A stretch of DNA of 64,000 bases. Origin: Streptomyces sp. NBC_01591 (GTDB taxonomy: Bacteria; Actinomycetota; Actinomycetes; Streptomycetales; Streptomycetaceae). The notes below the pieces were generated by a model. It was given only the letters and a program-made list of their open reading frames with translations. It did not search any database and was not told where the DNA came from. Made by a program: the position numbers and the translations under genes. Positions within the stretch are counted from its first letter, which is position 1; every line of letters starts with the position of its first letter. This document shows, one piece after another, positions 1 through 64,000 of the stretch. The stretch is taken from assembly GCF_035918155.1 (NCBI RefSeq), contig NZ_CP109327.1:8618001-8682000 (forward strand), read 5' to 3'.

Positions 1-564
1 GTGGTCAACACCCGAGCCATCGACCTCACTGAAGCACTGCTCCTGCTCAACCGCGCCAACCAGCGGTCATTCACCAGGGAAGACGTCGACCTGTCCCTCC
101 TGGCGGAAGAAGCCACTGAAACGCTCCTCCCCTTGGCAGAAAAGCATGGCGTCACCATCGAAACCTCCGGCGACATGAGCACCACCATCGGCTCACAGGC
201 GCTCCTGCTGCAGATGGTCATGAACCTTCTGCACAACGCGATCGGCCACAACCTGCCTGAACAGGGCACCGTATGGGTGCATACCAGCGTCCGCCCCGAC
301 ACTGTTGTGCTCACTGTCGAGAACACTGGCGAGAAGCTCACCTCACAGCTGGTCTCGACACTCACCGAGCCATTCCAGCGCGGCACCGAACGCATACACA
401 GCAGCCACGCAGGTGTCGGCCTCGGCCTGGCCATCGTCAAGACCATCACCCAGGCACACGACGGAACCCTCACCCTCACCCCCCGCCCCGCCGGCGGGCT
501 CCGCGTCACGGTGCAACTGCCCGCCGCGTCAGCGCACACACAAACAGATGGCGATCAGGCCTGA
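1..564 (+). CDS. vanS: VanS-type sensor histidine kinase, C-terminal part (cut by window start)
   Basis: Only the catalytic ATP-binding half is present; the sensor domain and phospho-accepting His box lie before base 1. An N box (LLHNAIGHNLPEQG, about residues 77-90) and an F/G2 region (TEPFQRG, then GVGLGLAIVK) mark a HATPase_c domain. The G1 position reads ENTGE instead of the usual DxGxG. The NLPEQGTVWV stretch is typical of actinomycete VanS. In the known system VanS phosphorylates VanR, which switches on vanH/vanK-type promoters, and the rest of this locus fits that. VanR is not in the window, so the pairing is inferred. The true start is unseen. Confidence 0.85.
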   Translation: MVNTRAIDLTEALLLLNRANQRSFTREDVDLSLLAEEATETLLPLAEKHGVTIETSGDMSTTIGSQALLLQMVMNLLHNAIGHNLPEQGTVWVHTSVRPDTVVLTVENTGEKLTSQLVSTLTEPFQRGTERIHSSHAGVGLGLAIVKTITQAHDGTLTLTPRPAGGLRVTVQLPAASAHTQTDGDQA

Positions 565-682
565 AGAACGTCCGAATCTCACCGGGGAAACCCGCTGCCT
601 GCTCACGCCCGAACTACGCCGGTCGCTGCTTCCACGCCCACTTCGCGTCTCGCCCGCCGAGTTCCGCCACCGACAGGCCGCC

Positions 683-1207
683 TCAGCCTCGATGGGATAT
701 GGAGACGTCGAATGCCTTACAAAGCAGGCGATTCAGCGGCAGATCCCATTCGCCGAGATACTCCAAGGCTTCGCCGCCGGTGCCGACCTTGAACTGGATC
801 AGGCCCAGGTGCAGGAAGTTGTCGTCCACGGCGCCGGTGATGCCGCGCAGGTCGTGGACCGTACATCCGGCAGCCAGAGCATCAGTGATCATCTTCCGCT
901 GCACGGCGTTCGACCCACATACCTCCCGTTCGGCCGTGGCGGAGGCGCCGTAGCTGTACCAGGCGTGTTCTCCGACCCGGGCCCGCAGCTCGCAGCACTC
1001 CAGATGCGGGCCACCGCCGTCGACCCGATGCGTAGGGCGAAGGTGCCAGAGTGCTTCAGGTGGTCCACCAATGGGTCGAGCCAGCCGGCCAGATCATCCG
1101 AGGCCCAGTCGATCACCGGCCCTTCGGGCAGGTACGCCAGCGATGTCTTGAACCCGGGCAGCCGCCACCGCAGGTTGGGTCGCGTTGGACGAGGCGTGAT
1201 CGCTCAC
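683..1207 (-). pseudogene. FemX/VanK-like aminoacyltransferase, internally deleted
   Basis: Read on the minus strand, the remnant starts near GTG 1207 (VSDHASSNATQP), jumps to LAYLPEGPVIDWASDDLAG, breaks again, and resumes at about 960 as AWYSYGASATAEREV, ending KVGTGGEALEYLGEWDLPL. Each block aligns with a distinct part of the intact VanK at 9506-10672: residues 90-125 and the last 100. Roughly 70 and 170 residues are missing, and the blocks are in different frames, so no product is expected. VanK-type Fem enzymes attach the bridge amino acid to precursors ending in D-Ala-D-Lac. This copy lies just downstream of murF on the same strand, the order expected for an old murF-femX unit. It is more diverged from the intact vanK than a recent duplicate would be. 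Confidence 0.8.
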
Positions 1208-1242
1208 CGTGATGGCACGTACCCGAAAAGCCACAGCCGCTC

Positions 1243-2625
1243 CTACCTGTCGTCCATCGGTCGACCTACCAGCACATCGTGGGGTCCGGACGCGAGCGCG
1301 GCGGCGACCTTGTCGAGGCGCGCCCCGCGGGAGGCCTTGACGAGCACCACATCGCCGGCAGTGAGCCGACCGCGCAGCCACTCGACGGCCGCGGCGTTGT
1401 CGGCCAGCGCCACCGCCCGCTCTCCGGCACCGTCGGCGAGCGGCCGGGTGCCGACCGCGACCACCACGTCGGCCCGGGAGGCGGCGTACTCCCCGATGGC
1501 GCGGTGCTCGGCCTCGTTGTCGTCGCCGAGTTCGAGCATTTCGCCGAGGACGGCGATGCGGCGCCCGCCCTCGATTGCCGCCAGCGCGTCCAGGGCGGCG
1601 CGGGTCGAGTCGGGGTCGGCGTTGAAGGAGTCGTTGAGCAGCGTTGCGCCGCCGACGAGGTCACGTAGTTCCAAGCGCCACTTCGACAGCGAGACCGTGG
1701 GCAGCGCTGCCGCGGCCCCATCGAGGGGAACGCCGGCCGCCAGCCCTGCCGCCGCGGCAGCCGACGCGTTGAGCGTCTGGTGAGTGCCCACGAGCGGCAG
1801 CCCGACGCGAGCCGAGGTGGCGGCGGTCCGCAGTGTGAAGGACGGCCGGGCGAGCCGGTCAAGGACTACGTCGAGTACGCGAACGTCGGCGTGTTCCGCC
1901 TGGCCGAACGTCAGCACCGGGCAGTCGGTGAGCGAGCGCATCGCGACCACCCGGGGATCGTCGGCGCTCAGGACCGCGGTGCCGCCGGGCGCCAGACCCT
2001 GCACCAGCTCACCCTTGGCCTGGGCGGTTGCCTCGCGCGACCCGAGATGGCTGAGGTGGGCCTGGCCGACGTTGAGGACGACACCGACGTCGGGCGCGAC
2101 CAGGCCGGTGAGTTTGGAGATGTCGCCGATGCGGCGGACTCCCATCTCAAGGACGAGGAACCGGGTGGCCGCGTTGGAACGCAGCATGGTGAGCGGCACG
2201 CCGAGGTCGTTGTTGAGCGAGCCGATCGTGGCGATCGTCGGCGCGGCGCTCGACAACACGGCCGCCAGCAGGTCCTTGGTGCTGGTCTTGCCGCGGGATC
2301 CGGTCACCCCGACGACAGTCAGCCCGTCGCGCAGCCGTGCCACGACGTGGGTGGCGAGCGCCTGCAACGCGGCCTTGGCGTCCTCGACCACGACGGTCGG
2401 TAGCGCCGTGGGCCGGGAGCCGAGCACGGCCACCGCGCCGGCCCGGCCGGCCTGGATGGCGTAGTCGTGGCCGTCGACGTGTTCGCCGGCGAAGGCCACG
2501 AAGAGGCCGCCCGGCTCGGCCTGCCGGCCGTCGAGCACGGCCGGCGCGGTCACTGTCACGGCGCCGTCGCCCTCGACCGTCCCGCCGACAACTGTGGCGA
2601 TCTCACCGAGGCTGAGCGGGATCAT
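1243..2625 (-). CDS. murF: MurF-type UDP-MurNAc-tripeptide:D-Ala-D-X ligase, resistance-associated copy
   Basis: The product is 460 residues, the usual MurF length. It has a Mur N-terminal domain ([14 protein letters not shown]), an ATP loop ([13 protein letters not shown], about residues 107-119), the central SLNND and [10 protein letters not shown] motifs, and a C-terminal Mur ligase domain ([18 protein letters not shown]). MurF joins the terminal dipeptide to the UDP-muramyl tripeptide in the cytoplasm. Extra murF copies beside vanHAX in glycopeptide producers are thought to favour D-Ala-D-Lac. I chose ATG 2625 because the conserved N-terminus begins there and it overlaps the stop of a 39-codon leader. 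Expression should follow the VanR-type promoter at 2742-2805. The adjacent femX pseudogene suggests the operon has lost its second gene. Confidence 0.9.
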
Positions 2626-2741
2626 GCCCGGACCACGCAAGGATCGGCGAAGCACATCAACAACCGTCCGGTCGCTGTGCTGGCGATCGGGGGCGGGCTG
2701 GCGAAGTAGAGGATGGCAGAGGCTGATTCGCTGGAACTCAT
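2622..2741 (-). CDS. 39-aa leader ORF coupled to murF
   Basis: ATG 2741 sits at the same position relative to the promoter as the vanH start, and its first codons (ATGAGTTCCAGCG) are identical to those of vanH before the sequences part. The peptide begins [20 protein letters not shown] and resembles nothing I know. Its TGA overlaps the murF ATG as ATGA. The likely reading is that a duplicated vanH promoter, including the vanH start codon, was placed before murF. Ribosomes entering at this ATG would then reach murF by termination-reinitiation, since no strong Shine-Dalgarno sequence stands before the murF start. Whether the peptide itself has a function is unknown. Confidence 0.5.
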
Positions 2742-2805
2742 GCCTTCCAGTCAAGAGAGCGTGGTGTTGCCGGCGCGTATGCAGTTTTCGATACGTCGAC
2801 GATAT
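2742..2805 (-). promoter_or_regulatory. VanR-type promoter of the leader-murF unit
   Basis: This is the minus-strand copy of a 31-bp box (2775-2805). It contains ATATCGTCGACGTATC, then an A-rich spacer and GCATACGC. Eighteen bases after GCATAC comes TCTCTT, a plausible -10, followed after 12 bases by the ATG at 2741. The box and the downstream CTCTTGACTGGAAGGC match the vanH promoter almost base for base. The paired GTATC-like half-sites are probable response-regulator sites. VanR binding is inferred from gene content. Confidence 0.75.
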
Positions 2806-3002
2806 GTATGTTGCCGGCCGCTACAGGCGCAGGACGATGCTCGTCCTGATCTTCAAGGACGAGTCCCCAGCCCGTAGAGGTGCCGGCGAGGCGAATGCAC
2901 AACACGTTGCGTGTCGCCCGCAGAGCTCCGGTCGATCCCACGGGCGAAGCCAGCGCGGCCGACCAGCCGCATCCATGCTCGCGCAGGGTGTTGGCCGGCA
3001 AC

Positions 3003-3066
3003 GTATCGTCGGCGTATCAAAAAATGCATACGCGCTGGCAACACCACGCTCTCTTGACTGGAAGGC
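3003..3066 (+). promoter_or_regulatory. VanR-type promoter of vanHAX
   Basis: The box at 3003-3033 has GTATCGTCGGCGTATC, an A-rich spacer and GCATACGC. It is followed 18 bases after GCATAC by TCTCTT and 12 bases later by the vanH ATG at 3067. Transcription would begin about 3-6 bases before the ATG, leaving no room for a Shine-Dalgarno site, so the message is probably leaderless or nearly so. The 197 bases between this box and the divergent murF box hold no convincing gene. Confidence 0.8.
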
Positions 3067-4107
3067 ATGAGTTCCAGCGGACCAACACGAGCAGCGGCGT
3101 GCCGCACCCGAGCGCCAGCGTCGCCCTCACGGGCTGTCTCGGCAACGGGAATCACAGTCTATGGGTGCGAGCAGGACGAGGCCCTTCTATTCCGAGAAAT
3201 GGCGCCTCGCTTTGGCATGGCGCCAACCATCACAAAGGAAGCGGTATCTGAAGCCAATATCGACCTGGCAGTCGGGAACCGATACATCAGCATCGGCCAC
3301 AAGACGCACGTCACCCGTGCCACACTCAGCGCACTGAGCCGCGCCGGTGTGGAGTATCTCTCCACACGAAGCGTCGGATGCAACCACATCGACGTGAGCT
3401 ACGCGGACAGCGTCGGTATCTCCGTCGGAAACGTGGCGTATTCTCCCGACAGCGTTGCCGACTACACGCTCATGCTGATGCTGATGGCCGTGCGCCACGC
3501 GAAGGCCACCGTCCGCCGCACCGATGCTCATGACTACCGGCTGAGTGAGATACGCGGCAAAGAGCTGCGCGACCTGACTGTCGGAGTGGTCGGCACGGGG
3601 CGTATCGGCACAGCAGTCATCGACCGATTGCGAGGCTTCGGCTGCCGCGTGCTGGCCTACGGCAATCGCCCCAAGACCCCCGCCGATTACACGCCGATCG
3701 ACGAGCTGCTTCAGCACAGCGACATTGTCACGCTCCACACCCCGCTCACCGCAGAAACCCGCCATCTCGTCGATCGCCGACGTATCGACCAGATGAAACA
3801 CGGCGCGTTCATCGTCAACACCGGACGCGGGCCACTCATCGATACCGAAGCCCTTCTATCGGCATTGGAGAGCGGCAGATTGGGCGGCGCGGCGCTGGAC
3901 GTCCTCGACGGCGAAGAAGGAATCTTCTACACCGACTGCCGGAACAAGCCCATAGAGAACCGCCAGCTGTTGCGACTACAGGATCTGCCGAATGTGCTCA
4001 TCAGCCCGCACACGGCCTATTACACCGACCACGCGCTGAGCGACACCATCAGAAACAGCCTCATCAACTGCCTCAACTTTGAAAGCGGGAAAACATGGAC
4101 AGGTTGA
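3067..4107 (+). CDS. vanH: VanH D-lactate dehydrogenase
   Basis: The 346-residue protein reduces pyruvate to D-lactate, the substrate for VanA. It belongs to the D-isomer 2-hydroxyacid dehydrogenases. An N-terminal catalytic segment (YGCEQDEALLFREM) leads to the NAD-binding motif VGVVGTGRIGTAVI at about residue 176, then LHTPLTAETRHLV, NTGRGPLID and the C-terminal SPHTAYYTDHAL with the catalytic His. The first 28 residues (MSSSGPTRAAACRTRA...) precede the conserved domain and look like an extension. The start is fixed by the promoter just upstream and by identity with the murF leader start. vanH overlaps vanA by 13 bp, implying coupled translation. Confidence 0.95.
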   Translation: MSSSGPTRAAACRTRAPASPSRAVSATGITVYGCEQDEALLFREMAPRFGMAPTITKEAVSEANIDLAVGNRYISIGHKTHVTRATLSALSRAGVEYLSTRSVGCNHIDVSYADSVGISVGNVAYSPDSVADYTLMLMLMAVRHAKATVRRTDAHDYRLSEIRGKELRDLTVGVVGTGRIGTAVIDRLRGFGCRVLAYGNRPKTPADYTPIDELLQHSDIVTLHTPLTAETRHLVDRRRIDQMKHGAFIVNTGRGPLIDTEALLSALESGRLGGAALDVLDGEEGIFYTDCRNKPIENRQLLRLQDLPNVLISPHTAYYTDHALSDTIRNSLINCLNFESGKTWTG

Positions 4108-5135
4108 AGATCGGCGTCATCTTCGGGGGCTCTTCCGAAGAACACCCCGTCTCCGTCAAGTCCGCCCAAGAGGTCGCAAAGAACCTCGACACCGGTAAAT
4201 ACGAGCCGTACTGGATCGGCATCACGCAGTCCGGTGCCTGGCAGCTCTGTGACTCCCCTGGCACAGACTGGGAGAACACCGACGCTCGGCCGGTCATGCT
4301 GTCACCCGACCGAAGCGTCCACGGACTGCTCGTCCTGGAACAGGACCGATTCGAAGTGATCCGTCTGGACCTCGTGCTGCCCGTCCTGCACGGCACACTC
4401 GGCGAAGACGGGGCGATCCAGGGCCTGTTGGAGCTCTCTGGCGTCCCCTATGCCGGCTGCGATATCCAGAGCTCTGCCATCTGCATGGACAAATCCCTGA
4501 CCTACGCCGTCGCCAAGAGCGCGGGCATCGCCACGCCAAATTTCCGGGTGGTCGCGGGAGACGAGAAGGTCGACGCCGAACAGCTTCCTTATCCCGTCTT
4601 CGTGAAGCCAGCCCGTTCGGGCTCATCCTTCGGCGTCAGCAAAGTCGCCGGAGCAGAGGACTTGCCGAGTGCGCTGGAGGCCGCACGGCAGTACGACTCG
4701 AAGGTCCTGATCGAAGAGGCCGTGGCCGGGAGTGAGGTCGGCTGCGCGATCCTGGGGGACCCATCCACCCCGATCGCGGGCGAGGTGGACCGCGTAGCCC
4801 TCTCCCACGGATTCTTCAGGATCCACCAGGAGGAGTCACCCGAGAGTGGTTCGGAGAACTCGACGTTCATCGTTCCCGCCGACATCTCCGAAGAATCGCG
4901 TCGGCTCGTCCAAGAGAGCGCCAAGACCATCTACCGCACACTGGGCTGCCAGGGGCTTGCCCGCGTGGACGTGTTCCTCCAGGACGACGGCCAGGTGGTA
5001 CTCAACGAAGTCAACACCTTTCCCGGCATGACCTCCTACAGCCGCTATCCACGGATGATGGGCGCCGCAGGAATGCCGCTTTCCGACGTCATCGACCGGC
5101 TCGTGTCAATGACACTGCACCGGAAAAAGCGATGA
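4095..5135 (+). CDS. vanA: VanA-type D-alanine:D-lactate ligase
   Basis: This 346-residue ATP-grasp ligase joins D-Ala to D-Lac and makes the depsipeptide that glycopeptides bind poorly. Visible motifs are the N-terminal GVIFGGSSEEHPVSVKSA, the HGTLGEDGAIQGLLEL substrate loop, FVKPARSGSSFGV in the ATP-grasp fold, and NEVNTFPGMT near the end, which binds metal. The omega-loop region reads HGFFRIHQEE rather than the EKY-type sequence of housekeeping D-Ala-D-Ala ligases, consistent with lactate specificity. The ATG lies inside the end of vanH, and the stop overlaps vanX as ATGA, so stoichiometric synthesis of the three enzymes is likely. Confidence 0.95.
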   Translation: MDRLKIGVIFGGSSEEHPVSVKSAQEVAKNLDTGKYEPYWIGITQSGAWQLCDSPGTDWENTDARPVMLSPDRSVHGLLVLEQDRFEVIRLDLVLPVLHGTLGEDGAIQGLLELSGVPYAGCDIQSSAICMDKSLTYAVAKSAGIATPNFRVVAGDEKVDAEQLPYPVFVKPARSGSSFGVSKVAGAEDLPSALEAARQYDSKVLIEEAVAGSEVGCAILGDPSTPIAGEVDRVALSHGFFRIHQEESPESGSENSTFIVPADISEESRRLVQESAKTIYRTLGCQGLARVDVFLQDDGQVVLNEVNTFPGMTSYSRYPRMMGAAGMPLSDVIDRLVSMTLHRKKR

Positions 5136-5740
5136 ACGGCGACTTCGGGTACCTGGACGAGCTGGTGCCCGGCATCCGTTGGGATGCCAAGTACGCCACC
5201 GGGGACAACTTCACCGGAAAGCCGGTAGACGGATACCTGGTGAATCGGATAGTCGGCACCAGAGCCTTGTGCGCAGCCCTGGGGCGAGCGCAGGAAAAAG
5301 CCGCGTCCCGCGGCTTCGGCTTGCTTGTCTGGGACGGATACCGTCCGCAACGCGCCGTCGACTGCTTCATGCGCTGGTCCGAACAGTCGGAGGACGGCCG
5401 GACAAAGCAGCGGCACTACCCCAATATCGACAGGTCCGAGCTTTTCGACAAGGGATACGTGGCTGCCAAGTCAGGCCACAGCCGCGGCAGTTCCGTCGAC
5501 TTGACGCTCTACACCCTTGCCACCGGAGAAAATGCTTGCATGGGTGGTGAACACGACCTCATGGACTCGATCTCACATCATGGAGCAGCAGGAATAAGAC
5601 CCATCGAAGCGGAAAACCGCGAGCACCTTTGCTCCGTAATGGAGGACTGCGGATTTGCTCGCTACGCCTGCGAGTGGTGGCACTACACGCTGGAAAGCGA
5701 GCCTTACTCAGATGTCTATTTCGACTTTCCCATCACCTGA
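5132..5740 (+). CDS. vanX: VanX D-Ala-D-Ala dipeptidase
   Basis: The 202-residue cytoplasmic zinc dipeptidase removes D-Ala-D-Ala so that only D-Ala-D-Lac reaches MurF. Zinc and catalytic residues are visible: SGHSRGSSVDLTL (His and Asp, about residues 114-126), EWWHY (Glu base and zinc His, about 180-184) and the substrate Arg in WDGYRP near residue 71. Length and motifs match VanX and not the larger VanY carboxypeptidases. The start overlaps the vanA stop. The 3' end overlaps the next gene by about 29 bp in another frame. Confidence 0.95.
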   Translation: MNGDFGYLDELVPGIRWDAKYATGDNFTGKPVDGYLVNRIVGTRALCAALGRAQEKAASRGFGLLVWDGYRPQRAVDCFMRWSEQSEDGRTKQRHYPNIDRSELFDKGYVAAKSGHSRGSSVDLTLYTLATGENACMGGEHDLMDSISHHGAAGIRPIEAENREHLCSVMEDCGFARYACEWWHYTLESEPYSDVYFDFPIT

Positions 5741-6383
5741 TGGAAGCCTCCCTTACGTCTCACAGTGGGGAAGCCTGGACCGGAACGACGAGGTCGTCAT
5801 GCGGCGTGCCGCCCCATCCAGGATCGACGTCTTCCTGAGGCGCACCGATCCATCGCAACTGCACGACTGGACCTCCGACGGGTACCACTCGCGCGAGGAG
5901 TACCTGTTCTGGTCCCGCAAAGTCTGCGGCTTGGCATGTCTGCAGTCCCTGCTCCACGGCTGGACGGACACCCGACTGCTGATGCGTGAACTCCTTGCGC
6001 TGGCCCTCGACTGGGGTTGCTACGTGGTGGAACCCCAGGGCAAGGTCCAAGGACTGATATACCGGCCATTCATGGCTTGGGTCAGCTCACACTTCGGATT
6101 CAAATGCCAACTGGTCGAGAACACACCGATTCAAGCATCCGCCCGAGCGGTGCGCCCCGGGCAAGCCCTGATCGCTTCAGTGTCTCCTGAGATTCGCGAC
6201 CCAAGCACCTATAAACCGCGGCGGGGAGGGCATCTTGTGCTGGTTCATGAGGTCCATGGCGGGACGGTGCGGTTCCATAATCCGTCGGGCTACTCCCACA
6301 ATGCGGACTCCGCATCGCTGCCCATGCGCGTATTCGAGCGCTTCCACGCAGGACGAGGAATCCTGGTCAGTGTGACACCGTGA
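5712..6383 (+). CDS. C39-like papain-fold cysteine peptidase, fourth gene of the van operon
   Basis: ATG 5712 (MSISTFPSPDGSLPYVSQWG) is the first start that keeps the whole conserved region and gives 223 residues. The segment KVCGLACLQSLL (about residues 60-71) has the spacing of the C39 catalytic Cys, and GGHLVLVHEVHGGTVRFHNPSGYSHN (about 174-199, written here by key residues H, H, H, N-P) resembles the His and Asp/Asn half of that fold. There is no signal peptide or transmembrane segment, so it should act in the cytoplasm. Overlap with vanX implies co-expression under vancomycin-type control. Its substrate is unknown; a precursor stem peptide or a cell-wall-linked peptide is possible. I do not recall a standard van gene of this type. 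Confidence 0.65.
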   Translation: MSISTFPSPDGSLPYVSQWGSLDRNDEVVMRRAAPSRIDVFLRRTDPSQLHDWTSDGYHSREEYLFWSRKVCGLACLQSLLHGWTDTRLLMRELLALALDWGCYVVEPQGKVQGLIYRPFMAWVSSHFGFKCQLVENTPIQASARAVRPGQALIASVSPEIRDPSTYKPRRGGHLVLVHEVHGGTVRFHNPSGYSHNADSASLPMRVFERFHAGRGILVSVTP

Positions 6384-7559
6384 GGCCAGGCGAACCGGCA
6401 CCGCGCGCCGCTGCGAGCGCACGATTGAGGGTCTGCTGAGCCGGCATCAGCCCGGCCCGGGCGGGCGCGGGAGGAGTGTGGTCCCTCACGGCCCGTCCCC
6501 CGAGCCGTGGTCGGCCTGAAAGAGCTCCAGTTGAGCTTCTTCGGCGCTGCCGCTGCGGGCTGGAGACCGCTTCGACGATTGACGTCCTGCGGTGGGACTG
6601 CCACGGTATCTGCGGACGACCCGCCAGGACGTCAGGCGGGCGGCGCCGCGCTCGACCGGTGCCCGGGCCCGCCGGGGGCCCCGGTGACGCCCGCGCTCAG
6701 CCAGGGGCCGGCGCCCTGGGTCGGCGGGATCGGCCAGGACGGAAACGGCCTGGCCCTCACAGATGCGGATGATCCGGTGAGTGCGGGCGCGGTCAGGTCG
6801 TGAGCCCGGCCCGACAGCGTGCGGGCGGAATACCCCACGACGGTCGCTGAGATGTACCACGGGGGTCGGGACGCCCCCGTACACAGCCTTCTCCACACCC
6901 AGCTCCACCGGCCGGTCCGCGTTGCCGGACCGGTCCGACCCCTGCGGTACGGCGATCACCGGGGCCCTGTTCGCGGCGGTGCCTCACTGCAGTCGGGGCC
7001 GACCACTTCGGTGGTGGGCTGCATGACCCTCGGGATCAGGACCAGGGCTTGTTCCGGGCTGCCCGGCATGAAGGTGAAAGCCGGCCGCCCGGTGACTGCC
7101 CGCACCTGCACCCCGTGCCGGCGGCGCGTGGGGGAGCAGTCCGCGCGTGAGACTGCGACCCGGTCGCACTCGGCGAGGGCGCCGCCCGGCAGAGGGTCGA
7201 GTACGGCAGGACAGATGACCAACGAGGCCCCCCGGGCAGCATGATGGAGACATCAGACATCTCGATCAACAGCCCCGGGGCCTCGCTCGTGGCGGCTCGC
7301 AGACCGTCACTTGACGCGGCCACCTCGAAGAGGCTCACCGTCGGCAAAAGCGGGATCACGTCACGGCGGCAAGCCGACGAGCCCCGGGGCGAGAGGGTGA
7401 TCGCGGTGGTCCCCCGCGCCGCGGCAGCCGTGCGGCACGGACACCGACAGATGCGTCCAAGTGCCCGAAGTCTTCAGTTGGACTCACTCGTGGACATCGA
7501 CTTGGTTCAGCACGATTGAGATTCGCTGACTTCGTGAGCCGTGTGAGAGGGGCACCTGC
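6384..7559. other. No confident gene; degraded sequence
   Basis: About 1.2 kb separate the peptidase gene from the exporter fragment. Short open frames on both strands overlap without a clear start, Shine-Dalgarno site or recognisable domain. On the minus strand, pieces such as VVGYSARTLSGRAHD and AEEAQLELFQADH look protein-like but lie in different frames. This suggests a gene or transposase broken by several frameshifts. I could not assign it. Confidence 0.5.
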
Positions 7560-8522
7560 GTGGAAATGGTGTTGCGCTACCAGGGGGTGAGGAAGAGCGA
7601 TGACGATCCCGATCCCTGGCGGACCACGATCCACCCGGGGACGGTGCGCCGAGTGCTCGCCTACTTCCGCCCGCACATCCGCATGGTGGCGCTCTTCGTC
7701 GTAGTCGCCACGATGGAGGCGCTGACCGTCGCCGCAACTCCCTTGCTGCTGAGGGAGCTCGTCGACAACGGCATCGTCAAGAACGATCGCGGGGTCGTGA
7801 TCTTGACGGCCTGCCTGGCCGTCGGCCTTGCCGTGCTGGGCGCGGGGTTGTCGCTGGTGTCCGCCTATATCTCCGGGCGGATCGGGCAGGTGGTCAGCTA
7901 CGACCTCCGGGTTCAGGCGCTCGACCACGTCCGGCGGCTGCCGCTCGCGTTCTTCACCCGCACCCAGACGGGGGTGCTGGTCGGCCGGCTGCACACCGAA
8001 CTGATCATGGCACAGCAGCAGTTCAGCGGCTTGCTGATGGCGGCCACCAGTGCGGTCATGGTCGTGGTGGTGCTGGCCGAGCTGTTCTACCTGTCGTGGC
8101 TTGTCGGCGTCATCACGCTGGCGCTGGTTCCGATATTCATCGTGCCCTGGGTTCACGTGGGGCGGGTGATACAGCGGCGCACCCAACGGCAGATGGACGA
8201 GAACGCCGGCCTCGGCGGACGGCTGCAGGAGCGGTTCAACGTACAGGGGGCGATGCTCTCCAAGCTCTTCGGCCGTCCGGACGAGGAGATGGCCGAATAC
8301 GCGGATCGTGCCAATAGGATCCGCGAGATCGGCGTGAACCTTGCCGTCTGGGGCCGGATGGCCTTCGTGATGATGACGCTGATGGCCTCGCTCTTCCGCT
8401 ATCCCACCGCGGAGGAGGTCTCACTGGCGTCTCTGGAGCATCTGCGGACCGATCGCGAGCACGGGAAAGCGACGCCGGATGTCCTGCGCGACGTGAGTTT
8501 TCACGTGCAGGCCGGAACCCTC
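7560..8522 (+). pseudogene. ABC exporter (TMD plus start of NBD), internally deleted and truncated
   Basis: The reading frame starts at GTG 7560 or ATG 7566. Residues 1-280 form most of a six-helix exporter domain (GTVRRVLAYFRPHIRMVALF, then LPLAFFTRTQTGVLVGRLHT). At about 8397 it jumps from MTLMASL to FRYPTAEEVSLASLEHL, skipping the last helices and the linker. It then enters the nucleotide-binding domain (TPDVLRDVSFHVQAGTLTA) and stops exactly where Walker A should begin. The frame continues into unrelated sequence from an antiporter gene. With no Walker A, signature or Walker B motif it cannot work. Lipid/peptide exporters of this type accompany glycopeptide biosynthesis clusters. Confidence 0.8.
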
Positions 8523-8523
8523 A

Positions 8524-9315
8524 CCGCAGAACTCCCGCCTGGGGCGGCTGTCCCTGGTCGCCGCCTCGATCGACGACGCGGCGGCCTGGTGCTTCCTGGC
8601 CACGCTGACGGCCGTGCACACCGGTTCCGGGGCCGCCGACGCTCTGCCCATGATCGGCTACAGCATCCTGTTCACCGCCGTGATGCTGCTCGGAGTGTCC
8701 CGGCTGCTGCGGCCGCTGGCGCGGCACGTCGGCCGACAGGGCACGCTGAGCCCCGGCGTGATGTACGTCGTCGTCATCGTCCCGATCGTCTGCGGATACC
8801 TCACCGACCTGATCGGGATCTACTCGGTCTTCGGCGGCTTCATCGCCGGCCTGGCCATGCCCCGTGACCCGCAGTTCCGCCAAGCGCTGCACAGCCGGAT
8901 GATGGATACCGTCTCCACGCTACTGCTGCCCGTCTTCTTCGCCCTGTCCGGCCTCACCACCGACCTGCGGAGCATTTCGGCCGACACCCTGCTGTTCGGC
9001 GTCGCCGCGCTCCTGGCGGGACTCGCGGGCAAATACTTCGGCAGCACCCTGGCTATGAAGACACTCCGCTTCAGTTGGCGCGAGGCATTCGCTGTGGGAG
9101 GACTGATGAACGCCCGCGGCATGATGATCATCATCTTCATCAACATCGGCTTGGCGCAGGGCCTGATCACCAAGCCGGTGTTCTCCGTTCTCGTCATGGT
9201 CGCCGTCATCACGAGCACCGCGGCCCTGCCGCTGTACCGCCGGGCGCTCCCGAAACACCTGGAGATGCACTCGGCAGCGAAGCGCCCACTCCGGCGCCGG
9301 CACCACGCCCCCTGA
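8524..9315 (+). pseudogene. Na+/H+ (KefB/CPA2-type) antiporter, C-terminal half
   Basis: From the fusion point the second reading frame gives NSRLGRLSLVAASIDDAAAW, the conserved SxDD-like helix in the middle of CPA2 antiporters. It is followed by about six more hydrophobic helices, ending FSVLVMVAVITSTAALPLYR before a basic tail. The first half of the protein (about six helices) is missing. The surviving half could start at ATG 8614 or 8650 but would not form a transporter. Na+/H+ antiporters are common members of glycopeptide clusters, which matters for interpreting the neighbouring exporter fragment. Confidence 0.8.
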
Positions 9316-9442
9316 CGACAACCGACATGCACTGATGTGCAAGTACCCGCCGGAGGTCCAGACCCATGGTCGGGTCGAGGACATCCCGGCAGCCACCGGC
9401 TGGTGGCGGCCAGAACCAGATAGTGAGCCGCCGGGTGGTGAC

Positions 9443-9505
9443 ATATCGTCGGCGTATCGAGAATCGCATACGCCCGGGCAACACCCTGCTACATTGACTG
9501 GTGGC
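9443..9505 (+). promoter_or_regulatory. VanR-type promoter of vanK
   Basis: The third copy of the box lies at 9443-9473: ATATCGTCGGCGTATC, an A-rich spacer and GCATACGC. TACATT, a good -10, stands 18 bases after GCATAC, and the vanK ATG follows 11 bases after it. Upstream and downstream sequence differs from the vanH and murF copies, so conservation is limited to the functional parts. The short distance to the ATG again points to a leaderless message. Confidence 0.75.
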
Positions 9506-10672
9506 ATGTCCTTCAACCCCTCCAGCGAACCAATGCGACCTGCAGCCCGGAATCCGGTCGTCAGGCCGATCAGCGCCGCCGAGCATATGGCGTTCGTGCG
9601 GGCCCAGCGGTCGGTCAGCTTTCTGCAGACCCCGGCGTGGGGCCGCGTCAAGACCGAGTGGCGCAGCGAGTCCCTCGGCTGGTTCGAGGGGCGGCGCCTG
9701 GTTGGTGCTGGGCTCGTACTGCACCGCCCGGTGCCGCGGCTCGACCGCTTCACGCTGGCGTATCTACCCGAGGGCCCGGTCATCGACTGGAGCGGCGAGA
9801 TCGGTGCTTGGCTCGATCCGCTGGCGATCCATCTCAAGGCCCACGGCGCGTTCGCGATCCGGCTCGGCCCGCCGGTGTGCACACACACCTGGAGCGCCGC
9901 CCAGGTCAAGGAGGGCATCGCCGACCCGGGCAGCAAACGGCTCACCGACATCTCCGGCCACTGGGCCGACCCGGTCGGTGCCCGCGTGGCCAGCTGGTTC
10001 CGGGACGCCGGCTGGCTGCCGCAGAGCCCGGAGGACGGGTTCGGGGTCGGGCATCCACAGTTCAAGTACGAGATCCCGATGGTAGGCAGGACCGAGGACG
10101 AGCTGCTCAGGGGCATGAACCAGCAGTGGCGTCGCAACATCAAGAAGGCGGCTAAGGAGGGCGTCGAGGTCACGGTCAGCGACAGGGGCCCGGAGGACCT
10201 CAAGGCGTTTCACGACCTCTACGTCCACACCGCCGAGCGCGACCACTTCACACCCCGGCCGCTGCGCTACTTCGAGACCATGTTCGCGGCGCTGAGTGCC
10301 GAGGACCCCGAGCGGATCAAGCTCTACCTGGCCCGCCATCAGGGCGACTTGGCCGCCGCTACTCTCCTGGTCCGCGTCGGCACCCACGCCGTGTACGCCT
10401 ATGGCGCCTCCTCCACCGCGAAGCGCGAGGTGCGCGGCTCCAACGCCTGCCAGTGGGCGATGATCCGCGACTCGCTCGCGGCCGGCTGCGACGTCTACGA
10501 TCTGCGTGGCATCACCCCCACCCTCGACGCCGACGACCCGCACGTCGGCCTTGTCCAGTTCAAAGTCGGCACCGGCGGCCAGGCGATGCGGTACATCGGC
10601 GAGTGGGACCTGCCGCTGCGACCGATGGTTTACCGGGCCTTCGATCTCTATATGAGGCGGCGCGGACGCTGA
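9506..10672 (+). CDS. vanK: VanK-type Fem aminoacyltransferase
   Basis: The 388-residue protein has the two GNAT-like halves of the FemABX family. The N-terminal part includes SFLQTPAWGRVKTEW (about residues 38-52). A helical arm follows with RNIKKAAKEGV, then the second half with YAYGASSTAKREVRGSNACQW and GLVQFKVGTGGQAMRYIGEWDLP. In S. coelicolor VanK adds the bridge glycine from charged tRNA to D-Ala-D-Lac precursors and is essential during resistance. The same role is inferred here. ATG 9506 was chosen because it lies directly behind the VanR-type promoter. It has its own promoter and is the intact homologue of the pseudogene at 683-1207. Confidence 0.92.
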   Translation: MSFNPSSEPMRPAARNPVVRPISAAEHMAFVRAQRSVSFLQTPAWGRVKTEWRSESLGWFEGRRLVGAGLVLHRPVPRLDRFTLAYLPEGPVIDWSGEIGAWLDPLAIHLKAHGAFAIRLGPPVCTHTWSAAQVKEGIADPGSKRLTDISGHWADPVGARVASWFRDAGWLPQSPEDGFGVGHPQFKYEIPMVGRTEDELLRGMNQQWRRNIKKAAKEGVEVTVSDRGPEDLKAFHDLYVHTAERDHFTPRPLRYFETMFAALSAEDPERIKLYLARHQGDLAAATLLVRVGTHAVYAYGASSTAKREVRGSNACQWAMIRDSLAAGCDVYDLRGITPTLDADDPHVGLVQFKVGTGGQAMRYIGEWDLPLRPMVYRAFDLYMRRRGR

Positions 10673-10702
10673 ACCGCACACACGACTCGATCGGTGCGGC
10701 GG

Positions 10703-10905
10703 TCACGACGACTCCCCGAGCCGGATCGCTGTCGCGGGGCATATCGTGGCCGACTCGCGTACGGCGTCGTGGAGTTCGGAGGGCGGAGTGTCATCGAGGA
10801 GTTCGACCATGCCGTCCTCGTCCCGCTGGTCGAAGACGTCGGGGCGAGCATCACGCACTGGCCCGAGGCAACACACCTGGGAACGTCGACCTCAACACGC
10901 ATCAT
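10703..10905 (-). pseudogene. 3Fe-4S ferredoxin, frameshifted
   Basis: From ATG 10905 the frame reads MMRVEVDVPRCVASGQCVMLAP with a normal first cysteine cluster. It is then shifted by one missing G at about 10843 (CCCGAC where CCCGGAC is expected). The restored frame gives DVFDQRDEDGMVELLDD, ATICPATAIRLGESS and a stop at 10703. This is a standard 66-residue actinomycete ferredoxin that delivers electrons to a cytochrome P450. The P450 fragment lies just upstream on the same strand. A sequencing error at the GC run is a possible alternative to a real mutation. Confidence 0.75.
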
Positions 10906-10954
10906 GGTTCTTCCCTGTTTCTCTGTGTGGGGCCCGTCACCAGATGACGGGTAT

Positions 10955-11083
10955 TTACTCGACGCCGTAGACGATGGAGCCCTGCCTGAAGTCGATCTCC
11001 CTCCGGGGCACGGCAATCTTCAGGTCGGGAGGTGCCGGAAGAGCTCGGGCAGGACGATCCGCAGTTCGGTACGGGGCGGGCAC
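10955..11083 (-). pseudogene. Cytochrome P450, extreme C-terminal fragment
   Basis: The minus strand encodes RTELRIVLPELFRHLP and, one base out of frame, LKIAVPRREIDFRQGSIVYG, VE, stop. This is the terminal beta-sheet region of bacterial P450s (compare RLAVPxEELxFR...YGV). The heme-binding Cys loop and everything before it are absent. The break again looks like loss of one G in CCCGGAC. With the ferredoxin 50 bp downstream, this is the stub of a P450-ferredoxin operon. Confidence 0.65.
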
Positions 11084-11230
11084 TGGAAGGGCCGGGGATG
11101 ACTCCGTTGCGCGAAGGGGACTTGGGAAGGTCACCTCCGCAACGGAGAAGCTTCGTTGCGTGTGGTTGCGCATCCATCCATCGTCGTCTCGCTACTGTGA
11201 CCTGCGCACTCACAAGATCCCCGGGGCTTT

Positions 11231-11303
11231 GCAATCGCCCTGCCTGGCTACCGGCGACTGCGATATTCGCGTTACGCCGACGACACCATGCTCGGTGTCG
11301 TTT
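11231..11303 (+). pseudogene. Possible group II intron reverse-transcriptase fragment
   Basis: One frame gives GYRRLRYSRYADDTMLGVVS, which matches the catalytic YADD core of group II intron RTs (typically YRRLRYVRYADDxLLGF). Only about 24 residues can be matched, with no flanking RT domains. It is at best a scrap of an intron, and chance resemblance is not excluded. The surrounding 11.1-11.5 kb shows no other gene. Confidence 0.4.
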
Positions 11304-11533
11304 CGTGGGGTGTAGTTGAGGTACGGGGAGGGGTGTGTGCTGGGGATATCCGGGATTGGTTGAGACCGTGTGAGCGCGGGTTCGCGGGGGCGTAGGCCTG
11401 CTGGTCTGGGGATGTCTCTTCTTCGTTGAGATCACCTTGGCGTTCCTCAGATAGCGTCAACTCCTAAAGGACCAAGTGTGTTTTCCCTGGTCACAGCCTT
11501 CTGCGTCGACCGCTGGGCAGAAAATGAGAGGGG

Positions 11534-12190
11534 CTACCGGCGGGGTGCGCGGGACCCGTTCGGGGCGGGGCGGCGGTGGGTTTCGGCGAGGTGGTCCAGG
11601 CGGACCTGGTCCAGGGACGCCTTGGTGATGCGTTCGGTGCCGTCGAGGATGCTCGTGATCGCGGCTTGGCGGATCAGCCGGGTCAGGCTCCCGATCCTGC
11701 CTGCGGTCCTTTGGTGGAGGTAGGCGGTGTGGCGGGGGAGTGTCCCGGCCCGGTGCGCGCGGAGATCGAGTGCGGCTTCTACGCCCGCGATCAGTTCTCT
11801 GAAGGGTTCGCGTGTGCCGAGCCGTGCCGGGAACGCCCCGCATTCCACGAGGGAAGCCCGCCCGGCAAGCTGGGCCCCGCGCACACCGCTGAACAACGCG
11901 GTGGTGGTGACGTCGATGCCCGCGTACACGAACGTCGCCCCGATGCGTTCGGTGAGGTCTTTGAGCAGGTCGGTGGTTTCCGCGCCGGTGGTGGTGCGGG
12001 GGTTGAGCCGGTGGATCTCGTCGATGAGTACCAGACGCACGCCCGCATGGTTGTAGGTGTGGCAGACGGCGTCGGTGATCTGGGCCTGGGTCATGCGGGC
12101 GGTGACGGGGATGCCGAGGTAGCGGGCGAACTCCGTGGCCAGGGCTTTTGCTGTCGCCGCGGGCGGTACCAGGACGTAGGCGACCGGCAC
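11534..12190 (-). pseudogene. TniB-like AAA+ transposition ATPase, N-terminally truncated
   Basis: The 218-codon frame begins inside the ATPase core (VAYVLVPPAATAKALATEFA) and carries Walker B VRLVLIDEIHRLN (about residues 51-63), a sensor-like FVYAGIDV and the C-terminal lid RTAGRIGSLTRLIRQAA. The Walker A loop that should precede it is gone; at 12190 the sequence switches to an unrelated plus-strand frame. TniB/TnsC-type ATPases regulate Mu-like DDE transposases in Tn5053-like transposons. No partner transposase or TniQ is visible nearby, so the element is a remnant. Confidence 0.75.
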
Positions 12191-12414
12191 CGGCGCAGGA
12201 GGCGGCGGCCTGGCTGCGCGAGCTGGTGGCCGGCGGCGAACTCACCGCCGGCGAGGTCCTCGACGAGGCGGCCGACTCCGCGGTGCTGACCGGTCTGCTG
12301 GCGCTGCAGGAGGCGCGCATCGCGTCCAATCCGTGCACGGCGGCGGAGCTGTGCCTGAGCGCTGTGCCCCACATCGCGCTCGCGGTCACCCTGGCCAGCG
12401 CCGACCTGGACTGA
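12190..12414 (+). pseudogene. C-terminal fragment of an unidentified protein
   Basis: The frame EAAAWLRELVAGGELTAGEV, continuing to TLASADLD and a stop, has the codon bias of real Streptomyces coding sequence and a typical alpha-helical composition, but it lacks a start and is broken at the TniB junction. Twenty-four bases after the stop, an ATG opens MSIIGPGYDDPEYDNYDGSAG, the possible beginning of a second gene, which degenerates within 30 codons. I do not recognise either. They may be the end and start of two consecutive genes of one lost operon. Confidence 0.4.
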
Positions 12415-12729
12415 GCGAGACCAGGAAAGAGACCCCCTATGTCAATCATCGGACCCGGCTACGACGACCCCGAGTACGACAACTACGACGGCAGCGCCGG
12501 TCCGGGTGCGCGGGTCAGGATTCGGGTCAGACGCACAGCGTTGAGCACCAGGAGGACGACATCGGTCCGCGGCTGCTCCGGCCGCGGCGGCCGTGAGGAC
12601 CGGTTCTCGTCCAGGGCTGTTCGGTTGGCTGACCAGTGTGGATTCCTGAAGGTGGACGACCGGCTTCAGCGGACCAGGTCGTCCACCCCCGCCCAGCAGA
12701 CCTCGGGGCAGGGCCGATTCTTGAAACCA

Positions 12730-12921
12730 GCTCGCCGACGCCCGCTGCCATGGGGTGGCCAGTTGCGGCTCCTCCAGGATCTCGGCGACCTTCCGCGCCA
12801 GCCCCGCGACCTGCGGCGGCAGGTAGCCGTCCAGCGAGTCGACGTCGTCACACAGCCTGGCCCTCAGCCCGTGCAGGCACGCCTCGGTGAACAGCTGCTG
12901 CTCATCGACCTCGGCCATCAA
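12730..12921 (-). pseudogene. N-terminal fragment of an unidentified protein
   Basis: From ATG 12921 or 12918 the minus strand gives MAEVDEQQLFTEACLHGLRA, then a helical stretch (GYLPPQVAGLARKVAEILEE) with good third-position GC. After about 60 codons the bias disappears and the frame runs into unrelated sequence. It may be the start of a regulator or DNA-binding protein. No family can be named. Confidence 0.35.
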
Positions 12922-13078
12922 CCCACCCTCGGCATAGCCCTGACCACAGCAATCGTCAAAACCTGTGGGTCGAGGCGTTAGCGTCGCCGAGCGGGGCGTT
13001 TGCAGCGGCGCCGGATGTGTTGCCTGAATCCTTCAGAGTCGCGCACTATCCGCGTGCCACAACTGCCGCAACGGCACG

Positions 13079-13714
13079 TCAGATTGGATTCTCCCCAGCC
13101 ACCGACGTCTCGACGGTCACGAAGATCCGGTCCAGGTGATGATGGAGTACCTCGATGGCCGACTCCGGACTCCGCTGGCCCACGAGGATGCTGGTGCCCA
13201 TGGTCGCCGCCATCGCAAGCAGACTGATCGCCTCCGTGCGTGCGTCGATGTCGGGACCGGCCAGGCCTGATGCCTGGGTCTGTTCGAGCAAGCCTGTCAG
13301 GGCGTTTTCCGCGGCGTCGGGGTTGTCGAGGAAGGGCTGAGCAGCCAGCGCCTCATTGGTCACGGACAGGATCGAGTAGGAGCTGTAGAGGAGGTGGAAG
13401 GTGCGGCTCTCCTCGTCGGTGGGGAGGGACGCCACGAGGATCGCCTCGATAGTCGCGCGGGGGCCCGGGTCCGGGCCGGCGGCAGCCAGGCGGGTGCCCA
13501 CCCGTGCGGTGAAGCGATCGGTCAGGTGCTGGACCCCGTAGAAAAGCAGCTTCTCCTTGGTCTCGAAGTAGTACTGCACGAGCCGGAGTGACACTCCGGC
13601 CTCCGCGGCCACGTCGCGCATGCCGACGGCGTGCAGTCCTCGCCGCCCCGCGACCCGGATGAACGCATCGGCGATCTGGGTGCGCCGCTCCTCGTGATCC
13701 ACACGCTTTGGCAT
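13079..13714 (-). CDS. TetR-family repressor
   Basis: This 211-residue regulator has an N-terminal helix-turn-helix (RTQIADAFIRVAGRRGLHAV, then MRDVAAEAGVSLRLVQYYFE and TKEKLLFYGV, about residues 8-56) and a helical ligand-binding domain. ATG 13714 gives the standard N-terminus MPKRVDHEERR. It is transcribed away from the alpha/beta hydrolase gene at 13843, with two matching palindromes between them. It therefore probably represses itself and the hydrolase, and is released by the hydrolase substrate or a relative of it. The ligand is unknown. Confidence 0.92.
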   Translation of the reverse strand: MPKRVDHEERRTQIADAFIRVAGRRGLHAVGMRDVAAEAGVSLRLVQYYFETKEKLLFYGVQHLTDRFTARVGTRLAAAGPDPGPRATIEAILVASLPTDEESRTFHLLYSSYSILSVTNEALAAQPFLDNPDAAENALTGLLEQTQASGLAGPDIDARTEAISLLAMAATMGTSILVGQRSPESAIEVLHHHLDRIFVTVETSVAGENPI

Positions 13715-13775
13715 GTGCCGGTGTCTCCGCCCGTCGGTGGTGGGGTTCGCCGTCCGCTCTCTCCGGACCCCTTCA

Positions 13776-13816
13776 TGGTACCGCCGTACCACCATCATGG
13801 TACGGTCGTATTACGA
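13776..13816. promoter_or_regulatory. Tandem TetR-type operators
   Basis: A perfect inverted repeat TGGTAC-CGCC-GTACCA lies at 13776-13791. A second, weaker copy TGGTAC-GGTC-GTATTA starts at 13799, about two helical turns further on. Both fall between the divergent TetR and hydrolase genes, just where a repressor would block both promoters. Confidence 0.7.
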
Positions 13817-13842
13817 AGAACGGATCTTCCCGGAGGTGCCCC

Positions 13843-14781
13843 GTGCCCGAGAACACGACCCGTGTGCGCCGCGACGTCGGCCGCTACGTCAACGACACCC
13901 TGCGCGACCGCTACTTCGCCGCCAGCGACGTCCTCTACGCGATGGGCGCACCCGTTCGTTCCGAGACGGACGTCGAGACGAGCTTCGGCACCACGCACGT
14001 CTACCGGTACGGCCCCTCGGACCCCGCCGCCGAATCCCGCACGCCGGTCGTCCTGATCCACGGCGCGGGCTACTGCTCGGCGATGTGGTACCCCAACACC
14101 CCCGCGCTCAGCGGCGAACGGCCCGTCTACGCGCTCGACACCCCAGGTGACGCCGGGCGCAGCGTGCACCGGGAGCCCATGTGGCAGCCCGAGCGTGCCG
14201 CCCAGTGGATGGACGAGGCCCTCGACGCGCTCGGCCTGGACCGGGTCCACCTCGTCGGCTCCTCATATGGCGGCTGGCTGGTGCTCAACCAGGCGCACCG
14301 CCGACCCGGACGGCTCGCCTCGGTCACCGCCCTCGACCCCGGCGGCCTGGAGAAGGTAGGCCTGCGCTTCTTCGCCTGGGTCTTCGTGAGCCTCTTCGCC
14401 AGCTTCGCCCCCAAGGCGCTGCGCCCCCGCCTCGCCTCCTGGCTGGAGCAGCCGGTCATCGCCGTTCCCGAGTTGCGAAAGTGGGTCCAGGTGGGCGCCC
14501 GGGCCTTCAGGATCCGCCGCCCCGCACCGCTGCCGCTGGCCGAGGATGCACTGCGCTCCATCCGGACCCCGCTCTACGTCATCATGGGCAAGCGCAGCCT
14601 TCTGGTACACCCGCAACGGCAGTTGGAGCGGGTGCCGCGCCTGATCCCCGGGGCCCGTGCCGAGATCATCGCCGCGACGGGCCACGGACCGCAGATCGAC
14701 CATCCCGACGTGGTCAACGCCCGGATGCTGAGCTTCATGGAGGATGTCGACTCCCTCGACCCGGCCGCAGTCGACGCGTAG
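13843..14781 (+). CDS. Alpha/beta-hydrolase
   Basis: The 312-residue protein starts at GTG 13843, preceded by CGGAGG. The fold is shown by VVLIHGAGYCSAMWYPN (oxyanion region, about residues 68-84), the nucleophile elbow LVGSSYGGWLVL (Ser in GxSxGG, about 143-147) and a C-terminal GHGPQIDHPDVV with the catalytic His. There is no signal peptide. An ester or a C-C bond could be the target; the sequence does not decide. Divergence from a TetR gene suggests an inducible detoxification or catabolic enzyme. Confidence 0.88.
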   Translation: MPENTTRVRRDVGRYVNDTLRDRYFAASDVLYAMGAPVRSETDVETSFGTTHVYRYGPSDPAAESRTPVVLIHGAGYCSAMWYPNTPALSGERPVYALDTPGDAGRSVHREPMWQPERAAQWMDEALDALGLDRVHLVGSSYGGWLVLNQAHRRPGRLASVTALDPGGLEKVGLRFFAWVFVSLFASFAPKALRPRLASWLEQPVIAVPELRKWVQVGARAFRIRRPAPLPLAEDALRSIRTPLYVIMGKRSLLVHPQRQLERVPRLIPGARAEIIAATGHGPQIDHPDVVNARMLSFMEDVDSLDPAAVDA

Positions 14782-15118
14782 GACCTGCGGCTGGGGAACA
14801 CTGGCGCAGGTGTGGCGGCTGCAGTCAGTGCAGGTGCAGCGGTGGTACGACCAGGACCACGGCGAGGAGACGTGGCCTTGGTGACGGATATCGCCTGCCC
14901 CGAATAGGCGAGAGTCGACACCGTTGGCCCGAGAGGCTGGACCCTCCCCGAAGCGGACCGACCTCGAGGCCGCCCGGTACGGTATCCACCGGCTGGGCCT
15001 GCTTCACCACCGGTGATCAGCTTTTCACCCCAGTCCCCTGTACCCCGGATCAGCGCTCTGGCCCGGGGTACAGCCGTGTCTCCACCAGCAACGCCGCCTG
15101 GTTCGGCACTCTGTGCGC
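14782..15118. other. Intergenic, no gene seen
   Basis: About 340 bases between the hydrolase stop and the next gene. I see no coding bias, no strong terminator hairpin and no RNA gene. Short GGCTGCAGTCAGTGCAGGTG repeats near 14815 are weakly palindromic. Confidence 0.5.
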
Positions 15119-15391
15119 ATGACCGACGTCTTTGACCACGCGCCGCAGGTATGGAACGCCGCGCAGCTCCGCGCAGCACTCAAGGACCTGCCCGACGACA
15201 CCCCCATTCACATTGGTGTCGCTGAAGACCCCGGCGACTTCGGCGGGTACCGCGAATCCGTCCTCGTCGACGCCGACCACGTGGAGAACTGGTGGCCGGC
15301 CACTGGCACCACGCCCGAACGGGCAGAGAAGGAGAAGGCGCTCACTCTCTTTGCCGACTGGACGCCCGGAGAGTACGACCTGCTCGACTGA
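15119..15391 (+). CDS. Small conserved actinomycete protein (DUF6225-like)
   Basis: The 90-residue product (MTDVFDHAPQVWNAAQLRAA, then DTPIHIGVAEDPGDFGGYRE and ENWWPATGTTPERAEKEKAL) has the look of a small acidic cytoplasmic family common in Streptomyces, which I believe is DUF6225. No function is known to me. ATG 15119 is preferred; an in-frame GTG at 15113 is the alternative. It stands alone, 100 bp before a Nudix gene on the same strand. Confidence 0.75.
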   Translation: MTDVFDHAPQVWNAAQLRAALKDLPDDTPIHIGVAEDPGDFGGYRESVLVDADHVENWWPATGTTPERAEKEKALTLFADWTPGEYDLLD

Positions 15392-15492
15392 ACCTGTGAA
15401 CCTGAATCCGGCTCTGACCGGAATTGCGTGAAAGCTCAGCCCGGTGACCAACTCCGTTGGTCGCCCAGGGACAGCGGCTCTAATCTGACGAG

Positions 15493-15987
15493 GTGATGAA
15501 ACCGGAGGGGAGCCTGGTGCCGCGCCCGAGCGCGCGCGTGGTGTTGCTGGACGACGTCAGTCGGCTACTGCTGTTCTCCGCCCTGAACAAGGGGGACGGT
15601 TCCGTCCGGTGGTTCACCCCTGGAGGCGGGCTCAAGCCAGGCGAAAGCCACGAGCAGGCAGCCCTGCGGGAGTTGCAGGAGGAAACCGGGCTGACGAACC
15701 TCTCGCTGGGTCCGGAGATTTGGCGAGGGCGTCCGTGGACAGCGGTCCGGGGCAGCGTCGCTTATGAGGTTCGCCAGCGCTACTACATGGCCCGGGTGCC
15801 TGCGTTCCAGGTCGATACCTCGGCTTTCGAGGAGATCGAGAAGGCCGCGATCACTGGGCACCGCTGGTGGACCGTAGCGGAACTGGCCGCGACCTCGGAT
15901 GTATTGCGGCCGGCTGGGCTGCCGAAACTGTTGGCGTCCTTGCTGACCGACGGCCCACCGGACCGACCGATCCCCGTAGACGGCTGA
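15493..15987 (+). CDS. Nudix hydrolase
   Basis: The 164-residue protein contains a full Nudix box, GGGLKPGESHEQAALRELQE followed by ETGL (about residues 37-60), with all metal-binding glutamates. Such enzymes hydrolyse nucleoside diphosphate derivatives; the substrate cannot be read from the sequence. GTG 15493 and ATG 15496 are adjacent candidate starts. The surface-exposed WWTVAEL segment is typical of Streptomyces Nudix proteins of the ADP-ribose/8-oxo-dGTP type. Confidence 0.9.
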   Translation: MMKPEGSLVPRPSARVVLLDDVSRLLLFSALNKGDGSVRWFTPGGGLKPGESHEQAALRELQEETGLTNLSLGPEIWRGRPWTAVRGSVAYEVRQRYYMARVPAFQVDTSAFEEIEKAAITGHRWWTVAELAATSDVLRPAGLPKLLASLLTDGPPDRPIPVDG

Positions 15988-16069
15988 GCGCACGTCCTTA
16001 CTGATCGTTTCAGAATGAGATCGGTGTGTTGGCTTGGCACTTAGGTGTTGCGTCGGCAGGATCTGCCGG

Positions 16070-16397
16070 GTGTCTGCTGATCTTGTGCCTGATGACTTGT
16101 GGGAGCGCATAGCCCCGCTGCTGCCGGTTCGTCCGCCTCGTCGGCAGCGGTATCCCGGGCGGTTGCCCGCCGATGACCGTGCTGCCCTGCGGGGCATCGT
16201 TTACGTGCTGCGCAAGAGTGTGAGCTGGCGGGATGTACCTGCAGAGCTGGTCGGCTGCAGTGGGGTGACGGCCTGGCGGCGCCTGCGGGACTGGACCGAG
16301 GCTGGCGTATGGCCCCGCCTGCATGAGGTCCTGCTTGCAGAACTACGCAGAGAAGGTCTGCTGGAGATGGATGACGCTGCGATCGACGGTTCGCACG
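16070..16397 (+). pseudogene. IS5-family transposase (DUF4096 N-terminal part), truncated
   Basis: From GTG 16070 the frame reads VSADLVPDDLWERIAPLLPV and WRDVPAELVGCSGVTAWRRL up to MDDAAIDGSHVR, where the first catalytic Asp lies. It then runs directly into the inverted repeat of another element at 16398. Beyond that element, after 18065, the frame E-R-R-D-H-H-V-A-P loosely recalls the expected continuation, but the rest is lost. The second half of the DDE domain is absent. Confidence 0.8.
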
Positions 16398-16512
16398 TCA
16401 GAAGCTGTTGTCTTTCCGGACGTGATGGACGTGTTTCCGCTGGTCGGGGATAGGAGTGGTGGGTTCGTGGGAGTGGTGGCCTGTCGGGTCGTCGTTCCCC
16501 GGGAGGTCGCGG

Positions 16513-16977
16513 ATGCCGTCGGTTGTTGGACTGCTGGAACAACACGAACTCGCTGCTCGGCGTCGAGTCGACGGGCTGCGGGCGGAGGCCGACCGCATCC
16601 AGGCCGAGCTGGCTGCGGCCGAGCTGGAATGGCAGGAGTGGGCGATCGCTCGCAGGCGGGTCGATGCGGTGCTGGCTCCGGTCGGCGGCACCGCCGAAAC
16701 GGAGGTCCCCGAGGATCCGCGGGACGCGGAGGCGCGGTCAGTGTCTGGGGAGGCGGCGAAGCCGAAGTCGCAGGTGCCGGTGTGGCGTGACGGTCTTTCC
16801 TCGGCGGCGCTGTCGGTGGACTACCAGCGCATTCTGCAGGCTCTCGCGGACCGGGCCCGGCTCGGTCAAGGGCCGCTGACCTGCCAGGAGATGGCCGCGG
16901 TGTTCGGCGTGGACCCGGTGCCGGCCAAGGTGGAGGCGCTGCGGTCGAAGGCGAAACGTCTGGTCGCGCGCGGCTGA
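16513..16977 (+). pseudogene. ISKra4-associated accessory protein, nonsense-truncated
   Basis: ATG 16513 opens MPSVVGLLEQHELAARRRVD, a coiled-coil segment, then VDYQRILQALADRARLGQGP and a winged-helix-like tail KVEALRSKAKRLVARG. A TGA at 16975 replaces the Trp expected before LAERQPGRFTLAAG. The layout (coiled coil, VDYQRI/SPDYQRI motif, HxEGxRSKLKRLV-like helix) matches the complete accessory gene at 55293-55775, which precedes an ISKra4 transposase. Here the transposase is missing, replaced by an IS5-type gene. Confidence 0.7.
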
Positions 16978-17002
16978 CTGGCCGAGCGGCAGCCGGGCCG
17001 GT

Positions 17003-17920
17003 TCACGCTCGCTGCGGGTGTGGCCGGGCCAGGCGGCGGGTCATGAGCAGGGTCATCGACCAGTAGATCATCGCCTCGGCGCTGGTGGTGCGGCGCTCGA
17101 AGTCGCGGGCCAGGCGGCGGGTGCGCATCAGATGCGCGAAGAACCGTTCGACGATCCACCGCTTGGGCAGCACCACGAAGCCGCGCATGTCGTCGCTGCG
17201 TTTGACGATCGCCAGGACCAGGGCGAGCGTGGCCAGGCAGTGCTCGACGAGGCTGCCGGTGTAGCCGCCGTCGGCCCAGACGCGGGCGAGGCGGTGGTGC
17301 GAGTCGGCCACTTGCCTCAGCAGGACGTGGGCGGCAGCGCGGTCGCCGGTGTCCGCGGCGGTGACCATCACGCCCAGCAGCAGGCCGAGGGTGTCGACCA
17401 CGACGTGCCGCTTGCGCCCGTTGACCAGCTTGCCGCCGTCAAAGCCGCGGCTGTCCACGCCGACGACGGCGTCCGCCTTGACGGACTGCGAGTCGATCAC
17501 ACCCGCACTCGGCTCCGCATCGCGGCCCAGCCTCTCGCGGACCCTGGCACGCAGCCGGTCGTGGAACTCCTTGACCAGCACGTGGTCGCGCCAGCGGCGG
17601 AAGAAGGCATACACCCGGTCCCACGGCGGGAAGTCGGCGGGCATCGCCCGCCACTTGATCCCGTTGTCCACGAGATACCGGACCGCGTCCAGCAGCGCGC
17701 GGTGGCAGTACCCTTCCGGCCGGCCGCCCCGCCCGCGCATCCAGCCCGGCACCGGCAGCAGCGGCCGGACCTCAGCCCACTCCCCGTCCGTCATGTCCGT
17801 CGGGTACCGGCGCTGCCGCGCGGGCCGGTCGGCCGCGTTGCCGTACACGTGCGCGAGGCAATCACACGATGGAGCAGCCGAGTTGGACTGCCCGGCCGTC
17901 GGCACGGAAGACTGCGGCAT
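17003..17920 (-). CDS. IS5-family DDE transposase
   Basis: ATG 17920 follows AGGAGG at a good distance and gives 305 residues. A DUF4096-type N-terminal domain (TDMTDGEWAEVRPLLPVPGW) leads into the DDE core with Asp in GVIDSQSVKADAV, Asp in VWADGGYTGSLV and Glu in RWIVERFFAHLMRT. The last codons (PHPQRA) run into the neighbouring accessory-gene remnant and probably replace a shorter native end. All catalytic residues are intact, so the enzyme could be active. Confidence 0.88.
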   Translation of the reverse strand: MPQSSVPTAGQSNSAAPSCDCLAHVYGNAADRPARQRRYPTDMTDGEWAEVRPLLPVPGWMRGRGGRPEGYCHRALLDAVRYLVDNGIKWRAMPADFPPWDRVYAFFRRWRDHVLVKEFHDRLRARVRERLGRDAEPSAGVIDSQSVKADAVVGVDSRGFDGGKLVNGRKRHVVVDTLGLLLGVMVTAADTGDRAAAHVLLRQVADSHHRLARVWADGGYTGSLVEHCLATLALVLAIVKRSDDMRGFVVLPKRWIVERFFAHLMRTRRLARDFERRTTSAEAMIYWSMTLLMTRRLARPHPQRA

Positions 17921-18178
17921 CGGGGCCTCCTGTTGCTCTATGGATTCGACACCCACGAGCTGTTCAGGAGGTCCCGTCTTCATGCCCTGGCCACGGCAGG
18001 ATCACCCAACCGGGAATCCACGTTCGACCGCCACCGCTCAAGATCGAAAAGACAACAGCTTCTGAGCGGCGGGATCACCATGTGGCGCCCATGAGATCAG
18101 GTACCCGATGCGTTCGGCTCTTGGCGGGCCTCGCGCCTGGCCTTCTGGGCGGCGGGCTGGGCGGGCTGGGCGGGGGCA

Positions 18179-18331
18179 ATGAACAAGCCGTCGAGCACCC
18201 TGTTCATGAAGTTCATCACGACCAAGAGCTTCATGCCGTTCGTCATCTACCGGATCATTCTGGGCATTTTGCTTTTTGTCCTGGTCGGCGCGGGAGTCCT
18301 GAGCCCGCACGCAGGCGAGTCTGCCGGGTGA
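18179..18331 (+). pseudogene. Undecaprenyl-diphosphatase (UppP/BacA) C-terminal fragment
   Basis: The frame reads STLFMKFITTKSFMPFVIYR, IILGILLFVLVGAGVLSPHA and a stop. This is the last transmembrane hairpin of UppP, the enzyme that recycles the cell-wall lipid carrier and gives bacitracin resistance. The catalytic N-terminal two thirds are absent, and the upstream sequence is GC-rich filler between two insertion elements. Confidence 0.7.
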
Positions 18332-19430
18332 TCCACTCTCCATCCCCTGCCTCCCCCCGTTATGTTTTTCGCGGTCCTGCAAGAGGGCCGCTGGCCTCCG
18401 GGCCCGGCATGACTGTGTCCCCCTGTCGAACGGATGACCTGGGGGGTGGTGTCACCGGGCCCGGGAGGTGCCGTCGGAGACGCTGATGAGAGGTCCGGCC
18501 ACCGCCCGGTCCGGCGCAATGCCGGACAGCTCGCGGGCGGCAGGTCTGCATAACGTGGATGCGCGCGTACGACACCGACGCCGAGGCCGGCACGTTCAAC
18601 TCCCCTGGAAGGGAACAATGTTCGAAACCGAAGACGTGGGCGTGTTCCTCGGCCTGGACGTCGGCAAGACGGCCCATCACGGCCACGGGCTCACCCCGGC
18701 AGGCAAGAAGGTCTTCGACAAGCCCCTGCCCAACAGCGAGCCGAAACTGCGGGCCGTCTTCGACAAACTGGCCGCCAAGTTCGGCACCGTCCTGGTGATC
18801 GTGGACCAGCCCGCCTCCATCGGAGCCCTGCCCCTGGCCGTCGCCCGGGACACGGGCTGCAAGGTCGCCTACCTGCCCGGCCTGGCCATGCGCCGGATCG
18901 CCGACCTCTACCCCGGCGAGGCCAAAACGGACGCCCGCGACGCCGCCGTCATCGCGGACGCGGCCCGCACCATGCCGCACACCCTGCGAACCCTGGAACT
19001 CACCGACGAGATCACCGCCGAGCTGACCGTCCTCGCCGGCTTCGACCAGGACCTCGCGGCCGAGGCCACCCGCACCAGCAACCGGATACGCGGCCTGCTC
19101 ACCCAGTTCCACCCCTCGCTGGAACGTGTCCTCGGCCCCCGTCTCGACCACCAGGCCGTCACCTGGCTGCTGGAACGCCACGGCTCGCCGGCCGCCCTAC
19201 GCAAAGCCGGACGCCGCCGCCTCGTCGAGCTCGTCCGCCCCAAGGCCCCGCGCATGGCAGGACGGCTGATCGACGACGTCTTCGACGCCCTGGACGAGCA
19301 GACCGTCGTGGTCCCGGGGACCGGCACCCTCGACATCGTCCTGCCCTCCCTGGCCCGCTCGCTCGCCGCCGTCCACGAACAACGCCGGGCCCTGGAAGCC
19401 CAGATCAACACCCTGCTGGAGGCCCACCCT

Positions 19431-19858
19431 AATGGGCAGTGATGCGGGGCACCGCCAGGCCCACCCCGGCCCGTCGACGCCTTGAAAGAGACTGCGGGCC
19501 CCGCATCACCCTCGTGACGGTGGTCGGTGCCGGAGAAGCCGCGCACACCCCCAGGGACTTGGATCCCTTGGTCAAGAGTCGGCCTCCGGTGCCGTCCAGC
19601 GTCACGAGTCCGTACCCCACCGCATCCAGTCCGATGATCGGATCGTTGAAGTTTGTGGTCCGAGCCGCCCACAGGGGTCACCTCTCACCACGCCTGGAGC
19701 CGCCGAGCTCTGGAGCAGACCGAGGGCCCTGTGAGTCGCTGGGGTCACGAACGGCTAATCGGATGCAGGGCCATCGAGCCCTTCCATTAGGGAGACGCGT
19801 GCCCCCGCACGGCTGCGACCAGCAGGACACCCCAGACCGAGAGGACGAACACGCCACG
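19431..19858 (+). ncRNA. Candidate bridge-RNA region of the inner IS110 element
   Basis: IS110-group elements are known to encode a structured bridge RNA in the non-coding end beside the recombinase gene. This element has 428 bp of non-coding sequence upstream of its transposase and only about 20 bp downstream, so a bridge RNA, if present, must lie here. Several G+C-rich complementary stretches are visible (for example CCCAGGGACTTGGATCCCTTGG near 19550 forms a short hairpin). The exact RNA ends and loops cannot be fixed by eye. Confidence 0.35.
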
Positions 19859-21100
19859 ATGACCGTCACCTGCGGAATCGACTGGGCCAGCGACCACCAC
19901 GATGTCGCTCTGATCGACCACGAGGGCACCTTGTTATCCAGGGCCCGAATCAACGACGACCTCGAGGGCCTGCACCAGCTCCTCAGTCTCCTCACCGCTC
20001 ACGGCGACAGCGCGAACACCCTGATTCCTGTCGCGATCGAGACCTCCCGCGGCCTCCTTGTGGCCTGCCTGCGAGCCACCGGCCGGCCCGTCTACGCGAT
20101 CAACCCGATGGCCGCCGCACGCTACCGCGACCGGCATACGGTCACCCGCAAGAAGTCCGACCACCTCGACGCCATGGTGCTCGCGAACATCTTGCGCACG
20201 GACAAGGCCGCCCACCGGCCGCTGCCCGACGACAGCGAACTCGCCCGCGCTATAGCCGTCCTGGCCCGCGCTCAGCAGGACGCGGTCTGGGACCGCACCC
20301 AAGCGGGCAACAAACTCCGCTCCCACCTGCGCGAATGCTTCCCCGGCTTCCTCGCGACCTTCCAGCACAACCGCGAAGGAATCAGCAGCAACGTCGCCCG
20401 CGTCCTCCTGGCCGCGGCCCCCACACCCGAACAGGCGGCCAGGCTCACCCGCGTCCAGCTGCGCTCGCTCCTGAAAAGGGCCGGCCGCCAACGCGGCATC
20501 GAGGCGGAAGCCGAACGGCTCCGAGACGCACTGCGCATCCCGCAGATGCGCCAGCCTCCGCAGGTCGAGCAGGCCATGGGCCGCCAGGCCATCGCCCTGC
20601 TCAGACAACTTGATGCCGCCTGCACCAGTGTCGACGACCTCGCCGAAGCGACGGTGGAGTCTTTTGACACGCACCCGGACGCCGAGGTCATCACCAGCTT
20701 TCCAGGGCTCGGGGCTCTCACCGGCGCCCGGGTGCTCGCCGAGATCGGTGACGACCGATCCCGCTTCACCGACGCTAGAGGGCTCAAGGCCTTCGCCGGA
20801 GCCGCACCGGTCACCCGGGCGTCCGGCAGGAGCCTCGCGGTCATGGCCCGACGGGTCAAGAACCAGCGTCTGGCCTCGGTCGGCTATGTCTGGGCCTTCG
20901 CCAGCCTGACCGCTTCACCCGGAGCCCGGGCCCACTACGACCGGCGGCGAGCCGATGGAGACCGTCACACCGCCGCTCAGCGCAACCTCTTCAACCGCAT
21001 GCTCGGCTGCCTCCACCACTGCCTTACCAAGCGAACCCGCTATGACGAGCTCGCCGCGTTCCCCGCACCGTCAACCCCACAACTCACCATCGCCGCTTGA
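19859..21100 (+). CDS. IS110-family transposase (intact)
   Basis: The 413-residue recombinase starts at ATG 19859 (MTVTCGIDWASDHHDVALID). Its RuvC-like half has Asp in GIDWASDHH, Glu in VAIETSRGLL and the Asp pair in RKKSDHLDAMVL. The C-terminal half has FPGLGALTGARVLAEIG and FAGAAPVTRASGRS, where the catalytic Ser resides. Both parts are complete, so the protein should be functional in RNA-guided insertion as known for the family. Confidence 0.9.
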   Translation: MTVTCGIDWASDHHDVALIDHEGTLLSRARINDDLEGLHQLLSLLTAHGDSANTLIPVAIETSRGLLVACLRATGRPVYAINPMAAARYRDRHTVTRKKSDHLDAMVLANILRTDKAAHRPLPDDSELARAIAVLARAQQDAVWDRTQAGNKLRSHLRECFPGFLATFQHNREGISSNVARVLLAAAPTPEQAARLTRVQLRSLLKRAGRQRGIEAEAERLRDALRIPQMRQPPQVEQAMGRQAIALLRQLDAACTSVDDLAEATVESFDTHPDAEVITSFPGLGALTGARVLAEIGDDRSRFTDARGLKAFAGAAPVTRASGRSLAVMARRVKNQRLASVGYVWAFASLTASPGARAHYDRRRADGDRHTAAQRNLFNRMLGCLHHCLTKRTRYDELAAFPAPSTPQLTIAA

Positions 21101-21633
21101 CAGATCAACTGCATCGGATGTCTCTTTCCCCGGTCCTGACCTCGATGCCCGGAGTCGGCGTCAGGACCGCCGCAGTCCTGCTGACCACCGTCGGCGACGG
21201 CACCGGCTTCCCCACCGCCGCCCACCTCGCCTCCTACGCCGGCCTCGCCCCCACCACCAAGCAGTCAGGCATATCGATCCACGGCGAACACGCACCCCGA
21301 GGAGGAAACCGGCAGCTCAAACGCGCCATGTTCCTCTCCGCCTTCGCCTGCATGAACGCCGATCCCGTCTCCCGCACCTACTACGACAAACAACGCGCCC
21401 GCGGCAAGACCCACACACAGGCCCTCCTCCGCCTCGCACGCCAACGCATCAGCGTCCTGTTCGCCATGCTCCGAGACGGCACCTTCTACGAGCCCCGCGA
21501 ACCCCGAACCAACACCCCAGCAACCGCATGAACCCCACCCCGGCAAACCACCCCAGAACCGGCACCTTGGGGTTGACGAAGAACATAGAGGCACCCCCCG
21601 CCAGAAAGCGAGATTGCTCCGCGTCGTCAGGGC

Positions 21634-21850
21634 GTGGGGGGCACCGCGTTCGCCGTCGCCGCCGCGCTCCTGGTCCCGGCTGTTCAGGCCGAGGCGACGG
21701 CCGCGTGCGCGCCCCGCGCCACCGGCGTGTGCAAGGCCGGCAGCGCGCACCCCGGCGGGTGTCACCGCCCAATGCAAGGACGGGGCCTACAGCTCCTCGA
21801 AGACGTTCCGCGGTACTTGCAGCCGCCACGGCGGTGTTCGGTACAGGTAC
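21634..21850 (+). pseudogene. Secreted DUF3761-like protein, frameshifted
   Basis: GTG 21634 begins a signal peptide (GGTAFAVAAALLVPAVQAEA). After about 43 codons the frame must change to read VTAQCKDGAYSSSKTFRGTC and SRHGGVRYRYK, the Cys-rich DUF3761 signature. The break lies near 21765. The mature domain is small and its function is unknown. It lies just outside the right end of the outer IS110 element. Confidence 0.6.
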
Positions 21851-22159
21851 AAGTACAGCTGCTTGGAGACTACTTGGTGCGCGATCGACCTGCTCGGCCA
21901 CCACGGAGCCGTCCACGTGTGGTGGTGGCACATCACGACACGCGCCTCAGGTTCGCCGAGCGAAGGAGACCGCCCCACTCGCCCTCACCGGCTGCTGTTT
22001 CGGGCGAGGGAAACGGGATCGGCCACGAGTCGAGCCAGGCGCCGATGTCCTTGGGTGTCTTGGGATTCGGGCCCGGTTTTCAGTGACCGCCTGCCCCAGG
22101 TGCAGCGGACGGTTTCCTGCGCGACGGTGGATGGGGGCCATCTGACTCTCGGGAGAGCC

Positions 22160-22417
22160 ATGATCATCAAAGTGCTGCACGAGAAGGGCCTGAAGTCCGA
22201 GCACGCGTACTGCGCCGGCTTCCTTTCCGTCGGTCTGGCCGTTGCCTCGTGGGCCGGGTCGTTGAAAGCGGAGTGCCGGACGGGGCGTGCAGATCACTGG
22301 GGCATCTTCGTCGGCGAGTGGGCGCCGACCTTCTTCGCTATCGGTCTGGCCCTCGCCAACTACGAGCACGACGACCAGGAGACCGCATCTGAGGCGTTGC
22401 ACACCGTGGCCGACTGA
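22160..22417 (+). CDS. Small predicted membrane protein
   Basis: ATG 22160, preceded by GGGAG, gives 85 residues: MIIKVLHEKGLKSEHAYCAG, a hydrophobic helix (FLSVGLAVASWAGSL), then GIFVGEWAPTFFAIGLALAN as a second helix and an acidic tail. I have the impression of a common Streptomyces family of unknown role. A two-helix inner-membrane topology is likely. No operon partner is evident. Confidence 0.65.
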   Translation: MIIKVLHEKGLKSEHAYCAGFLSVGLAVASWAGSLKAECRTGRADHWGIFVGEWAPTFFAIGLALANYEHDDQETASEALHTVAD

Positions 22418-22465
22418 CAACCGAGCGCGCTGTCGTCGTGATCACCCACCGTGAAGCCCTCGCCC

Positions 22466-23330
22466 GGGCACTGTCACGTTGACTGACCGGCCTGGGATGA
22501 TCTTCTGGTTGGTCGTGCTGGGAGGGGGCGTCCGTGGACAGCGCGCCGCCGTCGTACAAGGGGCACCGGTAACCGGTGGAGATCATTGCGCACTGCGTGT
22601 GGCTGTACTTCCGTTTCCCGCTGTCGTTCCGCGAGGTCGAGGAGCTGATGCTCGAGCGCGGCGTGATCGTCTCCCACGAGACGGTCCGCCGCTGGTGTAC
22701 GAAGTTCGGGCAGGCCTACGCCAACGGCCTGGGCCGCCGGCGTGTGCAGCCGGGTGACAAGTGGCACCTGGACGAGGTCTTCCTCAGGATCAACGGTGAG
22801 CTGAAGTACCTGTGGCGGGCCGTCGACGCCGATGGCAACGTGCTCGACATTTTGGTCCAGGGCCGAAGGGACAAGGCTGCGGCCAGGCGGTTCTTCCACA
22901 AACTGCTCAAGAAGACCTGCTCGGTGCCGAGGGTGATCGTCACCGACAAGCTCCGCTCCTACGGCGCGGCCCACCGCGAGGTCATGCCCTCCGTAGAACA
23001 CCGCGCCCACAAGGGTCTGAACAACCGGGCCGAGAACAGCCATCAGCCGACGAGGCAGCACGAACGCGCGATGAAGGGCTTCCGCAGTACCGGCGGGGCC
23101 CAGCGGTTCCTGTCCGCGTTCAGCGGCATCTCACCGCACTTCCGACCACGCCGCCACCTGATGACCGCCACCCAATACCGCACCGAGATGACCACCCGCT
23201 TCACCATCTGGGACGAGATCACCGGCGCCACCGACCAGCCCATCGCAGCGTAAGCCAGGCCCCCACCCGACCCCTACACACCCTGACGCGCCCTCAATCG
23301 ATCAACACCGCACCAACGTGACAACGCCCC
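22466..23330 (+). mobile_element. IS6-family element
   Basis: Imperfect terminal inverted repeats are seen: GGGCACTGTCACGTTGACTG at the left and, read inward from the right end, GGGGCGTTGTCACGTTGGTG. Together they enclose an 865-bp unit with one transposase gene, the usual IS6 size. No 8-bp target duplication is obvious. Confidence 0.75.
22534..23253 (+). pseudogene. IS6-family transposase with early nonsense codon
   Basis: The natural frame begins at GTG 22534 (VDSAPPSYKGHR), but TAA at 22570 stands where Tyr is expected before PVEII. A restart at GTG 22576 would lose only 14 residues, so residual function is possible. The DDE core is otherwise intact: Asp in KWHLDEVFLRING, Asp in VIVTDKLRSYGAA and Glu in NNRAENSHQPTRQHERAMKG. 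Confidence 0.8.
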
Positions 23331-23405
23331 GCTGCGCACTCACCCACCGTCCGAGGTCTTCGCCCTGGACGACGACGTTGCGTTCACGGTTCGCCAGCGG
23401 GCCTT

Positions 23406-24200
23406 TCACGCGCTGGGGCGTACGCTGCGTTCGGCGATGCGGATCAGGGGGCGCTCGGGTACCAGGCGGCTGACGACGCGTGACACCAGGGCATTGCCGG
23501 CGCCGTCGACGACGGTCGCCTTGCGTCCGCCGAGCGCCGCGAGTGCTGTGGCGACGACCTGCTGCGGTGTGCGCCGGCTGCCGACCGACGCGTTGTCACC
23601 GGCCACGTCGAAGAACGGGGTGTCGGTGGCGCCCGGGCAGATCCCGAGGACGGTCACACCGGTGCCGCGGGTCTCGCCCCAGAGGGAACGCGTGAAGGAC
23701 AGGACGAATGCCTTCGTCGCGGAGTACACCGCCATGTGCGGCACCGCCTGGAATCCGGCCGTGCTGGCGACGTTGATGACGGTGCCGCGCCCGCGCTCGA
23801 CCATGCCGGGCAGGAGCCGGGTGGTGTTGCCGACGAGCGTGCCGACGTTGAGCTGCACCTGGGACGCCATGTGGCCGGGGTCGGCCTCGGCGAGGTCGCC
23901 GTGGGAAGCGAAGCCGGCGTTGTTGATGAGGATGTCCACCACGACGCCCTGCTTGTCGAGCGTGCGCGCGAGGGTCTCGGAGGAGTCGGGCAGGGAGAGG
24001 TCGAGGGCGATGGGTCTGACGGTCACGCCGTGCTTGGTCCGCAGGGTCGAGGCGAGCTCCTCCAGCTTGTCTTTCGAACGGGCGACGAGGACCAGGTCCA
24101 CACCGCGGGCGGCCAGCTGTCGGGCGAACTCGGCGCCGATCCCTGACGAAGCGCCGGTGACGACGGCCAGCTGGGAGGTGAGAGTGTCCGAGTAGTTCAT
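23406..24200 (-). CDS. Short-chain dehydrogenase/reductase
   Basis: This 264-residue classical SDR has the nucleotide-binding motif VVTGASSGIGAEFAR (about residues 13-27), NNAG (about 92), catalytic Ser in INVASTAG and the YSATKAF active site (Tyr and Lys about 162 and 166). ATG 24200 is preferred because GGAG lies at the right distance; an in-frame ATG at 24212 is less well placed. It is downstream of a TetR gene on the same strand. A copy of that regulator's operator sits directly before it, so it is probably the regulated target. The substrate is unknown. Confidence 0.9.
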   Translation of the reverse strand: MNYSDTLTSQLAVVTGASSGIGAEFARQLAARGVDLVLVARSKDKLEELASTLRTKHGVTVRPIALDLSLPDSSETLARTLDKQGVVVDILINNAGFASHGDLAEADPGHMASQVQLNVGTLVGNTTRLLPGMVERGRGTVINVASTAGFQAVPHMAVYSATKAFVLSFTRSLWGETRGTGVTVLGICPGATDTPFFDVAGDNASVGSRRTPQQVVATALAALGGRKATVVDGAGNALVSRVVSRLVPERPLIRIAERSVRPSA

Positions 24201-24210
24201 GTCTGTCTCC

Positions 24211-24230
24211 ATACCGACTTGAAGGTTTTT
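24211..24230. promoter_or_regulatory. Operator upstream of the SDR gene
   Basis: ATACCGACTTGAAGGTTTTT contains the imperfect palindrome ACCGACTTGAAGGT. The same core, ACCGACTCGAAGGT on the minus strand, occurs before the TetR gene at 24921-24940. Two copies in front of the two genes of one small locus strongly suggest binding by the TetR protein between them. Confidence 0.7.
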
Positions 24231-24288
24231 TTCTTGGCGATGAAAAGGCCGACGTGGCCGACGTGCGTGATGTCCGGCCTGCCCGCGT

Positions 24289-24906
24289 TCAGTGAGCTTC
24301 GATGGTCGCCTCAATGACTTCGGCGAGAGCGCCTGCTGCACGGCGCAGCTCTTCGGGAGTGGCGCGCCCCGTGGCCTCGAGGACGCCCTTCAGCCCGTCG
24401 AACGCGCCCACGAATACGGTCGCCAGCACGTGGGCGTCGGCCGGAAGGTGCAGGTCGCCCGCGCGGGCGCCGGCCAGAAGGAGTTCTTCGACCAGGCCGA
24501 CCCACTCCGCGAGAACGGACACCTGAGCGCGTTCCTGCGGTGACTCGGTGGTGAGCTCGCGGTCGAGCCGCACGACGGACCATCCCGCGGGTTCGGCGAT
24601 GACGAGGTCCACGAGGACGGGGACGAGTCCGCGTACCTGCGCAGCCGGCCCTCCGAGCCCCTCGAGCTGCCTGCGCACATGCGCAAGCATCCCCTGCTTC
24701 TGATCGTCGACGACCGCATGGGCCAGGGCGGCCTTGCTCTTGAAGTGGAAGTACACGGCACCCTTGGTGAGGCCGGTCTCGCTCACCACGTCGTCCATCC
24801 GGGCCAGGGCGTACCCCTTGGCATCGAAGACACGGGCGGCGGCGCGCAGAATCTCCCGGCGCGTCGCCGCGCCCTTCGGTGTCAGTTGATCCACTGGCCT
24901 TCCCAT
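24289..24906 (-). CDS. TetR-family regulator, gamma-butyrolactone-receptor-like HTH
   Basis: The 205-residue protein has its HTH at about residues 14-60 (RREILRAAARVFDAKGYALA, then TGLTKGAVYFHFKSKAALAH). The TKGA-YFHF-K--LAHA pattern is that of ScbR/ArpA-type receptors, although many other TetR proteins share parts of it. It probably controls itself and the SDR gene through the matching operators at 24921 and 24211. No butenolide- or butyrolactone-synthase gene is in the window, so the ligand remains open. Confidence 0.88.
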   Translation of the reverse strand: MGRPVDQLTPKGAATRREILRAAARVFDAKGYALARMDDVVSETGLTKGAVYFHFKSKAALAHAVVDDQKQGMLAHVRRQLEGLGGPAAQVRGLVPVLVDLVIAEPAGWSVVRLDRELTTESPQERAQVSVLAEWVGLVEELLLAGARAGDLHLPADAHVLATVFVGAFDGLKGVLEATGRATPEELRRAAGALAEVIEATIEAH

Positions 24907-24920
24907 GCCCCCAATACTAA

Positions 24921-24940
24921 ATACCTTCGAGTCGGTTTTT
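24921..24940. promoter_or_regulatory. Operator upstream of the TetR gene
   Basis: ATACCTTCGAGTCGGTTTTT, 15 bases before the TetR start, is the reverse orientation of the SDR operator core. Its AT-rich flanks (ATACTAAATACC) stand out in this GC-rich region and may include the promoter. The shape resembles the autoregulatory elements bound by butyrolactone-receptor homologues. Confidence 0.7.
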
Positions 24941-25307
24941 CAAGTTGATCAAGAGCCGCGTCACCCGGAGGGCCCCGGCCGCGGCGAGCGGCGAACTGGT
25001 GTGTTCGGCATGACCGGCCGGATGCAGGTGCCCGATCCGGGAATCGTGGAGGCGGCCCAGACCGCCCTCGACGAGGCCCTGGCGCCGCCCGCTGGTCTCA
25101 GCCAAGCGGTTCTGCCCGTCCATGCGCTCCCTGTACGCCGGGCCCAGGCCGCGCACCCTGACGCGGCCGGCGCTAGCGATCGGCTGCTGTCCCGGCTGGG
25201 AACAGGCCGGTTTCCCCCACGCGGTCCTGGCCGCCCAGGACCGTGTCCGAGGGGCCGAAAAGCGGCACGGCTGGACCAGTGTCGTGGACAGCGAGGCTGC
25301 CGAACTG

Positions 25308-25487
25308 CTTCCACTACGCCCGCCGGTCATCATGGTCAACCCCGAAGACCTGGCCGAACTGGGCATCGCCGACGGCGATCCGGTGGACCTGGCCAGCGGG
25401 CGGCGCAATGGCTGGGAGCGCTGCGCAGAAGGCTATTGCATGGTCGTCTACCCGGCGAGCGGGGCCACGGTCTGGCGCTCTGGGGCC
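25308..25487 (+). pseudogene. Molybdopterin oxidoreductase (FdhF/YdeP-type) C-terminal fragment
   Basis: The frame gives RPPVIMVNPEDLAELGIADG, DPVDLASGRRNGWERCAEGY and CMVVYPASGA. This is the cofactor-binding C-terminal beta-barrel of alternative formate-dehydrogenase-like molybdoenzymes. Only about 60 residues are recognisable, and flanking sequence on both sides is unrelated or scrambled. The 24.95-25.3 kb stretch before it has mild coding bias but no identifiable gene. Confidence 0.5.
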
Positions 25488-25564
25488 CTGCACAATGAAA
25501 AGGGGCTGAAGGGCGAACCAGGCCCGCGTGGGCGGCATAGTGTCGGGGACTTTCGCAGTCATCG

Positions 25565-25735
25565 GTGTCACGGATCTGGCGGGCGTTCGACCCACAGCCG
25601 CACCGCTCGGAGAAGACCTTCAAGCTGTCGACCGATCCGTACGTCGTCGACAAGGTCCACGATGTCGTCGGCCTCTACCTGGACCCGCCGAACGGGCATT
25701 GGTGTTCTGTGTGGATGAGTCGGGTCGGACTGGGG
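25565..25735 (+). pseudogene. IS630-family transposase fragment
   Basis: The frame reads MSRIWRAFDPQPHRSEKTFK, LSTDPYVVDKVHDVVGLYLD and PP. It then shifts by one base to ERALVFCVDESG, which carries the first catalytic Asp of IS630 transposases. Nothing of the N-terminal HTH or the rest of the catalytic domain remains. Confidence 0.75.
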
Positions 25736-25740
25736 CGCGG

Positions 25741-26155
25741 TGACACCATTTCTGGTGTTCCGTTTCCCCGGCCCGCCCGCCCGCCGAACCGGACGTGCCC
25801 GTCTCCGAGCATCCGGCTCTCCACGTGCTCTTGCCGCCGGTTGGCCGACGGCTGCCGGTATTGGCGTCCATGGTGTCGGTATGTTCCGCCTCCGATATCG
25901 GTAGCGGACCACCGGAACCTTTTGGGGTTGGATCAGCGAGATCCCGTCTTCGGCCGGCGTTTCCCCGGGAGGAAACGCCGGAACAAGGATGCCCACGGGA
26001 CACGAGGATGTCGTTTACGCAGCCAGCGGGTCACCCGATGCCAGGAATACTCATCGAGATAGCAGCCACGCAACCGTCGACTTTCGTTGAGACGGTCGAA
26101 TCGTCATGCCTGTCCGATTCTTTCGGGGACGCCGGTGACGTCCCGTTGGTGTGGT
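25741..26155. other. Non-coding, no gene seen
   Basis: About 415 bases between the IS630 remnant and the end of the carbohydrate operon. No frame has sustained coding bias. The sequence TTTCGTTGAGACGGTCGAA near 26083 resembles the short repeats found at 48.56-48.73 kb. No terminator hairpin for the operon was recognised. Confidence 0.5.
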
Positions 26156-28111
26156 TCAGCTGAACGTGATCGTCAGGTGGAGAGCGCCAGGGTGCGGGAT
26201 GCGGAGTAGGTGGGCGCGGCGGGTGGCGTCGCGCAGGAACGTGGTGGGGCCGCTGGTGAGGCTGGCGGCGCGTGGGGCATCCCACCGGATCAAGATCGTG
26301 GTGTCGCCACGGCGCACGGTAAGGCCGTCCGCGGCAGCCGAAGTCGCGCTGCCGTAGGCCGCCTCCGTGCCGTCGGTGAAGGTCACCTGGTCGGTCGGGT
26401 GCAGCACGAGCGGGATCAGTTCGCTCGCCGCCGAGCCGGCGGTCACGACGCGACGCACGGACTGCTGGGCGACAGTGACGTCGGTGGTGACCGCGGAGTC
26501 GGGGGTGCGATACTGGATGCAGAAGGGTTCGCCGGGGGAGAGGTCGCCGCCGGTCCAGGGCCGTGCGGTGGGCGCACCGGTGAAGTACTCGGCCGTCAGG
26601 TCGCTGTTGGCGTCGAGCCGGCCGCCGTCGAGCTCGGTGGCCCAGGAGTCGCCGTTGTTGAGTGAGTACACGACCATGCCTGCGTCGGGGTGCCACAGGA
26701 AGGTGAGGCCGGAGCGGACGAGGCTGGTGGCTCGGGTGCCGAAGAAGGTTCCCAGGTAGAGGCTGGGGCGCCGGATGAAGAGGAAGTCCTGTTTGGCGTC
26801 ACGGCGGAGTTCGACGAAGTTGTCCTGCCTCAGGTACGGCAGATCGGAGATCGCGTCGTTCTTCTCTGCACGGGTCGGGGACCCATCGCCGTAAGGGACG
26901 TGCGCGATGACGCGCGGGGAGGTCTTGCCGCGCTCCAGCACCGGCACGGGATTCGGATCCGCCGCCCAGGCGGCGCGTGCGTCCGCCCGGTCCTCACGGG
27001 CGGTGAAGAACGCCGCGAGCTCGGGTGTTTCAGGCACGAAGAGCGAGCCGAGGTGCGTGCGGTCGGGCTCCAGCATGACCCCGTCGTACGAGAGGGAGCT
27101 GGTGCGGGCGGAGGCGGCGACGTTGGTGAAGTAGCCCGATCCATCGGGCTCCCACACCAGGTTGTAGCCGAGCCAGGGGGCGAATTTGCGGGCCATGGAG
27201 AGCATGGCCGGATCGCCGGTGAGGTGATAGAGCTCGGCCATGTCCGGCAGCATGACATCGAAGTTGTAGCCGACATCCATGCCGCGTGGTTCGTAGAAGA
27301 AACCTTGTGGGCTCTGACCGCGGTCTGCGATGAAGGTGATGCGTTCTGCCAGCCGTGTCTGCAAAGCGGCATCGGGGTCCAGTTGCAGACTCAGAGTCGC
27401 GCCTGCGAGGCCGGCGATGTAGTGGTTGGTGTATCTCAGGGGGTTCTGCCAGACGGTGGTGTTGCCGGGGTCGAGGAACCACACCATCGCTCTGTGCACG
27501 GCGGTCCGGATCTCGGTCTGCCGCTCGGGCAGGGCCCCGGCCGTGCGCAGAACCTGCAGCGTCTTGCTCAGATACCCGAGTCCGAAACCGGTGGCCGCTC
27601 TGGAATATTCGGTGGGGCGGTACTCCGGCCATGAGCCGTTGTCGTGCTGCAGGCGCAGATAGTGCTGGAGCGCTGCGTCGAGGCGGGCCAGCAGTGCCGG
27701 GTCACCGGCGTACGGGTTCCAGGGCCGGGAGTTGGCGTAGAACCAGCTCAGCGTGTACACGTGCTCCTGGATCCGGGCGTTGTACGGCTCGTCCGGCGTG
27801 CGCCACCAGCCGCCCTTGAACCAGCCGTATGTGGCCGGGTCGGCATCCTCGATGTCGTTTGCCATCGGCGCGAGGGTCACCAGGTACGGCGCGTACCGCT
27901 GCTCCTCGGGGGCGAACAGCGTGCGGTCGGGGAGTCCCGGGGGCAGCGGGTCGAGGAGCCGCAGGGCGGTCGTCCCCTCGGTGGCGCCGGCGGGGCGGGC
28001 GGGCAGCGCGGTCAGCAGCGCTGCGGCGCCGGCAGCTCCGAGCAGCGCGCGGCGGCTGAGGCCGGGGAGTCCGGGCGCGGTGTGGATAGGTCTGTCGGTC
28101 GGGTGTCGCAC
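26156..28111 (-). CDS. Tat-exported toroid protein, probable polysaccharide-degrading enzyme
   Basis: The 651-residue product starts at GTG 28111 behind AAGGAG. It has a twin-arginine signal (LSRRALLGAAGAAALLTALP) with an AxA-like cleavage region near residue 43. The mature part begins with helices rich in aromatic residues (GWFKGGWWRTPDEPYNARIQ, LSWFYANSRPWNPYAGDPAL) and repeated helix pairs, as in alpha/alpha-toroid lyases and hydrolases. The C-terminal third is predicted beta-rich (HPDAGMVVYSLNNGD). I cannot name the exact CAZy family. Last in the operon after a GH5 gene, it most likely attacks an extracellular glycan whose products the ABC system imports. Confidence 0.7.
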   Translation of the reverse strand: MRHPTDRPIHTAPGLPGLSRRALLGAAGAAALLTALPARPAGATEGTTALRLLDPLPPGLPDRTLFAPEEQRYAPYLVTLAPMANDIEDADPATYGWFKGGWWRTPDEPYNARIQEHVYTLSWFYANSRPWNPYAGDPALLARLDAALQHYLRLQHDNGSWPEYRPTEYSRAATGFGLGYLSKTLQVLRTAGALPERQTEIRTAVHRAMVWFLDPGNTTVWQNPLRYTNHYIAGLAGATLSLQLDPDAALQTRLAERITFIADRGQSPQGFFYEPRGMDVGYNFDVMLPDMAELYHLTGDPAMLSMARKFAPWLGYNLVWEPDGSGYFTNVAASARTSSLSYDGVMLEPDRTHLGSLFVPETPELAAFFTAREDRADARAAWAADPNPVPVLERGKTSPRVIAHVPYGDGSPTRAEKNDAISDLPYLRQDNFVELRRDAKQDFLFIRRPSLYLGTFFGTRATSLVRSGLTFLWHPDAGMVVYSLNNGDSWATELDGGRLDANSDLTAEYFTGAPTARPWTGGDLSPGEPFCIQYRTPDSAVTTDVTVAQQSVRRVVTAGSAASELIPLVLHPTDQVTFTDGTEAAYGSATSAAADGLTVRRGDTTILIRWDAPRAASLTSGPTTFLRDATRRAHLLRIPHPGALHLTITFS

Positions 28112-28137
28112 TGGTGTCTCCTTCTGAAGAGGTGGTT

Positions 28138-29517
28138 TCAGCTGCGGGTGAATTCAGTGAGGAGTTCCGCCAGCGGCGTGCGAGGTATACAGGCGTCGAC
28201 GCGGAATGAGCCGGCCAGAGCTGCGATGCCGGCGTCGTCGACAGTGGCGAAGAGGGCGGCGAAGTCGGCGAGCATGGGCTCCCCGAGCAGAAGTTCACGG
28301 ACGAGCCTGCGCACGTACCAGCGCTGGCCGAAGGGCTGGGGGTCGAAGTCGGGGTACTCGGTGGCCATCAGCTCATCGAGCGGGGCGAGGGCGTGGCCGA
28401 TGCCCTCCTCGCCGGTGGACCAAGGCTCGGTGCCCAGCCGCTCCTTCTTCTCCCTGATCGGCTGCAGCAGCCGGGACCAGGGTGAGTCGGGGTCGAGGGA
28501 CACCAGCCCGGACAGATGGGTGTCCTTGTAGGTCCAGATGGACCAGTTCGCCCCGTGCTCACGGTAGATCTCCAGCTGATCGCGCAGTACGGCGTAGCGG
28601 TGCTTGTCGACTGCGGGGTCGCCGGAATAGACCGGCCCGAACTCGCCCACCCAGACTGGTGTGCCCGTTCTGCGGGAGTGCTCGGTTCGCTCCAGGAAGC
28701 GCTCCTCCAGCCAGCTGCGGTCGACATACTGTCCGCGTACTACGCCCGGGTACTCGGTCGCGTCACGGATTCCGGCGAGGGCGTAGTCGTGGGCGGAGTA
28801 CACGGTGTTGTCGAATCCACTGCCGATGGCATCGAAGTCGTTGGCGTAGCGGTTGCCGTCGAGGAAGATCACATGGTCCGGGTCTATGGCCCGTACGGCG
28901 TCGACGAGTCGGCGGTAGAACGGACCGATCACCTCGCCGGTGGGATCGCCGGGCTCGTTGAGCAGGTTGAACCCGGCTACCTCGGGCCGGCCCCGGAACC
29001 GGTCCGCAAGCGCCTCCCAGATGGCCACCACTCGGTCCTGGAAGTGGCGGTGGCGCCACAGCCAGGCATGGTGGCTCGGATTGTCGCTGTGCTCGGACTG
29101 GTTCTGAAAGCCTGGTGCGGCATGCAGGTCGATGATGGTGTAGATGCCGTGCCGGGCGCAGGCGTCGATGGCGGTAGTGAGCCGCCGTATTCCGTCCTCC
29201 TTGATGTCGAACGGGTTGGCATCGTCGGAGAGGTGCCGGTAATTGACCGCAATGCGAACGCAGTTGAGTCCGGTGCGGGCGATCAGCGCTGCATCGGCGT
29301 CGGTGAAGAACTCGTCCAGGATGAGGTCGAACAGCCGGTCGGCCTTTTCTGCGCCCATGGAATGCCGCAGCGCGTCCCTGGCCTGGTGCTCGGCGCCGGG
29401 GAAGCCGTTGAGGAAGTTCTCCATCATCATCCAGCCGCCGAGCCCGGTGCCGCGCAGAGTCACTGGATTTCCGGACGGGGTGACGAACCGGTCACCGGAT
29501 ACTGTGAGCATTTCCAT
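28138..29517 (-). CDS. GH5-type glycoside hydrolase
   Basis: The 459-residue protein folds as a GH5 barrel: GTGLGGWMMMENFLNG at the N-terminus, IIDLHAAPGFQNQ, the acid/base Glu in FNLLNEPGDPTG (about residue 193) and the nucleophile Glu in PVWVGEFGPVYSG (about 307). There is no signal peptide, so it probably acts inside the cell on imported oligosaccharides, or leaves by another route. ATG 29517 lies 2 bp after the upstream permease stop. A C-terminal stretch after about residue 380 is helical and not part of the barrel. Confidence 0.88.
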   Translation of the reverse strand: MEMLTVSGDRFVTPSGNPVTLRGTGLGGWMMMENFLNGFPGAEHQARDALRHSMGAEKADRLFDLILDEFFTDADAALIARTGLNCVRIAVNYRHLSDDANPFDIKEDGIRRLTTAIDACARHGIYTIIDLHAAPGFQNQSEHSDNPSHHAWLWRHRHFQDRVVAIWEALADRFRGRPEVAGFNLLNEPGDPTGEVIGPFYRRLVDAVRAIDPDHVIFLDGNRYANDFDAIGSGFDNTVYSAHDYALAGIRDATEYPGVVRGQYVDRSWLEERFLERTEHSRRTGTPVWVGEFGPVYSGDPAVDKHRYAVLRDQLEIYREHGANWSIWTYKDTHLSGLVSLDPDSPWSRLLQPIREKKERLGTEPWSTGEEGIGHALAPLDELMATEYPDFDPQPFGQRWYVRRLVRELLLGEPMLADFAALFATVDDAGIAALAGSFRVDACIPRTPLAELLTEFTRS

Positions 29518-29519
29518 GA

Positions 29520-30392
29520 CTAACCCTTCAGACCACTGTTGACGATTGACTTGATGAACCAGCGCTGGGCCACCAGGAATACCGCGAGAACCGGAATGAC
29601 CGTGAGCGTGCTGGCCGCGAGCTGCACATTCCAGACCGGGGCTCCAAAGTTGTCCACGATCTGGGTGAGCGCTACCGGCAGGGTGAACATCTCCGGGCTG
29701 CGCAGGAACACCAGCGGTTCCAGGAAGGAGTTCCAGCTGTGCAGGAAGGAGAGCAGTGCCACCGCTGAGAGCGAAGGTCCGGCCAGCGGGAGCGCGATCC
29801 GGAAGAACAGCCCGAAACGCCCCAGACCGTCGAGCCTTCCGCTCTCCTCCAGCTCGGCCGGCAGGCCAAGGAAGAACTGGCGCATGACGAAGGTGCCGAA
29901 GACCGAGTTGCTGCCGAACACGGCCGGAATGATCAGCGGCCAGTGCGTGTCGGTCCAGCCGATCTCGGAGAACAGCCGGAACAGCGGAACGATGATGACC
30001 TCGCTCGGCATCAGCAATGCGGTGAGCAGGAGGACGAACATGGTGCCGCCGCCGATGAGGCGGACCCGGGCGAAGGCGTAACCGGCCATGGCCGAGACCA
30101 CGACGCTGCCGACACACACCAACGCCGCGATATAGAGACTGTTGAAGTACTGACGGCCGAAGGGCTGGTAATCGGTGATACGGGCGTAGTTGTCCCACCG
30201 CCAGTCGCTCGGGAGCAGCGAGGGCGGATAGGAAAAGATCTCCGAGATCGGTTTGAGGGAGCTGCTCACCATCCACAGCAGGGGCAGGAGGAACGGCACC
30301 GCGAGGGCCACCATCAGTACGTACAGCAGGATCCGCCCGAATGCGGGCTTCCGAGCCCTGCGTCGGAACAGGGCCAAGGGGTTACTGCTCAT
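29520..30392 (-). CDS. Carbohydrate ABC transporter permease (MalG type)
   Basis: The 290-residue protein has six predicted transmembrane helices starting at LLYVLMVALAVPFLLPLLWM. It carries the cytoplasmic EAA loop ESGRLDGLGRFGLFFRIALP (about residues 195-214) that docks the ATPase. Its start lies inside the end of the partner permease gene (11-bp overlap). No ATPase gene is encoded here; Streptomyces systems commonly share the MsiK ATPase encoded elsewhere, which is the likely partner. Confidence 0.92.
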   Translation of the reverse strand: MSSNPLALFRRRARKPAFGRILLYVLMVALAVPFLLPLLWMVSSSLKPISEIFSYPPSLLPSDWRWDNYARITDYQPFGRQYFNSLYIAALVCVGSVVVSAMAGYAFARVRLIGGGTMFVLLLTALLMPSEVIIVPLFRLFSEIGWTDTHWPLIIPAVFGSNSVFGTFVMRQFFLGLPAELEESGRLDGLGRFGLFFRIALPLAGPSLSAVALLSFLHSWNSFLEPLVFLRSPEMFTLPVALTQIVDNFGAPVWNVQLAASTLTVIPVLAVFLVAQRWFIKSIVNSGLKG

Positions 30393-31359
30393 GGAACACC
30401 CACTTCTTGCGCAACCACCACTGCACGACGGTCAGGACCAGGACAGCGAGGAAGAGCAGTACCGCGAGGGCACTCGCGTAGCCGAGGTCGAAGAACTTGA
30501 ATGCCTGCAGATAGACGTAGTAGGCGAGTACGGTCGTGGCGTTACCCGGACCGCCGCCGGTCAGCACCATGACCTGGCCGAAGACCTGAAGCGAGCCGAT
30601 CACCGTGACGATCGCGGCCAGCAGCATGGTCGGGCTGATCATCGGCAGGGTGATCCGGCGGAATATGGTCCAGGGAGGGGCGCCGTCGACCCTTGCCGCC
30701 TCCCGCAGCTCCGTGGGGACGCTTTGCAGGGCGGCCAGAAAGAGCACCATGTTCACGCCCACACCTTTGAGGACCTGCACCAGGATCACCGAGAACATCG
30801 CGGTGTCCGGCTCGCGCAGCCAGTTGGGACCATCGGCGCCGACCATGCGTATGAGCAGGTTGAGGCCGCCGTCCTTGCTGAGCAGGAAGCTCCATACGAT
30901 GGTCCACGCGATGACCGACACGACGGTCGGGGAGAAGAAGATCGCGCGGAACACTATGGTGCCGCGCAGCCCCTGGTCCAGCAGCACGGCGAGCAGCAGG
31001 GCGAGGCAGATGTTGAGCGGCACCAGACCCAGGGAGAACACGGCCGTGTTCTGAGCCACCTCAATCGCGAGCGGGTCGTCGAGCAGCTTCCGGTAATTGT
31101 CACCGCCGATGAAGCTGATATCGCCGGTGAGATTGTTGTACTTCGTAAAGCTGTAGTAGACGACGGCTATGAGGGGCCCCAGCACGAAAGCGGCGAATCC
31201 CACCATCTGCGGGGCGATGAGTACGTACCCGGCGAGCATGTCCCGCCGACGCCACCGCGGGGTCCGTTGCCGCCCGCCCCGGCGGGCCGGCCGCACCTTG
31301 AGAGGCACGGTGGCCCGCCGGGACACGGCAGGGGTCGGGGCCTTCTTTGTCAGGCTCAC
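30382..31359 (-). CDS. Carbohydrate ABC transporter permease (MalF type)
   Basis: GTG 31359 overlaps the binding-protein stop as GTGA, giving 325 residues. A basic N-terminal tail (TPAVSRRATVPLKVRPARRG) precedes six membrane helices and the EAA loop REAARVDGAPPWTIFRRITL (about residues 213-232). It forms the heterodimeric channel with the MalG-type permease encoded next. Confidence 0.92.
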   Translation of the reverse strand: MSLTKKAPTPAVSRRATVPLKVRPARRGGRQRTPRWRRRDMLAGYVLIAPQMVGFAAFVLGPLIAVVYYSFTKYNNLTGDISFIGGDNYRKLLDDPLAIEVAQNTAVFSLGLVPLNICLALLLAVLLDQGLRGTIVFRAIFFSPTVVSVIAWTIVWSFLLSKDGGLNLLIRMVGADGPNWLREPDTAMFSVILVQVLKGVGVNMVLFLAALQSVPTELREAARVDGAPPWTIFRRITLPMISPTMLLAAIVTVIGSLQVFGQVMVLTGGGPGNATTVLAYYVYLQAFKFFDLGYASALAVLLFLAVLVLTVVQWWLRKKWVFHEQ

Positions 31360-32651
31360 GATCCGGCCTGCAGCAGGGGCTCGATGGCGGTACAGACGGC
31401 ACGGGTGACCTTGTGCGTATCGGCCTTCGGCTTCCATGCCGCGTCGAGGGCCGCCCGCGTCTTCTCGTTCAGCTCGGCGTACCCGCTATGGCCGGGGCGC
31501 ACCGTACCGGACTTAAGCGAATCGATGATGCTCTCTTGGAGCTGGTCCTTGCTGAGCAGCGGGTTGGTTCTGGCAAGGGTCTCGGCCGTCAGCAGTGAGG
31601 CGCGCGGCGGCGGGAAGAACTGGGCAAGTTCGGCGGTGTTCTTCTTGTCGGTGGCGAAGAGGAAGAACTGTTTGGCCAGTTCCTGGTTCTTGGCCTTGGC
31701 GAAGACGGCCAGGCCGGCCTGCCCGATCACCTGGTGAGCTCCGGCCGGTCCGGACGGCAGCGGTACGACGCCCCACTTCCACGAGACGTCGGCGAGCGGG
31801 CCGGCCTTGCTGACCTGGGTAATGATCATGCCGCTTTCGCCGGAGAAGAAGTCTGCCTGCTCTCCGGGCCCCGGCGTACTCCGGTCGGTGAAGGCCATCT
31901 TCCGGAAGAAGTCAATCGCGTCGACCATCTTCCCGTCGGAGAACCCGCAGTCGTTGTCGGACGTCCACGGTGCCGCCCCGTACGCGCTCATGATCGGATA
32001 GAGCCGGTCCCAGTGCTTGTAGTCGAAATCGTGGACGAGCAGGCCGAACCGTGCAGTCTTGGCATCGGTGACCTTCCTGGCCGCGGCGGCGAGCGCGTCC
32101 CATGTCCAGGCGTCTTCGGAGGCGAGCTTGGCCGGATCGTCCGCGTCGGCCTTGGCCAGGGCGTCGGCGTTGTAGAAGACCGCGAGGGGCGAGCTGGAGA
32201 ACGGGTACGCGTAGAGCGATTTGCCGCGCCGCCACTGGCTGAGCAGCGCCGGCTCCAAGTCGTTGTATCCGTAGCCGCTCTCCGCCTTCATGGCCGGAGC
32301 CATGTCGACGAGCGTGTCGGCCTCGATGAAGTCGGCCGCGTTCGTTTCCAGAATCCAGCCCAGGTCGGGCGGGTTGCCCGAGGCGAGCTGAGTGGTCAGC
32401 GCGGTGGTGTAGTCCATGGGGTTGAGCGATTCGAACTTGATGCTCTTCACCTTCGGGTTACTGGCTTTGAAGGCGTCCGCGATGCTGTTCAGCAGCGCCA
32501 GATGCTCCTTCACCGCCGTCCACACGGCGATGCGCAGGTTGCCGTCGTCGGCTCCCGACCGACCGCCGCCGTTGCCGCAGCCGGCGGTGAGGGCAGCGGT
32601 CGCGGCTGCGGCCGCGGTCGCCGCGAGGACGGAGCGTCTCGATGGGTTCAT
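31356..32651 (-). CDS. Sugar-binding lipoprotein of an ABC importer
   Basis: The 431-residue protein has a lipoprotein signal with an Arg pair (NPSRRSVLAATAAAAATAAL) and lipobox LTAGC, so the mature protein is anchored outside the membrane at Cys25. The body is a family-1 solute-binding fold (NLRIAVWTAVKEHLALLNSI; GNPPDLGWILETNAADFI; YAYPFSSSPLAVFYNADALA). AAGGAG precedes ATG 32651. It captures the sugar for the two permeases downstream. The ligand cannot be read off. Confidence 0.92.
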   Translation of the reverse strand: MNPSRRSVLAATAAAAATAALTAGCGNGGGRSGADDGNLRIAVWTAVKEHLALLNSIADAFKASNPKVKSIKFESLNPMDYTTALTTQLASGNPPDLGWILETNAADFIEADTLVDMAPAMKAESGYGYNDLEPALLSQWRRGKSLYAYPFSSSPLAVFYNADALAKADADDPAKLASEDAWTWDALAAAARKVTDAKTARFGLLVHDFDYKHWDRLYPIMSAYGAAPWTSDNDCGFSDGKMVDAIDFFRKMAFTDRSTPGPGEQADFFSGESGMIITQVSKAGPLADVSWKWGVVPLPSGPAGAHQVIGQAGLAVFAKAKNQELAKQFFLFATDKKNTAELAQFFPPPRASLLTAETLARTNPLLSKDQLQESIIDSLKSGTVRPGHSGYAELNEKTRAALDAAWKPKADTHKVTRAVCTAIEPLLQAGS

Positions 32652-32675
32652 TGCTGTACTCCTTGCGATGATTGG

Positions 32676-34271
32676 CTAGTAACCCGCTATTCGCGGCCAC
32701 TGCAGCTCGACCCCGTCGCCGGTGAGACGGTCCTGGAAGTCGGCCAGGAGGCCGGGCGTGTTTCTGACGGCGCGCGGGGAGACCCGGCGCTCCAGGCAGA
32801 AGGCGGCCAGTGCACCGGCCGCCTCGCCGACGTTCCACTCGACGGGGTGCAGGCGGTAGCACCCATTGGTGATGTGTGTCGTGCCGATGTTCTTGGAGGC
32901 GGGGAGCAGGTTTTCCACCCGCTGTGGGAGCAGCGCACCCAGCGGGATCCGGAACGGGCAGCACGCCACATCGAGGTAGTTGTCGCCGCCGGTGGTGGGG
33001 TGCAGGTCAATGCGGTACATGCCGATGCCCACCGTGTCGGGATACTCCACGGCACCCTTGTCGCCCCGTAACGCGATGGACAGGTCCTGTTCGACGACCG
33101 TGTATTCGGCGCGGATACGCCGTGACTCGCGGATATACGGTGCCTGTGCCAGACCGTCGGCCGAGCCAGTGATATCGCCGCGCAGCCGCAGACCGGGGAA
33201 GCCGGTGCCGCCGTCGGGCCGTGGAGCCTCGGTCTGCAGCCAGTACAGGTACGCGAAGGACAGTTCGCGAGCGGCCGCGAGGTGCTGCGCGGCATCAGGT
33301 ACGTCGTAGACTGGACCTGCCAGGTAATCGATCATCGGCCAGTTGACCAGCGTGATGTCGCTACTGTACGCGCCGTCGGTGAAGTTGCGCCGTGCCGCGA
33401 TACGCCGGAACGTCCACAGGTTGCTGTCGCCGGCGCTGAGCCGCTGGTCCGCGACGACGGCCAGCGGGTCGTCGTCGGGATTCGGGGTGAAGCTGCGCTC
33501 GACGATCTCCTTGGTCCGTGGGTGAGGCGCGCTCAGGGAGAGCATCGGGCCGCCCCAGAAGTCCGGCTGGTAGGTGCGCCAGAAGTCGTATCGGACCGGT
33601 TTGTCGATCGTGTGATCGCCGTCCACATGGTCCAGCGCGAAGCAGACCGAGGCGGCTTGCATGTTCAAGGGCTGCGCCGTGCCCGGGGCGCTCGGCTCAC
33701 CGGTCTCGGACTGCGCCTCGAAGCCGGTGACGTACTCGGTACCGGTGAGAGGTAGCAGCTCGCCGGTCTCCGTCGCGTCGAGAATGTACGGTGCGGCGAT
33801 GGTGATCTCGTCGCCATCTCCGCAGTGCCCCACCGTCACGGCACAGACCCGGTCGCCGTCGGTCTCGGCGGACACCGGTCGGTACGGCTGCAGCACGCGC
33901 AACCGCCCGCTGCCCCGGTACGGCGCGAGCATTGCCTCGATGACCGCCACTGCCACCTGCGGCTCGTGGCAGAGCCGACTGACGTGTCCGGCCCCCGGGT
34001 TGAGGTGGCGCCAGGCCCGGGACCGCTCGGTCAGCGGGTAGTGCTGGCGGTAGTAGTCGCGGATTCCGTCCCGCAGTGCCCGGTAGCCGGCGGTCACACC
34101 GAACTGCTCCACCCAGCTGGGCTCGTCCGGTGGGACGGCCTGGCTCGTCAGCTGGCCACCCAGCCAGTCGTACTCCTCGGTGAGCACTACCCGCCGGCCG
34201 GCGCGCAGGGCGGCCAATGCCGCTGCCACTCCGCCGAGCCCTCCGCCGATGACGAGGATCTCCGTTTCCAT
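32676..34271 (-). CDS. FAD-dependent oxidoreductase (PF12831-like)
   Basis: ATG 34271 behind AAAGGAA gives 531 residues beginning METEILVIGGGLGGVAAALA, a classic GxGxxG FAD-binding fold, followed by EYDWLGGQLTSQAVPPDEP and the ILDATETGELLPLTG motif typical of this family. C-terminal FAD contact is seen in ASKNIGTTHITNGCYRLHPV. Members occur in polysaccharide and glycoside utilisation loci, where some oxidise sugar hydroxyls before cleavage. A comparable role here is inference from context. No signal peptide is visible. Confidence 0.85.
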   Translation of the reverse strand: METEILVIGGGLGGVAAALAALRAGRRVVLTEEYDWLGGQLTSQAVPPDEPSWVEQFGVTAGYRALRDGIRDYYRQHYPLTERSRAWRHLNPGAGHVSRLCHEPQVAVAVIEAMLAPYRGSGRLRVLQPYRPVSAETDGDRVCAVTVGHCGDGDEITIAAPYILDATETGELLPLTGTEYVTGFEAQSETGEPSAPGTAQPLNMQAASVCFALDHVDGDHTIDKPVRYDFWRTYQPDFWGGPMLSLSAPHPRTKEIVERSFTPNPDDDPLAVVADQRLSAGDSNLWTFRRIAARRNFTDGAYSSDITLVNWPMIDYLAGPVYDVPDAAQHLAAARELSFAYLYWLQTEAPRPDGGTGFPGLRLRGDITGSADGLAQAPYIRESRRIRAEYTVVEQDLSIALRGDKGAVEYPDTVGIGMYRIDLHPTTGGDNYLDVACCPFRIPLGALLPQRVENLLPASKNIGTTHITNGCYRLHPVEWNVGEAAGALAAFCLERRVSPRAVRNTPGLLADFQDRLTGDGVELQWPRIAGY

Positions 34272-34282
34272 CCACGTTCCTT

Positions 34283-35335
34283 TCACTGTGCGGGTGCGGG
34301 CGCCAGGGTGGCGCCGGTGACGAGTTCGCAGGGCAGCAGTAGCTGCGGGGTGTCCGCGGTGCCTTGGAGGAGGTCGGTCAGCAGCGCGATGGACTGTCGG
34401 CCCATCTCCTCTCTCGGGATCTTGAATCCGGTGAAGTCCACATCGGCAGGTACGGGCGTGGTCGGATCGCCGAGAGTCAGGACCGACAGGTCCTCCGGTA
34501 CGGCCAGGCCGCGCCGACGCGCGGAAGCGACCAGATCCGCAGCGGTGGCGAAGTCTTCGACCAGGACTACCGTTGCGCGTGAGGCCAGCAACGCCGACAG
34601 CAACTCGTCGGGTTCGCGTCCGGGAGACAGCTCGTCGAGCGCGATGAGGACGCCGGGCCCCGGTGCCGCCTGGGTGGCCTGCAGAAAGCCTTTCCGACGG
34701 TCTGCGGAGGACTCCACGTCGGTGGGGAGTCCGAGGTATGCCACGCGACGGTGGCCGCGGGTCACCGCCAGCTCGACGAGGCGGCTGACGGCCGTCGCGT
34801 AATCGGCGCCCACGTGAGGCACCGGGCCTCCGGCGTCATCGCGCCGGCCAACTGCCACGAAGGGGTATCCGTCGGCGACCATCCGCCTCAGGTCGTCGCG
34901 GTCGAGCGACCGGCCGAGCAGCAGGCAGCCGTCCGCCAGCCGGAGCCGATTGTCGCCCTCGAAGACACGCCGCCGACCGCCCGTCACTGATGTGCTGGTG
35001 AGCAACAGCAGGTCGCAGCCGACCTGTTCGGCCGCGCCCTCGATACCGACCAGGAACGGGTGGTAGAAGTCGCTGGTGGCGCTGGGGAAGACCGCCTCAT
35101 AGGTGAAGACGCCCAGTATGCGGTTGCGTTTGTCAGCCAGCCGTCGTGCCACTGGATCGGGCACGTACCCGGATTCCCGGATCACCTTCAACACGCGCTC
35201 GCGGGTCTCCTCGGGAATCCGGATATCCGCGTCGGCCCGACCGTTGAGCACCAGCGACACGGTCGGCTGACTCACCCCGGCCAGCTTGGCAATGTCCCGC
35301 TGCGTGATCCGCCGCGCAGGGCGACCAATTGTCAC
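34283..35335 (-). CDS. LacI-family regulator of the carbohydrate operon
   Basis: The 350-residue protein starts at GTG 35335. Its HTH (TQRDIAKLAGVSQPTVSLVL, about residues 11-30) and hinge helix (VARRLADKRNRILGVFTYEA region) are canonical, followed by a periplasmic-binding-protein-like ligand domain. It is the first gene of the operon and lies 11 bp before the oxidoreductase gene. Two copies of one palindrome upstream are its probable operators, so it should repress itself and all six downstream genes until the glycan product binds. Confidence 0.93.
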   Translation of the reverse strand: MTIGRPARRITQRDIAKLAGVSQPTVSLVLNGRADADIRIPEETRERVLKVIRESGYVPDPVARRLADKRNRILGVFTYEAVFPSATSDFYHPFLVGIEGAAEQVGCDLLLLTSTSVTGGRRRVFEGDNRLRLADGCLLLGRSLDRDDLRRMVADGYPFVAVGRRDDAGGPVPHVGADYATAVSRLVELAVTRGHRRVAYLGLPTDVESSADRRKGFLQATQAAPGPGVLIALDELSPGREPDELLSALLASRATVVLVEDFATAADLVASARRRGLAVPEDLSVLTLGDPTTPVPADVDFTGFKIPREEMGRQSIALLTDLLQGTADTPQLLLPCELVTGATLAPAPAQ

Positions 35336-35346
35336 TTGAGCCTCCG

Positions 35347-35433
35347 CTAATACGAATTATCTCGCCTCGGGATCAGTGTGAACCCTGTGTTTCAAACACG
35401 TCAAGACTTGGGGGCGCTGATAATGCGAATTAG
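35347..35433. promoter_or_regulatory. Paired LacI-type operators
   Basis: CTAATACGAATTATC at 35347-35361 and GATAATGCGAATTAG at 35419-35433 are the two orientations of one near-palindrome with a central CG, TAAT-n-CG-n-ATTA, the usual LacI-family operator form. Their centres are 72 bp apart, about seven helical turns, which would suit DNA looping by a tetramer. Their AT richness makes them conspicuous. Confidence 0.8.
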
Positions 35434-35799
35434 TAAGTCGGGCGTCAACAGCTTCCGTTGGCAGCAGCTGAGCCGGGGGCGGGCCAGAGCGCCGGAGTGT
35501 TCCGTGGATGTCTGATTCGTTCCCGGGATGTCGTGGAGGGCGAGGGTGATTTCGCGGGTGAGGGATCCACGCCCCGGTGGTGAAGAGGCGCTTGAGCGCG
35601 TCGTAGCGGCTGATGCCCCACTTGGTCACAACCGGAACGGAACCCGTGGACACTCTGGTCAGACCAGCGGATGACCCCTGCCCGCACCCGGCCAACGGCA
35701 CCGAACGCCGCCCTGCACAGCCTCAGGAAACCACTTCAAACCGGACCGGTAAATCGAGGCTCAGGCGACCGGGAAGCCAGACGGTGTTCACCGCGTCGG
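35434..35799. other. Non-coding or degraded stretch
   Basis: On the minus strand a piece reading PVVTKWGISRYDALKRLFTT GA (35580-35650) looks protein-like but has no continuation and no family I can name. Otherwise nothing is seen between the operators and the MBL-fold fragment. Confidence 0.4.
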
Positions 35800-36034
35800 G
35801 CAGGGCTGAGGTTCCCGGTCCGCGCTGTGCTCGGCGTGCAGATGCGAGATCCAGATCGCGTCCAGCTCATCCAGTTGGACGTGCCGTTGAAGCTGAGCCA
35901 GCGTCCCGCTGCCCGCGTCCATCCACACCCGTGTGTCGCCGCTGGACACCAGGTGGCCGGAGCAAGGGATTGTCCACGCTCGGACAAGGCGTCGCACACC
36001 CCGGGACGGTGAGACGGAGAAGCTCGGTGGTCAT
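35800..36034 (-). pseudogene. Metallo-beta-lactamase-fold hydrolase, N-terminal fragment
   Basis: From ATG 36034 the frame reads MTTELLRLTVPGCATPCPSV. It then shifts near 35965 to SGHLVSSGDTRVWMDAGSGT and LAQLQRHVQLDELDAIWISH, LHAEHSAD, the first metal-binding HxHxEH-like motif of the fold (normally HLHADH). The second half of the protein is absent. The shift and truncation rule out function. Confidence 0.7.
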
Positions 36035-36039
36035 CCGGG

Positions 36040-36136
36040 GAGAACGCTTGATCCACAGGTGTTGACGACCTTGATACTGCACCGGCGACTGGTCCGCGAC
36101 TACGAGGGCCGCCCGGCCCCCTCGGAGTCGCGATGA
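36040..36136 (+). pseudogene. IS5-type transposase C-terminal scrap
   Basis: The frame ends VLTTLILHRRLVRDYEGRPA, PSESR, stop. This resembles the RRLVRDYERRxxxxEA helix near the C-terminus of IS5-family transposases. Only about 25 residues match. It has no start or active-site residues. Confidence 0.4.
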
Positions 36137-36245
36137 AGCTCTTGTCCTGCGGGTTCCGCTCGACGATCTCGATGCCGATCCCGTGTCTGTGGCCGTGGGC
36201 TTCGCCTCGGTCTTCGCCGGACGGTCGCCGGCGCGCGGGCAGGCG

Positions 36246-36798
36246 TCAGTCGGTGACGAGGTCGTCCGGGGCGGACCGGGCGAGTTCGGCCAGTGTGGCC
36301 AGCGCCTGGGAGAGAACGTCGGTCTGCGGGGAGGCAAGCCCCAGCCGGATCGCGTTGGGGGCCTGGTTATTGCCGACGGTGAACGCGGCGGCCGGCACCA
36401 CTCCGATGCCGTGCCGGGCAGCGGCGGCGACGAAGGTGTCCGCGCGCCACGGGCGGGGCAGTTGCCACCAGCAGTGGTACGAGCGCGGGTCGCTCCGTAC
36501 AGCGAAGCCGCCGAGGTGCCGGGCCGCGATCTCCTGTCGTACGGCGGCTTCCCGCTGCTTGGCCTGTACGAGCGCCTTCACGGTGCCGTCCTGCTGCCAG
36601 TGGTAGGCCGCCTCCAGTGCGAAGCGCATGGGGGTCCAGCCCCCCGAGCGCAGCGACGTGGCGATCTCGCCCACCAGGAAGCCGGGCGCCACCACGAACC
36701 CGAGGGTCAGGCCAGGGGCTATGCGCTTGGACAGGCTGTCGACGAGGACGGTCTGCTGGGGGGCCAGAGAGGCGAGCGGCGGCACTTCGTCGTCGGTC
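36246..36798 (-). pseudogene. PLP-dependent aminotransferase (MocR-type), C-terminal part
   Basis: The surviving frame begins near EVPPLASLAPQQTVLVDSLS and contains SLSKRIAPGLTLGFVVAP with the PLP-binding Lys, then about 150 more residues of a class I/II aminotransferase ending ARSAPDDLVTD. The N-terminal portion, including any GntR-type HTH, is cut off at the junction with the Nudix and IS1380 fragments. Such fusions are usually regulators or alanine-type transaminases. Confidence 0.75.
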
Positions 36799-36942
36799 GG
36801 CGGCGGGGTCGAGGAGGACGACGCGACCATCGAGGCGGCCCTGCACCGCGAGGTATTCGAGGAGCTGGGCGGCAAGCTGCAACGTGCCGAGCTCGTCCAC
36901 CTGATCACCGACGAGCTGGAGGGCGGCACCGGGGTTCAACAC
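36799..36942 (+). pseudogene. Nudix hydrolase internal fragment
   Basis: The plus strand encodes GGVEEDDATIEAALHREVFE, then ELGGKLQRAELVHLITDELE and GGTGVQH, a recognisable Nudix box with REVFEELG and the following strand. It is sandwiched between the aminotransferase fragment and the IS1380 3' end, with no start, stop or remaining fold. Confidence 0.6.
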
Positions 36943-36944
36943 GG

Positions 36945-38136
36945 TCGCGGCGAGGCTGAGTTCGAGCCATGCGGCGTTGACCAGGAAGTGGCGGGATGGG
37001 AAGCGTCCGAAGCCGGTGGTCTTGCCGCACCGGATGTGGTCCTCGACGGTGGCATGCCCGCGGTGGCGGACTTCCAGGAACTGGGCGGAGCCGGCGCCGG
37101 CGAGCGGGGTGTCGGTGAGGAAGACCTGGTGCCGCAGGCCCTCGTCCTGGTCGAACAAGGAGAGCTGGGCTCCGGGGTGCGGGCGCTCGCGGCGCACGAT
37201 GATGCGGGTGCCGTCCGGGTAGCCGGCAATGTCGACCGTGCCGGTCAGCTCGGCGACCGAGGCGCCGGCACGCAGTGTTCCGTCCTGGTCCAGGGCGGGG
37301 TGCCAGACCTGTTCGGGCAGGGCCCGGATCGCGCGGCGGACCGGTTCGGTGACCGCGTATCCGACCGAGAAGAAGGTGCGGATTCCTCGTATCCGCATGT
37401 CTCGGACGTGGGCGAGGAAGGCTTTCGCCGATCCGGCGCTGTCGGTGCGGACGAGGATGTCGGTGCCGTGCCGGTGGGTGTCGGGGATCTGCGCGAGAGC
37501 GTCGTCCAGCACCGCGATGTGATCGGCGGCGGTGTTGGCTCCGGCGTTGCCGGGCCGCAGCCGCCCGGACATGCCCTCGCCGGTGTTGGCCAGGAAACAC
37601 ACCAGAGGGTGGAATCCGAAGCCGCCTTTGTAGGTGGGTGCGGCTTGGTCCTTCTCGGAGTGGCAGGTCACCAGCGTGGCGTCGAGGTCCAGGACCAGGC
37701 CGGGCAGTTCCCGTCCGCCGGCTTTTGCCGCCGGTATTCCGCAGCGGGTCTCGGCGGCCTGCAGCCAGGCCACTTCCCGTGCCTGGGCGCGGGCCGCTCG
37801 CAGCCGAGCGAGTCCGGTCTCGTCGATGTCGGCGAGCAGCCGCCAGGCCGTCGGTGTCGAGGCGACCGGGCCGAACACCTTGCCCTGGTCCCGCAACACG
37901 GCCAGATCCGTGATGGATTCCCCGCCATCAGCCAGCATCACCGCGAGGTCGGTGGCGATCCGGCCCGGGTCGTGGCCAGTGCCGCGTGGCCGAAGTGGTC
38001 CCAACGCGGTGGAGTACGCGCTGGTCAGTTCGGTGGCATCGGCAAGATCAGCCAGCAACCGTGCCCCGGCGTGACCAACCACCCCGGCACCGTCAGCAGA
38101 GACATGGAGCTTGGGACGCGAACCGATACCCTGCAC
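36945..38136 (-). pseudogene. IS1380-family transposase, C-terminus replaced
   Basis: From GTG 38136 (VQGIGSRPKLHVSADGAGVV) the frame shows the IS1380 hallmarks: LVLDLDATLVTCHSEKDQAA (first Asp), YKGGFGFHPLVCFLANTGE, VRTDSAGSAKAFL (second Asp) and FGRFPSRHFLVNAAWLELSL. After LAATV the native C-terminal 70-80 residues are replaced by out-of-family sequence from the abutting Nudix/aminotransferase fragments, and the open frame runs on to 36367 without biological meaning. The element is therefore truncated at its 3' end. Confidence 0.8.
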
Positions 38137-38563
38137 GCAGAAAGTGCCTTCCGCCTGGACCGACAGAACCCCTTGGCTCTGTTGATGACGAGGAACAGCG
38201 ATTCGATTCTCGGGCAGTTCGGGAGGCGCGTACGCACTCCAGAGGGCCCGAATGTCGACGAGTCCGGACGGCACACTCCTGGATCCGCGTGACCTAATTC
38301 CCGTCTGCGCGTCCCCGCACCGAGGCAAGCTGAGGTCAAAGATGCTGGCTACGGGATCAGGTGGCCGGGTGGACCGACTCCGTTGCCGGCGCGGAGGTCT
38401 CCGTGGGCACTGCCTCCCGTACTCGTCGATACCGGGATCGGGACACCGAAGGCGCCTCCCAAACCCATCGAGAAGCGCCTTCACTGCTGCTCGATAAAGC
38501 CACGCCGGTCTTTTGACCGGGGTTCGCTTCCTGAGTCAGGCCGTCTTCGTCCAGGTCGATGTC
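38137..38563. other. Non-coding, includes the upstream end of the IS1380 element
   Basis: The CCTTGGCTCTGTTGATGACG run near 38170 may be the outer end of the IS1380 element. The rest (38.2-38.56 kb) has no gene with consistent bias. Confidence 0.4.
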
Positions 38564-39498
38564 TCAGCTCAGGCGGTAGCCGAGGAGGGCGAGGCCCGCG
38601 GCGGCGGCGCGGTGCTGGTAGGCGCGCAGTCCGGGGGCGCCGGGGGTGCGGGTTTGCGGGCGTTGCGGTGCCAGTGACCGGTGAGTGCGGTGAGGAACGC
38701 GGTGGTGGCGTCGGGGTTGGTGGCGGTGGCGGGGTGGTCGCAAAGCAGGCGGGCGATGTCTGCGGGTGCGTGTCCGGCGAGGACGAGTTGCGGGGCGAGA
38801 GATGCGGCGTCGATGCAGGCCGGGCCGGTGGTGGCGTGTGCCCAGTCCACGAAGGTCACGCCGAGGTGGCGGTCGCGGACCATGTTGTCGGCCCGCAGGT
38901 CTCCGTGGACGATGCGGTTGCCGCGGGCAAGGGCGGGCCAGGCGGCTTCCAGTTCGGCGAGCTGGGGCAGGCGGTCACGGGCGGCGGGGGCGAGGTCTGC
39001 GGGCGGATCGCGGAGGAGTTCGTCCCAGCCGTGCAGGCCGGCCGCTGTCGAGGGTGTGGTGCTGACCGCCTTGGCGTACGGTGCCGGGGCGGGGCTGGAG
39101 GTGAGCTTGTCCAGGAGCGCCCATGTCTGCCCGGCGTCGCCTGAGGCGGGGGAGAGGTCGGGGTGCGGGCCGTCGAGGTGGGCGATGACGACGGCGGTCC
39201 AGTTGGCGGCGTGGTGGATGCCCAGCAGTTTTGGGGCCGGGGCGCCGGGAGGCAGCGCGTCCAGGACGGCGGCTTCGTGGACGTTGGCGGCGGTGAGCGG
39301 GTCGTCGTCGGGAGCTGCCTTGACGAAGGCCCGTCGCCCGTCGGCCAGACGGAGGGCGGCGGCCAGTTGGTGGCCGAAGCCGCCGCCGGGGGTGACGGTG
39401 TCGGTGACGGGTGCGCCGAGGGCGTCTTCGAGGCGGGCGCGCAGCGCCGTGGGGACGTCGGTCCATTGCAGACGGCCGCTGGTGGGCGGTACAGGCAT
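38564..39498 (-). CDS. APH-fold small-molecule kinase with C-terminal frameshift
   Basis: The product has the aminoglycoside-phosphotransferase fold: an N-lobe (TPGGGFGHQLAAALRLADGR), the catalytic loop NRIVHGDLRADNMV (about residues 195-208) and the metal site VTFVDWAHATTG. Up to ARKPAPP the frame is normal. A shift in a CCCCCGG run near 38640 then moves it out of frame. The alternative frame gives the expected family ending RAYQHRAAAAGLALLGYRLS with a stop at 38564, whereas the uncorrected frame stops at 38569. The active site is unaffected, so the protein may still work, and sequencing error is possible. The gene may belong with the biosynthetic-looking cluster at 41.3-44.9 kb, from which a transposon separates it. 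Confidence 0.75.
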
Positions 39499-39662
39499 CG
39501 GGGCAGCTTTCAGAGGTCCAGGGGACGGGTGACGGGGTGATGGGGGTGCGCGCCGAGCCGGACCGGGAGTCGGGGCTGAGGGGCGGGGTCCGCTCTCTCA
39601 GTGCTCCAGCTCGGCGCCGGGCGCTCGTCGCCGCATCACGCGCATTCGCCTGTGTCCTCTGA

Positions 39663-41163
39663 GCTTGATCTTTAAGGCTGCTGGTCGGCCCCGTCGCGTC
39701 TAGGCATTATCCGTTTTGCGCTGTTTCTTGCCGACTGGGTGGCGGGGTGCGGGTGTGGAGGTGCGGCCCTTGGGGCGGCCTGGGCCGGGGCGGGAGGCTT
39801 TTGGCGCGCGGGCTGGAGTGCCCACGGTCCGTCGGATGCGGGGATAGCCCCGTCGGACTCGGCCCGGGGTGAGCTGATCCGGTGTCAGGGGTTTCTCCCA
39901 GGGCCGCCGGAGGTCCTCGGCCAGAGGCCGGATGAGACGGAGTTGCGCGTAGGCGGCGAGGATCAGCCACACCCACCGGTCGGCCTGTTCGGGGGTGCGC
40001 AAGCGGGGTCGGGTCAGGCCGAGCGTCTGCTTGAAGAAGCGGAAAGTGTGCTCGATGTCGAACCTTCGAAGGAAGATCCGCCAGAGGCGGTCGACGTCGT
40101 GCGCGGTGGCGTCGGGGTCGCTGTGCCACAGCCATAGCGGCTTGGGGTCGCGATTGCCGGGCAGGTGCTCGACCGCCAGATGGACCAACGTTCCCTCGAC
40201 GATGGGGAGTTCGCCTTCGTGGTCAGCCCAGGAGCCGCGCCGGTCCAGCCTGGGGTGCAGGCGGCCCCAGCAGCGGGCGAGGACTTGACCGAAGCGGTCG
40301 TGGACGCCGGCCGACTCCTGGACCGGCGCGGGATAGGTCGCGGCGTGGGCCAGGCGGAACTCCGCTCCATGCCGGGGCGGGCGCCCGGGGTTCGTCCCGC
40401 GGCGCTTGCCGGCTGGGGCGCGCATCACCCGGTCGGCGCGGATGCGTCCCAGTAGCCGCACCGGCTCCTCGCGCAGCAGCCAGGTCAGACGAACCAGGTC
40501 GTAGCCGGAGTCCAGGACGAACAGCACCGGCAAGTCCCCCGGGCGCCACTGCCCGGCCCGCTCCAGGCGGGCGACAAGGTCGCGGATCTGGGCGGCGGTG
40601 ACCTCGGTGGGATCGTCCTCGGGCCCCAACCGCACCGCGTCCAGCGGCCCGGTCCACGAGGAGCGGCCCCCACCCAGGGCCGCCGCGACCTGGTAGGGCC
40701 AGCCCGGGATGGTCTGACGCACCCCGTCGCACCGGCACGGACGGTGGCAGTGCAGCCGCTCGGGCGAGCACTCGGCATCCGGACGCGGCCACGGCGTGAC
40801 ATCCAACGCGATCGACAGCTGCCCGTCCGTCCCGCGCGGCAGCCGCAGACCGGCCAGCGCCATCCGAAGCCGGGACACGTTGATGTGTCCCTGGGTCAGC
40901 GCGTCGTACATCGCTCCGTGCCCGCGCCGATGCACCCCCGACAGCGAGAGTTCCGGCAGGGACGTCACCGGCCCGTCTGCGCACAGCACCGCATCCATGA
41001 GCTCGAACAGAGCATCCGCCCGCAACGTCAGGCACTCGTACAGCTCACGGCGAAACCGGGACAACCTGGCCAGGGCCTCGACGCGCACGGCGCCGTCTTG
41101 CAGACTGTCCATCACGGCCTTTGGTTGATCAACGTGTCTCTTGGCGGAAACATATGATCAAGC
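39663..41163 (-). mobile_element. DDE transposon between the kinase gene and the hydroxylase cluster
   Basis: Short terminal inverted repeats GCTTGATC lie at 39663-39670 and, reversed, at 41156-41163. With one mismatch or gap they extend to CCTCTG on both sides. The element contains one transposase gene and little else. It lies exactly between two minus-strand genes that could once have been adjacent. Confidence 0.6.
39700..41115 (-). CDS. DDE transposase (IS4-like fold, Streptomyces NF041680-like type)
   Basis: The 471-residue protein has Asp in LSIALDVTPWPRPDAE (about residue 108), Asp in VLFVLDSGYDLVRL (about 210) and Glu in RRFDIEHTFRFFKQTLGL (about 372), the DDE layout of IS4-like enzymes, with a basic C-terminal tail (GRPKGRTSTPAPRHPVGKKQ). 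The N-terminal 70 residues are helical and probably bind the ends. The gene is complete and the enzyme is probably active. Confidence 0.82.
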   Translation of the reverse strand: MMDSLQDGAVRVEALARLSRFRRELYECLTLRADALFELMDAVLCADGPVTSLPELSLSGVHRRGHGAMYDALTQGHINVSRLRMALAGLRLPRGTDGQLSIALDVTPWPRPDAECSPERLHCHRPCRCDGVRQTIPGWPYQVAAALGGGRSSWTGPLDAVRLGPEDDPTEVTAAQIRDLVARLERAGQWRPGDLPVLFVLDSGYDLVRLTWLLREEPVRLLGRIRADRVMRAPAGKRRGTNPGRPPRHGAEFRLAHAATYPAPVQESAGVHDRFGQVLARCWGRLHPRLDRRGSWADHEGELPIVEGTLVHLAVEHLPGNRDPKPLWLWHSDPDATAHDVDRLWRIFLRRFDIEHTFRFFKQTLGLTRPRLRTPEQADRWVWLILAAYAQLRLIRPLAEDLRRPWEKPLTPDQLTPGRVRRGYPRIRRTVGTPARAPKASRPGPGRPKGRTSTPAPRHPVGKKQRKTDNA

Positions 41164-41192
41164 AGAGGCCGCTCAGCTGTCAGGCGAACGAC

Positions 41193-41225
41193 AAACCCCA
41201 CCAAGAAATGATCTTGGTGGGGTTT
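41193..41225. terminator. Perfect 13-bp hairpin
   Basis: AAACCCCACCAAG is followed after 7 bases by CTTGGTGGGGTTT. The stem is flanked by A and T runs, so it could stop transcription from either side. It lies just outside the transposon. Confidence 0.7.
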
Positions 41226-41253
41226 AAAGCCAAGCTGAGTGCAGAAGTGCAAT

Positions 41254-41279
41254 AAGGGGCGCCCGTGGGGGCGCCCCTT
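41254..41279 (-). terminator. Terminator of the hydroxylase-HAD operon
   Basis: AAGGGGCGCCC and GGGCGCCCCTT form an 11-bp stem with a 4-base loop, 20 bp after the HAD stop codon on the minus strand. It marks the operon's natural end. Confidence 0.75.
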
Positions 41280-41300
41280 CACTGTAGTGCGGCGGGTGGG

Positions 41301-41960
41301 TCACGCGCTGTCGGTTGGGGGCAGGTGGTTGAGCAGGGACGGCCCGATGCTGGCGGGTTCGGGCAGGAGGTGATCGGCCCCGGCGGCGTGCAGGGCGGCG
41401 GGAGGGTGCCAGCCCCAGACCGCTCCGAGTGCGACGACGCCGGCGGCGCGGGCCGCGGTCATGTCGGTGGGGCTGTCCCCTACGAACACCGCGCGTTCCG
41501 GTGGGATGTCGAGCCGGCTCAGGGCGAGATGCAGTCCGTCGGGAGCCGGTTTGGGCGGCGCGTCCTGCCGTGTGACGACGACCTCCAGCAGTTTGGTCAG
41601 GGCTGGTGGCAGCAGCCACCGCAGCCGGTCGGGGTCCTGGACCGTGACGACGCCGACGGCCGTGCCCTGCGCGCGCAGGGCCAGCAGCCCGGCGAGAATC
41701 CCGGGGAACGGTTCGACGGGGAGGGTTGACGCCGCGCCGTCCCACCACCGGTCGCAGGCGTCGTCGGGATCGGCGACGTCCAGGAGTGCCAGGACCTCGC
41801 AGCGGGGGCGGCGCAGGGCAGCAGGCGGAAGGTCATCCGGCATCACCCGGCGGCCGAGAGCACAGGTGGCGACCGCCGCGAGGGTGGAGCGCACTGCGGC
41901 GGCACTGTCCAGCAGCACTCCGTCCAGGTCGAACAGCGCCGCTTGGCGGGGCCCGGTCAC
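41301..41960 (-). CDS. HAD-superfamily phosphatase
   Basis: GTG 41960 overlaps the phosphoribosyltransferase stop as GTGA and gives 219 residues. HAD motif I is AALFDLDGVLLDS, motif II sits in GVVTVQDPDRL (an unusual Val/Gln surround), motif III is PPKPAPDGLHLAL and motif IV VFVGDSPTDMTAARAAG. It should remove a phosphate, perhaps from the nucleotide product of the preceding enzymes. It is the last gene of the five-gene unit. Confidence 0.88.
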   Translation of the reverse strand: MTGPRQAALFDLDGVLLDSAAAVRSTLAAVATCALGRRVMPDDLPPAALRRPRCEVLALLDVADPDDACDRWWDGAASTLPVEPFPGILAGLLALRAQGTAVGVVTVQDPDRLRWLLPPALTKLLEVVVTRQDAPPKPAPDGLHLALSRLDIPPERAVFVGDSPTDMTAARAAGVVALGAVWGWHPPAALHAAGADHLLPEPASIGPSLLNHLPPTDSA

Positions 41961-42481
41961 CGGGCACCGTCCGGATCTTGGACCAGGGCGCGCAGGACGA
42001 TGTGGTGGTCGGCGAGCAGGGTGGCGGCGCCCGCGTCGCGGTCCAGGACGCACAGGGCCGTGCCGACCCGCGCGCCGCCCATCCGCAGCAGGCGGGCACT
42101 GCGCAGGAGACTTGTGCCGCTGCGGGCGGTGTCGTCCAGCAGGACCGTTTGCCGGCCGCTCAGCTCGGCGCCCTCGATCTGCTGCCACGTGCCGTGTTCC
42201 TTGGGAGAGGGGCGAAGGAAGGCGGCGGGCAGACCGGTGTGCAGGGACACCGCCGTGACCAGCGGGATGCCGGCCAGCGCGGGACCCGCCAGGACCTCGG
42301 TGCCAGCGGGCAGCAGGCTGGCGAGCGCGGCTGCGGTCTCCGCCAGCAGCTCCGGGTCACCGGCCAGCCGGTACGGGTCGAAGTAGGTGTCCAGGGTGCC
42401 GCCTTCCGGCAGCCGGTAGGGGCCGGGCCGGTAGGCGACGCCCGCGATCTTCTCCGCGAAGGTGACGGCGGGCAACGTCAT
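41957..42481 (-). CDS. Orotate-phosphoribosyltransferase-like enzyme
   Basis: The 174-residue type-I PRTase has a flexible-loop region (FLRPSPKEHGTWQQIEG) and a PRPP-binding motif VLLDDTARSGTSLL (about residues 120-133). The usual DDVxTTGxS reads DDTARSGTS, so the acidic pair and the phosphate loop survive. It transfers ribose-5-phosphate between PRPP and a nitrogen base. The start overlaps the LOG-like stop as ATGA. As a second, cluster-bound PRTase it is unlikely to be the housekeeping PyrE. Confidence 0.82.
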   Translation of the reverse strand: MTLPAVTFAEKIAGVAYRPGPYRLPEGGTLDTYFDPYRLAGDPELLAETAAALASLLPAGTEVLAGPALAGIPLVTAVSLHTGLPAAFLRPSPKEHGTWQQIEGAELSGRQTVLLDDTARSGTSLLRSARLLRMGGARVGTALCVLDRDAGAATLLADHHIVLRALVQDPDGAR

Positions 42482-43032
42482 CGCTTGCACCGCCCGGCAT
42501 CGAGGGCCTTGAGATCCGCTTCGAGCGCCGCGGCGTCGGGCAGTTCCCGCAGGAAGCCCAGCGGCCGGATGGGGCTCTCGGTCAGCCATCCCCCGGCCCG
42601 CAGGAACGCACCCAGACGGCACGCGGTGGGCCCGAGCAGCCGCACGGGAAGGGAACGGATCGTGGTGGCGTAGTACAGGGCGGCGGTGAGTTCGTGCAGC
42701 GTGCCGACCCCTCCGCCCATCGCGACGACCAGGTCGGCGTCGTCGAGATAGGCATGCAGCCGGGCGCCGATGGTCGGGGCGTACACGGTGGCGGTGACGT
42801 GGGGGTTGAGCGCTCCCCAGTCGGGGCGGCCGGCCAGCGTGATCGCGGTGACCGGTACTCCGTGGGGTGCGGCGCCGCGCGCGGCGGCCTCCATCAGTCC
42901 GTTGTAGCCGCCGTGCCGCAGGGCGTACCCGGCGCGGGCCAGTGCGGCGCCGGCAGCCTCCGCCAGCGGTTCCTCGCCGTCCGGCGGTACGACTCCGGCG
43001 AACAGGGCCGCGGTGAGGTCGGTGCTGTTCAT
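42478..43032 (-). CDS. LOG-like nucleotide phosphoribohydrolase
   Basis: The 184-residue Rossmann protein has the two motifs of the LOG/TIGR00725 group: RHGGYNGLMEAAARGA (about residues 38-53) and VAMGGGVGTLHELTAALYYA (about 103-122), variants of GGGxxGLM and PGGxGTxxE. LOG enzymes release a base from a nucleoside 5-prime-monophosphate. Paired with a PRTase, it may exchange bases. It is coupled by ATGA overlaps to genes on both sides. Confidence 0.8.
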   Translation of the reverse strand: MNSTDLTAALFAGVVPPDGEEPLAEAAGAALARAGYALRHGGYNGLMEAAARGAAPHGVPVTAITLAGRPDWGALNPHVTATVYAPTIGARLHAYLDDADLVVAMGGGVGTLHELTAALYYATTIRSLPVRLLGPTACRLGAFLRAGGWLTESPIRPLGFLRELPDAAALEADLKALDAGRCKR

Positions 43033-43943
43033 ACGAGTCCTTCCTCGTGCTGCTGGTAGGAGCGGTATGCGGAGATCTCGTCGGTCAGCGAGCCGGCGGC
43101 GTGCGGGGCGATCCGCTGCGCAAGGCGCACGATGCGGTCCAGTGCTTCATCGGCCTGCGCCACGGTGGGGACCGGCGGACTGGTCAGCGCCTGCGTCAGC
43201 TGGGCCAGACACTCCCGGCCGGTGGCGGTGCGGCCGACTTCGTCGGGCAGGTGGTACCAGCCGTGATGCCGGGAGTGCGGCACCAGCGCGGTGCGGATCA
43301 CGTCCCGGCAGGTGGCGTTCAGGTCGTGCAGGAGGCCGTAGGCGATGTAGTGCTGGCCCCTGGCCAGGCGTTTGCGGAGCATCGCGTGCAGGACCATCGC
43401 CTGGACGAGGAGACTGCCGCAGTCCGCGGGTGCCTGTGCCGCGCGGGCGAGTTCCTGCGCCGTGCGCTGCCGGGTGCCGGCATCGGCGAGGCTGTCGGCG
43501 CCGGGGCCCTGCCACAGCAGGCGGGGGCCGATCCTGCGGCGCAGCGCCCCGACCGTGCTGGTCGGGCACAGGTACAGGTCGAGCTGGAGCAGGTGGCCGT
43601 CGTGCGGCAGCAGGTAGACGAACCCGGCGCCGCCGAGATCGCCGACGATGGTGTCCCGCCATCCGGGCAGCAGCGTGCCGAAGGTGGTGGACATCAGCGC
43701 GTCCAGGCTGTTCATCAGGTCGGGCAGTCGGCTGTCGTGGACGGCGACGACCAGGTCGACGTCGGAGAGCCGGTCCGCGGTGCCGGTGGCCAGCGAGCCG
43801 CGGACCAGGAGGTGGGTCACGGCCGTGGTGGCGGACAGGGCCTGGACCAGGTCGCCCAGGACGGCGAGTTGCGCCGGCCGGTGGGCGTGCGCGAGTTCCT
43901 CGATCGCGGGCAGCTCGCGCGGCGGGGATGCCGAGGTGGACAT
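43029..43943 (-). CDS. Nucleotidyltransferase-fold protein
   Basis: ATG 43943, preceded by AGGACA, gives 304 residues. A polymerase-beta-like NTase site is visible: LLVRGSLATGTADRLSDVDL, VV (about residues 49-70, GS followed by DxD). The third Asp is probably in LLQLDLYLCPT. The C-terminal half is helical, like the aminoglycoside adenylyltransferase/HEPN-type partner domain. It could transfer AMP onto a small molecule. Nothing here looks like a paired toxin gene. Confidence 0.78.
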   Translation of the reverse strand: MSTSASPPRELPAIEELAHAHRPAQLAVLGDLVQALSATTAVTHLLVRGSLATGTADRLSDVDLVVAVHDSRLPDLMNSLDALMSTTFGTLLPGWRDTIVGDLGGAGFVYLLPHDGHLLQLDLYLCPTSTVGALRRRIGPRLLWQGPGADSLADAGTRQRTAQELARAAQAPADCGSLLVQAMVLHAMLRKRLARGQHYIAYGLLHDLNATCRDVIRTALVPHSRHHGWYHLPDEVGRTATGRECLAQLTQALTSPPVPTVAQADEALDRIVRLAQRIAPHAAGSLTDEISAYRSYQQHEEGLV

Positions 43944-43983
43944 CAGTGTCCTGCCTTTCGGATGAAGAGGATCGGGGCTGGGG

Positions 43984-44853
43984 TCAGGGGCGGTCGAGCA
44001 GGTGCGCCTTCGCCTGGCGCCACCGGTGCGCATCGCTGTCCGCGCCGCGGCCCGTGTGGAGTTCGGCGATCAGGTCGTAGGCCCCGCCCTCCGGCAGGGC
44101 GTAGCTGTAGAAAGCGCGCAGCAGGGTCTGTTCCGCCGCGTCGGTGAAGCCGAGTTCGGCAAGCTGCCCGGCCCCGGACAGCAGTGCGGCCCGGTTCGCC
44201 CCGGTCATCTCCGGCAGGTCCGCCGCGTCCCCGTCACGCAGGCAGGGGCGGGCGGCCAGGGCCTGGTAGGCGTCGTTGGCGTACACGTCGGCGATCAGGT
44301 GGAGCCGGTCCGGGCCGGTCGTGTTGCATACGCCGTGTGCCTGCGAGGGCGTCAGCCGCCACAATGCGCCGGCTGCCATGTGGACCCTGGTCCCTGCGGT
44401 GACCAGAACTGCCGAAGGATTGGTGACGAGCGGGATGTGCAGACGGTGCCTGCCCATGTCTCGCAGTTCCGCGTAGTCGCGGTGCTCCCACAGGTAGGAG
44501 TGCGGTTCCAGGCGGGCCAGGCGCACGTACATGAAGTCCAGTCCCAGCCCGTCGAGGAACCGCGTGGTGGCGGGCATGGCCTCCAGTAAGGAGGTGGGCC
44601 GGGGGCGGCCGTCGCCGATCACGACGTCGTGGGGGTCACCGGAGTGGTTCAGCAGCGACGTGGTCCACCAGCCGCCCGACTGGTACTCGCCGTACGCGAC
44701 GACGCCGCGGGCGGGCGCTGCCAGCGCCTCGGCCCGCATCTGCTCGACCGTCAGCTCGTCCAGGTCGGCCAGCCGGGCGACCTGGGCAAGGACGTCCGCC
44801 CGCCCGGGGCCGGCCTGCGCCACCGGGGTGGCTGCGGGGAGTATGGTCACCAT
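43984..44853 (-). CDS. Aspartyl/asparaginyl beta-hydroxylase-like dioxygenase
   Basis: The 289-residue protein carries the 2-oxoglutarate/Fe(II) motif of the Asp/Asn beta-hydroxylase family: LEPHSYLWEHRDYAELRD with HxD (about residues 121-125), RHRLHIPLVTNPSAVLV, then the distal His in LTPSQAHGVCNTTGPDRLHL with the oxoglutarate-binding Arg. It is the first gene of the minus-strand unit and divergent from the TPR regulator. The amino-acid-like substrate is unknown; free Asp/Asn or a peptide carrier are possibilities. Confidence 0.83.
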   Translation of the reverse strand: MVTILPAATPVAQAGPGRADVLAQVARLADLDELTVEQMRAEALAAPARGVVAYGEYQSGGWWTTSLLNHSGDPHDVVIGDGRPRPTSLLEAMPATTRFLDGLGLDFMYVRLARLEPHSYLWEHRDYAELRDMGRHRLHIPLVTNPSAVLVTAGTRVHMAAGALWRLTPSQAHGVCNTTGPDRLHLIADVYANDAYQALAARPCLRDGDAADLPEMTGANRAALLSGAGQLAELGFTDAAEQTLLRAFYSYALPEGGAYDLIAELHTGRGADSDAHRWRQAKAHLLDRP

Positions 44854-45041
44854 CGGAATCCTCCTGACATCTTGTCGGACGCTGCCCTGCAGGGCAGCCG
44901 TGCAAGGACACCGCAGGCACGAACCGCCTCACAGACCGCTGGCGTTGCCGCCCGTTGCAGGCCGTTGCCGTTCACCTCCGGCGGCCTTCCCCCGCCCGCC
45001 GGAAGCCGGGAAACTGGTGGCGCCCGCGCCCGCGAAAAGGG

Positions 45042-46415
45042 ATGGCCGTGACCACTGACGCCGCCGAACGCCACCCGCTTGCCTACCTCCTGGCCGTACG
45101 CGGCCAGAAGGCGCAGGCGTACCTGCTCCGGGTCGCCGAGCAGCACCAGCGCATGGGATACGGGCAGATGGCGTACCGCCGGGAGAAGGCATCCCGCTGG
45201 ATCAGGGGGGACTACGCGCCCAACTACCGCACCCAGCTCGCCATGGCCGCGCTCGAAGGCATCCCGCCCGAGGCGATCCACGCCCACGGCTGGCCGGGCT
45301 GGCTCCTGTTGGCCCTGCCGGACCACACCCTCTTCACCCTCCCGTGGACGACCACGGGGGTGGTGCAGGCACTGGAGATCACAGGAGGTCCGGTGGACCG
45401 CAGGAAGTTTCTGATCACCACATCCGTCACCCTGGGCACCACCGTGGCGCAATGGTCCGCCGCCGCCCCCGCAGGAGCGGCCCCCACCACGGGCTGCCGG
45501 ATCGGTGACGACGTCCCCGACCTCTTCGAACGCCGCCTTGAGGGCCTGCGCCGGCTCGACGACACCGTCGGCTCCGGCGACGTCTACGACGCGGCCCGCG
45601 CCGAACTCCGCCTGATCACCGCCACCCTCAAGAACGCCTCCTTCGGCGAAGGCGTCGAGCGCCGCCTGTTCGCCGCGGCGGCCGAAGCCTCCCGCTCCGC
45701 GGGCTGGACGGCCTACGACAGCGGGAAGACCGCCGCCGCCGAACGCCACTACGTCACCGCCCTGCGCGCCGCCGCCAGCGCCGACGACCCCGTGGTCGGA
45801 GCGAACACTCTCGCCTTCTGGGCCATCCAGCACTACTCCACCGGCAATCCCCGCGGCGCGGTCGACCTCATCGAGGCCGCCCTGTCAAAAGCACCAAGGA
45901 CCGGCTCGCCCCGCCTGACCTCCATGCTCCACGCCCGCGCCTGCCGGGCCCACGCCCATGCCGGCGATGCCCGGGCCGCCGACCGGGCCGCCAACGCCGC
46001 CCTGGACGCCTACGAGCACGCCGGACCCATCGAGGACGATCTCTCCTGCGTCTACTGGTACAACCTCGGCGAGACCCACCAGCTCATCGGCAGCTCCGCC
46101 CTCAACCTGGGCAACCCCAAACGGGCCCTCGCCCACTTCCTGGAAGCCTCCACCGTCCACACCAACCAGGAGGCATACAACGGCGACGCCTTCCCCCGCG
46201 GCCACGCCATCTACCTCGCCCGGCTCGCCGAGGCCCATCTCGGTCTCGGCGATGTCGATGCCGCCGTGGCCACCGCCCACGACGCCGTCGACCGGATGGG
46301 AGGCATCACCTCCGCCCGCAGCACCCACACCCTGGAAGACCTGCGCAGCAAACTCGCCCGCCGCCGCGGGATACCCGCCGTCGCCGAATTCCTGGACTAC
46401 ACCAACACCGAGTGA
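45042..46415 (+). CDS. XRE-type regulator with TPR domain
   Basis: ATG 45042 behind AAAAGG gives 457 residues. The N-terminal 75 residues (HPLAYLLAVRGQKAQAYLLR; GQMAYRREKASRWIRGDYAP) form a helix-turn-helix. A short hydrophobic segment (RRKFLITTSVTLGTTVAQWS) follows and could be mistaken for a Tat signal. The rest is tandem TPR-like helices rich in Ala. Regulators of this layout are abundant in Streptomyces and usually control adjacent biosynthetic genes. It is divergent from the hydroxylase operon across 188 bp, its most probable target. Confidence 0.85.
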   Translation: MAVTTDAAERHPLAYLLAVRGQKAQAYLLRVAEQHQRMGYGQMAYRREKASRWIRGDYAPNYRTQLAMAALEGIPPEAIHAHGWPGWLLLALPDHTLFTLPWTTTGVVQALEITGGPVDRRKFLITTSVTLGTTVAQWSAAAPAGAAPTTGCRIGDDVPDLFERRLEGLRRLDDTVGSGDVYDAARAELRLITATLKNASFGEGVERRLFAAAAEASRSAGWTAYDSGKTAAAERHYVTALRAAASADDPVVGANTLAFWAIQHYSTGNPRGAVDLIEAALSKAPRTGSPRLTSMLHARACRAHAHAGDARAADRAANAALDAYEHAGPIEDDLSCVYWYNLGETHQLIGSSALNLGNPKRALAHFLEASTVHTNQEAYNGDAFPRGHAIYLARLAEAHLGLGDVDAAVATAHDAVDRMGGITSARSTHTLEDLRSKLARRRGIPAVAEFLDYTNTE

Positions 46416-46622
46416 TCGCCCAACGGCCGGCCGCCAGGCACCCCTCCGGCCATGCTCAACCGTTCTCAAAGGCCATGCGGGGTTGTCCGATTGCGGGAGC
46501 GGCTGTCTACAACAACCTCGAATGCCCAGTGGTCTTCGGCGCCCGACGGCGGCAGGCTGCCGGGCGTGGCGAGCATCGGAGCGATCCGCGGCAACCTCAT
46601 GACCATCCCGCTTCGCGCCTGC

Positions 46623-47570
46623 TCAGGACGCGCTGCGCTTCTTCGTGGTGGTCTTCTTCGCCGTGCGCTTCTTCGTGGCTGTGGTCTTCTTCGCGGTGGT
46701 CTTCCTGGCCGGGGCGGCCTTCTTCTTGGCCGCGGTCTTCTTGCGGGGCTGCATCGTGTGCACAGTGGCGTCCTGGCCGCCGTGCTCGCCGCGCGATTCC
46801 TTGGCTGCCTTGACTGAGGCGTTCAGGGCCGCCATAAGGTCGACGACCTTCCCGGATTCCCGTTCCTCGCCCTCGGCCGGCTCCGGGAGCTCCGTGCCTT
46901 CCGCCTTCGCCTCGATCAGTTCCTCCAGGGCGTCGCGGTACTCGTCCCGGAAGCCGGAGATGTCGTCGAGGGCCATGGTGTCGGTGAGCTGGACGGCCCG
47001 CTCGATCTCGTCGTCGTCCAGGTCGACGTCCTTCGGCTTGAGGGACTCGGGGCTGCGGATCTCGTCGGGCCATCGCATCGCGTGCAGCACGATCGCGTCC
47101 TCGCGCACCCGGAGCAGCCCGAGCCTTTCGCGGTTGTGCCACGCGAATTTGGCGACGGCGACCTTGTCGGACCGCTCCAGCGCCTTGCGGAGCAACGTGT
47201 AGGGCTTGGCTGCGACTTGTCCGTCGATCGCGAGGTAGTAGCTGTCGCTGATCCGGATCGGGTCGATGCTGTCGGCATCGACGAACGCCACAATCTCGAT
47301 CGCCTTCGCGGTCGGCAGCGGCATCTCGTCGAGCTCTTCATCGGTGACCGCGACGAGTTGGTCCTTGGCGACCTCGTAGCCCTTGCCGATCTCCTCCTGC
47401 GGCACGACCTCGTCCTCGATCTCACAGACCTTGCGGGTTCGGACCCGGCCCATGTCCTCCAGATGGACCTGGTGGAAATGAACCGAGCGGTCTTCGGTCG
47501 CGCTGACGACCTTGATCGGGATGGTAACCAGGCCAAAAGAAATGGCTCCGGTCCACAAGGGCCGCGGCAT
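46623..47570 (-). CDS. ku: Ku protein, non-homologous end joining
   Basis: The 315-residue protein starts at ATG 47570 behind GGAGG. The bacterial Ku core is clear (MPRPLWTGAISFGLVTIPIK; HFHQVHLEDMGRVRTRKVCE; KPYTLLRKALERSDKVAVAK). The last 40 residues are a Lys/Ala/Thr-rich histone-like tail (KKTAAKKKAAPARKTTAKKT), which in mycobacterial and Streptomyces Ku binds DNA. It threads onto broken ends and recruits LigD; no LigD gene is in the window. It appears complete and unlinked to its neighbours. Confidence 0.95.
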   Translation of the reverse strand: MPRPLWTGAISFGLVTIPIKVVSATEDRSVHFHQVHLEDMGRVRTRKVCEIEDEVVPQEEIGKGYEVAKDQLVAVTDEELDEMPLPTAKAIEIVAFVDADSIDPIRISDSYYLAIDGQVAAKPYTLLRKALERSDKVAVAKFAWHNRERLGLLRVREDAIVLHAMRWPDEIRSPESLKPKDVDLDDDEIERAVQLTDTMALDDISGFRDEYRDALEELIEAKAEGTELPEPAEGEERESGKVVDLMAALNASVKAAKESRGEHGGQDATVHTMQPRKKTAAKKKAAPARKTTAKKTTATKKRTAKKTTTKKRSAS

Positions 47571-47806
47571 ACGTACCTCCAGAACCCCCTGATCGCACTG
47601 CGCCGGGAAACGGTCGGAGCACCGGGGAAAGGCAGGAGTCGGGGGCGCGACCGGCCGCCAATACGATCCTTGCCTGAGGCGGACGTGATCGCATACGGAG
47701 CGGCCGGCTGCCTGGATCGGGTAGCCACCCGTGGCCGCCGGCAGCTGAGGCAGATGCCGGGTACGCCCAGCGGAACGGTACGAGTAGCGATGACAACCGG
47801 GCTTGG

Positions 47807-47998
47807 TCAGTCCGGCGGCCACGACTTCAGCACGCGCCCGTCGGCCGCTTCGTCGGCGAGGGTGACCCGGGCACCGTTTACGCTGCCGCGCTCGCCGATC
47901 CATCGCAGGTACTTCCGTTCGGCGGTTGGTAGGTCGGGCCACCAGCCGCGCATGATGGTCCGGGCTCCGATCGCCAGGGTCAGTCGATAGCGATCCAT
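47807..47998 (-). CDS. Small hypothetical protein, 63 aa
   Basis: MDRYRLTLAIGARTIMRGWW, then DLPTAERKYLRWIGERGSVN and a C-terminal DGRVLKSWPPD. The spacing of charged and aromatic residues suggests a small beta-alpha domain. It lies 5 bp after the upstream 108-aa gene on the same strand, so the two are probably cotranscribed. I know no function. Confidence 0.6.
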   Translation of the reverse strand: MDRYRLTLAIGARTIMRGWWPDLPTAERKYLRWIGERGSVNGARVTLADEAADGRVLKSWPPD

Positions 47999-48003
47999 GA
48001 TCG

Positions 48004-48330
48004 CTACACCCCGTCAGCGGCAGTCGTCAGGGTGACGCCCGCCGTTCGGGCCGCCTCCCGCAGCACGGCGAGCGGCTCCGCGAGGGGCGCCTGCGGGCCG
48101 CCGCGCGGGGTGGTGGCGACGAGGCAGGGAACGCAGCGGTCCACCCAGCGCCGGCCGTGCTCGGGCACTTCGACGACCCCGGCCACGGTCGACGGCCGGC
48201 CACAGCGCACGCATGGATGCCTGCCATGGAGACGCTGGATGCCTGCGCTCCCGCACGGCGTCCATGGCGGGGCGGGATCCAGGTCCGACGGGTCGATGGC
48301 GAGGGATCGCAGCAGGTCAGCGTTGATCAT
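48004..48330 (-). CDS. Small hypothetical protein, probable zinc-binding, 108 aa
   Basis: ATG 48330 follows GAGGAGG at a good distance. Two Cys pairs (HPCVRCGRP, about residues 39-47, and WVDRCVPCLV, about 63-72) could form one zinc ribbon. The C-terminus is a helix (PLAVLREAARTAGVTLTTAA). An AT-rich patch near 48370 (ACACATATACGATTTG) may hold its promoter. With the 63-aa gene it makes a two-gene unit of the kind often seen in actinomycete genomic islands. Confidence 0.65.
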   Translation of the reverse strand: MINADLLRSLAIDPSDLDPAPPWTPCGSAGIQRLHGRHPCVRCGRPSTVAGVVEVPEHGRRWVDRCVPCLVATTPRGGPQAPLAEPLAVLREAARTAGVTLTTAADGV

Positions 48331-48562
48331 GCTGTCCTCCTCGTCCGCTCAGTCCCACGGCGTAGAGTAGAACACATATACGATTTGCCGCCCGATCTGC
48401 CGCGTCTCCGCACCCTAGAAGTTACGTGGAATCAGCCGGGGTGATCATGTCCCTCGGTGCCCACGGACCGAGGGAAAGCGTGAGGATGACCCCGATAGAG
48501 AAGTGGCCGGTCTTTCGCCGTGGCTTCGTTCACTTTCAGCAGCAGCGTTTGTCCGGCACTTT

Positions 48563-48783
48563 GGTGTCCTGTCTCAACCAAGCCAGTCGATCCCGAGTTG
48601 CTGACCAGTGCGGACAAACTTCGTTGAGACGGGCGCCTTGGAACGGAGCCGCTCTCTCAAGGACGCCGACCTGCAGCGACTGGATTCGATGAGACGGATC
48701 GGCGGACAACTCGGTTCGTCGAGACAGGACATTTGGTGTCCTTTGTCATCCAACCGAGTCGTTTGACATCGAACCCAGTCGTT
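48563..48783. repeat. Cluster of short repeats in non-coding DNA
   Basis: A motif of form TTCGTTGAGACRG appears at 48620-48632, 48684-48697 and 48715-48730, and in reverse at 48563-48582. Then TGTCATCCAACCGAGTCGTT (48744-48763) is followed without a gap by TGACATCGAACCCAGTCGTT (48764-48783), a tandem 20-bp repeat with four differences. A related copy (TTGACATCCAACTCAGTCGC) lies at 55104. Arrays like this mark ends of TnsB/TniA-type transposons, but no transposase adjoins. Confidence 0.6.
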
Positions 48784-48870
48784 CCGACTTCTCTAACAGG
48801 GGTATGTACGGTCGACGGTGGATCTTGAACGCGCCAGTCGAGCACGCCCCCTTCCTGCGCATGCCCCGTC

Positions 48871-49190
48871 TTGCCAGCGCAACGGCCAGCCCTCGTTGGT
48901 GCGCTGGGCAACGACTGCCCGTTCGCCGAGCTCTACGAGCGCCGGGTCACGTCTGCCTTCGCAGGCATCGGCCACAACTGGGTCGCGGCGGTGCCGGATG
49001 TCGGCGACGCCAATGGGGTCCACTTTCCACGGGTCGGCGAGGAAGCGTACGCGGCTGGTCTGATCCGCCGCCGCACCATCCGCTCCGCCGTGTGCGAGCT
49101 GATGGACGCGCTTCCCTTTGTCGACTTCGCCGCAGCCGGCCCTGGACGCAGGGCAAAGGGCAGCTCGGAGGGGGTACGGCCGTGCCTCAC
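48871..49190 (+). pseudogene. Possible gene fragment of unknown family
   Basis: One frame (ALVGALGNDCPFAELYERRV; TSAFAGIGHNWVAAVPDVGD; ANGVHFPRVGEEAYAAGLIR) has natural amino-acid composition and good codon bias for about 100 codons, but lacks a convincing start and runs into antisense of the permease gene. I do not recognise it. It may be the 3' end of a gene lost at the repeat cluster. Confidence 0.35.
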
Positions 49191-49245
49191 CCGGCCGGTG
49201 ACGCCGTCGCGACACCGCACGACGAGCCCGGGCGAGGGAGGGGAG

Positions 49246-50616
49246 CTACGCGGTGACTGCGTCCGTGGCCGTGGTGTCGTCGTCGAAGGTCATCTCCGGT
49301 GCGGGCCGGCGGAAGCCCTTGGTCAGGACGGCCAGGTAGACGACGCCGATCGCCAGCCAGACGCCGCCGATCTGGAGTGCGACGTCACCGAGCTTCGTGA
49401 GCAGGTAGAGGGAAACGCCGGCGCCGATGGCCGGCATCACCAGGAACGAGAAGAGGTTGGGGGTGCGGCCGTGTCTGCGCTCGCGGACCAGGTGGGCGAT
49501 CACACAGACGTTCACCAGGGCGAAGCCGAGGAAGGCGCCGAAGTTGATGAACGAGGTGGCTGTGGTCAGGTCGAGTTTCATGGCGATGACACCGGCGGCC
49601 GCGGTCAGCAGCAGGTTCAAGACGGGCGTGCCGGTCTTCTTCGACAGGTTGCCGAAGACGGCCTTGGGCAGTGCGCCGTCGCGTCCCATGACGTACATGA
49701 GGCGGGCGGCGGAGGCTTGCAGGGCGATACAGGAGGCGATGGATCCGGCGATGGTGACGAAGTTGATGATCTCGGCGTACGTTTTGCCGCCGACCTGCAC
49801 CTTCAGGTGGTAGGCGGCCGCGTCGACGTCGGCGAACTTCGCGCCGGGGTGGACCAGTTGCATCACGAAGGACAGCACGATGAAGATCGCTCCGGCGGCG
49901 ATGACGCAGCCGATGATGCCGCGGCCGATCGTCCTCGCCCCGCCCCTGGCCTCCTCACCGAGCGTGGAGACGGCGTCGAAGCCGAGGAAGGAGTACGCGG
50001 CGATGGCTGCGGCCGCCGTGACCGCGCCGATCGACGTGCCGGAGTTCCACACGGCGTCCGTGGCAGGGGCGGACGAGCCGTGCTTGCCGAGGAAGACGAC
50101 ACACAGGGTGGCGAAGAGGACCAGCGACCCCAGAGCGATGAACATCAGGACCTTGTTGACGCGGTCCGCGAGCTTCATGCCGAAGACGTTGATGGCGGTG
50201 GTGATGCCTACCGAGACGATCAGCCAGACCCACTTGGGTATGTCAGGGAACTGGGCGTTGAAGTAGATCGCCGTGATCAGCCAGCCGACCATCGGGATGA
50301 AGAAGTAGTCGAGCAGCATCGCCCAGCCGGACAGGAAACCGATGCGGCTGTCGAGCATCTTGCGGGCGTAGGTGTAGACCGATCCCGCGCCGGGCACGGC
50401 GCGCGCCATCTTCGCGTAACTCAGCCCGGTGAGCAGCATCGCGAGGGTGGCGATGGCGAACGCGGTCGGGGCCGCGCCGCCGCTGGTGGCGGCGACCACG
50501 CCGAAGATCGTGACGACGATGCCGGGGGAGATGTAGGCCAGGCCGAACAGGACGACGGAGAGGAGGCTCAGGTCGCCCTTCAGTCTCATGGTGTTTCCTG
50601 TGGTCTCGCTGTTCAT
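49246..50616 (-). CDS. APC-family amino-acid/amine permease
   Basis: The 456-residue protein has about 12 hydrophobic helices. The first carries the APC unwound motif GLAYISPGIVVTIFG, and SYAKMARAVPGAGSVYTYAR is the family signature of helices 2-3. Its ATG overlaps the upstream amidohydrolase stop as ATGA. It probably imports a nitrogen compound, or takes up or exports the substrate or product of that enzyme. Confidence 0.88.
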   Translation of the reverse strand: MNSETTGNTMRLKGDLSLLSVVLFGLAYISPGIVVTIFGVVAATSGGAAPTAFAIATLAMLLTGLSYAKMARAVPGAGSVYTYARKMLDSRIGFLSGWAMLLDYFFIPMVGWLITAIYFNAQFPDIPKWVWLIVSVGITTAINVFGMKLADRVNKVLMFIALGSLVLFATLCVVFLGKHGSSAPATDAVWNSGTSIGAVTAAAAIAAYSFLGFDAVSTLGEEARGGARTIGRGIIGCVIAAGAIFIVLSFVMQLVHPGAKFADVDAAAYHLKVQVGGKTYAEIINFVTIAGSIASCIALQASAARLMYVMGRDGALPKAVFGNLSKKTGTPVLNLLLTAAAGVIAMKLDLTTATSFINFGAFLGFALVNVCVIAHLVRERRHGRTPNLFSFLVMPAIGAGVSLYLLTKLGDVALQIGGVWLAIGVVYLAVLTKGFRRPAPEMTFDDDTTATDAVTA

Positions 50617-51491
50617 CGTGGCGGCTCCTCGGTGGTGTGGGCGGGGTTCCAGGTGGCGGGGTCGATGCGGCCCCCGTACAGCGGGAGTTCGAGGGCTGGG
50701 TCGCCGGGGCGGAACTGGTCCCAGATCCGGTTGAGACCGGCGGTGCCGTAGCGGCGGACGTTGCTGACCTCGTCGAGGTCGATCACGTCGGTGAGGGTGG
50801 AGTCTCCGGCATCGACGGTTTCGGCGCGCACCGTGCCCTGTGGATCGATGACGAGGCTGCGGCCGATCCCGGATGGGGCGGCGGAGTTGACGCTGGCAAC
50901 GAAGACCTGATTGGTGATGGCGTTGGCGCGGCTGAGGACGACTTCCTGCGCGCGGTCGCTCGTCGACGTGCGGACCACGTTGACGATCAGCTCGGCGCCC
51001 ATCCAGGCCAGATGGCGGGAGATCTCCGGGAACCAGGTGTCGTAGCAGATGGACAGTCCGATGCGGCCGACCCCGGCGAGGTCGACGACCTCGAACCGGT
51101 TGCCGGGTGTGGTCGTCTCGTACGGGCGCCACGGGCAGATCTTGCGGTACGCGGCGAGGCGCTCACCTCGTGGTGAATAGACCGGTGTCGTGTTGTGGAC
51201 GCGGTCGCCGGTGCCTCGCTCGTAGACGCTGCCGGGTACCAGCCAGATGCCCAGATCCCCCGCGAGCTCGGCGAAGGCCGCATCGCGTTTGCCGTCGAGC
51301 GGCTCGGCGGCCTTCTCCGGGGCGGCCGGGACGCCGGGGGCGCTCTCGCCTAGGTGCAGTTCGGGGTAGACGACGAGGGCGCCGGGTGCGCGCAGTTTCA
51401 CGCGCCGCTCCACGTCGGCGGCAAAGCCTGCGAGGTCGTCGGCCGGGCGGCCGGGCGCCTGGGCGAGGATCAGGGGCAGGGGGCGGGCCAT
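50613..51491 (-). CDS. Carbon-nitrogen hydrolase (nitrilase superfamily)
   Basis: The 292-residue protein contains the catalytic triad of the superfamily: Glu in LVVYPELHLGES (about residue 44), Lys in LAAYRKICPWRPYE (about 117) and Cys in GLSICYDTWFPEI (about 149). It hydrolyses an amide, carbamoyl or nitrile bond in the cytoplasm; the sequence does not say which. ATG 51491 starts the conserved region (LPLILAQAPGRPADDLAGFA). It forms a two-gene operon with the permease and is divergent from a LysR regulator. Confidence 0.88.
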   Translation of the reverse strand: MARPLPLILAQAPGRPADDLAGFAADVERRVKLRAPGALVVYPELHLGESAPGVPAAPEKAAEPLDGKRDAAFAELAGDLGIWLVPGSVYERGTGDRVHNTTPVYSPRGERLAAYRKICPWRPYETTTPGNRFEVVDLAGVGRIGLSICYDTWFPEISRHLAWMGAELIVNVVRTSTSDRAQEVVLSRANAITNQVFVASVNSAAPSGIGRSLVIDPQGTVRAETVDAGDSTLTDVIDLDEVSNVRRYGTAGLNRIWDQFRPGDPALELPLYGGRIDPATWNPAHTTEEPPR

Positions 51492-51645
51492 GCGGGAACA
51501 CCAGCCAATCGAAGGGAGGGTTCTACGAGGAGAAACCGACGGAGATTCGGGCGCCGCCGGCCAGAGATTCTGGAGGGCGGGGCCGAGGGTGGGACAAGAA
51601 TGCAGCCAGTCAGCCATAGCTTCAAATACTTGTGAGGGTTGACTA

Positions 51646-51664
51646 TCATGCCTTCGAGGCATGA
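51646..51664. promoter_or_regulatory. LysR-type operator
   Basis: TCATGCCT-TCG-AGGCATGA is a perfect inverted repeat with 8-bp arms, between the divergent amidohydrolase and LysR genes, 40 bp before the LysR start. A half-site TCATGCCT recurs at 51671. This is the arrangement expected for a LysR recognition site plus an activation half-site. Confidence 0.75.
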
Positions 51665-51703
51665 GGGTGTCATGCCTCCTCCGTCTCCCGAGGGGCCACC
51701 GCC

Positions 51704-52600
51704 ATGGAACTCCGAGTGCTGCGCTACTTCCTGTCCATCGTGGAGACCGGTTCCGTCACCAAGGCTGCCGAGGTGGTCCGCGTCGCCCAGCCCTCGCTGT
51801 CGCGTCAACTGCGCGGCCTGGAAGGGTCCTTGGGGATGACGCTCTTCGACCGCGGCGGCAAGCAGATGGTCCTGACGGCGGCCGGCCGGCGCTTCCTTCC
51901 CCTGGCCCGCGACCTGGTCGCCCGTGCGGATGCCGCCGAGGCCGCAGTCGGTGCGCTGGCTGCCGGTCGTGCCATGCGGATCACCGTGGCGGCGCCGCCC
52001 ACCACCATCACCGACGTGATCGCGCCGTTCCTGGCCACCTGGGGGCCGGAGGATCCGCTCGTCACCGTGCAGGCGGAGAGTCCGGCACGTGCGTACCAGG
52101 CCCTTGCGTGGGGCGCCGATGTAGCCATCTCCTCGGCACCTCCGAGGCGCCGTTTCGCCGGGCTCCCGGTGGCCCGCCTGCCGCTGTGGGCCTACGTCCG
52201 TGCCGACCATGCCTGGGCGGACCGGGGCCGCGTCACCATCAGGGAACTTGCCGCGGAGCCCCTCATCGTCCTCACCCCGGCGCACGGCACCCGCCGCATC
52301 CTGGACCATGCCGTGCAGGATGCGGACGCCTCGTACGACATCGTGCTCGAATGCGACACCCCGCACGTCGCACAGGCCATGGCGGCTTCGGGCCATGGTG
52401 TCGCGGTGGTCTCCGACGATCCCCGCTTCGACCTGCACCCGCTGCTGATCCTCGACAGCACGGGCGAACCGCTGCAGATCCACCTGCACGCGGCGTGGGA
52501 CGCCGGCCACTACGCGCTGCACAGCATCGAGGCATTCGCGGCCGGGCTGTCATGTTTTTGTGTCGAGCGGTACGGGCCACAGGTCGCCGCCCGCCTGTGA
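51704..52600 (+). CDS. LysR-family regulator
   Basis: The 298-residue protein has the LysR HTH at its N-terminus (MELRVLRYFLSIVETGSVTK, then AAEVVRVAQPSLSRQLRGLE) and a two-lobed effector domain. It probably activates the divergent amidohydrolase-permease operon through the palindrome at 51646 and represses itself. The effector would be the imported amide or nitrile-like compound. Confidence 0.92.
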   Translation: MELRVLRYFLSIVETGSVTKAAEVVRVAQPSLSRQLRGLEGSLGMTLFDRGGKQMVLTAAGRRFLPLARDLVARADAAEAAVGALAAGRAMRITVAAPPTTITDVIAPFLATWGPEDPLVTVQAESPARAYQALAWGADVAISSAPPRRRFAGLPVARLPLWAYVRADHAWADRGRVTIRELAAEPLIVLTPAHGTRRILDHAVQDADASYDIVLECDTPHVAQAMAASGHGVAVVSDDPRFDLHPLLILDSTGEPLQIHLHAAWDAGHYALHSIEAFAAGLSCFCVERYGPQVAARL

Positions 52601-52807
52601 ACTGCAGCGACGACTCCAGACCACGGCCCTCACCACAACGCGAGGCGTGACCGCACGCCGACCCGACGGCCGACAGGCCAAGGAGAGCTGGAGGTATGCC
52701 TGGCGAGCAGCCTGACCAGACCGGGCAGGCATTGGACGGCGGCACCGGTGCGCCCCACCATGCAGCGATATTCCGCATCAGTTGCCAGCCCGAGAGGACC
52801 TCGGACC

Positions 52808-54637
52808 ATGCCAAGACCGTTCCATGCCCGGCGGCTACGCCGTGCCGCCGCCACTGCCGCCGTGCTCGCGGGGCTGTTCGCCGTCCCGCTGCCGACGATG
52901 GCGGCGCCCGCAACCGCACCCGTACCGGGTGATCCGCTCACCGGAAGCGGTGCGGTGAACCGGACCGAACTCACCGCCGGCCAACTCACCGGGGGCAGCG
53001 CCGAGGACACCGTGCCCGACAGCGCTTTCGCCCTGCCGGCGCAAGCGGCGCCACCCACCCACAGCTTCGAAGGCACCCTCACCCTCGACGGGCTCTCCAC
53101 CGCCGGCGGTTTCCGCGCACTGAAGGACCCGAACGGATACGGAGACACGGCGGCAACCCGACACCTGCCGCCGATCGACGTCGCCCTCGTGCAGAACGGC
53201 AGCCACCTCGTCCCGGCGAAGCGCGGGCTGCAGTACACGGGGAACCCGGCGTGGAACCTGGCGGTGGGACCCGGCCGCGCGTGGAACGAGGACGGCGACG
53301 GCGAACGCACCCGTGCCTCCCTGCCGTTCGCGCTCGTCGAGCGCAACGCCAACTGCGTGCACAACGGCGCCCTGACGTTCCTCTTCGACGCCACATCGAT
53401 CTCCGAGGTCCGCTACCAGATCACCACGGAGACCTGCGAGTACTTCCAGTTCGACATGTGGGGCCAGGTAACGGCCGACTACCGGCCCGGACCCGTCGAC
53501 GGCGCCGAGAACCGGCGCGACGCGTACGCCGCCGAGGTCGGGGACCGGCTTCCGGCCAAGCCCATCTCGGCGCTGGCCACCGACTACCCGGACAGTGGGG
53601 TGGACGTGACGAAGTTCGGCTCCGGCATCACGCCGTCCGCGCTGAGCACCTTCGGCTTCTACTTCGGCGGAGTCCACTACGTGGGCAACTGTCGCACGCG
53701 GCAAGGGGAGTACCCGTTCTGCGGCCAGATGCTGCTGCCCTCGTACTCGACCGCGAAGTCGGCGTTCGCGGGAACAGCCATGCTGCGTCTGGCGCAGCGC
53801 TACAGCCCGGCCGTGGCCCAGGAGAAACTCTCCAACCGCATCCCCGAGACCGCCGGCAACACTGCCTGGAGCGGCGTCACACTCGACCACACCCTCGACA
53901 TGGCCACCGGGAACTACACCTCGCCCGGCTACGAGACCGACGAATCGCGCCGCACCATGGCGGACTTCTTCGCAGCCGAGCCCTACGCCGACAAGATGCG
54001 ACTCGCCCTGTCCTTCCCACGTAAGGCCAGCCCCGGCAGCAAGTGGGTCTACCACACCTCGGACACCTTCCTCGCCACCCGCGCAATGAACAACTACCTG
54101 CGGGACAAGGCCGGTTCGGACGCCGACATCTTCGACATGCTCCGCGACGACGTGCTCGAACCCATCGGCGTCGGGCCCGACTCCCTCGTCTCCTCCCGCA
54201 CCGACAACAGCCCCGGCGGGGTGCCCTTCGGCGGCTACGGCATGTTCTGGACGCAGGACTCCATCGCCCGGTTCGCGAAGTTTCTCAACAACGACCACGG
54301 CGCCGTCAACGGCACGCAGATACTCGACCCGACACTGCTCGCGGCCACCATGCAACGCACACCGGAGGCCCCGGGCATGACCACCACCGGCACCAAGCCC
54401 ATGAAGTACCAGAACGGCTTCTGGGGCCAGGAGTTCACCTCCGCCGACAACCCCGCCTACACCAGCCCCTTCTACGTACCCTTCATGTCGGGATACGGCG
54501 GCATCACCGTCGCGATGATGCCGAACGGCGCCACCTACTACTACTTCAGCGACAACAACGAGTTCAGTTGGAACGCCGCCGTCGTCGAAGCCGACAAGCT
54601 GGCGCCCATGCCCGGAGCGGCAGTTACTGCGAGGTAG
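52808..54637 (+). CDS. Secreted serine hydrolase, beta-lactamase/PBP4-like
   Basis: ATG 52808 behind GAGAGG gives 609 residues. A Sec signal (RRAAATAAVLAGLFAVPLPT) ends at an AMAA-like site near residue 35. After about 290 residues of unknown fold comes SYSTAKSAFAGTAM with the SxxK nucleophile, then YHTSDTFLATRA (YxS/N-like) and further features of the Beta-lactamase family. It is expected outside the cell. Whether it cleaves peptidoglycan peptides, esters or beta-lactams is unclear. A strong hairpin terminator follows at 54793. Confidence 0.82.
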   Translation: MPRPFHARRLRRAAATAAVLAGLFAVPLPTMAAPATAPVPGDPLTGSGAVNRTELTAGQLTGGSAEDTVPDSAFALPAQAAPPTHSFEGTLTLDGLSTAGGFRALKDPNGYGDTAATRHLPPIDVALVQNGSHLVPAKRGLQYTGNPAWNLAVGPGRAWNEDGDGERTRASLPFALVERNANCVHNGALTFLFDATSISEVRYQITTETCEYFQFDMWGQVTADYRPGPVDGAENRRDAYAAEVGDRLPAKPISALATDYPDSGVDVTKFGSGITPSALSTFGFYFGGVHYVGNCRTRQGEYPFCGQMLLPSYSTAKSAFAGTAMLRLAQRYSPAVAQEKLSNRIPETAGNTAWSGVTLDHTLDMATGNYTSPGYETDESRRTMADFFAAEPYADKMRLALSFPRKASPGSKWVYHTSDTFLATRAMNNYLRDKAGSDADIFDMLRDDVLEPIGVGPDSLVSSRTDNSPGGVPFGGYGMFWTQDSIARFAKFLNNDHGAVNGTQILDPTLLAATMQRTPEAPGMTTTGTKPMKYQNGFWGQEFTSADNPAYTSPFYVPFMSGYGGITVAMMPNGATYYYFSDNNEFSWNAAVVEADKLAPMPGAAVTAR

Positions 54638-54792
54638 ACCCCATCGAACGCACCCTTGTCGGCCTGGGATGCGCTTCGCCTGACGATGACCGTTGCCGGG
54701 GTGTCCCACCCGAACCCTTCCAGGCTCGATAGGAGACTCCGGCCAGCCGACAGGCGCTGAGGGGTGGACAGTTCAGCCTCCTTCGTGTGGTC

Positions 54793-54835
54793 ACGCTCCT
54801 GCCCGTCGGGTGCTACAACCGACGGGCAGGAGCGT
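54793..54835 (+). terminator. 17-bp perfect hairpin terminator
   Basis: The arms ACGCTCCTGCCCGTCGG (54793-54809) and CCGACGGGCAGGAGCGT (54819-54835) are perfectly complementary around a 9-base loop. It stands 155 bp after the serine-hydrolase stop. No U-run follows, as is common for Streptomyces terminators. Confidence 0.75.
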
Positions 54836-55158
54836 GCCTGGGTGCGTCACCGGGGCGGGATCGCGATCAAGCAATGACGCACCCAGGCTCAACTGATAGC
54901 TCCCACGCAAGGGGCCCATCAGAATCTGCGACCGCTGCTGGCGAAGACCTATTCAGCCGCGCCATCCGGTCGACCCATGAGGCGGAAGCCTCGCCTGCTA
55001 GCGGAGCCGTGACCAGCGCTAATTGCCGTGCAAGCATCCTCATATACGGCCTTCACTCTCAACCGCTGTCGGGCATCTCCTGAGTGAATGGCCAGCCTCC
55101 CCCTTGACATCCAACTCAGTCGCCCCAGGTCAGCCCACTCCACCCGACTAACTTCGAT
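54836..55158. other. Non-coding, no gene seen
   Basis: About 320 bases up to the ISKra4 left end. A TTGACATCCAACTCAGTCGC motif at 55104 matches the tandem repeat at 48744-48783. Otherwise there is no coding bias or RNA gene. Confidence 0.5.
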
Positions 55159-55292
55159 GGGTGCAGATCTTGTGAGGGTGCTTCGTTGGGGTGATTCGCA
55201 GAGGTTCGGGATGTGCCGGTGTGGGGCGGTCTCTAACGTCGGCGAGGTGAGCCGGCCGTGGGTGCGGGCACCGGGTGAGGCGGGGTGGTGTG

Positions 55293-55775
55293 GTGCCGTC
55301 GTTGATGGCCGCGTTGGATGCCAGAGAGAGTGAATGCCGGGCCAGGGTCGCGGAGTTGCGCAAGCAGATCGCAGAGCTTTCCGAAGCGGTGTCCCAGGCG
55401 GAAGCTGAACTGTCCCGGTTGCAGATCACGCGGGAGACGGTGAAGCAGGTGCTGGCCGACGGTCCGGTGGCCACACGTGATGTCTCCGTGCCGGCGGCGT
55501 CCGGGCCGGTCGATGTTGCCGCGGCGCTGCTGGCCGCCGAGGCCGCGGGCGATGTGACGGTGATGTCGCCGGACTACCAGCGGATCACCGCGCTGTTCGC
55601 GACGTCGGGGTCGGCGTGGCGGTGCAAGGACGTGTGCGTGGAGCTGGGGCTTCAGACCGAGGCCCGTCACGTGGAGGGCATGCGCTCGAAGCTGAAGCGC
55701 CTGGTGGAGCGGGGGATCCTGGCCGAGACTGCGCCGGGGCTGTTCAGGGTGGACGGACGGGAGTTGGGCTGGTGA
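55293..55775 (+). CDS. ISKra4 accessory protein, coiled coil plus winged-helix-like
   Basis: From about GTG 55293 the 160-residue protein has a long heptad coiled coil (ESECRARVAELRKQIAELSE), then MSPDYQRITALFATSGSAWR and a small helical domain HVEGMRSKLKRLVERG that resembles a winged helix. It overlaps the transposase start. The truncated gene at 16513 is its relative, so the pair is a standing feature of these elements. A role in end binding or regulation is inferred. Confidence 0.75.
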   Translation: MPSLMAALDARESECRARVAELRKQIAELSEAVSQAEAELSRLQITRETVKQVLADGPVATRDVSVPAASGPVDVAAALLAAEAAGDVTVMSPDYQRITALFATSGSAWRCKDVCVELGLQTEARHVEGMRSKLKRLVERGILAETAPGLFRVDGRELGW

Positions 55776-57295
55776 GCGCCGCCCTGGAGACCGGCGGTCC
55801 GGCGGTGGCCGAGACCGCGTTCGCCGCCGCCCGCGGCCTGTTCGAGCAGGTCGCCAAGGATCTGACGTCGCCGGACGCCGCCGCGTTGACGCATTCAGGG
55901 CTGGAAGACCTGCTCGCGGCGCGCATGCGCGAGGTGACCCGGCAGCTGTTCCAGGACCATCTGGATCTGCGCGCGGTGCGCGAGCGGCGGGCCGGGCAGG
56001 TGGTCGATGAGACCGGGGTTGAACGCACCCGGATCGAGCGGGGCCGACGCCGGATCCTGGCCACGGTGTTCGGGAAGGTCACCGCGACCCGGATCGCCTA
56101 CCGGGCCACCGGCTCGGCGGATCTGCACCTGGCCGACGCCGCGCTGAACATGCCGGCCGGGATGCACAGCCATGGGCTGGCCAGGCTCGCCGCCACCGAG
56201 TCCGCCCGCGGCTCCTTCGCCGAGGCGGTCGACCGCGTCAACGCGCTGACCGGCGCCGGGGTCGGCCACAGGCAGGTCCAGGAGCTCGCCGTGGCCGCCG
56301 CGGCCGGCATCGACGCTTTCTACCAGGCCCTGGTGCCCGAGCCGTGCACCGACGCCACGCTGCTGGTGCTGTCCACCGACGGCAAGGGCGTGGTGATAAG
56401 GCCCGAGGCGCTGCGCGAGGCCACGGCGAAGGCCGCTGCGACCAAGAGCGGCAACAAGATGGCGACCAGGCTCGCGCCCGGGGAGAAGCACGGCCGCAAA
56501 CGGATGGCCACCCTGGGCACCGTCTACGACACCGAGCCCGCCGTCCGCGGCGTCGACGACATCATCGCCGACCCCGCCGACCCCGCGAAGGAGTGTCGCC
56601 CGGGACCGAGAGCCAGGTCCAAGTGGCTGTGCGGCTCGGTGAACGACACCGCCGAACAAGTCATCGCCGCGGTATTCGACCAGGCCGAAGCCCGCGACCC
56701 CGCCCACCGCCGGACCTGGGTCGTGCTGGTCGACGGCGCCCGGCACCAGCTCGACCTCATCCGAGCCGAGGCAGCACGCCGGAACGTCACCGTGCACATC
56801 GTCATCGACATCATCCACGTGCTCGAATACCTGTGGGGCGCCGCGCACTGCCTGCACCCGGCCGGCGACCGCGCGGCCGAGGCCTGGGTCGCCGGACAGG
56901 CCCGTACCATCCTGGCCGGAGGCTCCGAGCAGGCCGCGGCCTCGATCAGCGCCGCCGCCGACGCCGTCGGGCTCAGGCCTGGCTCACGCAAGGGTATCGA
57001 CGACGCCGTCGGTTACCTGAAGAACAAGGCCGCCTACCTGCGTTACGACACCGCGCTGACCGAAGGCTTCCCGATCGCCACCGGGATCATCGAGGGGGCG
57101 TGCCGCCACCTGGTCAAAGACCGCCTCGACATCACCGGAGCCCGCTGGGGCCTCTCCGGCGCCGAAGCCGTCCTGAAACTCCGTGCCCTGCGCAGCAACG
57201 GCGACTTCGACACCTACTGGGCCTGGCACGAGACACAGGAGTTCACGCGCAACCACCAGGCCCGATACCGCGACACGCTCATACCAGCGGCTTGA
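55772..57295 (+). CDS. ISKra4-family transposase
   Basis: GTG 55772 gives 507 residues. The catalytic core includes LVLSTDGKGVVIRPEAL (first Asp, about residue 205), the central WVVLVDGARHQLDLI and IVIDIIHVLEYLWGAAHCLH (second Asp), and the C-terminal IATGIIEGACRHLVKDRLDI (Glu), the usual ISKra4 order. The gene appears intact. Confidence 0.88.
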   Translation: MSAALETGGPAVAETAFAAARGLFEQVAKDLTSPDAAALTHSGLEDLLAARMREVTRQLFQDHLDLRAVRERRAGQVVDETGVERTRIERGRRRILATVFGKVTATRIAYRATGSADLHLADAALNMPAGMHSHGLARLAATESARGSFAEAVDRVNALTGAGVGHRQVQELAVAAAAGIDAFYQALVPEPCTDATLLVLSTDGKGVVIRPEALREATAKAAATKSGNKMATRLAPGEKHGRKRMATLGTVYDTEPAVRGVDDIIADPADPAKECRPGPRARSKWLCGSVNDTAEQVIAAVFDQAEARDPAHRRTWVVLVDGARHQLDLIRAEAARRNVTVHIVIDIIHVLEYLWGAAHCLHPAGDRAAEAWVAGQARTILAGGSEQAAASISAAADAVGLRPGSRKGIDDAVGYLKNKAAYLRYDTALTEGFPIATGIIEGACRHLVKDRLDITGARWGLSGAEAVLKLRALRSNGDFDTYWAWHETQEFTRNHQARYRDTLIPAA

Positions 57296-59420
57296 TCGCC
57301 AGAACCCTCATTGGATCTGCACCCGGCGCGGATTGTTCGGCGTGGTGGAGGAGGACATCGGCGAGGGCGTCGAGGTTCTCGGGTTCCGCTGCTGCCAGGT
57401 GGCCGGCGAGCGTGTTGGTGGCGTCGTCGATGTCGGTGCCGGGGGTTTCGACGAGTCCGTCGGTGTACAGGGCGAGGACGGCGCCGGGAGGGAGGGGGAT
57501 CTCGGTGGTGGGGTAGTCGGCGTCCGGGTCGATGCCCAGCAGCAGCCCTGGCGGCACGCGAAGGATGTCGGTGTGCCCGTCGGGGTGGCGGAGCAGGGCC
57601 GGGGGGTGTCCGGCCGTGGCGAGAAGCGCGCGGTGGTGGGTGTGGTCGAGGTGGGCGATGAGGCAGCTGGCGAACAGGCCGGGGTCGAGGTCGGCCAGGA
57701 GGCGGTTGGTGCAGGCGAGGACCGCGCCGGGGGAGGCGCTGGCGGTGGCGGCGTAGGCGTGGACGGCGGTGCGGACCTGTCCCATGAGGGCGGCGGCGGT
57801 GGTGTTGTGGCCTTGCACGTCGCCGATCACCGCGGCGGCCGTCGTGGGTGTGCAGACGATGAGGTCGTAGAAGTCGCCGCCGATGTCCATGCCGTGACCG
57901 GCTGGCCGGTAGCGGGCGGCGACGTCAAAGCCAGTGAGGCGCGGGAGGGTGTGCGGCAGCAGTCCGGTCTGCAGGGTGTGGGCGAGAGTGTGGTTGGCGT
58001 CGTAGAGGCGGGCGCGGTCCAAGGCCTGGGCGATCAGGCCGGTCAATGACGTGAGCATGGCCCGCTCGGCGGGCGGGAAGGGCCGAGGCTGGTCGTAGGC
58101 GAGGACCAGGGAGCCGACCGGGCGTCCTGACACGATCAGGGGGAGGAAGGCCCAGCCTGCCATCTCGTCCTGGTGCACGGCAGGAGGGTAGGCCCTCTTG
58201 AGATCGGTGAAGGTGGCGAAGAAGCTGGCCACACCTGTGGTGATGACATGTGCAGCGGGGATGTCAGAGGTCAGGGGGGCCGCGTCGAAGCGGTCCATTA
58301 GTTCCGGGCTGTAGCCTCGGTAGCCGGTGATCCGCAGCCGTCCGTCGTTCACCGTGAGAAGAGCCAGCGCCTTCGGGCCGAAGGCCGGCACGATCTGGTC
58401 GGCGGCAAGTTCGACCACGTCCTGCACGCTGACGGCCTCGGCTAGGGCGGTGGCAAGGTGCGTCAGGTGGTACAGCCCCGTCGCGCCGACGAGCCCGGCG
58501 GGGGATGGGGCCGCGGCCTTGGCCGCTGTGGCGGTCGGATCCCCGGCGGTGGGGGTGATGTGGACGCTGATGCCGCTGTCATGAGGGTAGAGCTGGAAGG
58601 ACAGCCGGATGTCGGGCGGACGCCTGGCGGTGAAGGAGGTGGGCTGCCGGGAGACCACCGCCTCCCGGTAGCGGTCTTCGAACACCGGGTCGTACAGCCA
58701 CAGAAGTACCTCCCATGGGCGTTTGCCCAGCAGGGAGGCGGCACCGGCACCGACCAGTCCGGCGCCGGCGGGGTTGATGTAGGTGAGTCGGCCGTCCAGA
58801 TCGAGCGCGCAGCAGCCCACGGGCAGCCGCTCGGCACAGTCCAGGGCGGCCACGGCCCGGGCCGAGTCGGCCTCGCGGGAGTGCAGCGCAGGCAGCAGAC
58901 GGGGTTCGTCGGCGAACCCCAGCGGACGGCCGCTGTCGGCGGCCTGTTGCAAGAGCGGTGCCGCGCGCCGGCAGCAGGCGGTGATCGTCTCCTGCTCGGC
59001 CGCACTGAGCTGCGCCGGGTGCCGGACGGGCCACAGCAGCACGATGCCGCCCCACACGGTGGTGCCGTCGGTGATCGGGGCTGCGGCGACCCTGAAGTCG
59101 TACGGCAGGACGATGCCGACCCGGGGGTAGCGGCGGGCGATCTCCTCCTGGCTGCCCAGCCAGACCAGGCACCTCTGGCGCACGGCGTCCGCCACCGGGA
59201 TCGCCGCATTGATGGGAACACGGGCCCAGGGAGCGGCGATCTCCCGGGACATCCCGGAAGCCAGCACCAGCCGCAGCACCCGCTCCCCCGGCGGCAGCAG
59301 AAACACCAGGCCCACCGATGCGCCGGTATCCCGCATGACGTCGACCAGGACCGCATCCAGCAGCCCCTTTCCGGGGCCGGCAGCACTTGCAGGGACAGCA
59401 GGGCCCCGCATGGCCGTCAC
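57279..59420 (-). CDS. GAF/PAS/SpoIIE-type PP2C phosphatase, 3' end altered by an insertion
   Basis: The 713-residue cytoplasmic protein runs GAF-like (1-170), a PAS segment (CCALDLDGRLTYINPAGAGL), a second GAF (VQDVVELAADQIVPAFGPKA) and a PP2C/SpoIIE domain with RPAGHGMDIGGDFYDLI (first metal Asp), VIGDVQGHNTTAAALM and VLALYTDGLVETPG. Such proteins dephosphorylate anti-anti-sigma factors in Streptomyces stress and sigma-factor networks. The final residues, GADPMRVLAIKPLV, are encoded by the right end of the ISKra4 element, which supplies the stop codon in place of the native ending (typically DDxALLxLR). Only about a dozen residues are lost, so activity may persist. GTG 59420 overlaps the upstream gene. 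Confidence 0.85.
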   Translation of the reverse strand: MTAMRGPAVPASAAGPGKGLLDAVLVDVMRDTGASVGLVFLLPPGERVLRLVLASGMSREIAAPWARVPINAAIPVADAVRQRCLVWLGSQEEIARRYPRVGIVLPYDFRVAAAPITDGTTVWGGIVLLWPVRHPAQLSAAEQETITACCRRAAPLLQQAADSGRPLGFADEPRLLPALHSREADSARAVAALDCAERLPVGCCALDLDGRLTYINPAGAGLVGAGAASLLGKRPWEVLLWLYDPVFEDRYREAVVSRQPTSFTARRPPDIRLSFQLYPHDSGISVHITPTAGDPTATAAKAAAPSPAGLVGATGLYHLTHLATALAEAVSVQDVVELAADQIVPAFGPKALALLTVNDGRLRITGYRGYSPELMDRFDAAPLTSDIPAAHVITTGVASFFATFTDLKRAYPPAVHQDEMAGWAFLPLIVSGRPVGSLVLAYDQPRPFPPAERAMLTSLTGLIAQALDRARLYDANHTLAHTLQTGLLPHTLPRLTGFDVAARYRPAGHGMDIGGDFYDLIVCTPTTAAAVIGDVQGHNTTAAALMGQVRTAVHAYAATASASPGAVLACTNRLLADLDPGLFASCLIAHLDHTHHRALLATAGHPPALLRHPDGHTDILRVPPGLLLGIDPDADYPTTEIPLPPGAVLALYTDGLVETPGTDIDDATNTLAGHLAAAEPENLDALADVLLHHAEQSAPGADPMRVLAIKPLV

Positions 59421-59839
59421 CCGCCCCGGCCGGCAGGCGCGGCTCTGCGGCTGCGCCCGAAGCGGCTGCGGGCCGCCTCGGCGCTGATCCCCAGCCCCGC
59501 ACCGATCTGTGCCCAGCTCGCCCCGGCCCGCCGATCCGCCAGCACCGCCGCACGGACCAGCTGTCCGGCCAGATCAGATACCCGGGCCACGGCAGCGCAG
59601 TTCCAGCCCACGGGCGAACCCGGGCGAGGCGGCTCCACGGGTAGCCGCGCGACGCTTGTGACGTGCAGCAACAGGAGCTCACCGGCCGCGGCCACCCCTT
59701 TCCGCGCGGGCGCTGCCTCCCGCCAACGGCGCCGGGCCCGCCAAGCCGCCTGCCGGTGAGCCGGCCGGCAGTACCGGCGCCCGCGGGCCTCGGATCCCGA
59801 CAGCCGCGCACCGCACCAGCCGCACCGCACGTCACCCAT
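59417..59839 (-). CDS. Zinc-ribbon/HTH small protein
   Basis: ATG 59839 gives 140 residues. The N-terminus VRCGWCGARLSGSEARGRRY, CRPAHRQAAWRARRRW has Cys pairs and a basic helix that recalls CxxC ribbons found in actinomycete resolvase-associated proteins. The C-terminal AGASWAQIGAGLGISAEAAR is a helix-turn-helix. It overlaps the phosphatase start by GTGA and is presumably cotranscribed as its regulator. Confidence 0.7.
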   Translation of the reverse strand: MGDVRCGWCGARLSGSEARGRRYCRPAHRQAAWRARRRWREAAPARKGVAAAGELLLLHVTSVARLPVEPPRPGSPVGWNCAAVARVSDLAGQLVRAAVLADRRAGASWAQIGAGLGISAEAARSRFGRSRRAAPAGRGG

Positions 59840-60101
59840 ATACGGACAATATGCCCGTCCCTGTGTGACGGCACCCCGTCCCGACCTCGTCAGAGGGACG
59901 TAGCAGCGCATCCGTTACTCCGCCTCGGCTTTGTCCAGAACCTTGTCCGGGTCGCGCAGGGACCGCAACCCTGCATCGCAGCCGGGACCGCCTCACCCTG
60001 ACGTGGCACCGCCTGTGCTGCCCTCACTACGCGGCCGACCGCGTCCTTCTGGTCTCGGGTATCGAGCTGAAACGCGAAAGTCTCTCCGGTGTCCAAAACC
60101 C

Positions 60102-61858
60102 GGGGTCAAGGCCCAAGGCCGGGTAGTTAGCGTTTTCGCTGGTCACGCAAGCCCGTTGAGGGATTCTCGGCGTGGAGCAACGGAGCTCGTTGGTACAGAC
60201 AGTCGTCCAAGACAGCTTGTTCCCGAGGAGGTCCGTTGCCGTTTCATCATGTCCTTTCGGCCCCGGTAGTGGCCATCACCCGTACGGTCACCGTGGCGGC
60301 GGGCCGGTTCGCGCCGGGGCATCTGGGCGAGCTGACAGCCGTCGTGCCGTTTGAGCTGGTCGACGCGGTCCTGGAGGAGACGCGGTCGATACAGCGGCGA
60401 CTGCGTGATCTCCCGTCGCGGGTGGGGGTGTACTTCCTGCTCGCGATGTGCCTGTTCCCCGAGGTCGGATACCGGTTGGTCTGGGACAAGCTGGCGGCGG
60501 GCCTGGACGGGGTTTCGGTGGCCGGTCCGACGCCGAAGGCCCTGCGTGATCTGCGCCGTCGGCTTGGAGCCGCACCGGTTCGGGCACTGTTCGAGGTGCT
60601 GGCCGGTCCGCTGGCCCGGCCGACGACACCGGGGGTGCGATTCGGTCCGTTCCGGACGGTGTCGTTCGACGGGTGCAGTTCACAGAAGGTCGCCGACTCC
60701 GAGCGGAACCGGGGCTGGCTGGGGCGGACGTCTCACCACGGCTATCCGACCATGGAGTTGATGACGCTGGTCGAGACCGGGACCAGGGCGCTCATCGGCG
60801 CGGTGTTCGGGCCACCGTCCGGCGGCGAAACCGGTTACGCCTCACGGCTACTGCATCTGCTGCGGCCGGACATGCTGGTCCTGTGGGACAAGGGCTTCGA
60901 CGGCAACAGCTTCCTCGCTGCCGTGAACGCGACCGGCGCTCAGGTGCTGGGCCGGCTCCGGGCCAACCGCCGCACTCCGGTCCTGACGCGTCTCGGTGAC
61001 GGCTCGTACCTGTCGGTGATCGGTACGGAGAAAGTCCGTGTCATCGACGCGACCATCACGGTGACCTGCGCGGGCGGGACCGTCTTCGCAGGCTCCTACC
61101 GGCTGGTCACTACCCTGACCGACGCCCGCCGCTACCCGGCGGCCGTGCTGGCAGGTCTCTACCACCAGCGGTGGGAACACGAATCGGCGTACTACGCGCT
61201 CCGCCACACGATCATGAACGGGCGCGTCCTGCGTTCGGGCGACCCGGCCGGCGTCGAACAGGAGATGTGGGCCCTGCTCACTCTCTACCAGACCCTGCGG
61301 ACCGTGATGGTCGAGGCCGCGGAGTCGCTGCCGGGCACCGACCCGGACCGCTGCTGCTTCACCGTCGCCCTCCAGACCGCCCGTGACCAGGTCGTCCAGG
61401 CCGCCGCCGTCATCACCGACCCCGTCGATGCCGGTCGTCCCGGACTGATCGGCCACCGGATCCTGACCCGCCTCCTCCCGCCCAGACGCCAGCGGGTCAG
61501 CACCCGCAAGGTCAAGTCACCGATGTCCCGCTACAGCACCCGCCACGAGGACGGCAGGCCCGACAACACCTGCACCGTCACCGGTCTCGACATCAACATC
61601 CTCGAGCCTCCGGAATCCCACCCTCAGCTCCCCGCCGTCTCCCGCGACGACCGGCACACCGCCCTCGCCAAGCGCCGCCGGCACCGAATCCTGGCCCTGC
61701 TCGAGAAGGACCCCGACCGCCTCTGGCGCCTCCAGATGGGCCGAGACCGGCCTCATCCACAAACTCGGCCCCGGCCTCTACGCCGCCACAACATGGACCC
61801 CAACTCCCCTTGCGTGACCAGCGAAAACGCTAACTACCCGGCCTTGGGCCCTCACCCC
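60102..61858 (+). mobile_element. IS4-family element with unusually long inverted repeats
   Basis: Forty-two bases at 60110-60151 (starting GGCCCAAGGCCGGGTAGTTA) are the exact reverse complement of 61809-61850. With two mismatches the repeats extend to GGGGT at both outer ends, giving 50-bp ends and a 1.76-kb element. Its right end is contiguous with the left end of an IS3 element. Confidence 0.85.
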
Positions 61859-61861
61859 TGA
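60236..61861 (+). CDS. IS4-family transposase with altered C-terminus
   Basis: TTG 60236, preceded by GAGGTCCG, starts LPFHHVLSAPVVAITRTVTV. The DDE residues are in VSFDGCSSQKVAD, LVLWDKGFDGNSF and YHQRWEHESAYYALRH. Around 61735 the frame is shifted: the expected ending ETGLIHKLGPGLYAATTWTP, TPLA lies one base out, with its own TGA at 61814. The open frame instead reads through the right inverted repeat and stops at the TGA that forms the first bases of the IS3 end. About 40 altered residues follow the catalytic core, so activity is uncertain. Confidence 0.82.
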   Translation: MPFHHVLSAPVVAITRTVTVAAGRFAPGHLGELTAVVPFELVDAVLEETRSIQRRLRDLPSRVGVYFLLAMCLFPEVGYRLVWDKLAAGLDGVSVAGPTPKALRDLRRRLGAAPVRALFEVLAGPLARPTTPGVRFGPFRTVSFDGCSSQKVADSERNRGWLGRTSHHGYPTMELMTLVETGTRALIGAVFGPPSGGETGYASRLLHLLRPDMLVLWDKGFDGNSFLAAVNATGAQVLGRLRANRRTPVLTRLGDGSYLSVIGTEKVRVIDATITVTCAGGTVFAGSYRLVTTLTDARRYPAAVLAGLYHQRWEHESAYYALRHTIMNGRVLRSGDPAGVEQEMWALLTLYQTLRTVMVEAAESLPGTDPDRCCFTVALQTARDQVVQAAAVITDPVDAGRPGLIGHRILTRLLPPRRQRVSTRKVKSPMSRYSTRHEDGRPDNTCTVTGLDINILEPPESHPQLPAVSRDDRHTALAKRRRHRILALLEKDPDRLWRLQMGRDRPHPQTRPRPLRRHNMDPNSPCVTSENANYPALGPHP

Positions 61862-61918
61862 TCTTGGACACTCGAGATAGTGGATCTTGAGGATCTGAGA
61901 GATGGACGTGTCGTGGTC

Positions 61919-62227
61919 ATGAAGCACTACTCCGCCGAGTTCAAGGCGGATGCGGTCGCGTTGTACGAGTCGCGGCCGGAAGCGACGATCAAGCAGGTTG
62001 CCGCGGACCTGGGGATCAACCCGGAGACCCTGCGGAACTGGATCCGGGTGGCCGGCTCCGGCTGCCCGCGGGGCCGCCGTTCGACCGCCCCGTCTTCAGC
62101 CCCGGTAGTGCCGTCGGCGCTGGAAGCCGAGGTCGCCGCCCTGCGACGGGAAAACGCCGAGCTGAAGAAGGAACGCGAGATCCTGCGCAAGGCGGCCCGC
62201 TATTTCGCGGCGGAGACGGGCTGGTGA
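61919..62227 (+). CDS. IS3 OrfA (HTH protein)
   Basis: MKHYSAEFKADAVALYESRP begins a 102-residue protein with a HTH_Tnp_1 domain and a C-terminal leucine-zipper-like helix (EVAALRRENAELKKEREILR). It overlaps orfB as GTGA; whether an OrfAB fusion is made by slippage is not evident, since no A-rich slippery run is present at the junction. Confidence 0.9.
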   Translation: MKHYSAEFKADAVALYESRPEATIKQVAADLGINPETLRNWIRVAGSGCPRGRRSTAPSSAPVVPSALEAEVAALRRENAELKKEREILRKAARYFAAETGW

Positions 62228-63123
62228 ACCGCTGCCAGTTCGTTGAGGACCACCAGCGCCGATACGGCGTGAAGCGGTTGTGCCGTGTGCTGGGCCTGGC
62301 CCGGTCGACCTTCTACTACTGGCGCCGGACGGCGTCGCTGCGGGCAGCCCGGCAGGCGGCCGACGCACGGCTTGCCACCCTGATACGCACCGTCCACCGA
62401 GCCTCGGACGGCACCTACGGTGTCCCGAGGATCACCGCCGAGCTTCGCGACGGGGGTGAGGTGGTGAACCACAAACGCGTCGCCCGGGTCATGAAGGCCA
62501 TCGGCCTGGCCGGGCTCCGCCTGCGCCGCCGGCACCGCACCACCGTCCCCGACCTCACCGTCGCGAAGGTCCCGGCCCTGATCGGCCGCGACTTCACCGC
62601 CACCGACGTCAACACCAAGTACGTCGGCGACATCACCTATCTGCCGCTGAGCGGCGGGACGTTCCGCTACCTGGCGACCGTGATCGACCTCGCCTCGCGG
62701 CGCCTGGCGGGGTGGGCGATCGCCGACCACATGCGGGCCGACCTCGTCATCGACGCCCTGCATGCGGCCGAACGGACCCGCGGCAATCTCACCGGCGCCA
62801 TTTTCCACAGCGATCACGGGGCCCAGTACTGCAGCCGGGCCTTCGCCGATGCCTGCCGCGAAGCCGGCGTCACCCAGTCCATGAGCGCGGTCGGCTCCAG
62901 CGCGGACAACGCACTCGCCGAGTCGTTCAACGCGACCTGCAAACGGGAGACCCTCCAAGGCCGCCGGGCCTGGGACACCGAGCACGAGGCCCACCTGGAC
63001 CTCCTCCGCTGGCTCCACCGATACAACACCGTCCGACGCCACTCCCGCCTCGGACATCGCAGCCCCATCGCCTACGAGCGAGCACTCCGAACAACATCAA
63101 CTACGCTGGCCGAATCCGCATAA
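62224..63123 (+). CDS. IS3 OrfB (integrase-type transposase)
   Basis: GTG 62224 gives 299 residues with an rve-type DDE core: Asp in YVGDITYLPLSGG, Asp in AIFHSDHGAQYCS and Glu in ADNALAESFNATCKRE. The N-terminal HTH_21 (RYGVKRLCRVLGLARSTFYY) is complete. All features of an active enzyme are present. Confidence 0.92.
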   Translation: MNRCQFVEDHQRRYGVKRLCRVLGLARSTFYYWRRTASLRAARQAADARLATLIRTVHRASDGTYGVPRITAELRDGGEVVNHKRVARVMKAIGLAGLRLRRRHRTTVPDLTVAKVPALIGRDFTATDVNTKYVGDITYLPLSGGTFRYLATVIDLASRRLAGWAIADHMRADLVIDALHAAERTRGNLTGAIFHSDHGAQYCSRAFADACREAGVTQSMSAVGSSADNALAESFNATCKRETLQGRRAWDTEHEAHLDLLRWLHRYNTVRRHSRLGHRSPIAYERALRTTSTTLAESA

Positions 63124-63152
63124 CCCGTGTTCAAGATCAGGGGTCAAGGCCC

Positions 63153-63534
63153 CTATCTGGCAGTTCCCGACCTTGCCCAGGGTGCCGGAGTACTGCCTGG
63201 CCACCCCGGGCGAGGACCTTCCGTCCTTCGGGAACCCGGTGTCGTCCACGGCCCACACCTGCGGCCGGACCACAGCCACCGCCCTGCGAGCCAGCCTGGC
63301 ACGAACCGTGTCCACCGGCCAGGTCGACGAGGTCATGAACTGCTGCAATTGCTGGTGGTCCACACCCAGCCGACCAGCCATCGGCTGCATCGACTTCCGA
63401 TGCCCGTCCAGCAGCAGGCCCCGCAGGTACAGCCCGCCCTTCCTCCGCTGATCAGCACGCGCCAAAGGCGCGAACACCTCCCCAGCGAACTCCTCCAACC
63501 GGGCCCTGCACGCCGCGAGTTCATCCGCCCTCAT
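63153..63534 (-). pseudogene. IS701-family transposase, N-terminal fragment
   Basis: From ATG 63534 (MRADELAACRARLEEFAGEV) the frame shows the IS701/DDE_5 N-terminus, including LLDGHRKSMQPMAGRLGVDH and the first catalytic Asp in VWAVDDTGFPKDG, up to YSGTLGKVGNCQIG. There it runs into GGGGTCAAGGCCC and the IS3 end. The remaining two thirds are absent. Confidence 0.82.
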
Positions 63535-63588
63535 AACTGCAGGAAACCATCAAGGCGACCACTTGCCCAGATACGTAACAAAGCCCTA

Positions 63589-64000
63589 CTAGCCACCCCC
63601 CAGCGTTGCGGGGGTGGGGCGGAAGGTGCGGCGGTATGCCTGGGGTGTGATCCCGATGGCGGCATGAAGGTGCTGGCGCAGGGAGACACCGGTGCCGAAT
63701 CCGGCGCGGCCGGCGACCAGGTCGACGGGCCAGTCAGTGGTCTCCAGCAGGTGCCGGGCCAGGTCGACGCGCTGGCGGACGAGCCACTGGCCGGGGCTGG
63801 TGCCGACCTCGTCGCGGAAGCGGCGGGTGAAGGTGCGCACGCTGACGTTGGCGTGGGCGGCCATATCGGCCAGAGTGACGGGTTCGGCGAGGTGTTCCAT
63901 GATCCACGCCTGTGTGGGGGCGGTGCCGGGGGCAGTGGGGTCGGGGACGGGGCGCTGGATGTACTGAGCCTGTCCGCCGTCGCGCCAGGGCGGTACGACG
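63589..64000 (-). CDS. AraC-type (GlxA-like) regulator, C-terminal part (cut by window end)
   Basis: The frame is open to the window edge. Near the edge PPWRDGGQAQYIQRPVPDP is the linker seen in GlxA-type proteins, followed by the double helix-turn-helix: MEHLAEPVTLADMAAHANVS, VRTFTRRFRDEVGTSPGQWL and VDLVAGRAGFGTGVSLRQHL. The N-terminal DJ-1/PfpI ligand domain should lie beyond base 64000. Its target is unknown. Confidence 0.88.
   Translation of the reverse strand, partial: VVPPWRDGGQAQYIQRPVPDPTAPGTAPTQAWIMEHLAEPVTLADMAAHANVSVRTFTRRFRDEVGTSPGQWLVRQRVDLARHLLETTDWPVDLVAGRAGFGTGVSLRQHLHAAIGITPQAYRRTFRPTPATLGGG

Follow-up and report, generated by a model that had tools for sequence, protein, structure and literature searches.

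A Streptomyces operon with an adjacent putative self-resistance gene may make a nucleotide-type inhibitor of alanyl-tRNA synthetase

What would a Streptomyces make with a hydroxylase, a nucleotidyltransferase, a LOG-type protein, a phosphoribosyltransferase and a phosphatase encoded side by side? In the window, the 64,000-nt stretch of Streptomyces sp. NBC_01591 DNA analysed here, an open reading frame check places these five genes on the minus strand and a regulator divergent from them on the plus strand. AspH (43984-44853), a PF05118 non-haem Fe/2-oxoglutarate hydroxylase, is followed by NT (43029-43943), a pol-beta-fold nucleotidyltransferase; LOG (42478-43032), a SLOG protein of the LDcluster4 type and predicted nucleotide phosphoribohydrolase; PRTase (41957-42481), an OPRT-like phosphoribosyltransferase; and HAD (41301-41960), a HAD-IA phosphatase. 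The regulator, an NsdA-family TPR protein, occupies 45042-46415. A preliminary description of this DNA had named the same enzyme families, and its coordinates and assignments are upheld, as are the 4-bp overlaps it reported at three junctions: the spacing is +40 bp between AspH and NT and −4 bp at each of NT-LOG, LOG-PRTase and PRTase-HAD, and the −4 overlap recurs among orthologues (40 of 46, 40 of 45 and 32 of 43, respectively).

The downstream end required more revision. Of the strong terminator previously described there, a perfect, GC-rich hairpin of 11 bp does exist 3' of the HAD gene (approximately 41254-41279, minus strand), and the surrounding 60 nt fold at −27.7 kcal/mol, but it has no T-run and is not listed by a consensus terminator scan. 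The limit set for the cluster at 41301 falls short, as an APH-fold kinase gene at 38569-39498 (minus strand), the sixth structural gene, belongs to it too. An insertion sequence of ~1.6 kb, lying outside the pathway (39662-41242, boundaries approximate, no strand assigned), separates the two. It carries a DDE_5 transposase (39700-41115, minus strand) and is presumably of the IS701 type; loci L032, L042, L045 and L051 align on both of its flanks and do not contain it. The kinase scores 48.7 bits against PF01636 (cutoff 23.2), its catalytic motif HGDLRADN fits HxDxxxxN, and its residues 1-282 are 83% identical to the cluster-adjoining kinase of L042, with a C-terminal stretch of ~25 residues that diverges from all 10 aligned relatives. 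It is predicted to be the self-resistance gene of the cluster.

A gene-neighbourhood survey, proposed in the preliminary description, finds the co-occurrence of the genes conserved. AspH adjoins NT in all 42 named actinobacterial loci found through NT, and LOG, PRTase and HAD are syntenic with NT in 40, 39 and 36 of them. The five genes are contiguous and in conserved order in 36 of the 42, which were found independently, and this points to a dedicated pathway. The window's own genome also carries a complete paralogous cluster (G000 C2, about 198900-205200), and NBC_01267 has one of the AlaRS type. The counts come from tblastn searches in which distance windows were fixed, and the degenerate loci L058, L063 and L083 are among those counted; the custom gene caller used for the survey of shared neighbours misses overlapping genes. 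Two loci considered as minimal versions, L084 (AspH-NT-kinase) and L087 (AspH-NT), were rejected and look like remnants, because they lack the other cluster genes and sit among unrelated neighbours.

The clue to function is the gene in the slot after the operon, which holds either an alanyl-tRNA synthetase (AlaRS) or a kinase. Among the 42 loci, 33 have an AlaRS there (28 on the same strand, five on the opposite one), five an APH-fold kinase and four neither; no locus examined has both. The NT-positive Streptomyces genomes divide likewise into four with an adjacent clade-I AlaRS and two with a close kinase, with no overlap. A tree of the enzymes from 45 loci places the 10 kinase-type loci and L050, which has neither gene, in one clade (support 1.0) beside the AlaRS-type groups, and in the AlaRS tree the cluster copies form two separate clades; both trees are FastTree trees with midpoint rooting, the latter with four cluster copies entered twice. 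A housekeeping or further AlaRS is present besides the cluster copy in 14 of 14 AlaRS-type genomes examined. Six of seven kinase-lineage genomes gave one AlaRS and the seventh gave none; the window has a kinase in place of an extra AlaRS, and a single AlaRS match was obtained in its own genome. Cluster copies of AlaRS are full length, and the Asn of IWN, the Asp of VDTG and four editing residues are kept in 32 of 32 sequences, judged in part by alignment to E. coli AlaRS. Both cluster clades differ from the housekeeping enzyme at positions 42 and 242 (NBC_01267 numbering), though the residue of clade I at 42 also occurs in E. coli AlaRS, so this position by itself may be unimportant. A third AlaRS in G249 and G246 was discarded as a cluster copy, no cluster gene being recognised by eye in the flanking ORFs. 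An Rfam search of seven loci at the gathering threshold found no riboswitch or T-box before the AlaRS, returning three tRNAs in L075 only, outside the cluster. Some cluster copies are located on plasmids or towards the ends of chromosomes; four linear plasmids carry kinase-type clusters, and mobilisation genes occur near some AlaRS-type clusters.

Because relatives usually carry a spare AlaRS or, as in the window strain, a kinase beside the cluster, the product is predicted to block AlaRS. We put at a little better than even the chance that the cluster makes a nucleotide-type antibiotic that inhibits this enzyme and that the adjacent gene protects the producer, either as a second AlaRS that the compound does not inhibit or, in the lineage of the window, as a kinase that would phosphorylate the compound. 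That the enzymes perform ordinary nucleotide salvage and the AlaRS is a hitch-hiker is barely credible: OPRT, LOG and HAD proteins do have relatives with housekeeping roles, but NT is present in just 6 of 295 Streptomyces genomes, so that the cluster is equally rare there, some of its copies sit on plasmids or towards chromosome ends, and its AlaRS is drawn from two clades. A biosynthetic AlaRS, which would supply Ala-tRNA or alanylate a nucleoside to an alanyl-nucleotide, with the kinase as a tailoring replacement in another product series, has precedents. In ascamycin biosynthesis AcmD also feeds Ala-tRNA to AcmF (PMC12945691), and SbzA transfers isoleucine. Linkage of AlaRS to the cluster is seen at 33 of the 42 loci, and the structural neighbours of the kinase, whose model also matches APH(4) and APH(3'), include LxmK, a component of a lanthipeptide dehydratase complex. 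This explanation is nevertheless unlikely, given that no AcmF-like truncated AlaRS or other aminoacyl-tRNA transferase occurs among the shared genes, that the copy is full length with active-site and editing residues kept in 32 of 32 sequences, and that a slot filled by a kinase or by AlaRS of two separate clades suits protection better.

A comparison with ascamycin brings out both sides of the likeness. Its acm genes are likewise a Streptomyces nucleoside-antibiotic cluster with an extra AlaRS, AcmD, described in the same paper (PMC12945691) as the more resistant copy. In contrast, the seven conserved genes of this cluster include none of the sulfation, radical-SAM or sulfatase-type genes listed for acm, and Pfam and NCBIfam reveal no sulfamate-forming family among the five enzymes, regulator, AlaRS and kinase. 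No counterpart of the truncated AcmF was seen; AspH, LOG and the OPRT-like enzyme are conserved instead. Second, insensitive synthetases are also found in the producers of albomycin, mupirocin and indolmycin (PMC9437257). Agrocin 84, microcin C and albomycin are stable aminoacyl-adenylate mimics directed against one synthetase, and the product here is predicted to be similar, but their targets differ and no uptake moiety or peptide gene was recognised in this cluster.

How such a mimic could arise is suggested by the enzymes themselves. AspH scores 59.1 bits against PF05118 (cutoff 22.6), and its profile retrieves from the PDB, at E <= 0.001, L-proline cis-4-hydroxylase and the 'proline oxidase' 1e5r only; the former is a distant PF05118 relative (74 bits). 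Residues H124, D126, H173 and R183, which we take to be the metal and 2OG ligands, are invariant in 18 sequences. AspH thus likely acts on a free amino acid, which it would hydroxylate. NT falls just below the cutoff of NTP_transf_2 (PF01909; 20.6 bits against 21), with the GS...DxD motif and the pol-beta fold present and G49, S50, D61, D63 and D122 invariant in 15 sequences. The first matches of its structure model (pLDDT 86) are LinB, ANT(4')-IIb and ANT(6)-Ib, at ~10-17% identity and low whole-chain TM-scores; unlike a stand-alone resistance gene, NT belongs to an operon of five enzymes. LinB and ANT enzymes transfer a nucleotidyl group to the hydroxyl of a small-molecule substrate, and NT, too, likely acts on a small molecule; it would join a nucleotidyl group to the hydroxyl made by AspH, yielding a stable mimic of alanyl-adenylate.

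The resemblance to LinB and ANT raises another explanation, that of a resistance island against a foreign AlaRS-directed or nucleotide antibiotic, in which LOG, NT, kinase and HAD would act on the drug and the second AlaRS would serve as a target that resists it. Antibiotic-modifying enzymes are the first matches of the NT and kinase models alike, and the four linear plasmids with kinase-type clusters and the mobilisation genes near some AlaRS-type clusters would suit a mobile trait of this kind. However, an operon of five enzymes that include a PRPP user and a hydroxylase exceeds the needs of drug inactivation, and AlaRS-type loci have no kinase. Such an island is very unlikely.

The remaining three enzymes may provide the nucleotide of the proposed antibiotic by base exchange. 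LOG matches SLOG LDcluster4 (PF18306; 46 bits, cutoff 26.3) and PF03641 (Lysine_decarbox; 38.3 bits) and reaches 24.5 bits against the cytokinin LOG equivalog NF058542, under the cutoff of 300; its profile retrieves LOG and PpnN structures, and R91 and E114 are invariant in 17 sequences. Acting on a nucleotide, it would release a base or ribose 5-phosphate. PRTase belongs to the Pfam family Pribosyltran, its profile finds OPRT 2wns as top PDB match (1.6e-29), and it scores 82.8 bits against PyrE TIGR00336, under the cutoff of 106.8. Where the OPRT motif L-K-S-G has Lys, 17 PRTase sequences have P, A or S (L-P-E-G in the window), and the base site of the enzyme is likely altered; from PRPP it may build a nucleotide on a different base. 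The PRPP loop (DDTARSGTS) had been called unusual, and this stands as a family feature, not as decay, since at least 97% of 45 orthologues share the residues D116, D117, R120 and G122. PRTase matches of 43-45% identity in 8 of 16 genomes were not accepted as cluster members: no other cluster gene occurs in the stretches examined, and those viewed resemble stand-alone OPRT-like genes. HAD (PF13419, HAD_2; 74.3 bits) would remove a phosphate. Its motif II had been called unusual, yet at least 97% of 43 orthologues have the same residues as the window at D11, D13, T106, K137, D162 and D166, so no motif residue is missing. The same trio acts in angustmycin biosynthesis, where AgmA (LOG), AgmE (a phosphoribosyltransferase-fold enzyme) and AgmB (HAD phosphatase) cooperate (PMC8599513). 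AgmE has APRTase activity and loads adenine, whereas the cluster PRTase is OPRT-like; agm also has an epimerase and a pyrophosphokinase, which the conserved gene set lacks, and AspH, NT and AlaRS or kinase are extra here.

The preliminary description had offered two products, a peptidyl-nucleoside-like metabolite and a modified-nucleotide signal. The first remains plausible, synteny arguing for a dedicated pathway. A nucleotide-derived signal or phage-defence alarmone in place of an antibiotic is extremely unlikely. The SLOG fold does occur in nucleotide-signalling systems, NT weakly matches PADLOC candidate families (best 20.7 bits), and three AlaRS-type loci have a restriction-endonuclease gene nearby. 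But the other six proteins have no PADLOC match at E <= 0.01, the widely shared genes include no effector, and the linkage to AlaRS is left unexplained. An anti-phage defence system was rejected on the same search, the NT match being one of fold only.

The dedicated, divergent XRE-TPR regulator described before is indeed divergent and TPR-type, but it belongs to the NsdA family (NF053720; 293.1 bits, cutoff 75), and in Pfam the window copy has TPR matches below cutoff only and no HTH. Upstream ORFs of relatives lie above the NF053720 cutoff in 10 of 10 loci scanned (nine AlaRS-type, one kinase-type). NsdA and NsdB of Streptomyces share this subfamily; the regulator here falls far under their equivalog cutoffs (85.5 against 830 bits for NsdA, 63.5 against 700 for NsdB) and is linked to one operon. 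An NsdA protein restrains antibiotic production, as stated in PMC12243394. The promoter shared by regulator and operon carries a GCAAC array at 44944-44968 (minus strand), with three units at 10-bp spacing in the window and four to six in relatives. It is present in nine of nine kinase-type loci tested with an adjacent regulator, window included, and in none of 37 other loci; L044 lay outside this test. GCAACN5GCAAC occurs three times in the 64-kb window, twice at the array, against 0.15 per 64 kb under a first-order null. The array is a predicted operator, through which the regulator may repress the operon. The earlier reading had overlooked the AlaRS-or-kinase slot, the IS hiding the kinase, the regulator family and the repeat array.

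Taken further, and more tentatively, the cluster may define a new actinobacterial antibiotic family: a hydroxy-amino-acid nucleotide diester mimicking alanyl-adenylate, made by base exchange (LOG, OPRT-like PRTase and HAD), AspH hydroxylation and NT transfer, moving on linear plasmids and mobilisable elements, its protection swapped between AlaRS, recruited twice, and phosphorylation by a kinase. This fuller picture is possible, short of an even chance. The open-access literature searched yielded no paper on an AlaRS with a phosphoribosyltransferase and a LOG family protein in Streptomyces, none on a beta-hydroxylase, nucleotidyltransferase, OPRT and HAD in one Streptomyces nucleoside antibiotic, and none on a natural-product 'alanyl-tRNA synthetase inhibitor'. 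In that literature, ascamycin is the only natural product met with AlaRS-linked self-resistance. With seven genes and a built-in label for the likely target, the cluster is compact enough for expression as a whole, which makes the prediction directly testable. The slot, occupied in some loci by a second target enzyme and in others by a modifying kinase, offers a natural experiment on how a producer could switch its self-protection and keep the pathway. Should the product be a substrate of the kinase, the enzyme would also mark a hydroxyl needed for the activity of the compound.

The five-gene operon occupies 44853-41301 on the minus strand, and its gene-to-gene spacings are +40, -4, -4 and -4 bp. 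It encodes a beta-hydroxylase (AspH; PF05118), a pol-beta nucleotidyltransferase (NT) slightly under the Pfam cutoff, a SLOG-fold protein (LOG; LDcluster4/Lysine_decarbox), an OPRT-like phosphoribosyltransferase (PRTase; Pribosyltran) and a phosphatase (HAD; HAD_2). Alignments with relatives show conservation of the active-site residues of NT (G49, S50, D61, D63 and D122; 15 sequences), AspH (H124, D126, H173 and R183; 18), LOG (R91 and E114; 17) and PRTase (K94, D116, D117 and R120; 18), as well as of the HAD motifs (43 sequences); the catalytic roles of these residues are presumed by family analogy. A sixth gene, overlooked in the preliminary description, encodes an APH-type kinase (38569-39498; PF01636, 48.7 bits) and is found beyond an insert at ~39662-41242. 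The insert encodes a DDE_5 transposase, has imperfect inverted ends visible in the sequence, and is missing from L032, L042, L045 and L051, related loci whose flanking DNA aligns with the window on both sides. The kinase start lies 192-216 bp past the HAD gene in nine relatives.

The window's own genome carries four copies of the five-gene stretch, 100% identical over 3.5 kb and lying 143-147 kb inward of each terminus of two replicons, C1 (8.8 Mb) and C2 (1.27 Mb). These equal distances and identical copies apparently reflect terminal inverted repeats common to chromosome and linear plasmid, or else an assembly effect. Further matches are an 83% paralogue (C2:200048-203561; locus L032), a 395-bp fragment and a 36-bp match. 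The paralogue has all five genes, the regulator and the kinase, without the insertion sequence (IS). The window kinase retains its HGDLRADN motif, and its final ~25 residues are unlike all 10 aligned relatives. Among the four terminal kinase copies, the match to the paralogue's kinase spans residues 1-311 in one and 1-290 in the other three, the window's included; in the predicted structure of the paralogue's kinase, the tail (residues 291-310) forms a helix (mean pLDDT 91.5). The window copy may be partly damaged, by the IS and at the kinase tail, although a paralogue free of these defects is present in the genome.

The divergent regulator (45042-46415) belongs to the NsdA family (NF053720, 293 bits vs a cutoff of 75). 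Its sequence cluster is represented in 27 of 50 loci, and all 10 upstream ORFs scanned exceed the NF053720 cutoff. GCAAC units at 10-bp spacing precede AspH in all nine kinase-type loci with a regulator (window included, L044 left out) and in none of the other 37 tested. The array lies ~104-136 bp ahead of the start codon in eight relatives, two of which have an additional pair near -175. A first-order model expects 0.15 matches to this pattern per 64 kb; the window has three, of which two fall in the operon promoter. The array is a candidate operator; the words 'motif' and 'consensus' are absent from the NsdAsr paper's text (PMC12243394). Five of the 50 loci (L055, L057, L059, L062 and L074) have a small gene near the regulator; the one scanned, from L055, encodes an ASCH domain.

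The enzymes recur as a unit. The 15-sequence NT alignment, used as query, identified 42 loci in named genomes of Streptomyces, Kitasatospora, Actinacidiphila, Nocardia, Kibdelosporangium, Actinoplanes, Winogradskya, Micromonospora, Planobispora and Acrocarpospora and one Micromonosporaceae MAG. NT is accompanied by AspH in 42 of these, LOG in 40, PRTase in 39 and HAD in 36, with all five genes in 36. The -4 overlap recurs at NT>LOG (40/46), LOG>PRT (40/45) and PRT>HAD (32/43). The PRTase query matches 16 of 246 genomes; eight of these give 43-45% matches with no other cluster gene in the stretches available, and some others are fragments. Several Streptomyces have a stand-alone OPRT-like gene (L034, L036, L041) 43-45% identical to the cluster PRTase, that of L034 with an EYFDKYRF-type motif; it is possibly related to the ancestor of the cluster enzyme.

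The slot after HAD, in contrast to the enzymes, varies: across 42 loci it holds an alanyl-tRNA synthetase (AlaRS) in 33 (28 on the same strand, 5 opposite), a kinase in 5, including a 41% relative next to the reduced cluster of L084, and neither in 4. No mapped locus has both. In a 58-sequence AlaRS tree, cluster copies fall into two groups. One unites those of Streptomyces, Kitasatospora and Micromonosporaceae at support 1.0; the other, from Nocardia plus Kibdelosporangium, branches within a set of other AlaRS. The concatenated tree (45 loci) places the Nocardia group as sister of Micromonosporaceae and gathers the ten kinase-type loci plus L050, which has neither gene, into one clade (support 1.0). 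The two trees therefore show enzymes kept while the neighbouring gene switches. The AlaRS evidence comes from relatives, the window's own genome contributing none. At least one further AlaRS occurs in all 14 AlaRS-type genomes examined; among seven kinase-lineage genomes, six have one AlaRS and in one none was found. L043 (NBC_01267) has a full alaS on a plasmid, adjoining the cluster. Two AlaRS-type genomes have a third AlaRS of another clade (L118, L119), one beside a gene we take, by motif, to be TsaD-like.

Linear plasmids of NBC_01525, NBC_01267, S. chartreusis (NT and regulator split), S. dengpaensis and NBC_01102 carry the cluster, and NT matches 11 of 72,556 plasmid records. Plasmids of NBC_01387, NBC_01014 and NBC_01766 (150-156 kb) give PRTase and NT match values equal to those of NBC_01267. 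Few genes outside the cluster are shared between any of the 50 loci. Mobilisable elements probably carry some of the AlaRS-type clusters, because relaxase (7/50), MobC (6/50) and DUF3631 (5/50) genes lie upstream (L030, L055, L064, L065, L066, L069, L071, L076) and a replication-relaxation protein is encoded beyond the cluster in L079, L081 and L082, one member of each having been scanned.

Among 295 Streptomyces genomes, five have a clade-I AlaRS (>1400 bits; next match 895), four with the cluster; in the fifth, G156, the contig extends 624 bp upstream of the AlaRS, and that stretch contains no cluster gene. A second AlaRS alone is nothing special, since pairs of AlaRS matches of other kinds turn up in 23 more genomes; some of these pairs may mark other AlaRS-directed pathways, and others split genes. 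Close kinases (at least 80% identity, near full length) occur in six genomes: two with the cluster (G000, the window's own, and G019), two next to cluster remnants (G158, G271) and two without cluster genes (G107, G110), which have a 13-kb stretch in common; G245 has an 82% kinase fragment. NT, present in 6 of the 295, is absent from 5 of 11 genomes with a candidate protection gene, and no NT genome lacks such a gene (0/6). Small as these numbers are, we infer that the asymmetry is as expected of resistance determinants.
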